33,237 nt of DNA from Gammaproteobacteria bacterium. Its GTDB lineage: Bacteria; Pseudomonadota; Gammaproteobacteria; Granulosicoccales; Granulosicoccaceae. Location of the stretch: assembly GCA_019634245.1 (NCBI GenBank), contig JAHQVR010000005.1, positions 1-33,237 on the forward strand, written 5' to 3'. Both the position numbers and the translations under genes were made by a program. Under the pieces are notes generated by a model that was not told the DNA's origin, made no database searches, and worked only from the letters and a program-made list of their open reading frames with translations. Positions 1 through 33,237 of the stretch are shown here, piece after piece (within the stretch, counting starts at the first letter, position 1; every line of letters begins with the position of its first letter).

Positions 1-2105
1 CCACAAAAAACGATATTGCCTTACTCGAGTTGGCGCAGCGAGCAACTCAACCGGCCATCGCCATGGATACTCGTACACCACAATTGCAAGATGATGCGTT
101 CATCGCAGGGTGGGGAACCGTTTCGATTGACGCCGAAGGCAACCCCACTGCCTATGCATCAACCCTTCAAGGTGTATATGTGGAACTAACACCAGGAGAC
201 GTTTGCGGCAGCTTGTATCCCGTTTATGCAGATAGTCTGGACGGCACACAGGTGTGCGTCGGTGTACCAGAAGGTGGAAAAGGCGCTTGTTTTGGAGATA
301 GCGGTGGCCCAGCTTATCGGGTGACGGATCAGAACACTATTGTCTTATCAGGCGCCACGAGTTTTGGAGCGCGTTGTGCAGCTGCTGAATCTCCGGGTGT
401 GTTTACCAATGTGTTCGCCTTCCAGGACTGGATACGCTCACATACGGGTGATCTAAACGCGCCTGTGGATCCTGTGACCGACGATGACCCCGGGCAATCA
501 TCGGGATCGGGCGCCACTTGGTGGCTGCTACCCGTATTGATGTTGCTAGCTGCGGCGCGCAAGTTCGGATCGCCAGCGCGCCGTCTTTTCATTCTGTTGC
601 TCGCCATCGCGGGTAGCGCACATGCGCAAACTGATGAAGTTGCTATCGTAGGGGGAGATGATCTTGATATCACTTACGTCCCTTCCATCGTCGCGTTATT
701 GGATGCCCGCGTGGTTGCGAGCACGGGTAACAATGCCGATGCTCAATTTTGTGGTGGTTCCATTATCGCCGATCGCTGGGTATTAACCGCGGCGCATTGT
801 GTTGATACTGACGGCGAAATATCAGCCCCAGAAGATATTTTGATTTGGATGGGTTCGAGTGTGATTAACAACAATCAAACCCCAGTGACTGTGGATCGCG
901 TAGTGGTACATCCGGAGTGGAATTCGTCTTTTGTGGTGAACGATTTAGCATTGTTAGAGCTAAGTTTTAGCGCCACACAACCCGCGGTAGCTTTGGATTT
1001 TCAACCTGCAACCAGCGTTGATCAGGGCTACATAGCTGGTTGGGGTGCCTTGGGTGTCGATGATGAGAATCGCGTGACATCCTATGGTGAAACACTGCAA
1101 GGAACCTATGTTCAATTGACACCTGGCAATGAGTGTCGAGAGCGCTTTCCGGACGTGCCTTTCGAACCGTTTGACGAAGATTTGTGTGCAGGTGGAGGTG
1201 TAAGTGAACTAGGTGCCTGTTTCGGTGACAGTGGTGGCCCAGCCTACCGAGTTACTGAAAATAATGGGTTGGTGTTAGCGGGTGTCGCCAGTTTTGTTAC
1301 CGGCAATTGTGGTCAGTTGGGTCGCCCAAGCGTTTATGCCAGTGTTTGGTCTTTTAAAGAGTGGATCGTCAGCATTGTTGGTACTGAGAATCTGGCTGTG
1401 TTGCCCACTAACCAACAGGCCAATAATGATGATGGCGAGGCGAACGGTGGTTCAGCGGGTGCGGGTGCAGCGTGGATGCTGCTACCCTTAATCGGACTCG
1501 TTGTGCTTCGTCGGCGCCAGTGGCGAACTGCTATGGCGGTCGGTGTTCTCGCCAGTTTATCGTCGGCGTGCTTTTCTGCCAAACCTATCAACAGTGCCGA
1601 TGTTCATTCAATACAAACGGAGAGCGACGTGACAGTGTCTTTGTTCGAACAACCCATTGGACTTTCAAAAACGGAAGTGCAAGAGGCTGCTGCCGACCTA
1701 TGGCAAAGCACGCCGAGTTGCGAAACTCAACGTACCGGAGTAGGCAAGCTACTGCGAGCGCACTTTCTTGAAAGTTGTGACTATCAGAATGCGTCACAAG
1801 AATCGGTGTGTGGTGCCGTACCGTTGAATGCACGTTATTATTTTCTAGCGGATAAACTGGTACAAGTCAGTTTTGTCTTTGCAAAGGCCACAGAGGGGTA
1901 TCGCGAGTGCGTGATCAACAACGGCTGGCAGCAGGGCTTTAAAGAAGTAACATTGGTAGATTCTGAATCTAATACCACATCTGGTGTACTGCGCTTGAGC
2001 GGATCCGATCCCAGCCTTGGAGTTGTGATAAGAGATGACGATTTAACTCACGTTGCCAATACGGAGTTGGTCGCTGAAATCCAAGCATTAAAAGGTGCGC
2101 TGTAG
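1..2105 (+). CDS. Tandem trypsin-fold protease polyprotein (5' end missing) with C-terminal lipoprotein-like domain
   Basis: Probable secreted serine endopeptidase(s) of the chymotrypsin fold (S1). The frame is already open at base 3, and its first codons give the catalytic Asp motif NDIALLEL (Asp at 12-14), so the TTG at base 30 is not the real start and the His lies upstream. Domain 1 ends after the Ser motif GDSGGP near 300. Domain 2 (about 640-1380) has all three triad motifs: TAAHC, NDLALLEL and GDSGGP. The two domains are close paralogues. The residue six before the active Ser (chymotrypsin position 189) is Gly in both, not Asp, so Arg/Lys specificity is not expected. After each protease lies a Gly/Ser-rich stretch, a hydrophobic segment, basic residues, then a second hydrophobic segment like a signal peptide. 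The final ~170 residues form an unrecognised Cys-containing domain. There is no stop codon anywhere between the units. The caspase-like gene starts 2 bases after the stop, so the two are probably coupled. The protease call is certain; the polyprotein reading is inference. Confidence 0.9.
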   Translation, partial: TKNDIALLELAQRATQPAIAMDTRTPQLQDDAFIAGWGTVSIDAEGNPTAYASTLQGVYVELTPGDVCGSLYPVYADSLDGTQVCVGVPEGGKGACFGDSGGPAYRVTDQNTIVLSGATSFGARCAAAESPGVFTNVFAFQDWIRSHTGDLNAPVDPVTDDDPGQSSGSGATWWLLPVLMLLAAARKFGSPARRLFILLLAIAGSAHAQTDEVAIVGGDDLDITYVPSIVALLDARVVASTGNNADAQFCGGSIIADRWVLTAAHCVDTDGEISAPEDILIWMGSSVINNNQTPVTVDRVVVHPEWNSSFVVNDLALLELSFSATQPAVALDFQPATSVDQGYIAGWGALGVDDENRVTSYGETLQGTYVQLTPGNECRERFPDVPFEPFDEDLCAGGGVSELGACFGDSGGPAYRVTENNGLVLAGVASFVTGNCGQLGRPSVYASVWSFKEWIVSIVGTENLAVLPTNQQANNDDGEANGGSAGAGAAWMLLPLIGLVVLRRRQWRTAMAVGVLASLSSACFSAKPINSADVHSIQTESDVTVSLFEQPIGLSKTEVQEAAADLWQSTPSCETQRTGVGKLLRAHFLESCDYQNASQESVCGAVPLNARYYFLADKLVQVSFVFAKATEGYRECVINNGWQQGFKEVTLVDSESNTTSGVLRLSGSDPSLGVVIRDDDLTHVANTELVAEIQALKGAL
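519..626 (+). other. Internal GlyGly-CTERM-like anchor plus signal-peptide hairpin (junction 1)
   Basis: Codons 519-557 encode a hydrophobic segment beginning WWLLPV, preceded by an SGSG stretch. Codons 558-584 encode a basic loop (RKFGSPARR). Codons 585-626 encode a second hydrophobic segment ending in AHA, a good signal peptidase I site before Gln at 627. By the positive-inside rule this is an out-in-out hairpin that leaves both protease domains in the periplasm. An in-frame ATG at 540 could start the second protease separately, but no clear Shine-Dalgarno precedes it. Confidence 0.6.
1470..1571 (+). other. Internal GlyGly-CTERM-like anchor plus second signal segment (junction 2)
   Basis: A Gly-rich stretch (NGGSAGAG) precedes the hydrophobic segment encoded by 1470-1508 (WMLLPLIGLVVL). 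A strongly basic loop RRRQWR follows (1509-1526), then a second hydrophobic segment (1527-1568) ending SLSSA before Cys at 1569-1571. That Cys could be a lipidation site, but the -3 residue is Ser instead of the usual Leu/Val/Ile, so signal peptidase I cleavage is also possible. An in-frame ATG at 1533 is a possible internal start without an evident ribosome binding site. Confidence 0.55.
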
Positions 2106-2107
2106 GC

Positions 2108-3934
2108 ATGCAAGGGAGAGTGGGTCGTCATCTGTTGGCGATCCTGTTCCTACTGGGGTCACTATCAACGCAGGCTTTGGCCGCCAAGCATGCATTGCTG
2201 ATTGGCGTCTCTGACTACCAAGATGAGCGCATCGATGATCTTGAAGGGCCGCGCAACGATGTTACGGCCCTTGAAGAAGTGTTGACCAACAAATGGGCCT
2301 TTGACAAAGATCGAATCACAACATTACTGGACGAGGACGCTACCGAAAGTAACATTCTTTCGGCCATCGATGAACTGTATCGTGCCAGCGCTCCTGGTGA
2401 TGATTTATTGATTTACTACTCCGGTCATGGCACGAGTGCTCAAGACTCTACGTTGGGCGCTAAACTTCATTTGCCTGATGGATCAGGGGCGTTGGTGTCA
2501 TATGATTTCGACCCTGAAGTGCACATCGCTCGTCTAGAACAAGATAAACCATTGACCGCCGAAGAAGACGGACTCATTGTCGGTCGTTTTGAACTTAAAC
2601 CGCGATTTGAAAAGCTGAATCAAGACCGACAATTGTTGGTGATCTTTGACGCCTGTTTTTCTGGTAATGCCGTCAGAGAAGCTTCGGGTCGATATGTCCC
2701 AACGAATAAGCGGCTATTGAGTTTCACTGAGATCAGCGATTGGCTTAGTGGAATCGTTAAGGCTGATGATGCAAACAACACAGCTGAGCCAAGTGAGAGC
2801 TTACAGCTTGAATCAGGCTGTGAAGAGTGTCTTGATGTGGAAATAGTTTCTGCAGAAGTCGCAGCTTTTGATTACGACAATCTGGTGTACTTCGGTGCAG
2901 CTGCGGAACACCAGCTAGCAGTGGATTTATCGCAATCGGAAATCGATGCCGGGTTGGTCTCTACCATCGATGGCAAACCACACGGTGGATTTACCGATGC
3001 GTTGCTGCGAGCTTTGTGGACGGTAGATGCAGAGGTGCCCGACACCGTCAGCTACGGTCAACTATTCAGTCAAGTACTCGATCAATTCCAAAGTCGTTGT
3101 AAGTCCTGCGGACATATTCCAATATCGCTGCCCGTACTCAGTAGCGATCGACATCAGCTGTTGAACAAGGCCGTGTTCTCCAGCGGGGTGCCTGCCTCGA
3201 ATTGGGCGGTAGCATCAGCCGCTCAAATACCTGAGATCCTAACGGAGCAGCTGAGTGTGGCCGTGGCCGCTGATGCGCCGACTCTGTTGGCACATATCAA
3301 GAACAATCCTGATGCACATGTAAACCAGAGCTCTCCAGATATTGTGGTCGAACCCTCCCCGACAGGTTATTTAGTGCGCTCCTCAGACGGCTCACGGTTA
3401 CGTCACTTTGAGTCTGAGCCGAGTCACAGAAGCTTTGACCGTTGGCTTGCAGCGCAACGATGGTTAAAAAATCGCCGTCATAGAGATCGAGTCCAACAAA
3501 AACCGTTATTGCATGCAGAATTTCGCCATCCGATCCTGGGTAACGTGGCCAGAACCGGTGAGCGTGTTTTTTTTACGATGGAATCGGATTCGGATATCAG
3601 TTTGCTGATGTTGTTGGTGGATGCGGATGGTGCTTTCCATATGCTCTATCCGGCGACTGAAGAAGAGGCCAGTCGTGTTTATAAAGCGCAACAATTGATT
3701 CGGTTTCCGGCGGATAACTCTGTACAATTTGTTGTCACTCCTCCCTGGGGTGCGGACAATGCCCTGTTCTATGGTGTACCGCCTGGGGATGCGGTGCTTG
3801 AACTGGCGCTGAATGTATCTCGAAAAGGCCCGGTGTCTGCCGATAGTTCGACGTTACAAGAGCTGGAGAAAGCGTTGGATGCGCTGCAATCCAATGGTAG
3901 CGTGTCACATATTCGATTCCTGTCCGTTGAATAG
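2108..3934 (+). CDS. Exported caspase-family (peptidase C14) protein with DUF4384-like C-terminus
   Basis: Predicted periplasmic or surface cysteine peptidase of the caspase/metacaspase fold. Residues 1-25 form a signal peptide (basic start, long Leu-rich core, ALA cleavage site). The caspase core follows: ALLIGVSDY opens the first strand, His107 sits in YYSGHGT and Cys183 in FDACFSG, so the catalytic dyad is intact. A region near residues 235-265 contains a CEEC cluster, and a CKSC pair lies near 335. Residues about 475-560 resemble DUF4384, a beta-rich domain often attached to exported caspase-like proteins (LLMLLVDADGAFHMLYP). The 608-residue length suits a caspase plus accessory domain. 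It starts 2 bases after the protease polyprotein and is followed by an anti-sigma/sigma pair. Metacaspase-type enzymes usually cut after Arg or Lys; the specificity here is not deducible. Family assignment is secure, role inferred. Confidence 0.9.
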   Translation: MQGRVGRHLLAILFLLGSLSTQALAAKHALLIGVSDYQDERIDDLEGPRNDVTALEEVLTNKWAFDKDRITTLLDEDATESNILSAIDELYRASAPGDDLLIYYSGHGTSAQDSTLGAKLHLPDGSGALVSYDFDPEVHIARLEQDKPLTAEEDGLIVGRFELKPRFEKLNQDRQLLVIFDACFSGNAVREASGRYVPTNKRLLSFTEISDWLSGIVKADDANNTAEPSESLQLESGCEECLDVEIVSAEVAAFDYDNLVYFGAAAEHQLAVDLSQSEIDAGLVSTIDGKPHGGFTDALLRALWTVDAEVPDTVSYGQLFSQVLDQFQSRCKSCGHIPISLPVLSSDRHQLLNKAVFSSGVPASNWAVASAAQIPEILTEQLSVAVAADAPTLLAHIKNNPDAHVNQSSPDIVVEPSPTGYLVRSSDGSRLRHFESEPSHRSFDRWLAAQRWLKNRRHRDRVQQKPLLHAEFRHPILGNVARTGERVFFTMESDSDISLLMLLVDADGAFHMLYPATEEEASRVYKAQQLIRFPADNSVQFVVTPPWGADNALFYGVPPGDAVLELALNVSRKGPVSADSSTLQELEKALDALQSNGSVSHIRFLSVE

Positions 3935-3967
3935 ACTATCAACAGAAGAAAGACCTGAGCGAAGCCA

Positions 3968-4942
3968 ATGAACAAGCCAGACTCATTAACCGACAATGAA
4001 GTGGCGTTTAGTGCCATTAATCTGTTTTGCAACAAGCCCATCGGCCCGGCACCGGACTGGCAGGAGCTAGAAGATTTTCGCGCCCATCGATTATCGAGCG
4101 AACGTATGGCTGAGATTCTCAGTCATGTGGCCAATGATCCTGAGCAATTCCAGCAGTGGCAAGATTTAAAAGACGCCAGCGATTGGGTAGCAATAGAGCA
4201 AGATGAAGAGTTAGCGAAGTCGGCTGAGTTAACAGCACCGTTGACAGATCTCCAGCAGGCTAAACAACGAAACAGCTCCCCTAGTGTCGGTCAGTGGTTA
4301 TCCGGCTTGTGGGACAGTGTTATGGGGCAACCTACCATGGCTTTCGGTGGCGCAGCGGCTGCTTTGGCTTTGGCCGTTTTGGTAGTGCCGAGTTTGTTAC
4401 GAAGTCCGGATGCGAGTTTGGATGAATTGCTCGAGACAACATTCGATACCTATATCGGCTCGGGAGTAACGCTGCCAGCGGAGACATTAGTACCCCGTGT
4501 GACCCGCAGTACAGGGCTTGTGATCGGTGAGCCGAGTACCGAAGAGGTTGCTAGACACCACTTGCAATTAGGTATGCAAAAAGCGTTTTTACGACTCAGC
4601 TCCAATCCAAATGACACCTGGAGTGACTGGGCAGAGGAGCTCCCTGTGGAGGCCATGGACTGCGCAACAACCTCCGAACCAGAGTCTTGCCAGGCAGCGG
4701 CTGATGATCATCTGTCATTGGGCAATTGGGCATTGATGAGCTACTTTGCCTGTAGTCAGGGGACAGTGGGCACCGGGGATGATTTTTGGCAATCTCAGCT
4801 GAAGATTTACCAGGGTTTCGAAGCTCGTACTTCCGTTACAGACAGCGCTATAGTAAATTCAGTGTTCGGTAGCCGATCTGCACCGGTATCCCAACAAGAA
4901 CTTTGCACCGCTGTCACTGAAATCATGAAAGCGGGGCTGTAA
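3968..4942 (+). CDS. Single-pass membrane protein, probable anti-sigma factor
   Basis: Probably the membrane-bound inhibitor of the sigma factor encoded directly downstream. Residues 1-122 are hydrophilic and cytoplasmic; residues 31-64 (starting DWQELEDFRAHRL) resemble the helical sigma-binding segment of anti-sigma proteins, which often reads DWEDLAAYxDGRL followed by a DP motif. The His-Cys zinc ligands of zinc-binding anti-sigmas are absent. Residues 123-144 form the only membrane span (Ala/Leu/Val-rich). The extracytoplasmic part, 145-324, has four cysteines (CATTSEPESC, FACSQG, LCTAV) that could form disulfides. It starts 33 bases after the caspase gene and ends 21 before the sigma gene. 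Topology is read from sequence; anti-sigma function rests on gene order and weak N-terminal likeness. Confidence 0.65.
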   Translation: MNKPDSLTDNEVAFSAINLFCNKPIGPAPDWQELEDFRAHRLSSERMAEILSHVANDPEQFQQWQDLKDASDWVAIEQDEELAKSAELTAPLTDLQQAKQRNSSPSVGQWLSGLWDSVMGQPTMAFGGAAAALALAVLVVPSLLRSPDASLDELLETTFDTYIGSGVTLPAETLVPRVTRSTGLVIGEPSTEEVARHHLQLGMQKAFLRLSSNPNDTWSDWAEELPVEAMDCATTSEPESCQAAADDHLSLGNWALMSYFACSQGTVGTGDDFWQSQLKIYQGFEARTSVTDSAIVNSVFGSRSAPVSQQELCTAVTEIMKAGL

Positions 4943-4963
4943 CTACAAGGCAACAGAATCCGC

Positions 4964-5809
4964 ATGGAATCGACGCTTGATGCCAAGACATCTGCGAAAA
5001 TCAAAGCCGAGCGTCTGACCCTAGTCTACTCAGACAGCTGGCAGTCTCGATTGCGTGGTTATGTGGGCCGCAAATACCACAATTTCGGCGATTGGGAAGG
5101 GTGGTTTGAAGAAGCCCATCAGAATCTCGCCATGAAAATAGATCGGTTACCGGCTGAAAAGCCGCTCACCGATGCACTGATTTTCGCTGTGTTTAAAAAT
5201 GAACTTATCTCGGTCAAACGCAACAAATTGGGCTATCCACGGCCCCGTCAGTGGTTGCGGGAATTCAGTGATTTGGGGCAGAACTTATTCGAATGGATGT
5301 GTTTGCAACGATTGACTCGCGGTGAAATCATCGGTCGAGCGGTTAAAGACTCTGAAAAATCTGAACACAATGCACTGGTTGAAAAATTGGTGGATATGAT
5401 GATCGAGAAAAAAGAGTGTGATGGCGTTCGACCAATGGCAGACAATGTTGATGATGAATCTGCAGAGCAACTGGTGGCTCATGATCCTTCTACTGAAGAA
5501 ACGGCAGATCGTATGGGCTTGAGTGCTGTTCTAACAATGCTACTCGGTGATGCCAATACCGCTGATGTGGAAGCTACTGCGTCATCGATTGTATTGGAGA
5601 TGCGATCAGCGCTGGAAGCCAATCCCATATTGAGTGACAGCGATATTTTCATTCTGCGTTGCTATTACTTTCAGGGGCTATCCCAAAACGAAATTGCCAA
5701 AGAACTGGATTTGCCGTTACACAAAGTGGTTCGCCAAAGAGAGGCAACCGTTAAGCGCTTGCGGGAATTTATGGAACGATTTGGCCTGGATAGGCAATCG
5801 CTATTATGA
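4964..5809 (+). CDS. RNA polymerase sigma-70 family factor (ECF-like)
   Basis: Directs RNA polymerase to a dedicated promoter set. The C-terminal 60 residues (about 218-275) are a sigma region 4 helix-turn-helix: LSDSDIFILRCYYFQGLSQ, then NEIAKELDLPLHKV and REATVKRLREF. Residues about 18-95 look like region 2: a tryptophan/acidic segment, then a helix with FAVFKNELISVKRN at the position of the usual LxxIARNLxxDxxR. The linker (about 120-215) is acidic and longer than in typical ECF factors, giving 281 residues against about 170-220. It lies between the anti-sigma-like gene and an exported protein whose ATG overlaps its stop (ATGA). Self-activation of this operon would be usual for such pairs, but the operon promoter lies outside the window. 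Confidence 0.8.
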   Translation: MESTLDAKTSAKIKAERLTLVYSDSWQSRLRGYVGRKYHNFGDWEGWFEEAHQNLAMKIDRLPAEKPLTDALIFAVFKNELISVKRNKLGYPRPRQWLREFSDLGQNLFEWMCLQRLTRGEIIGRAVKDSEKSEHNALVEKLVDMMIEKKECDGVRPMADNVDDESAEQLVAHDPSTEETADRMGLSAVLTMLLGDANTADVEATASSIVLEMRSALEANPILSDSDIFILRCYYFQGLSQNEIAKELDLPLHKVVRQREATVKRLREFMERFGLDRQSLL

Positions 5810-6609
5810 CTCTCAAACGACCGTTTTCAACCGCGGTTTTGGCCGTAGTAATCAACATCGCTTTGAGCCATTCAGTCAATGCCCAAACGGTGGCCGAAAG
5901 CTACCGTGAAGCGGTGGCCGAATTTACCAAAATAGCATCGGTTACCGAAACAGTGAACACGATGCCTCGTCTCGGCGTTGAATCGGTTGAAAAAATCATA
6001 AAGCAACTCTCTGATGAAAATCGCTATCTAGAGAACCCGACCGATTCTGAGGACCACCTGGCGCAATTGGTTGATGTTTGCTCTAACTCAAACGTGGTGG
6101 TTATGTCCTACCAGTTGTTCCGCTTGAACACGCGGGTCGATGCCAATGCCGATGAAGCGACACAGGTGGAGCAGCTTAATGCGGTGATGCAAGAAAACAT
6201 CGCTGAATACCAAGATGAATTGACATTGCTTCAGCCTTTTTTATTCCGCTGTATGAAAAAACAAATCCCTCTACTGTCCAGCTACATCGAGTCGATCGAA
6301 CAAAGTAAGTTGGATGAGGCTCGCGTTAACAGTTTAAGACGAGCCAAATTGGGCAGCTATCGTAGTTACGTCAGTGCGCTGTTGGCGGTGCAGGATACTC
6401 ATCTAAAAATGGAGTATCGCCAAGCGCTGATCACCGCGTTAGCTGATGCAGCGCCTGAGTTTGCCTATATGCTGCCTCCACCGGCACGCTCAGAAATCAT
6501 TGCCAACAGTTCGGGTGAATTTGTTGATGATTCGGTGATTCGACAGCAAGTAGGAATCATCGTTGACGCTATGTCCATCAGCGGCTGCAGCGGATTGTGC
6601 CAATGGTAA
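5806..6609 (+). CDS. Exported helical protein of unknown function
   Basis: I do not recognise the family. Residues 1-26 form a signal peptide (basic MTLKR start, hydrophobic core, VNA cleavage before Gln), so the mature protein is periplasmic or exported. The remainder is acidic and predicted largely alpha-helical, with Cys in DVCSNS, FRCMKK and GCSGLC near the end that could pair. The start codon overlaps the sigma factor stop (ATGA), indicating translational coupling. Co-transcription with a caspase and a sigma/anti-sigma pair suggests a sensor, substrate or regulator of the protease module, but nothing in the sequence shows which. Confidence 0.7.
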   Translation: MTLKRPFSTAVLAVVINIALSHSVNAQTVAESYREAVAEFTKIASVTETVNTMPRLGVESVEKIIKQLSDENRYLENPTDSEDHLAQLVDVCSNSNVVVMSYQLFRLNTRVDANADEATQVEQLNAVMQENIAEYQDELTLLQPFLFRCMKKQIPLLSSYIESIEQSKLDEARVNSLRRAKLGSYRSYVSALLAVQDTHLKMEYRQALITALADAAPEFAYMLPPPARSEIIANSSGEFVDDSVIRQQVGIIVDAMSISGCSGLCQW

Positions 6610-6637
6610 ATGATACCAATATTCTCGGTAATGTTGC

Positions 6638-7171
6638 ATGAGTGCCAGACCGGAACAGGCTCGCTTGACCAAAAACAACGATCTAAGCAAAACCGCTGAG
6701 ACTCAGGCGGTCATTGAAAATATGGTGGACGGGCTCAACGATCATAAAATTAATGGGATTAAAGAGTTCTTTGCCGAGTCGTTTCGCTGGCTTGGAAATA
6801 CCGGTTGCGGTACCAAAAATGGACTGAAAGAATTTCAAGACAACTGGCAGCGCCCGTTCCAGGCGGCTTTTGCCGATAAGGTGTGCACCGATCAGGCCCG
6901 ACTATTTCAAGGTGAATGGGCGTCCGCCTTCGGTTCACAACGAGCCGTGCATGCCGGTACGTTTATGGGGATTCCGCCCACCGGAAAAACAGTGGAAATT
7001 CGTTACATGGATTTTTGGAAGGTTAAAGACGGCAAGATAGTGGATAACTGGGTTATGGTGGATTTTCCGCATGTATTGCAACAACTGGGAGTGGATGTAT
7101 TCAATGGGGAAGGGTGGGAGCGTTATGATGAAGGTCGGGCCACACCGCCAGCGCCTGACCATAACAAATGA
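6638..7171 (+). CDS. SnoaL/NTF2-like (ester cyclase family) protein
   Basis: A cone-shaped alpha+beta protein of the NTF2 superfamily, SnoaL-like branch. Evidence is the N-terminal helix pattern (NMVDGLNDHKINGIKEFFAE), the central GTFMGIPPTGKTVEIRYMDF and the final strand VKDGKIVDNWVMVDF followed by LQQLGV, all typical of these proteins. Length of 177 residues includes about 25 extra N-terminal residues. It has no signal peptide, unlike the gene 28 bases upstream, and ends against the opposite-strand CoA-transferase. The substrate is unknown; members are polyketide cyclases, isomerases or simple binding proteins. It may be unrelated to the upstream operon. Confidence 0.75.
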   Translation: MSARPEQARLTKNNDLSKTAETQAVIENMVDGLNDHKINGIKEFFAESFRWLGNTGCGTKNGLKEFQDNWQRPFQAAFADKVCTDQARLFQGEWASAFGSQRAVHAGTFMGIPPTGKTVEIRYMDFWKVKDGKIVDNWVMVDFPHVLQQLGVDVFNGEGWERYDEGRATPPAPDHNK

Positions 7172-7174
7172 GTT

Positions 7175-7188
7175 GAACCTTGGGGTTC
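7175..7188. terminator. Small hairpin between convergent genes
   Basis: GAACC, loop TTGG, GGTTC: a perfect 5-bp stem placed exactly between the two convergent stop codons. There is no T tract on either side, so a bidirectional terminator role is only possible. Confidence 0.3.
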
Positions 7189-7195
7189 GCCACAG

Positions 7196-8344
7196 TTACT
7201 CCTCAATTGTTTTTTCCGCCTTAATCTCCTCGTTGTGCTCTCCCAGCTTTGGCGACCGCCGCCCCAGGTTAAGCGGTGTTTGGCTCATGGCTATGGGGGT
7301 GCGAACGCCGGGGATTCCATCAAGAGTGATAGCCATGTTGCGATGAACGAATTGAGGATCTGAAAAAACGTCAGCCACAGAATTTATGGGTCCGGCTGGC
7401 ACCGTTTGCTGTTCCAATAAGGTCAGTAATTCGGTGCGAGTATGTTCGCTGGTTTTGTTAGTTAATGCTTCTGTGAGCGCAACTCGATTTTCCACACGCA
7501 GTGCATTAGAGCTGAATCGTTCATCCACGGCTAAATCATTGAGCTGGAGTACCGCGCACAGCCGTTGAAACTGGGCATTGTTTCCCACCGCTATAATAAT
7601 GTGTCCATCGCTTGTCGGAAACACCTGATACGGCGCTATGTTGGGATGGTGGTTGCCCATGCGTTTTGGAGAGACACCACTGGCTAAAAAATTCATCGAC
7701 TGATTGGCTAAAACGCCTGTCATACAATCAAACAGGGACATGTCAATGAATTGCCCGGCACCGGTATTTTGCCGAACGCTCAGTGCAGCTTGAATGGCAA
7801 TGACACCGTAGAGTCCGGTGAATACATCAGCGAAGGCAACCCCCATTTTTTGTGGTTCGCCCGTCGCCTCACCATTTAAATCCATGATACCGCTCATACC
7901 TTGAATCATGAAGTCATACCCGGCGCGATTGGCGTAGGGACCGGTCTGGCCAAATCCGGTGACAGAACAATAAACAACGCCAGGGTTGTTTTTGGACACT
8001 GAGGCGTAGTCCAATTCAAACTGCTTCAGCCCGCCGACTTTAAAGTTCTCAATAACCACATCAGCGTCTTGCATCAGTCTTTGCACCAAGCTGAGGTCGT
8101 CTGGGTTTTTTAAGTCTGCAGCCAGGGAACGCTTACCGCGGTTGGCGCAGTGGAAGTAAGCAGCGGATTGTTCGCCTTCAATATCGATGTACGGTGGACC
8201 CCACTGTCTGGTGTCATCTCCGTGTGGACTTTCGACTTTAATGACATCGGCGCCCAGGTCTGCCAGCGTTTGCCCTATCCAAGGGCCAGCCAGTATCCGT
8301 GCAAGTTCAACGACTTTTAAGCCTTTAAGGGCAGGGGTGTTCAT
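7196..8344 (-). CDS. Class III (CaiB/BaiF) CoA-transferase
   Basis: Transfers CoA between carboxylic acids through an aspartyl intermediate. The N-terminus LKGLKVVELARILAGPW and LADLGADVIKVE is typical of the family, and the catalytic Asp is Asp206 in DMSLFD. The GYDFMIQGMSG segment is also conserved. At 382 residues it is the normal length. It starts 7 bases after the M24 hydrolase stop, with AGGA ahead of the ATG, and is the last gene of a four-gene minus-strand operon. Its acid substrate is not deducible; relatives include formyl-, succinyl-, glutarate- and hydroxymethylglutarate-CoA transferases. Context suggests it activates an acid released in the same catabolic route. Confidence 0.93.
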   Translation of the reverse strand: MNTPALKGLKVVELARILAGPWIGQTLADLGADVIKVESPHGDDTRQWGPPYIDIEGEQSAAYFHCANRGKRSLAADLKNPDDLSLVQRLMQDADVVIENFKVGGLKQFELDYASVSKNNPGVVYCSVTGFGQTGPYANRAGYDFMIQGMSGIMDLNGEATGEPQKMGVAFADVFTGLYGVIAIQAALSVRQNTGAGQFIDMSLFDCMTGVLANQSMNFLASGVSPKRMGNHHPNIAPYQVFPTSDGHIIIAVGNNAQFQRLCAVLQLNDLAVDERFSSNALRVENRVALTEALTNKTSEHTRTELLTLLEQQTVPAGPINSVADVFSDPQFVHRNMAITLDGIPGVRTPIAMSQTPLNLGRRSPKLGEHNEEIKAEKTIEE

Positions 8345-8351
8345 TGTTTTC

Positions 8352-9542
8352 CTATCTTACAATCGGTAGGTCGCGAGGTGCACGCTGGGTTAACAACTCC
8401 GCACCGGTTTCCGTTATCACAATATTCTCTTCGTGCACCATCATTTTACCTGGCGCGTAGGAGTAGCCGGGCTCCAGTGTTAACACCATATTCGGTTCCA
8501 GTACACAACGATCAAACTCCGTCAAAGAGGGGGGTTCCGTTAACTGCATACCCAGACCATGGCCTAATCGTCCCACTGAATTATTGTTTTTTTGATGGGG
8601 TCGCATTACCGCACTCATAGCCTCACACAGCTCTGCACAGCTGATTCCAGGTTTTGCCGTTGTCAGCCCCACTTCGGTAGCATCCCAGACTATTTGGTGT
8701 GCCTCAACGGCCGCTATCGCTTGAGCGTCGGCTCTGCCACCGATTAAAAAGTTTCGGTCAAAATCGCAAAAATACCCATCCCAGACGCAACCGGTATCGA
8801 GAATGAGCACGTCACCCTCGGCAAGCTCATGGGAGGTCGGTGGCGAGATAATATCGTCATAACCGCCTTGATCAGCGCTGCCCACCAGATAGGTTGTGTC
8901 GTCAACACCGGCGGCCAGGCAGGCTAATTTAAACCTTCGGAACACCTCGATGGTAGTCAGTCCGACTTCCAGGTGATGGGGTAGTTCGGCAAAAGCGTTG
9001 GACGCCATTGCACAGACCGTTCGAATTTTAGCGATTTCGTTGGCCGATTTTATTTGGCGTTGCTTAATGATCAAAGCGCCTGCATCGACATACTTGCAGC
9101 CGGTAGTGCGATTTTTTAAAGATTCGAACTCTGATAAGGGCAGTCTTAGTTGTGTCTCTCGGCACATTGGAGTACCGATATATCCCTTTGAGCCAGCGAT
9201 CTCCATCAAGGTGTCGGCAAGCAAACCAATGCCATCGTCTGTTGGGTGTGGCGATGACCATGTTCGAATATCGTCTAACCAGGTGTTTTGCATGCAGGCT
9301 TTTCCAATGCTGGGAATAACAGCAATCGGTTTTCCTGAAACAGGAATGCATAGAAACCAGGGCCGGGTAGGGCTTTGCCAAAACTGTGTATGAAAGCCGC
9401 TGTAGTAACGTACATCTGCTTCCGTGGTCAGTAGCACCACATCGATCTCATGCTCTTGCATGGCTTGTTGTAAGCCGTGCGTCCGCAACGCAAATTCTTG
9501 CTTAGGAAAACCTCTGTGGAGATTTGTGGCGGTAGTGCTCAC
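8352..9542 (-). CDS. M24 family metallohydrolase (Xaa-Pro peptidase / ectoine hydrolase-like)
   Basis: A pita-bread fold dinuclear metal hydrolase. Residues 1-160 form the creatinase-type N-terminal domain (VRYYSGF). The catalytic domain keeps all five expected metal ligands: Asp249 and Asp260 (DTGCVWDGYFCD), His328 (LGHGLG), Glu357 (LTLEPGY) and Glu371 or 372 (VHEEN). Start is GTG at 9542, overlapping the TGA of the upstream ammonia-lyase. The family covers proline peptidases, creatinase and the ectoine ring hydrolase DoeA. The neighbouring diaminopropionate lyase-like gene favours a small nitrogenous substrate over peptides, but that is inference. Catalytic class secure, substrate unknown. 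Confidence 0.9.
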   Translation of the reverse strand: MSTTATNLHRGFPKQEFALRTHGLQQAMQEHEIDVVLLTTEADVRYYSGFHTQFWQSPTRPWFLCIPVSGKPIAVIPSIGKACMQNTWLDDIRTWSSPHPTDDGIGLLADTLMEIAGSKGYIGTPMCRETQLRLPLSEFESLKNRTTGCKYVDAGALIIKQRQIKSANEIAKIRTVCAMASNAFAELPHHLEVGLTTIEVFRRFKLACLAAGVDDTTYLVGSADQGGYDDIISPPTSHELAEGDVLILDTGCVWDGYFCDFDRNFLIGGRADAQAIAAVEAHQIVWDATEVGLTTAKPGISCAELCEAMSAVMRPHQKNNNSVGRLGHGLGMQLTEPPSLTEFDRCVLEPNMVLTLEPGYSYAPGKMMVHEENIVITETGAELLTQRAPRDLPIVR

Positions 9543-10771
9543 AGCTGGCCACTGATAATACGCTGGTAGATAACCGGATCGGTCGCACCCTCACAACCAA
9601 ACAACAACACACGTGATGTTGAATCCAGCGACAACCGCTGCCTGAAACCGGGCTCGTTCATCGCTAACAGTGCGATCAAACCGGGTACGGCACATTCTCC
9701 GGCTTCAATAGATCGGCTGCCTCCATGACCTGCGGCGAGCAATCGCATGGCGTTGGGGACTTCAGTGTCTGGAATCGTTACCACAGCTGAGACACACTCT
9801 TTTAATACCTCATAAGCTAATAGAGATATTTCACCGCAGGATAGCCCCGCCATGATGGTTTCATGGATGACGTTGACTGTTTGGGGAGAACCTTGTCGCA
9901 GGCTTCTGATCACGCAGTCTGCATATTCAGATTCCACTACGATGAACCGTGGCGCTTGAGCGCCTAACTCGGAGACAAACGCCGCGCAGATCGCAGCGGC
10001 CAATCCACCCACACCTGCCTGTACCAATACATGTGTGGGCGGCGTGTCGACAGTATCGAGAATTTCAGCAACCATGGTGGTGTAGCCAGCCATCACCAGT
10101 CTGGGTACGTCGGTATAGCCAACGTAGGATGTATCAGAGATCACTTGCCATTCGTTCACTTTCGCATCGGCAGCACAACGTCGCACCGACTCATCGTAAT
10201 CTCCGTCGACGCGCACCACGCGTGCACCAAAATCAGAAACGGCCTGAGCTCGTTGATCGCTCACTTCCCTGTGAATGTAGATTTGGCACGCACAACCTGC
10301 TTGCTGCGCTCCCCAGGCTACTGAGCGTCCATGATTCCCATCGGTTGCAGAGACAACGGTTATTGACGCTGCCTCTGAGGCATAACGACCAGTGCGTACC
10401 TCTTCCATGGTGACGGTGGTGTTGAGCCTGTCGCTGAGTTCGCCTGCCAACCAACTGATCACTGCATAGGCTCCGCCTAACGCTTTAAAACTGCCTAAGC
10501 CAAATCGAGTTCCTTCGTCTTTGAACAGCACTTTATCCACGTTGGCTTGAGAGGCCACGAGTGGCAGTGGCACAAGCTCGGTCATCGCATAATTGGGCCA
10601 GGCCTGGATTTCTTGCTGTGCGGCCTGTAAAAAAGGCTTCGGGAAAAGCTGCTCAACACACGCAGTTGCGGCTGCAGAGACAGCGCCTGCATCGGGTTTT
10701 GTTAACTCGTCATTGAACCATGCGTCGACAATGTGTGCAGCGTTGGCCAATGGCTTTAGTGCCTGAGTCAT
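9539..10771 (-). CDS. Diaminopropionate ammonia-lyase-like PLP enzyme
   Basis: Fold type II PLP enzyme that probably eliminates ammonia from 2,3-diaminopropionate to give pyruvate. The PLP lysine is Lys96 in RFGLGSFKALGG, and the cofactor and active-site motifs SATDGNHGRSVAW and GYTDVPRLVMAGY match the YgeX-type ammonia-lyases better than threonine dehydratases. VQAGVGGLAAA is the glycine-rich phosphate loop. It has 410 residues, near the roughly 400 of YgeX. ATG at 10771 overlaps the TGA of the oxidoreductase (ATGA) and its own TGA overlaps the GTG of the M24 hydrolase, so translation is coupled both ways. A serine/threonine or hydroxyaspartate dehydratase activity cannot be excluded. Confidence 0.85.
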   Translation of the reverse strand: MTQALKPLANAAHIVDAWFNDELTKPDAGAVSAAATACVEQLFPKPFLQAAQQEIQAWPNYAMTELVPLPLVASQANVDKVLFKDEGTRFGLGSFKALGGAYAVISWLAGELSDRLNTTVTMEEVRTGRYASEAASITVVSATDGNHGRSVAWGAQQAGCACQIYIHREVSDQRAQAVSDFGARVVRVDGDYDESVRRCAADAKVNEWQVISDTSYVGYTDVPRLVMAGYTTMVAEILDTVDTPPTHVLVQAGVGGLAAAICAAFVSELGAQAPRFIVVESEYADCVIRSLRQGSPQTVNVIHETIMAGLSCGEISLLAYEVLKECVSAVVTIPDTEVPNAMRLLAAGHGGSRSIEAGECAVPGLIALLAMNEPGFRQRLSLDSTSRVLLFGCEGATDPVIYQRIISGQL

Positions 10772-11742
10772 GTGATTTGTTTTCCGATGGCAATCGCTGT
10801 TTGTAAGGCTCTTAATCCATCCTCTCCGGTGACCAATGGTGGTGAGTTGGTTTGTATGGCCCGTATGAAAGCCTCTATTTCAGCCAGGATTGCGTCGCCT
10901 TTTTCAAGCTGTGTGTTCTCACATTGTATGTGTGGTAGGTCATCGATCGCTGGTTGTGTTCGATCGACCACGCACACGCGGTTACTATTCTGCTGAAAGT
11001 CGACGGCTATGTATTTTTCTCTTTGAAACACTCTTATACGGCGCTCGCGCTTTTCACTGACGCGACTGGCTGTAACATTTGCCACACAGCCGTTGTCAAA
11101 TTCAAGCCTTACGTTTGCGATGTCAATCGCATCAGAGATGATAGCGGTGCCATTGGCGTGAATGGCTGAAACGTTGGCTTTGACTAAATTTAATATGATG
11201 TCGATATCGTGGATCATTAAATCGAGTACGACATTGACATCAGTTCCGCGGACGGTGTATGGCGCTAAGCGGTGTGATTCGATAAACGTGGGCGTTTGGA
11301 TTTGATCAGCCACTGCTAACAACGCTGGATTGAATCTTTCCAAATGGCCCACCTGCAACACTGCGTTGGTCGACCGGGCAATCGCGATGAGTTCCTCTGC
11401 TTCATCGGTTGTCACGGTCATGGGTTTTTCCACCAAGACACTGACACCGGCGGTTAAAAACTCCTTGGCGATTTTAAAGTGGGTGGTGGTTGGCGAGGCG
11501 ATACTGACGGCGTCTACGTCACTGAGTAGTGAGCGATAATCACTCAATGCAGTGGTGGATAACTTTTGTGCAACTTCATTGGCACGCGTCGCGTTTTTGT
11601 CAGCCACGGCCACAAGCTTTGTCTGTGGTAACGCCGCGTATTTTTGTGCGTGAAATTCGCCCAGGTAGCCAGCGCCAATAACGGCCGTTCGCAGTATTGA
11701 GTTGTCTGCGGTGCACAAGTCCTTGCTATCATTCTCGCCCAT
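10768..11742 (-). CDS. Gfo/Idh/MocA family oxidoreductase
   Basis: NAD(P)-dependent dehydrogenase. The N-terminal Rossmann domain has the nucleotide loop [12 protein letters not shown], and the family active-site motif EKP lies at residues 105-107 (LVEKPMTV), followed by GHLERFNP and a MIHDIDI histidine. It is 324 residues long. First gene of the minus-strand operon. The ATG at 11742 shares bases with the divergent rnhB ATG (CCATGG); an AAGG lies about ten bases upstream. Similar oxidoreductases occur beside lpxA/lpxB in several gammaproteobacteria, where GnnA-type enzymes oxidise UDP-GlcNAc, so it may be a relic of a lipid A cluster instead of a partner of the catabolic genes. No GnnB-like transaminase is present here. 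Confidence 0.88.
11702..11732 (+). promoter_or_regulatory. Candidate extended -10 promoter for rnhB-dnaE
   Basis: TTGTCT and the extended -10 TGCTATCAT, with 19 bases between hexamers. Transcription would start at about 11738-11740, right before the rnhB ATG, implying a nearly leaderless message; no Shine-Dalgarno precedes that ATG. It sits inside the divergent oxidoreductase gene. Confidence 0.3.
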
Positions 11743-12331
11743 GGTGGAGAGGCCTTATTCAGTAGCGGGTGTGGATGAAGTAGGGCGCGGTCCGCTGGCC
11801 GGTCCTGTTGTAGCTGCTGCGGTTATTCTAGACCCTGCACAGCCCATAAAGGGGCTTCTGGATTCGAAAGTTCTGAGTGAATCAAGAAGAGAAGAGCTGG
11901 ACGCTCAGATTCGAGATAAGGCGTTAGACTTTTGCGTTGCGCAAGCCTCGGTACAGGAAATAGATGCATTGAATATCCTGCACGCGAGTATGTTAGCAAT
12001 GCAGCGTGCCGTCCACGGTCTGGCTGCGCGGGCTGAATTGGTGCTGGTCGATGGCAATCGATGCCCGACGCTATCTCAAACGTGCCGAGCTATTGTTAAA
12101 GGTGATGCCAAAGTACAGTCAATAAGCGCCGCGTCCATCATTGCCAAAGTGTATCGAGATCGCATGATGGTCGAATTGCACAGTCTGTACCCAGAGTTCG
12201 GCTTCGATCGTCACAAAGGTTACCCTACCGCTGAACACCGACACGCTATTTCCGTCCACGGCATATTGCATGAACATCGGCGCTCGTTTGCTCCGGTAAA
12301 GGCCGCTACGCAGCTGTATGAGCATGAATAA
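11741..12331 (+). CDS. rnhB: Ribonuclease HII
   Basis: Cleaves the RNA strand of RNA-DNA hybrids and removes misincorporated ribonucleotides. The catalytic signature [13 protein letters not shown] is present, with further conserved motifs [17 protein letters not shown] and [10 protein letters not shown]. With the ATG at 11741 the protein is 196 residues, the normal size; an upstream in-frame TTG at 11702 would add 13 unsupported residues. It ends 6 bases before dnaE. This pairing is standard in gammaproteobacteria, but the lipid A genes usually upstream are replaced by a divergent operon. Confidence 0.95.
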
Positions 12332-12337
12332 ACACTG

Positions 12338-15300
12338 ATGACACTCTCTTTCATACATTTAAGTGTCCATACAGAGTTTTCTCTGATCGACAGCACCGTG
12401 CGCATTAAGAAGCTCGCCGAAGAGGTGGCTAAAACTATGCCGGCGGTGGCAGTCACGGATCGGGATAATTTGTTTGCACTGGTTAAGTTTTATCGCGCTG
12501 CATTACATCAAGGCATTAAACCCTTAGCCGGTGCTGATGTCAGAATCTCCAGTGATGATCCGGAAGAATCTCCTTCACGAGCGTTGCTATTAGTGCAGAG
12601 CGACGTGGGTTACCAGCATTTGACTCGGCTTATATCCAAGGGTTATCTCGAAGGCCAGAAAACCCATGAGCCGGTGTTGGAGCGCAATTGGTTCGAAGAG
12701 CATAATGAGGGCTTGATAATGCTTTCCGGTGGCGTGGAAGGAGATGTCGCCCAGGCGTTGAAGCGAGGCCATGAAGACCAGGCCTCTGATCGAGCCAGGT
12801 TTTGGCAAGCACTGTTCGGGGATCGGTTTTATCTGGAAATTACTCGTACAGGCCGAGCATTTGAGGAGGCCTACATTCGACAGGCATGCCTGATCGGAAG
12901 CTCGCAGAGTATTCCTTTGGTCGCTACCAATGATGTTCGGTTCTTACACAAAGACGATTTTTCTGCGCATGAAACACGTTTGTGTATTCAAGGTAGTTAT
13001 GTTCTGGCTGATCCTAAAAGACCTAAACATGTCACCGAAGAGCAGTATTTAAAAACTCCTGAACAGATGGCTGCATTGTTCAAGGACATACCTTCAGCGC
13101 TTCAAAATTCTGTGGAAATCGCCAAGCGCTGCAATATGTCGTTGGCGTTGGGTCAGCCGGTGCTTCCCGACTTTCCTATTCCAACGGGCTACACCGAGAC
13201 TGAATTCTTTATCGAGGCATCGAAAGAAGGGCTCGAGGCTCGATTAGCTGTGCTTTTTGACAAAAGCGCGGATAACTTTCATCAGCTACGAGAACCCTAT
13301 GACGAGCGGCTCGAGCGCGAACTCAACGTCATCGCGCAGATGGGTTTCTCTGGTTATTTCCTGATCGTCGCAGATTTTATTCGCTGGAGTCGTGATAACG
13401 AAATTCCAGTCGGTCCTGGTCGTGGATCCGGGGCTGGGTCGGTGGTGGCCTATGCACTGGGGATAACTGACATCGATCCGTTGGCTTACGATTTATTGTT
13501 TGAGCGTTTCCTGAATCCAGAACGCGTGTCGATGCCCGATTTTGATATTGACTTTTGCATGGATGGGCGCGATCGCGTTATTCAATATGTATCGCAAAAG
13601 TATGGTTCGCAGCGCGTCTCGCAAATTATTACTTACGGCACGATGGCGGCACGGGCTGTAGTGAGAGACGTTGGCCGAGTGATGGGGCAAAGCTATGGTT
13701 TTGTCGACCGGATAGCGAAGATGGTGCCAAACGATATCGGGATGACGCTTGAAAAAGCAATGATCGAATCTGAAGATCTGCAAAAAGCCTATCGGGATGA
13801 GGAGGAGGTGACCAATATCTTGGATATGGCTTTTGCTCTGGAAGGCCTGGCGCGCAACTGTGGTAAGCACGCTGGTGGTGTTGTCATTGCGCCAACGGCA
13901 TTAACCGATTTCGCACCGCTGTACTGTGAAGCCGATGGCAGCGGGCTGGTCACACAGTTTGACAAAGACGACGCCGAAAGTGTCGGGTTGGTGAAGTTTG
14001 ATTTTCTCGGACTACGTACGTTGACGATTATCGACAACGCGGTAAAGGAGATTAACAAAACAACCGCTGAGCCTTTGGATATCACATTGCTGCCGTTGGA
14101 TGACGAACCCACCTATAAGCTAATGCAAAAGGCGTCTACGACGGCGGTGTTCCAGCTTGAATCGCCGGGTATGAAACGACTGATTGAGCGACTGCAGCCG
14201 AACAACTTTGAAGACATTATTGCACTGGTCGCTTTGTATCGACCCGGGCCGTTGCAATCGGGCATGGTCGATGACTTTATCGATCGCAAGCATGGTCGTA
14301 AAAAATTGGCCTGGCCTCACGAAAATTACCAGCTCGATTCACTGAAGCCCGTGCTAGAGCCCACTTACGGCGTAATACTCTATCAAGAACAGGTCATGAA
14401 AATTGCTCAAGTCATGGCTGGTTACTCGCTGGGAACGGCCGATATTCTGCGCCGTGCTATGGGTAAGAAAAAGCCTGAAGAGATGCGCAAACAACGCACG
14501 GTGTTTCTGGATGGTTGCGTGGCCAACGACATCGACAAGGATCTAGCCGGCAATATTTTCGATCTGGTAGAGAAGTTTGCTGGCTACGGATTTAATAAAT
14601 CGCATTCGGCCGCCTATGCACTGCTGTCTTATCAAACTGCCTGGCTAAAGCAGCATTATCCAGCGGCTTTTATGTCGGCAGTATTGTCTGCTGATATGGA
14701 CAACACCGATAAAGTGGTGGTGTTGATCGATGAGTGTAAAACGATTGGTTTGAAGGTAGTGCCACCTGACATTAACCAGTCCGCCGTGCGTTTCACCGTG
14801 CTCGATGATCAGACGGTGCTGTACGGATTGGGCGCTATCAAAGGGGTGGGTGAGGCGGCACTAGCGAGTGTGTTGGCCGAACGAGATAACCACGGTCCGT
14901 TCGCGAATTTAGACGAGTTGTGTCGGCGGGCAGATCCAGGGACTGTGAACAAACGCGTACTGGAGGCACTGGTCAAATCTGGAGCGGCCGATGCGTTAGG
15001 CCCCAATCGCGCTACTTTGTGGGAGCACTTGCCCAAAGCTCTACAAGGCGCTGAGCAAATGCATCGTGATCAAGCGGCAGGCCAGGTTGATCTATTCGGT
15101 TTGGCTGCCAGTGCAGAGGTTGTCGATTCCACAGCTGATGTTCTTGTGCGGGTAGAGGAGTGGCAAGAACGAGAACGGCTACGAGCCGAAAAAGAGACGC
15201 TGGGTTTGTATCTCAGTGGCCATCCCATCACAGCGCATTTGGATGAACTCGCCAAAATATCCCACGGAAGGCTTAAAGTCTTGTGTGCAAAAGCCGGCGG

Positions 15301-15838
15301 CGATAGCGGCCAACCTTCCTGGCGACAACGGGGTGTCCCGGTGGTGGCGGCTGGATTGATTATCGGTATCCGTTTTCGCGATTTCCAGGGAGGTAAAATG
15401 GGTTTCGTGACTTTGGACGACCAAAGTGGGCGTGTTGAAGTGACATTGCGTGGCGATGTGTTGGAGGCGAGTGGCCATCTTCTTAAAAGCGATGAAGTAT
15501 TGGTAGTAGATGGAGATATCAGCACGGACGATTTTAACGGCGGCTATAAGATTCGTGCGAAAGAGATCTACTCGCTGGAGTCAGCCCGTTCGCGCTTTGC
15601 GCGCCGGTTGGTGATCAATCTCTCGGCCAATCAGTGGCGTGATCGCGGCTTGGATGAATTAATCCGAACATTAGCCAGCTACTCAAGTGGCTCTACACCG
15701 GTGCTCTTCGAATACGATAACGGTCAGGCGAAGGTTACGATTCAGGCTGGCAAAGGGTGGCGTGTCCATCCCAAGCATGAGTTGCTCGATGATTTGTCAA
15801 AACTGACCGGGGAGAATAGTGTCGAGCTTATCTACTAA
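12338..15838 (+). CDS. dnaE: DNA polymerase III subunit alpha
   Basis: Catalytic subunit of the replicative polymerase. Order of domains: PHP domain at the N-terminus (FIHLSVHTEFSLID, its metal ligands partly degenerate), then the C-family polymerase core with GPGRGSGAGSVVAYALGITD and the catalytic aspartates in PDFDIDFC plus VKFDFLGLRT, then fingers and tandem helix-hairpin-helix, an OB fold (about residues 1000-1075) and a C-terminal tail. 1166 residues match E. coli DnaE (1160). No intein or truncation. Six bases separate it from rnhB, and its last 20 bases overlap the oxygenase gene. Confidence 0.98.
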   Translation: MTLSFIHLSVHTEFSLIDSTVRIKKLAEEVAKTMPAVAVTDRDNLFALVKFYRAALHQGIKPLAGADVRISSDDPEESPSRALLLVQSDVGYQHLTRLISKGYLEGQKTHEPVLERNWFEEHNEGLIMLSGGVEGDVAQALKRGHEDQASDRARFWQALFGDRFYLEITRTGRAFEEAYIRQACLIGSSQSIPLVATNDVRFLHKDDFSAHETRLCIQGSYVLADPKRPKHVTEEQYLKTPEQMAALFKDIPSALQNSVEIAKRCNMSLALGQPVLPDFPIPTGYTETEFFIEASKEGLEARLAVLFDKSADNFHQLREPYDERLERELNVIAQMGFSGYFLIVADFIRWSRDNEIPVGPGRGSGAGSVVAYALGITDIDPLAYDLLFERFLNPERVSMPDFDIDFCMDGRDRVIQYVSQKYGSQRVSQIITYGTMAARAVVRDVGRVMGQSYGFVDRIAKMVPNDIGMTLEKAMIESEDLQKAYRDEEEVTNILDMAFALEGLARNCGKHAGGVVIAPTALTDFAPLYCEADGSGLVTQFDKDDAESVGLVKFDFLGLRTLTIIDNAVKEINKTTAEPLDITLLPLDDEPTYKLMQKASTTAVFQLESPGMKRLIERLQPNNFEDIIALVALYRPGPLQSGMVDDFIDRKHGRKKLAWPHENYQLDSLKPVLEPTYGVILYQEQVMKIAQVMAGYSLGTADILRRAMGKKKPEEMRKQRTVFLDGCVANDIDKDLAGNIFDLVEKFAGYGFNKSHSAAYALLSYQTAWLKQHYPAAFMSAVLSADMDNTDKVVVLIDECKTIGLKVVPPDINQSAVRFTVLDDQTVLYGLGAIKGVGEAALASVLAERDNHGPFANLDELCRRADPGTVNKRVLEALVKSGAADALGPNRATLWEHLPKALQGAEQMHRDQAAGQVDLFGLAASAEVVDSTADVLVRVEEWQERERLRAEKETLGLYLSGHPITAHLDELAKISHGRLKVLCAKAGGDSGQPSWRQRGVPVVAAGLIIGIRFRDFQGGKMGFVTLDDQSGRVEVTLRGDVLEASGHLLKSDEVLVVDGDISTDDFNGGYKIRAKEIYSLESARSRFARRLVINLSANQWRDRGLDELIRTLASYSSGSTPVLFEYDNGQAKVTIQAGKGWRVHPKHELLDDLSKLTGENSVELIY
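15809..15814 (+). promoter_or_regulatory. Shine-Dalgarno deciding the GTG start of the oxygenase
   Basis: GGGGAG lies 4 bases before GTG 15819, within the end of dnaE. It supports the 20-base overlap and translational coupling over any later start. Confidence 0.6.
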
Positions 15839-16814
15839 CCCCATTGCGGTCATTGATATCGAAGAGTTGACTTCGGCGAGCGAAGCGATGCGCGCCGCGT
15901 TTAACTCTTCTGGCTTCTTCTACATTTCTAATCATGGGATAGATGCTGAACTCATTGCTGAATTACGCCAGCAGCAACGAACTTTTTTCTCTCAGCCCGA
16001 TGCGGTGAAGCAGCGTATCAAAATCAATACCCTGAACCGGGGATACCTGGGCTACGGCCAAGCGCAAATGCACGGGGCTACTCGCACGGACGAAAAGGAG
16101 GTGTTCTTTTGGGGATCGGACTATGGGCCATCCGACCCAGACAGAGCATTGGGGATACCGATGGTAGGGGACAATCAGTGGCCTGAGTCACTGGAGAGTT
16201 TTCGTGATGTGCTTGAGCGCTACAGCGCTGAGATAGCTCGGGTTGGTAATCGTGTACTGGAATCGATTGCTTTATCACTGGGTGCTAACAGAACAGCGTT
16301 TGAACCGTTTTACGAACGAGCCATGACACGTGGACAACTCATTAGTTACCCACCCACGAGTAATCACGCGGACGCTTTCGGAGTTGCGCCGCATACTGAT
16401 TTTGGATGTATCACCTTGCTACTTCAAGAGACTGAAGGATTGCAGGCCCTGGTGGGTCAACATTGGCTTAATGTCCCACCTCTTGCTGATACCCTGGTCG
16501 TCAATGTCGGTGATTTATTAGAACGCTGGACCTCTGGCCTGGTGCCGTCTACCAAGCACAGAGTCGTAAACGCCAGTGGCGATGCCCGATTTTCGGTGGC
16601 TATGTTTCACGACCCGAGCCCCACGGCGATAGTGGACCCAGCCCTGTTTAACGTTTCTGCGCACTCGGTGTTGGCAGGTGCGGTAGATGAACGGAAAAGA
16701 CCATCACATCAGCGTTATGCACCGGTGAGGGCCGCAGACTATATCCTGTCGCGCAACCAGGGCGCTTTCTCTCACTATCAAAAAAGTGACACGCATAAGG
16801 AAACACCGGACTGA
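15819..16814 (+). CDS. 2-oxoglutarate/Fe(II)-dependent oxygenase (isopenicillin N synthase-like)
   Basis: Non-haem iron oxygenase with the double-stranded beta-helix fold. N-terminal DIOX_N features (GFFYISNHGI) are followed by the iron ligands His192 and Asp194 (PHTDFG) and His247 (STKHRVVN), with Arg257 (DARFSV) placed to bind the 2-oxoglutarate carboxylate. It has 331 residues, normal for the group. It starts at a GTG inside dnaE and ends 40 bases before accA, breaking an otherwise standard dnaE-accA pair. Such enzymes hydroxylate, desaturate or cyclise small molecules; a few make ethylene. The substrate is unknown. Confidence 0.93.
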   Translation: MSSLSTNPIAVIDIEELTSASEAMRAAFNSSGFFYISNHGIDAELIAELRQQQRTFFSQPDAVKQRIKINTLNRGYLGYGQAQMHGATRTDEKEVFFWGSDYGPSDPDRALGIPMVGDNQWPESLESFRDVLERYSAEIARVGNRVLESIALSLGANRTAFEPFYERAMTRGQLISYPPTSNHADAFGVAPHTDFGCITLLLQETEGLQALVGQHWLNVPPLADTLVVNVGDLLERWTSGLVPSTKHRVVNASGDARFSVAMFHDPSPTAIVDPALFNVSAHSVLAGAVDERKRPSHQRYAPVRAADYILSRNQGAFSHYQKSDTHKETPD

Positions 16815-16854
16815 GTCAGGTAGAATGCAGTGTCACGTTTAGCAACCCGCACAA

Positions 16855-17817
16855 ATGAATCCTAACTTTCTCGACTTTGAACAACCGATTGCAGAATTGG
16901 AGGCAAAGATTCGGGAGCTTGAATTCGCCACTGAAGACGCCGACATTAACATTAATGCGGAAATTCAGACGCTACAGGATAAGTGCAATACGCTAACAGA
17001 ATCCATTTTTAGTAAGCTCAATTCATGGCAAGTCGCGCAGCTTGCCAGGCATCCCCAGCGTCCCTACACCCAGTTCTACATCGATAACGTGTTTAGTGAT
17101 TTTGATGAGTTGCATGGCGACCGAGCCTATGCAGATGACTATGCCATTGTGGGAGGTGTTGCTCGATTAAACGACGAACCGGTGGTGGTCATTGGCCACG
17201 AAAAAGGTCGGGATACGAAAGAAAAGATACACCGTAATTTTGGTATGCCCAGGCCTGAAGGCTACCGCAAAGCGAAGCGATTGATGGAGCTGGCTGAGCG
17301 CTTCAAAATGCCGGTTTTTACGTTCATCGATACCCCAGGAGCCTATCCTGGTATTGGAGCAGAAGAGCGCGGTCAAAGTGAGGCGATTGCGCGCAATTTG
17401 TTTGTCATGAGTGAGCTGGCCACGCCCATCGTGTGTACCGTAATTGGTGAAGGAGGCTCGGGCGGGGCATTGGCCATTGGTGTTGGTGACCGAATTCTAA
17501 TGCTTGAGTACAGCGTTTATTCGGTAATCAGTCCGGAAGGGTGTGCCTCTATTTTGTACAAAAGCGCTGATCGTGCTGCTGATGCCGCCGAAGCCATGGG
17601 TATTACGTCAAACCGGTTGCATACGCTCGGATTGGTAGACAGAGTTGTCAGCGAGCCACTGGGTGGCGCCCATCGAAATCCAGAGGAGATGGCTAAATCC
17701 TTGAAGCAAGCTTTGATAGAAGAACTGGAACAATTAAAGCAAAAATCCGCCCCTGAATTGTTGGAAGATCGTTGCGCCAAGTTGCGGGCGTACGGTGAGT
17801 ATAAGGAAGGTTCATAG
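16855..17817 (+). CDS. accA: Acetyl-CoA carboxylase carboxyltransferase subunit alpha
   Basis: With AccD transfers CO2 from biotin to acetyl-CoA, the first step of fatty acid synthesis. Starts [19 protein letters not shown], the usual N-terminal helix, and holds the crotonase-like core with [44 protein letters not shown] and [14 protein letters not shown]. 320 residues equal the E. coli length within one. Its TAG is directly followed by the tilS GTG, so the two are coupled. The 40-base gap before it contains no clear promoter. Confidence 0.98.
17803..17810 (+). promoter_or_regulatory. Strong Shine-Dalgarno for tilS
   Basis: AAGGAAGG ends 7 bases before GTG 17818, within the last codons of accA. 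It fixes the GTG start immediately after the accA stop. Confidence 0.65.
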
Positions 17818-19152
17818 GTGAATACCGTGGAGTCACCAGAGGTCGGGCTGGCTCAGTATTTAGAGAGCAATACCGATGCGAGAGAAATTTGTGTCGCCTA
17901 CAGCGGTGGTATGGATTCCCATGCGTTGCTGCATGCCGTGTCAGCACTAATTGGCTCGGATGCACACTACGCCATTCGCGCCATTCATATTAATCACGGA
18001 CTCCAAACCTGCAGCGATGAGTGGGCTGATCATTGTCTTGAGGTTTGTGCTGATCTTGACATTCCATTGGAAGTAGTGAATGTCCGTGTCGTTGACCAAG
18101 GTGATGGACCAGAAGCCAGTGCGCGGTTGGCACGATACGCGGCTTTCGATCAGTTTTTGAGCGACAGTGAACACATCTTGCTCGCCCAGCATGCTGATGA
18201 TCAAGCGGAAACCTTTTTACTACAAGCGCTTCGGGGTAGTGGCCCAGATGGGTTGGCTTCCATTCCGCGCAAGCGCAAATTTGGGCGTGCCTTCATGGCT
18301 CGTCCGCTGCTGGGATGTTCGCGGCACTCCATTGAAACCTATGCTCAAAATCACGGGTTGTCGTGGGTTGAAGATCCCAGTAACAACAATAATCAGTACG
18401 ATCGAAATTTTCTCAGAAACGAGATACTGCCGCAGCTGAAGTCTCGCTGGCCGGCTGCTGCGCAAACGTTGAGCCGCGCTGCGATGCGTTGCTCAGCAGC
18501 CAGCCAGACCATGCTGGGTCTGGCCCAGGAGGATCTCGAATTGGTGCGGGTTAGAGGTAGCGCAGAGTTAATGGTCTCCGAGTTAAAGTCACTGCCCAAA
18601 GAGCGCGCATTCAATGTACTTCGCCTGTGGGTTCGGCAAGCCGGCTTACGAATGCCTCGTTTGCAAGATTTGATTCAAGTGCACTCTGATTTAATTGACG
18701 CTCGCGTTGATTCTCAGGGAATTGTGAATGTTCGTGACTATGAATTTCGACGCTATCAGGACCGGTTGTACTTGCTACCCCCACAGCCTGCCATTGCACC
18801 GTTTGAATACCGATGGGATCAACCCTTTGACGAACTGTACATTGCTGAGACGGGAGAATCCCTGACAAGAACTCGCTGTGCCGAACTCGGCGTGGCGTTA
18901 CCCAAGAATGGGTCAGTTGTTGTGCGTAGTCGCACTGGCGGGGAATTGATCAAACTCGGAGAACCTGCGTTTCACAAAGCGGTCAAAAAATTGTTGCAAG
19001 AATCTTCGGTGCCGCCATGGGAGCGCGAAGCTATCCCATTACTCTACGTTAACGATAGATTGGCCGCTGTCTGGAATATTGCCGTGGCTATCGATTTTCG
19101 AGTCCCTGCTCGTACCGGTACAGATTCATCCATTGATATGGAAATTGCCTGA
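17818..19152 (+). CDS. tilS: tRNA(Ile)-lysidine synthetase
   Basis: Converts the wobble cytidine of the CAU-anticodon tRNA-Ile to lysidine using ATP and lysine. The PP-loop is AYSGGMDSHALLH near residues 27-39. HADDQAETFLLQ, GSGPDGL and WVEDPSNNNNQYDRNFLRNE are characteristic. The C-terminal domain (about 340-435) contains GGE and KAVKKLLQESSVPPWERE, the substrate-binding region. 444 residues is full length. It is the last gene before a 268-base gap and the pyrG promoter. Confidence 0.96.
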   Translation: MNTVESPEVGLAQYLESNTDAREICVAYSGGMDSHALLHAVSALIGSDAHYAIRAIHINHGLQTCSDEWADHCLEVCADLDIPLEVVNVRVVDQGDGPEASARLARYAAFDQFLSDSEHILLAQHADDQAETFLLQALRGSGPDGLASIPRKRKFGRAFMARPLLGCSRHSIETYAQNHGLSWVEDPSNNNNQYDRNFLRNEILPQLKSRWPAAAQTLSRAAMRCSAASQTMLGLAQEDLELVRVRGSAELMVSELKSLPKERAFNVLRLWVRQAGLRMPRLQDLIQVHSDLIDARVDSQGIVNVRDYEFRRYQDRLYLLPPQPAIAPFEYRWDQPFDELYIAETGESLTRTRCAELGVALPKNGSVVVRSRTGGELIKLGEPAFHKAVKKLLQESSVPPWEREAIPLLYVNDRLAAVWNIAVAIDFRVPARTGTDSSIDMEIA

Positions 19153-19261
19153 GTCCTAACCAGCGCTCGGTTGTTCATTCTATGGTCGATATACCATGGG
19201 TCTTGTTGTGCGGGTGGTCCCGATTCACGACACATTTTCAGTAAACAAGTTTGCATCTTAA

Positions 19262-19290
19262 TTGTCGGCGCACTCTCCTTCTGGTATGCT
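19262..19290 (+). promoter_or_regulatory. Candidate sigma-70 promoter upstream of pyrG
   Basis: TTGTCG (19262-19267), 17-base spacer, TATGCT (19285-19290), with TGG just before making an extended -10. It is the best promoter in the 268-base gap 19153-19420 and would give a leader of about 120 bases. Confidence 0.5.
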
Positions 19291-19324
19291 ATTTTTCCGT
19301 TCTGAGGTGATTCTTTCCTCTAGT

Positions 19325-19342
19325 CGCCAACGTAGGTTGGCG
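19325..19342 (+). other. Leader hairpin upstream of pyrG
   Basis: CGCCAAC, loop GTAG, GTTGGCG: a perfect 7-bp stem in the predicted pyrG leader, about 35 bases after the -10. No T tract follows, so it is not a canonical terminator; it could stabilise the message or mark a regulatory leader. Confidence 0.4.
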
Positions 19343-19372
19343 AGCTCTTTACGTAACCTTTTGTGCACATAA

Positions 19373-21115
<1,743 letters not shown>

Positions 21116-21120
21116 CCACG

Positions 21121-23243
<2,123 letters not shown>

Positions 23244-23250
23244 CACACCG

Positions 23251-23598
23251 ATGAAGGCGCTTATTGGCCTTTTGGTGGTTTTGTTGGTACTGCTTCAGTA
23301 CCGACTATGGTTTGGCGATGGCAGCGTTCAGGAATTTTATCGTCTGCGCAATGAGTCACGAGATGCTCAAGCTGAACTGATACGTCTGCGCAATCGCAAT
23401 CAAGCACTAGAGGCAGAAGTGGCTGATTTAAAAAGTGGACTTGATGCTATCGAAGAGCGTGCCCGCACGAATTTGGGCATGATCGGTGAGGATGAAACGT
23501 TTTTTCAGTTTGTGCGTGAGTCGGAGTCAGCCACCGGCGATACTCTAGGCACCGATCGCGATGGTAGCGATGTCACAACAGACCGAGCCGGTGATTGA
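23251..23598 (+). CDS. ftsB: Cell division protein FtsB
   Basis: Small bitopic divisome protein that joins FtsL and FtsQ and signals for septal peptidoglycan synthesis. A membrane span covers residues 3-17, and a coiled coil follows at about 25-72 (LRNESRDAQAELIRLRNRN). The conserved end of the domain reads IEERARTNLGMIGEDETFFQFV. 115 residues, slightly longer than E. coli (103), with an acidic tail. Position between eno and ispD is standard; its end overlaps ispD by up to 38 bases. Confidence 0.93.
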   Translation: MKALIGLLVVLLVLLQYRLWFGDGSVQEFYRLRNESRDAQAELIRLRNRNQALEAEVADLKSGLDAIEERARTNLGMIGEDETFFQFVRESESATGDTLGTDRDGSDVTTDRAGD

Positions 23599-24316
23599 GT
23601 CACTGTGGGCCATTGTGCCAGCCGCCGGTGCTGGACAACGCATGCAAAGCGATACCCCCAAGCAATACCTACCGTTGGATGGTATTCCGATGTTGCAGCG
23701 AACGCTCGATGCACTGCTAGGCGCAGTCCCAAGCTTAAATTGTGTGGTGGCGTTGTCAGCGAATGATGAGCAGTGGGGCACTATTCCGGCAAGCCATTAC
23801 GAACACGTGTACACCATTATCGGTGGAGAGACCCGCTCTGAATCGGTATTGTCTGGGTTGAACTATATCAATGCAAAAGACTCGAGTAACCCGTGGGTGC
23901 TGGTGCATGATGCTGCGCGGCCGTTGGTGGCTAAAAGCGACATAGTCAATCTTATCGAGTCTGTCGTCGAACACAACGCGATCGGAGGGCTACTGGCGGT
24001 GCCGGCACAAGATACTCTGAAGCGCTCGGGAGATTCCGCCACTGCAAAAGTGGAGCACACCGTTGAGCGAAGCAACATGTGGCAAGCACAAACCCCTCAA
24101 ATGTTTCGAGCGCAAACGCTGTCGGATGCCATGGCAAAAGCTAAAGAGAATAATATTGTAATCACTGATGAATCCACGGCGTTGGAATATCAGAACGAAC
24201 ACCCACTACTGGTCAAAGCGCAGCAGCCTAATCTGAAAGTGACACGTCATACGGATTGGCTGCTCGCGGACAGTTTAGTAAAGGCCCATAGAAAAAGAAC
24301 CGATGGTGATTCATGA
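23561..24316 (+). CDS. ispD: 2-C-methyl-D-erythritol 4-phosphate cytidylyltransferase
   Basis: Third step of the MEP isoprenoid pathway: attaches CMP to methylerythritol 4-phosphate. The nucleotidyltransferase signature is [21 protein letters not shown], split here only by family position; VHDAARPLV and TDESTALE are also conserved. The ATG at 23561 gives 251 residues; the ATG at 23570 is an equally good start, since the first family motif begins about 17 residues in. It overlaps ftsB and ends in an ATGA overlap with ispF, as expected for a tightly coupled pair. Confidence 0.95.
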
Positions 24317-24789
24317 GAATTGGTCAGGGCTTTGATGTTCATGCGTTTACCTCTGGCGATCATCTGATCCTTGGTGGTGTTCGAGTACCTTTTGATCAAT
24401 CGTTTGCCGCACACAGTGATGGAGATGTGCTGCTTCACGCGATTTGCGATGCATTACTCGGTGCCGCTGGGCTTAACGATATTGGTACACATTTTCCGGA
24501 TACCGATCCTGGTTTTGAAAATGCGGACAGTCGAGATTTACTGCGACAGGTGGTGCATAAACTCTCCGAGATAGGCTTTGTATGTGTCAATATAGACTCC
24601 ACTGTAATAGCTCAGGCACCTAAGTTGGCACCCTATATTGATTCGATGGTTCACAACATTGCCGCGGATACTGGCCTGGAGACTCATCAAGTCAACGTGA
24701 AAGCTACGACGACAGAGCAATTAGGTTTTTGCGGACGCGGAGAAGGCATCGCTGCCATGGCAGTGGTGTTGTTGCAAGCCGCTCAATAA
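24313..24789 (+). CDS. ispF: 2-C-methyl-D-erythritol 2,4-cyclodiphosphate synthase
   Basis: Fifth MEP-pathway step, cyclising CDP-methylerythritol phosphate. The metal site DxH (GFDVHAF) is at residues 8-10, the third ligand His is in [18 protein letters not shown], and the C-terminal [22 protein letters not shown] is diagnostic. 158 residues, normal. Starts 4 bases inside ispD. In enterics truD and surE follow; here a nucleoside phosphorylase follows after 44 bases. Confidence 0.97.
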
Positions 24790-24833
24790 CACTATAGTTT
24801 CTACCCACTCATATTTAGATACCAGAGTTTGGC

Positions 24834-25577
24834 ATGACAACACTCGCAATTATTGGCGGTACCGGTTTGGCTCTTACCGAGGGAGTCACGATTACCCGTC
24901 GCGAAATGGTTAAAACACCCTACGGTGCCCCTTCCTGTCCTCTCGCATTTGGTGAATTGGCAGGTAAACCCATGGTGTTTCTAGCACGTCATGGCAACAC
25001 TCATAACATTCAACCTCATCAGATAAACTACTGTGCAAATATTTGGGCATTGAAATCGGTGGGTGTTGAAAAAGTCATTGCGGTGACCGCGGTGAGAGGT
25101 ATCGCTGGCAATGCGGCATGCGGCAAAATTGCCATCCCAGACCAAGTGATTGACTACACCCATGGGCGAATTAACAGTTTCTTCGACGGTGGCACCGATG
25201 ATGCCGTGAGGCAAATTGATTTTTCAGAACCTTACGACAGGGTGTTACGTTCTGAGCTTATCGCCGCTGCACAGGATGCCAGCATTGACTGTGTTACAGA
25301 AGGAACCTATGGGGCAACAGAAGGCCCTAGAATGGAAACGATAGCGGAAATTCGAGTGTTGGAGCGTGACGGTTGCACGATGGCAGGTATGACCGGTATG
25401 CCCGAAGCATCCTTGGCCAGAGAATTAGATTTAGCATACGCCAGCTGTGCCGTCATCGCAGCAGATGCAGCAGGCAAGGGTAAGCCTTATGCCGAACAGG
25501 ATGTCAAAGCCAACTTAACTCAAGGTATGGCCAGTGTTAGATCTCTGCTGGCCAACTGTTTGCCGCGTTTGGTCTAA
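24834..25577 (+). CDS. S-methyl-5'-thioinosine/thioadenosine phosphorylase (MTAP family)
   Basis: Phosphorolysis of methylthio-nucleosides formed as by-products of polyamine synthesis and acyl-homoserine lactone synthesis. Family motifs: AIIGGTGL phosphate loop, FLARHGNTHNIQPHQINY, TEGTYGATEGPRMET, and AGMTGMPEASLARELDLAYA. 247 residues is close to the Pseudomonas methylthioinosine phosphorylase and shorter than true eukaryotic-type MTA phosphorylases (about 280). The substitution pattern at MTGMPE, where purine phosphorylases read MSTVPE and MTA phosphorylases MTTxPE, favours methylthioinosine. It ends 13 bases from the convergent lysE-type gene. Confidence 0.88.
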   Translation: MTTLAIIGGTGLALTEGVTITRREMVKTPYGAPSCPLAFGELAGKPMVFLARHGNTHNIQPHQINYCANIWALKSVGVEKVIAVTAVRGIAGNAACGKIAIPDQVIDYTHGRINSFFDGGTDDAVRQIDFSEPYDRVLRSELIAAAQDASIDCVTEGTYGATEGPRMETIAEIRVLERDGCTMAGMTGMPEASLARELDLAYASCAVIAADAAGKGKPYAEQDVKANLTQGMASVRSLLANCLPRLV

Positions 25578-25590
25578 TACATCATCAGTG

Positions 25591-26214
25591 CTATTGGCGA
25601 GACAACGCCGACCGAATTAAACTAAAACCTGCTGCCGCAAAGAGCACGGATGCAATGCCGTTAATCCAGTGGCTACATCGCACGTACAAGCGCATCATAC
25701 CGGTCATTGAAAAGCAAATTGAATACAGTGCGTTGTTAATGAAGCCCACACAGATGCACACCATGGTGGCACTGATCAACAGGGATAGGCCGGTGTTGGG
25801 ACCAAGTCCAACCGATAATGCGGCCATCCAGGCCAACACAGATTTAGGGTTAGATAAATTTAACACCAATCCCTTTATAAACCATCGATGTCCTTTTACG
25901 GATAGGTCTGCGGAGGAATTGGGGCTCCAGGTAGCGCGGGCTGACTGAAACGCCAACCACAATAGGTAAGCACCTCCTAACAGTTTAAGTACCATCAGTA
26001 CATACAAAGAGCTTTGTAGCACTGCACCCATACCACTAGCGGCAACTATTCCCCAGAAAACTAGGCCCGTTGAGAGCCCTGCGCCATAAATGAGGCTAAT
26101 ACGCCTACCATGTTTCATAGCGATCGCTGCATTGGACAGATTAGCCGGCCCAGGAGTCACTGCAACGACAAAAAAGGCTAATCCAGAAGACAAAAGCGCA
26201 AAGGTATCGATCAT
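25591..26214 (-). CDS. LysE/RhtB family amino acid exporter
   Basis: Inner-membrane exporter for amino acids or related metabolites, driven by the proton gradient. The N-terminal signature LAFFVVAVTPGPANLSNAAIAMKHGRR and the internal LNLSNPKSVLAWMAAL are diagnostic, with about six hydrophobic spans over 207 residues. I chose ATG 26214 because it puts the TPGP motif at the usual distance from the N-terminus; a GTG at 26259 would add 15 polar residues. Monocistronic on the minus strand. Cargo not deducible. Confidence 0.9.
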   Translation of the reverse strand: MIDTFALLSSGLAFFVVAVTPGPANLSNAAIAMKHGRRISLIYGAGLSTGLVFWGIVAASGMGAVLQSSLYVLMVLKLLGGAYLLWLAFQSARATWSPNSSADLSVKGHRWFIKGLVLNLSNPKSVLAWMAALSVGLGPNTGLSLLISATMVCICVGFINNALYSICFSMTGMMRLYVRCSHWINGIASVLFAAAGFSLIRSALSRQ

Positions 26215-26259
26215 AGTCAGGTGTATTATTTGTTGATCGTGGTTGCTCAGAGTTTCCAC

Positions 26260-26582
26260 TTTGACAGAAATCGCCGCCTACTTGGTGTATTTTTTTCTGC
26301 CTATTCCATACGGCTTATCGGCTAGCAGTAGTCGTTGAGTCCATCCGTTACCCATGGTGCTGGATTGAAGCTGCGCGTCATTTTTTGTCTCTTGCTGCTT
26401 ACGGTATTGTTACTTCGCTCAAGACCATGGGGTGGTCATCCGGTATCTGTCGTCGGGCGAAGGACTGGCAAAGTACTGTAAACTCACTAAACTGCGATTG
26501 CAGAGTCAAGCAAACTCACAAAAGCCGAAAATGTCGTGAGCATCGATATCTTGGCTGCATCTTCATAATCAAGGAGTTTTTT
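26260..26582. other. 323-base intergenic region between divergent genes
   Basis: Separates the exporter (minus) from the lipoprotein (plus), so it should hold both promoters. A TTGACA at 26261-26266 is present but lacks a well-spaced -10. A weak in-frame extension of the lipoprotein frame back to 26385 has no family features. I see no RNA gene or repeat. Confidence 0.4.
26571..26576 (+). promoter_or_regulatory. Shine-Dalgarno deciding the GTG start of the lipoprotein
   Basis: AAGGAG, 6 bases before GTG 26583. It places the start directly before a lipoprotein signal peptide and rules out the upstream in-frame ATG at 26385. Confidence 0.75.
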
Positions 26583-27122
26583 GTGTTGCGTTCATTCTTA
26601 AAAGTACCCACTTTTCCGGTGGCCACTGTTGTCCTTACTGGCTTCCTCTTAGCCAGTTGTAGCAGCAGCGATGATTCATCTGACGGTGATATGGCTGGCT
26701 CATCCCCCTATGTCGGTACATGGGCATCTGGATGTTTTCAACTCGATTCTGCTGAGTACAGTGATGAAACCATTGTAATCACAGCAGAGACGTTTACCTA
26801 TAGCTTTAACACACACAACGTGGCTGATTGCAGTGACGAGCCTATGGCTTTTGCTAGTGGTCAGATACGGGGTAACTACACAGAGTTTTCTGATACTACT
26901 ACCGATAGTGGTTTAACAGCGCGGGAAGTGAGTTACACCGTGGTGACAACCGCATTGGCTGATGGATCAGTAATTGACGGGCCTTTGGATGGGCAAACCA
27001 TTCAGGATATCGTGCATATTGATGGCTCTGATCTTCTGTATTTTGGCGAAGGGGATTTTGAAGCGAAAGTTATAGCCAGGCCCACCGCGTTAAATCTTGA
27101 CCTGGGCTTCACGCGTCAATAG
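26583..27122 (+). CDS. Small lipoprotein of unknown function
   Basis: Starts at GTG with an ideal Shine-Dalgarno. Residues 1-25 form a lipoprotein signal peptide: basic N-region (VLRSFLK), hydrophobic core, lipobox LLASC with lipidated Cys26, then a Ser/Asp-rich linker. The mature part (179 residues in total) begins YVGTWASGCF and continues as alternating polar/hydrophobic strands, suggesting a small beta-barrel of lipocalin-like type; two further Cys (GCF, ADCSDE) may pair. No Asp at +2, so outer-membrane sorting is expected. I do not recognise a named family. Confidence 0.8.
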   Translation: MLRSFLKVPTFPVATVVLTGFLLASCSSSDDSSDGDMAGSSPYVGTWASGCFQLDSAEYSDETIVITAETFTYSFNTHNVADCSDEPMAFASGQIRGNYTEFSDTTTDSGLTAREVSYTVVTTALADGSVIDGPLDGQTIQDIVHIDGSDLLYFGEGDFEAKVIARPTALNLDLGFTRQ

Positions 27123-27244
27123 GCGATGTGAGAGTCTGCGTGATTGGAGTTGTAAAACTGCTATGAAGTCACAGCAACGCAGGAAAAGACACTGACGTTA
27201 TCATTGAAGCACCTACTTGTTGCGAGATAAGTACAGAATGTGAA

Positions 27245-27559
27245 ATGGAATTAAAGAATTTCTCCCCGTTTATCGGTGATCATTGTGAGACTGTGGCGAC
27301 GGGCACCTTGCTTAAGCACGTGGGTATTGATCTGCCCGAGTCCGTCATCTTCGGGCTTGGGCAGGGTTTAAGTTTTATCTTTCTAAATCTATCGAGCCTG
27401 CCATTGCCCTTTGTTGGGGGTCGAGTCAAACCAGTCTCGTCTAAACGGTTCTCTGAGAATCACCGTTGGTTGGCTGTTAACAGCTTTTTTAAGAACCAGC
27501 GCCGATGTTCGCTGGGTTTTTGGAGTTCTGTGTTAGCCAATTCTGCAAATCCTTCGTAG
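27245..27559 (+). pseudogene. Truncated BtrH N-terminal-domain gene
   Basis: The reading frame opens with MELKNFSPFIGDHCETVATG, then LLKHVGIDLPESVIFGLGQG, then LSFIFLNLSS and PFVGGRVKP. This matches the start of BtrH_N domain proteins (butirosin biosynthesis H, an acyltransferase/peptidase-like fold): HCET, a helix ending in GLxLxE, FGLGxGLxF and FxGGRxKP. Intact proteins are about 300 residues or more. Here likeness stops near 27435, about 65 residues in, and the remaining codons run antisense into the GNAT gene. The catalytic-type Cys and His of HCET are retained. No ribosome binding site is visible. Interpretation: 5' remnant of a deleted or rearranged gene. The 27123-27244 gap upstream holds nothing I recognise. 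Confidence 0.6.
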
Positions 27560-27897
27560 CCTAATTTTTCATAGAACACTCTTGCCATTGGATTGGACGT
27601 ATCGAGCCATGCTGCATGGCAGCCAGTGCTTAGTGCTTTGTTTTCTATGGCCAGTACCAGGGATTTTCCCAATCCTTTCTGGCGCCTGGAAGGTTTAACC
27701 CAGAGCGTTTTAATCAATAGCCAGCCGTAGGACGTACTGCCGGTCACGCCACCAACAAGCTCTCCTCCGGCAAGTCGTGCTGACAGTATGATCGAGGTGT
27801 TTTGACTTTGGGGTAGACTCTCTTGAAGCGAATGGAGTAACTCCTGCTCAATTGTTTTAGCTGTTTCGTTGTCGTCTGTTGCGATGGTAGTGGTCAT
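27460..27897 (-). CDS. GNAT family N-acetyltransferase
   Basis: Acetyl-CoA-dependent acyltransferase. The acetyl-CoA binding loop is RRQKGLGKSLV within LWVKPSRRQKGLG (R/QxxGxG/A), and the C-terminal NPMARVFYEKLGYEGFAEL is the usual final motif. I place the start at ATG 27897 (MTTTIATDDNE), 7 bases after the MFS stop; a start at 27963 would overlap the MFS gene and add unrelated residues. 145 residues, typical. GNAT enzymes of this sort acetylate small amines or antibiotics; here it lies in an operon behind a transporter. Substrate unknown. Confidence 0.87.
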   Translation of the reverse strand: MTTTIATDDNETAKTIEQELLHSLQESLPQSQNTSIILSARLAGGELVGGVTGSTSYGWLLIKTLWVKPSRRQKGLGKSLVLAIENKALSTGCHAAWLDTSNPMARVFYEKLGYEGFAELANTELQKPSEHRRWFLKKLLTANQR

Positions 27898-27904
27898 GGA
27901 GTTG

Positions 27905-29092
27905 TTAGCCTTTAGTGGAAAAGGACAATCTATGAGCAAGATAATAGAGTCCAAGCGCAACAAGTGATATCCCCACCAGAAAGCTCAGCACGAGATCATA
28001 GCCGTCAAGACGCCAGACTATCGAGGCAAGATAGGGCGCTACAGCTGCGCCGAAAAGATAGGGTAGTGCGAGCGCACCTGATTTGGCTCCAAAATTCTTT
28101 TCACCTAATAAATCCCGGGCGATGATAGGTCGAAGAATGCTGGTTGTTCCATAGGCACTGGCAAACAAAAAGACAAACCCAGGGACAAACCATTGGCTGT
28201 GCTCGCTGAATCTTAACAACACCATCGAAGCACCAATACCCAGAAAACACACCAGTGATACGCCATGGTGTGACGTGTACTTTTCCATAAACATCATTAT
28301 CAGCCTGCCCAGCACCTGCATGGGACCTATAAAAGAGGCGGCTAGTACGGCGGTCTCTGCGCTGAGCCCTTTGTCATCTAATATGGGTAGTAAATGTTGA
28401 ATAGTGGCTCCGTGGACTACCGCTAAAAAACCAAATCCCAGCGCAATGCACCAGAAAACGGGTAGCCGCAGAAATGATGTGTTGGTTTCAGTTCGCACCG
28501 AAGATGAGCCTTTGGGTGCAATGCGAGCGTTTTCCATGCTCTTGGCTCCTAGCCATAGCACAGGTGTCACGACAACGATCACTACGAGCGCAAATATCAC
28601 CACTGAAGTACGCCACCCGGTCGCGGTGGATAAGTAATGTAGGGTTGGAAAACTGATGGTGCTTGCAAAACCCGCGATCAGTGTTATCCAGATAATGCCG
28701 CGTTTAGCTTGTGACCCTCTGGATCGGGTTACCAGAGCAAAGCAAGGTTCGTATAGGCAACCTGCCTGGGTGGCACCAATAATCGCCCATATGACATAGA
28801 ACTGCCACAACAGGCTTACCTTGGATAAAGCTAACAGGCACAGTCCCCCCAACAGAGCAGACAATGCCATAAGTTCAGGCCCAAACCCTTTATCGATAAC
28901 ACGCCCTGTAAACGGGGAGCAACCTGCTGAGATAAGTAAGGCCAATGTTACCGCGGCTGTGAGTTCAGATTTACTCCAGGCAAGATCGGCCTCCCAGTGC
29001 AACAATAACGCTGGGAAGCTATAGAACAACGCAGCCCAAATCAGTGTTTGACCCAGGGCGAGCAGTGCGATGCTTCGATCGATAGGTATCAC
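27905..29092 (-). CDS. MFS transporter
   Basis: Major facilitator superfamily secondary transporter with about 12 membrane spans over 395 residues. The first loop SPFTGRVIDKGFGPELM corresponds to motif A (GxxxDrxGrR), degenerate, and the central cytoplasmic loop (SMENARIAPKGSSSVRTETN) separates the two halves. The pattern of an FYSFPALLLHWEADLAWSKS first periplasmic loop is common among monocarboxylate/oxalate-formate antiporter-like MFS proteins. Start is GTG 29092; no better Met is available. It diverges from the acyl-CoA operon across 245 bases, so it may carry that pathway's acid. Direction and cargo unknown. Confidence 0.88.
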   Translation of the reverse strand: MIPIDRSIALLALGQTLIWAALFYSFPALLLHWEADLAWSKSELTAAVTLALLISAGCSPFTGRVIDKGFGPELMALSALLGGLCLLALSKVSLLWQFYVIWAIIGATQAGCLYEPCFALVTRSRGSQAKRGIIWITLIAGFASTISFPTLHYLSTATGWRTSVVIFALVVIVVVTPVLWLGAKSMENARIAPKGSSSVRTETNTSFLRLPVFWCIALGFGFLAVVHGATIQHLLPILDDKGLSAETAVLAASFIGPMQVLGRLIMMFMEKYTSHHGVSLVCFLGIGASMVLLRFSEHSQWFVPGFVFLFASAYGTTSILRPIIARDLLGEKNFGAKSGALALPYLFGAAVAPYLASIVWRLDGYDLVLSFLVGISLVALGLYYLAHRLSFSTKG

Positions 29093-29204
29093 CGTTGGAG
29101 TATCAGGTAAAAAAGTCGGTTGGATTCACGCGATTAAATCACTCCGAGATCGTGTGATGATTGGAATTGCTCCCTGATGTCTGATTTTGTGTCGATTCTT
29201 AGCT

Positions 29205-29235
29205 TTGACATCTTCAATTCCTCACTTGCTATAAA
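29205..29235 (+). promoter_or_regulatory. Sigma-70 promoter for the acyl-CoA operon
   Basis: Perfect -35 TTGACA (29205-29210), 19-base spacer, TATAAA (29230-29235) preceded by TGC, making an extended -10. Start of transcription is predicted near 29242, giving a leader of about 95 bases to the ATG at 29338. It lies in the 245-base gap shared with the divergent MFS gene. Confidence 0.55.
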
Positions 29236-29250
29236 CACGGTACTATAAGA

Positions 29251-29267
29251 TCACGCTTGCTGCGTGA
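29251..29267. promoter_or_regulatory. Operator-like palindrome just after the promoter
   Basis: TCACGC, 5-base spacer TTGCT, GCGTGA: a perfect 6-bp inverted repeat located about +10 to +26 from the predicted start. Position and symmetry fit the site of a dimeric repressor (GntR, TetR or LysR-type); no regulator gene is adjacent in the window. Confidence 0.45.
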
Positions 29268-29337
29268 ACAATTATTTTTGGTTTTAGTTCTTTTTCACAA
29301 CGCCTACTATCGTCACCAAACTGGCTGATATCAGACT

Positions 29338-30501
29338 ATGCCTTTGATAGATTTAAATCTCTATGATGAAGTTCGTCAAGAAATCGCAAAGCTGTGTCAG
29401 CGTTTTCCTGGCGAGTACTGGCGAAAGGTTGATCGTGAACGCGTTTATCCGGAAGCGTTCGTTACCGCGTTAGCGGATGCGGGATATCTGTCTGCACTAA
29501 TTCCAGAAGAGTTTGGTGGAGTCGGTCTGCCATTGTCTGGAGCCGCTGCTATATTGGAAGAAATACAGCTTCAAGGTGGCAATGCCGGAGCCTGTCATGC
29601 GCAAATGTACATCATGGGTGCGCTGCTGCGTCATGGCTCACAAGAGCAAAAGAAACGTTTTCTGCCTGACATTGCCAGTGGCCGTTTAAGACTTCAAGCA
29701 TTCGGTGTTACGGAGCCGACAAGTGGCACGGATACGACCTCAATACAAACCTTTGCCAAACGCAAGGGCGATTTTTACGTTATCAATGGTCAGAAAATTT
29801 GGACCAGTCGCGCTGAGCACTCTGACCTAATGTTGTTATTGGCCCGCACTAAACCAAAAGCGGAATGTGTGAAAAAATCTGAAGGCTTGTCGGTATTCCT
29901 GTTCGACATGCGTCAAGCGTTAGATCAGGGAATGAGTATTCGGCCCATTCGCACTATGATGAATCATGCTACAACCGAAGTATTCTTTGACAATGTATCA
30001 ATTCCTGCTGATAGTTTAGTGGGTGACGAGGGTAGAGGCTTCCATTACATCCTGTCTGGCATGAACGCCGAACGAATACTCATTGCCGCCGAATGCATTG
30101 GCGATGCCAAGTGGTTTATAAATAAGTCAGCCACGTATGCCAATGAGCGCATCGTTTTTGATCGACCCATAGGGCAAAATCAGGGCGTCCAGTTTCCGAT
30201 TGCTAAAGCGTATGCCTCCCTGCGAGCTGCAGAGCTGATGGTGCACCAGGCAGCAGAATTATTTGAAACAGGCGCCCCGTGTGGGGCTGAAGCCAATCTT
30301 GCTAAATTGCTCAGCGCTGATGCTGCCTGGGAAGCTGCCAATGCCTGTGTGCAAACCTTTGGCGGATTCGGTTTCGCCGAAGAGTATGATATTGAGCGGA
30401 AATTTAGGGAGACGCGTCTCTATCAAGTCGCCCCGGTTTCCACCAATTTAATTCTGTCCTACCTAGCTGAGCATGTGTTGGGCATGCCACGCTCCTACTA
30501 A
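29338..30501 (+). CDS. Acyl-CoA dehydrogenase family protein
   Basis: FAD-dependent oxidation of an acyl-CoA. Family motifs: IPEEFGGVGLP, FGVTEPTSGTDTTS (FAD binding), INGQKIWTSRAEHSD, and the C-terminal TFGGFGFAEEYDIERKFRETRLYQV. At the usual catalytic Glu site (YEGT) the sequence reads APVST with Pro366, so that residue is absent; Glu245 in MNAERILIAAE lies where isovaleryl-CoA and long-chain enzymes carry their base. 387 residues, full length. First gene of an operon with a CoA-transferase 19 bases downstream. In Pseudomonas aeruginosa a similar enzyme sits in the itaconate operon. Substrate likely a short branched or dicarboxylic acyl-CoA, by context only. Confidence 0.9.
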   Translation: MPLIDLNLYDEVRQEIAKLCQRFPGEYWRKVDRERVYPEAFVTALADAGYLSALIPEEFGGVGLPLSGAAAILEEIQLQGGNAGACHAQMYIMGALLRHGSQEQKKRFLPDIASGRLRLQAFGVTEPTSGTDTTSIQTFAKRKGDFYVINGQKIWTSRAEHSDLMLLLARTKPKAECVKKSEGLSVFLFDMRQALDQGMSIRPIRTMMNHATTEVFFDNVSIPADSLVGDEGRGFHYILSGMNAERILIAAECIGDAKWFINKSATYANERIVFDRPIGQNQGVQFPIAKAYASLRAAELMVHQAAELFETGAPCGAEANLAKLLSADAAWEAANACVQTFGGFGFAEEYDIERKFRETRLYQVAPVSTNLILSYLAEHVLGMPRSY

Positions 30502-30520
30502 GCTCAAGCGAGTCAATGTA

Positions 30521-31651
30521 ATGAAAGCACTTGATGGCTTATTAGTCGTATCGATAGAGCAGGCCGTGGCTGCACCACTATGTTCCTCACGGCTTGCAGA
30601 AGCAGGTGCTCGAGTGATCAAAATTGAGCGTAGTGAGGGAGATTTTGCTCGTCGTTATGATTCTGCCGCGTGTGGAGAAAGCTCCTACTTTGCCTGGTTG
30701 AATGGAAATAAAGAATCGTTGTGTGTGGATTTTAAAACTACTGAAGGAGCTGAACTCCTTTGGTCCTTGATCGAATCAGCCGATGTAGTGATTCAGAATT
30801 TAGCTCCGGGTGCACTGAGCAATGCCGGGTTCTCTACCCATGCTATGCAGAGCCGAAACAAACGGCTCATCGTGTGCAATATATCCGGCTATGGTGAGTC
30901 AAGCATGCTGGCCGAAAGACGGGGCTATGATCTGTTAATTCAAGCCGAAAGTGGCTTGATTTCGGTGTCTGGAGCACCCGATCATCCGGGTAGAATCGGT
31001 GTGTCTTTATGTGACATAGGTGCTGGAGTAACTGCCTATAGCGGTATTCTGGAAGCGTTAATCAAACGGGGGATCACCGGAGAGGGATGTGAGCTGTCAG
31101 TGTCCTTATTTGATGTGGCGGCTGAATGGATGAGCGTACCCTTCATCCATGCGCACTATGGTGAGGGTTCTCCCAAGCCTGCCGGATTGAAACATCCTAG
31201 CATTGCGCCTTACGGTGATTTCGTATGTTCGGACCATCGACTCGTCCTTGTGTCTATTCAGAACGAGCGTGAATGGGTTCGTTTGTGTGAAGACGTACTG
31301 AACGCTCCTGAACTTTTAAAACAGGTGAACTATCAAAGTAACAATGCCCGCGTCGCACATCGAGAATCACTAGAAGCCGACATAGGCCGTATAACGGCAA
31401 CAATGACCTCGGATGAATTCTCTCATCGACTTCTGCAAGCCGGAATTGCTTATGGTGCTATCCACACGGCAGAAGATCTAATGGAGCACCCAGCTTTCCG
31501 AGCACGTCAGAGCAGTACCGCTGACGATCAGGTGATGTCCCTACCAGCGCATCCTATTCGATGGACAGGAACTGTGAAGGATAAATCTGCTAAAACACCT
31601 GCATTGGGAGAACACACCGAGGCCATTAAAGCAGAACTGGGAAAGCGTTGA
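30521..31651 (+). CDS. Class III (CaiB/BaiF) CoA-transferase, second copy
   Basis: CoA-transferase that probably activates the acid used by this operon. Starts MKALDGLLVVSIEQAVAAP, with LAEAGARVIKIE and RGYDLLIQAESGL; the catalytic Asp is Asp198 in SVSLFD. ATG 30521 is chosen over an in-frame ATG at 30473 because it begins at the conserved family N-terminus and lies 19 bases after the dehydrogenase stop. 376 residues. It differs clearly from the copy at 7196-8344. Between a dehydrogenase and a FAS1-like hydratase, it matches the arrangement of itaconate- or mesaconate-CoA transferases, which is inference from synteny. Confidence 0.93.
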   Translation: MKALDGLLVVSIEQAVAAPLCSSRLAEAGARVIKIERSEGDFARRYDSAACGESSYFAWLNGNKESLCVDFKTTEGAELLWSLIESADVVIQNLAPGALSNAGFSTHAMQSRNKRLIVCNISGYGESSMLAERRGYDLLIQAESGLISVSGAPDHPGRIGVSLCDIGAGVTAYSGILEALIKRGITGEGCELSVSLFDVAAEWMSVPFIHAHYGEGSPKPAGLKHPSIAPYGDFVCSDHRLVLVSIQNEREWVRLCEDVLNAPELLKQVNYQSNNARVAHRESLEADIGRITATMTSDEFSHRLLQAGIAYGAIHTAEDLMEHPAFRARQSSTADDQVMSLPAHPIRWTGTVKDKSAKTPALGEHTEAIKAELGKR

Positions 31652-31654
31652 TCA

Positions 31655-32521
31655 ATGAACTCACCAATAGAACAACAGTGTGTAGAGTTTGTCGGTTCAG
31701 TGAGACTCATCGATGACTCTCTACATCCACAAAACGCTCAACTAATGCAGGCCTTGTTAAGCCGTGAGCCGTCCTTAGCAGTCGGGGAGTGTTTACCCCT
31801 GCTTTGGCATTGGCTCTATTTCAACGATCCAATCAAATCAGAGGATTTAAAGAGTGATGGACATGAACGCCTGGGAAATTTTCTACCACCGGTACCGTAC
31901 CCCAAGCGCATGTGGGCCGGCAGCTGTATAGAGTTCTCTCAACCATTGGCCATCGGTGAAACGGCCACTAAGCGATCCGAAATTAGTTCTGTGCTGTTTA
32001 AGAAAGGCTCAAGTGGCAAGCTCTGCTTTGTTGAAGTGGAACACCAAATTATACAATCTGAGCGTACCTGTCTTACGGATAGGCAAACGCTTGTCTATCG
32101 AGAACCGGCTAGCAGTGATACTGCTGCCGTCGATAATCCTGCCAGGAGTTCGACTCAATTGGACAGGTTGTTGTATCAGGTGTCGAGGGAACGAACACTT
32201 GGCTCTGTAGACTTATTTCGATATTCGGCACTGACGTTTAATTCACATCGAATTCATTATGATCAAGACTATTCCCGGCAAATTGAAGGCTATCCAAACA
32301 TCGTTGTTCATGGGCCGTTGATGGCTACGTTGCTTGTGGAACATGCTCAGGATCTTTGTAACAATCAGTCGATTATGCGCTTTGAGTTTAGAGCTGTGTC
32401 TCCATTGTTTGTGGAGGAGCCGTTTTGTATCGCGTCAAGGGAAGTCGAAGAAGGGCTCGAGCTGTTGCTGATCAAAAAGGATAATACGATAGTGGTAAAG
32501 TCCAACGTGTATTGGGGTTAG
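31655..32521 (+). CDS. FAS1-like/MaoC-type (HTD2-like) enoyl-CoA hydratase
   Basis: Double hot-dog protein resembling mesaconyl-C4-CoA (3-methylfumaryl-CoA) and itaconyl-CoA hydratases. The N-terminal half has the LWHWLYFNDPI and LPPVPYPKRMWAGSCIEF features of this group, and KLCFVEVEHQI. The C-terminal half has the hot-dog signature RYSALTFNSHRIHYDQDYS with the hydratase Asn/His pair, then YPNIVVHGPLMATLL. 288 residues, full length. It starts 3 bases after the CoA-transferase stop. Known homologues add water to make citramalyl-CoA; a citramalyl-CoA lyase (CitE-like) is not in this window. Confidence 0.87.
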   Translation: MNSPIEQQCVEFVGSVRLIDDSLHPQNAQLMQALLSREPSLAVGECLPLLWHWLYFNDPIKSEDLKSDGHERLGNFLPPVPYPKRMWAGSCIEFSQPLAIGETATKRSEISSVLFKKGSSGKLCFVEVEHQIIQSERTCLTDRQTLVYREPASSDTAAVDNPARSSTQLDRLLYQVSRERTLGSVDLFRYSALTFNSHRIHYDQDYSRQIEGYPNIVVHGPLMATLLVEHAQDLCNNQSIMRFEFRAVSPLFVEEPFCIASREVEEGLELLLIKKDNTIVVKSNVYWG

Positions 32522-32722
32522 TTGATACTGACCACTCAAGAGAGCGTTCTAGCCTGGTATGAATAAAGCGCTAGCAGGGTATTTTTAGCGGCAATTACTC
32601 TGAGGTAGCGCTGTTATCTGATTGTGACTGCTCATGGGCCTTTCCCAGTTTCCCATGCTGTCGAGTACTGGTATGAGCGATTTATGCCTTACTACTTTCA
32701 ACAGTCACTTTTTGGTAACTCC

Positions 32723-32751
32723 TTGTACCGGAAACTCAATACCACCATAAT
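32723..32751 (+). promoter_or_regulatory. Candidate promoter of the ABM-domain gene
   Basis: TTGTAC (32723-32728), 17-base spacer, CATAAT (32746-32751). It would leave a very short leader, with the ribosome binding site starting almost at the 5' end. The rest of the 250-base gap 32522-32771 has only a pair of imperfect 12-base direct repeats (32549-32560 and 32571-32582). Confidence 0.35.
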
Positions 32752-32759
32752 TGTTTCAA

Positions 32760-32765
32760 AAGGAG
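32760..32765 (+). promoter_or_regulatory. Shine-Dalgarno deciding the ATG at 32772
   Basis: AAGGAG, 6 bases before ATG 32772. It rejects the in-frame ATG at 32751, which lies upstream of this site. Confidence 0.75.
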
Positions 32766-32771
32766 CATGCC

Positions 32772-33077
32772 ATGATTGTTGAATATTTACGATACACCAT
32801 TGATCCGGCGCGACAGAGTGAATTTAAAGAAGCGTATGCAAAAGCATCTGAGCCCTTGTTGCAGTCGCCTTATTGTTTATCATACGAGCTGTGTCAATGT
32901 GATGAAGACAACAGCCAATTCATCATCCGTATTGAATGGACATCATCATCCGATCATTTGGAAAAATTCAGAAAAAGTGAAGATTTTCGACGCTTTTTGA
33001 CTTACATAAAAACGTACATTGACGATATTGACGAGATGAGGCATTACATACAAATTGACAATAAGAAAAATTCCTAA
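32772..33077 (+). CDS. Antibiotic biosynthesis monooxygenase (ABM)-domain protein
   Basis: Small dimeric ferredoxin-like fold protein. The 101 residues follow the ABM pattern: MIVEYLRYTIDPARQSEFKE (strand and helix), SPYCLSYELCQCDEDNSQFI (strands), IRIEWTSSSDHLEKFRKSED, then RRFLTYIKTYIDDIDEMRHY. The Trp-containing strand is typical. Members include cofactor-free quinone-forming monooxygenases, haem-degrading enzymes and stress proteins. Strong ribosome binding site and own promoter candidate suggest independent expression. Function not deducible. Confidence 0.82.
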   Translation: MIVEYLRYTIDPARQSEFKEAYAKASEPLLQSPYCLSYELCQCDEDNSQFIIRIEWTSSSDHLEKFRKSEDFRRFLTYIKTYIDDIDEMRHYIQIDNKKNS

Positions 33078-33110
33078 GCTCAGAATGGTTTGATCGTAAG
33101 ATCGTTGTTT

Positions 33111-33237
33111 TGCTATCGGTTTTGCTATCGGTTTTGCTATCGGTTTTGCTATCGGTTTTGCTATCGGTTTTGCTTCCGGGCTTGCTTCCGGGCTTGCTTC
33201 CGGGCTTGCTTCCGGGCTTGCTTCCGGGCTTGCTTCC
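33111..33237. repeat. 12-bp tandem repeat, two unit types, running off the window
   Basis: Five perfect copies of TGCTATCGGTTT (33111-33170) switch abruptly to TGCTTCCGGGCT, five perfect copies plus 7 bases to the last base. The units share 8 of 12 positions and keep exact register. The period is four codons: forward frames read AIGF/ASGL or LLSV/LLPG, reverse frames DSKT/GSKP or AKPI/ASPE. No start codon with a ribosome binding site precedes it on the plus strand. It may be intergenic or the end of a gene entering from the right. Confidence 0.9.

What the first reader, a model, noticed from the sequence alone, without database searches (positions are those of the whole stretch)
1..2105. Protease polyprotein joined through GlyGly-CTERM/signal-peptide hairpins
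Two paralogous serine proteases and a third exported domain are encoded in one frame without a stop. Each junction has a Gly/Ser stretch, a C-terminal anchor-like segment, a basic loop and a fresh signal-peptide-like segment. Normally a GlyGly-CTERM (the rhombosortase sorting tag) ends the protein. Here two consecutive tags are internal, and the topology still puts every domain in the periplasm. A secreted polyprotein cut at both sides of each hairpin (rhombosortase-type protease and signal peptidase) would be a new arrangement. The alternative is separate genes that lost stop codons and start internally (ATG 540, ATG 1533).
Basis: partly seen in the sequence, partly recalled or inferred. Interest (0 to 1): 0.85.

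Follow-up and report, generated by a model that had tools for sequence, protein, structure and literature searches.

The report
Exported protease polyprotein with internal signals
One bacterial gene encodes two secreted trypsin-like proteases and a third exported domain as a single chain, joined by pieces that look like an end-of-protein sorting tag followed by a fresh export signal; relatives are joined in a similar way, so it is probably a precursor that is cut apart after export.

Summary
In detail: window 3-2105 (+, 5' end cut off) is one open frame of 700 aa encoding trypsin-trypsin-DUF with two stop-less junctions. It is not an artefact. P0002 (52% identical) has all three domains with both junctions stop-free, and 24 further proteins join one or two trypsins to the same C-terminal domain. 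One search for stand-alone copies of that domain gave two genuine ones, each with its own signal peptide. The first hydrophobic segment resembles GlyGly-CTERM: 11 of 19 internal junctions match TIGR03501, 3 above its cut-off (the window's are below), 0 of 10 shuffled. Measured loops are basic. Best reading: a Sec-exported polyprotein with an internal stop-transfer tag plus an internal lipoprotein (or type I) signal peptide, cut by signal peptidase, and perhaps by a rhomboid/rhombosortase. All cleavage is inferred. Host rhombosortase could not be tested; no genome is held. Three relatives have only one hydrophobic segment, which the two-cut model does not explain. New variant of a known kind.

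The parts
3..446 (+). C-terminal part of first S1 protease domain (catalytic Asp and Ser present; N-terminus with signal peptide and His lies upstream of the window)
498..557 (+). Junction 1, segment 1: Gly/Ser motif (SSGSG, residues 166-170) and hydrophobic helix ATWWLLPVLMLLAAA (171-185), GlyGly-CTERM-like
   Evidence: TIGR03501 13.7 bits, cut-off 15.5
558..584 (+). Junction 1 basic loop RKFGSPARR (186-194)
585..626 (+). Junction 1, segment 2: signal-peptide-like LFILLLAIAGSAHA, possible signal peptidase I site AHA|Q (208/209)
   Evidence: the AxA test over all such segments is not significant over shuffles
627..1367 (+). Second S1 protease domain; His265, Asp314, Ser410; IVGG at 215-218 without a preceding Arg
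1446..1508 (+). Junction 2, segment 1: GGSAGA motif (482-487) and helix GAAWMLLPLIGLVVL (488-502), GlyGly-CTERM-like
   Evidence: TIGR03501 9.7 bits; MYXO-CTERM 22.8 bits, cut-off 20, but the shuffled peptide still gives 19.1
1509..1526 (+). Junction 2 basic loop RRRQWR (503-508), net charge +4
1527..1571 (+). Junction 2, segment 2: internal lipoprotein-type signal TAMAVGVLASLSSA|C, lipobox LSSAC, Cys523
   Evidence: the Cys column holds Cys in 14 of 23 full joined chains of alignment A4 (the window piece there was cut to begin at this Cys and is not counted)
1569..2102 (+). Third domain (DUF, 178 aa), two Cys invariant in the alignment, no Pfam family; AlphaFold2 pLDDT 86.3
2103..2105 (+). 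Stop codon TAG of the polyprotein

Best explanation
A Sec-exported polyprotein precursor. The chain enters the periplasm by its N-terminal signal peptide. At each junction the GlyGly-CTERM-like helix stops transfer, the short basic loop stays in the cytoplasm, and the next hydrophobic segment re-starts export as an internal signal peptide. So all three domains end up outside the cytoplasm. The internal signals are then cut: junction 1 by signal peptidase I (AHA|Q), junction 2 by Lgt/LspA at the lipobox, releasing the DUF as a lipoprotein, probably bound for the outer membrane because Asp never follows the Cys in the 18 proteins that have it. The upstream GlyGly-CTERM-like helices are perhaps trimmed by a rhomboid (rhombosortase or GlpG), as for VesB of Vibrio cholerae. 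Shown: open frame, conservation, charge pattern, motif statistics. Inferred: topology, all cleavages, lipidation, destination.
For: Open frame. P0002 has all three domains with both junctions, 52% identity over 100%. 26 proteins in all, the window included, join trypsin to the DUF (P0001-P0013, P0020, P0036, P0040, P0046-48, P0053, P0085, P0086, P0098, P0102, P0106, P0109), in two branches whose DUFs are homologous (hhalign probability 98, E 1.6e-13; column-shuffled control 0.4). The 21 loops measured have net charge +2 to +9. Lipobox in the last second segment in 14 of 26 (16 of 26 if Cys is allowed at -4/-3) against 1 of 22 first segments; shuffles average 3.0 and 0 of 5000 reach 14. The residue after the lipobox-like Cys is never Asp, 0 of 18. 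TIGR03501 matches 11 of 19 internal junction peptides at E <= 10, 3 above cut-off, and 0 of 10 shuffles made from ten of the eleven matching ones. Two stand-alone DUF proteins begin with a signal peptide (by eye), so the DUF is an exported domain. VesB, a GlyGly-CTERM trypsin-type protease, is cut by RssP and, less efficiently, GlpG (PMC6219818, 12 passages; PMC11389362, abstract and sections 6-8).
Against: No cleavage is shown. P0085, P0086 and P0102 have a single hydrophobic segment that ends in a lipobox-like Cys, which cannot be both an N-out anchor and a signal peptide; P0106's first segment is broken by a Lys. The AxA sites of the type I-like segments are no better than shuffles (6 of 11, shuffle mean 5.6, 2692 of 5000 reach 6). 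The window's own GlyGly-CTERM scores are below the cut-off, P0002's two junctions do not match, and of six stand-alone trypsins of this family scanned whole only P0025 matches TIGR03501, at 8.5 bits, so even terminal tails here are poor members. In VesB, Ala at P1' or Ser at P1 leaves little activity, and the window's junctions lack a clean SGGS. Host rhombosortase untested. Members are related, so the lipobox count is not 26 independent events.
Confidence: 0.55

Rival explanations
1. Uncut membrane protein: the hairpins are plain transmembrane helical hairpins that tether two proteases and the DUF side by side on the periplasmic face; the lipobox and tag likeness are leftovers of the fused genes.
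For: Same topology without any processing enzyme; AxA sites not above shuffles; weak or no TIGR03501 scores in window and P0002.
Against: Leftover motifs should decay: the lipobox persists in two branches, the second of which is only 15-20% identical to the window's DUF in alignment A4, and is specific to the second segment (14 of 26 against 1 of 22).
Confidence: 0.25
2. In-frame nested genes: the DUF (and second protease) are made from internal starts, so the joined frame matters little.
For: ATG 540 and 1533 exist; two stand-alone DUF proteins start separately. The Shine-Dalgarno test does not exclude it: -4.9 and -1.9 kcal/mol at the internal ATGs against -2.3 to -3.9 at five ordinary starts here and a background median of -2.7.
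Against: Met in 2 of 21 loops; in the window the basic stretch RRRQWR lies upstream of ATG 1533; loops of up to 51 residues (P0011) stay open and in frame. GTG/TTG starts not excluded (no DNA held for the relatives).
Confidence: 0.08
3. Neutral gene fusion: neighbouring exported genes lost the stop between them, and the signals still work independently, with no added function of the joined form.
For: Stand-alone trypsins with hydrophobic, basic C-terminal tails (P0016, P0017, P0022, P0025, by eye) and stand-alone DUFs exist.
Against: The joined form is the majority found: 26 against 2, though by searches of different depth and length limits; stand-alones group with fused P0020 (support 0.99) and P0006 (0.80).
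Confidence: 0.1
4. Sequencing or assembly error that removed stops.
For: None found.
Against: 25 other proteins are joined without a stop, P0002 at both junctions.
Confidence: 0.02

Closest known systems
GlyGly-CTERM proteins / rhombosortase (VesB of Vibrio cholerae)
   Same: Trypsin-type protease, N-terminal signal peptide, Gly/Ser motif, hydrophobic helix, basic cluster.
   Different: There the tag is at the extreme C-terminus; Haft and Varghese report no TM helix between signal peptide and tag in 219 non-redundant sequences (PMC3237569: outline with abstract, sections 9 and 12 and one passage read). Here one or two tags are internal and a new export signal and domain follow.
Bacterial lipoproteins (Lgt/LspA substrates)
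   Same: Basic n-region, hydrophobic core, lipobox Cys, no Asp at +2 (rules recalled).
   Different: The signal is internal, 508 residues into the window's truncated chain.
Bradyrhizobium FbcH (cytochrome b/c1 precursor cut by signal peptidase at an internal signal; recalled, no call)
   Same: One precursor, internal export signal, cut in two.
   Different: No C-terminal sorting tag, no lipobox, not proteases. My two searches for it listed nothing on point.
E. coli YdcD double-wing domain (for the DUF)

Membership tests
Peptidase S1 (trypsin) | S1 fold with His/Asp/Ser triad | tested here: met
   PF00089 E 6.9e-62, two stretches; His265, Asp314, Ser410 in protease 2; protease 1's His lies outside the window
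GlyGly-CTERM (TIGR03501) | Motif + TM + basic cluster above the curated score | tested here: not met
   Window J1 13.7, J2 9.7 bits against 15.5. Relatives: 3 of 19 internal junctions above (the 19 include the window's two). A terminal tail of a Vibrio campbellii trypsin itself 13.2, so the cut-off is strict
GlyGly-CTERM (TIGR03501) | Located at the extreme C-terminus | tested here: not met
   Both copies are internal
GlyGly-CTERM (TIGR03501) | Rhombosortase in the same genome | not testable with these tools
   No genome held; two genome-contig scans found no relative
Lipoprotein signal peptide | Basic n-region, hydrophobic core, lipobox with Cys | tested here: met
   RRRQWR / TAMAVGVLASLSSA / C523
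Lipoprotein signal peptide | At the N-terminus of the precursor | tested here: not met
   Internal in the window and in the other 17 proteins with the Cys
YdcD family (NF050020) | Sequence score and fold of the family | tested here: inconclusive
   1 of 11 members matches at E 9.5e-4, cut-off not shown in that table; fold match weak

The most novel reading that the evidence does not exclude
A bacterial secreted polyprotein from which a membrane hairpin is excised: a rhomboid removes the internal GlyGly-CTERM-like helix and the protease's C-terminus is lipidated, while Lgt/LspA lipidates the N-terminus of the next domain, so one precursor yields differently lipid-anchored surface proteins in fixed ratio.
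Probability: 0.35. Interest if true: 0.88.

Novelty: new variant of a known kind. Interest (0 to 1): 0.7.

Why it matters
GlyGly-CTERM is defined as a C-terminal tag, and lipoprotein signals as N-terminal. A conserved family with both placed inside one chain would show that sorting signals can serve as excisable joints, a route to bacterial polyproteins. It also tests whether rhombosortases and LspA accept internal segments, and it gives a defined partner domain for secreted trypsins.

Tried and rejected
Genome context and rhombosortase: no whole genome is held; relatives need a handle; an E. coli locus is not accepted as centre and not held; both genome-contig scans found no relative (10 with P0001, 25 with A3), and A2 had no stretch conserved enough; viral contigs found none with A3, P0012 and P0047. 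AxA test of signal peptidase I sites: not above shuffles. Shine-Dalgarno test: uninformative. MYXO-CTERM match of J2 (22.8 bits): not taken as specific, because the shuffled J2 peptide scores 19.1 with the same model and 20.6, above cut-off, with TIGR03382. DUF fold: no Foldseek match at E <= 0.001, only the YdcD lead; Pfam and PHROGs none; PDB sequences only two RubisCO small subunits at E 1.2 and 1.8. AlphaFold2 of protease 2 + hairpin + DUF: both domains fold, linker and second segment below pLDDT 50, pTM 0.56, so no evidence on docking. Papers: ten searches; those on internal signals or bacterial polyproteins (35, 59, 63, 80: no paper; 60: 8 of 18 listed; 62: 2 listed) showed nothing on point, within that library only. 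Rows dropped: P0122 (trypsin start joined to the DUF with the middle missing) from the stand-alone count; a spurious P0102 loop. P0002's last loop was missed by the threshold there, the single-segment proteins have no loop, and the first junctions of P0001, P0002 and P0010 were outside that count. One search lists 120 of 1306 matches; those 120 were scripted and 41 sequences printed in full, so 26 is a lower bound.

Full report
What is there. Window bases 3-2105 are one open frame of 700 aa, cut off at its 5' end by the window. Pfam finds two trypsin domains, followed by a 178-aa domain without a Pfam family. Between the domains lie two junctions. Junction 1 is SSGSG-ATWWLLPVLMLLAAA-RKFGSPARR-LFILLLAIAGSAHA|Q. 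Junction 2 is NGGSAGA-GAAWMLLPLIGLVVL-RRRQWR-TAMAVGVLASLSSA|C. The catalytic triad of the second protease is present.

It is conserved. The protein search returned P0002, 832 aa, 52% identical over the full length, with a complete N-terminal signal peptide (by eye), both proteases, both junctions and the third domain. Scripting over the 120 listed hits and reading 41 of them gave 26 proteins, the window included, in which a trypsin (two trypsins in three cases: window, P0002, P0010) is joined without a stop to this domain. This is a lower bound: 1306 proteins matched and 120 were listed. The 26 fall into two branches. Profile comparison shows their third domains are homologous (probability 98, E 1.6e-13; shuffled control 0.4). 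The search for stand-alone copies of the third domain found three proteins. Two (P0121, P0123) are genuine and begin with a signal peptide; the third is a chimera. In a tree the stand-alones sit with fused proteins, P0121 with P0020 (0.99) and P0123 with P0006 (0.80). The two searches differ in depth and length limits, so 26 to 2 is not a frequency. Of the 26, only P0007 carries a name, a Granulosicoccus metagenome bin. The window's organism is unknown to me; its neighbouring genes look gammaproteobacterial by eye.

The first hydrophobic segment. The NCBIfam GlyGly-CTERM model matches 11 of 19 internal junction peptides at E <= 10, and 3 (P0012 18.9, P0085 15.7, P0036 19.3 bits) pass the curated cut-off of 15.5. 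The window's own score 13.7 and 9.7, and P0002's two do not match. Shuffled versions of ten of the eleven matching peptides give 0 of 10. Scanned as whole proteins, 2 of 14 joined proteins match. Terminal tails are no better: of six stand-alone trypsins of the family scanned whole only P0025 matches (8.5 bits whole; 13.0 as a peptide), and a Vibrio campbellii trypsin scores 13.2. So the likeness is real, but the window does not pass as a member. Published work on VesB shows that RssP cuts at SGGS and that single changes there, of one Leu and of one Pro of the helix disturb processing, although a mutant with all Leu changed behaved like wild type (PMC11389362, abstract and sections 6-8). The window's junctions do not match those rules cleanly.

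The second hydrophobic segment. The 21 loops measured carry net charge +2 to +9, as expected for a loop held in the cytoplasm. The last junction's second segment ends in a lipobox in 14 of 26 proteins by the strict pattern, 16 with Cys tolerated upstream; two more (P0085, P0086) have Arg at -4. The first segment has 1 of 22. Shuffled second segments average 3.0, and 0 of 5000 shuffles reach 14. A multiple alignment places the Cys in one column in 14 of 23 full joined chains, in both branches. The residue after it is Asp in 0 of 18, which by the E. coli Lol rule (recalled) means outer membrane. The eight proteins without a Cys there, and the three first junctions, look like type I signal peptides, but their AxA sites are not better than shuffles (6 of 11 against 5.6; controls 6 of 22 after the first segment, 13 of 21 in the proteins' own N-terminal signals).

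Mechanism. The best reading is an exported polyprotein with an internal stop-transfer tag and an internal signal peptide at each joint, cut by signal peptidase I or LspA and perhaps by a rhomboid. Shown: frame, conservation, charge pattern, lipobox enrichment. Inferred: topology, every cut, lipidation, destination, and that the third domain partners the proteases. The third domain is predicted with good confidence as helix-four strands-helix-four strands (pLDDT 86.3, pTM 0.80). Its nearest lead is the YdcD double-wing domain, which is weak. A model of protease 2 with hairpin and DUF says nothing on docking.

Against it. Three relatives (P0085, P0086, P0102) have one hydrophobic segment ending in the lipobox-like Cys, and P0106 has a degenerate first segment; the two-helix model does not cover them. 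Internal starts cannot be excluded for GTG/TTG codons, and the Shine-Dalgarno test does not decide. Rhombosortase in the host is untested. The family is related by descent, so counts overstate independence.

Novelty. Haft and Varghese describe GlyGly-CTERM at the extreme C-terminus with no TM helix between it and the signal peptide (PMC3237569, outline with abstract, sections 9 and 12 and one passage); the words internal, fusion and polyprotein do not occur in that text. Of the 2026 paper on the GlyGly-CTERM (PMC13393428) I saw the abstract and outline only. Searches listed no paper on an internal tag or a bacterial polyprotein of this kind (titles and abstract starts; no paper in 35, 59, 63, 80), within that library only. 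A cut precursor with an internal signal is known in principle (FbcH, recalled). I rate this a new variant of a known kind.

Noticed in passing
window 2108-3934, next to 3-2105: A caspase-like protease (PF00656 E 1.1e-17 plus DUF4384; GHG and D.C.SG motifs; signal peptide by eye) starts 2 bases after the polyprotein's stop. Trypsin, caspase and DUF4384 domains occur in one protein in P0059, P0071, P0077 and P0078, and trypsin and caspase genes are annotated under one match on several Rhizobium plasmids: a recurrent pairing.
   Followed up: partly
window 3-2105 and P0002: All four protease domains of the window and P0002 lack Asp189 (Gly or Ser instead), and the three visible activation sites lack the Arg before IVGG-like motifs. 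The 25 domains of the 24 other joined proteins keep both. Specificity and activation site seem to have changed together.
   Followed up: partly
window 3968-5809: Behind the caspase gene lie a protein without Pfam match (one hydrophobic stretch, anti-sigma-like by eye) and a sigma-70 region 4 protein (PF04545 E 2.5e-6), suggesting a self-regulated operon.
   Followed up: no
P0085, P0086, P0102: Single hydrophobic segment with Gly motif in front and lipobox-like Cys behind: tag and lipoprotein signal seem merged. P0085 passes the GlyGly-CTERM cut-off (15.7 bits), the other two do not match. Topology unexplained.
   Followed up: partly
P0122: Start of the trypsin joined directly to the third domain, the middle missing: deletion or assembly error.
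   Followed up: no
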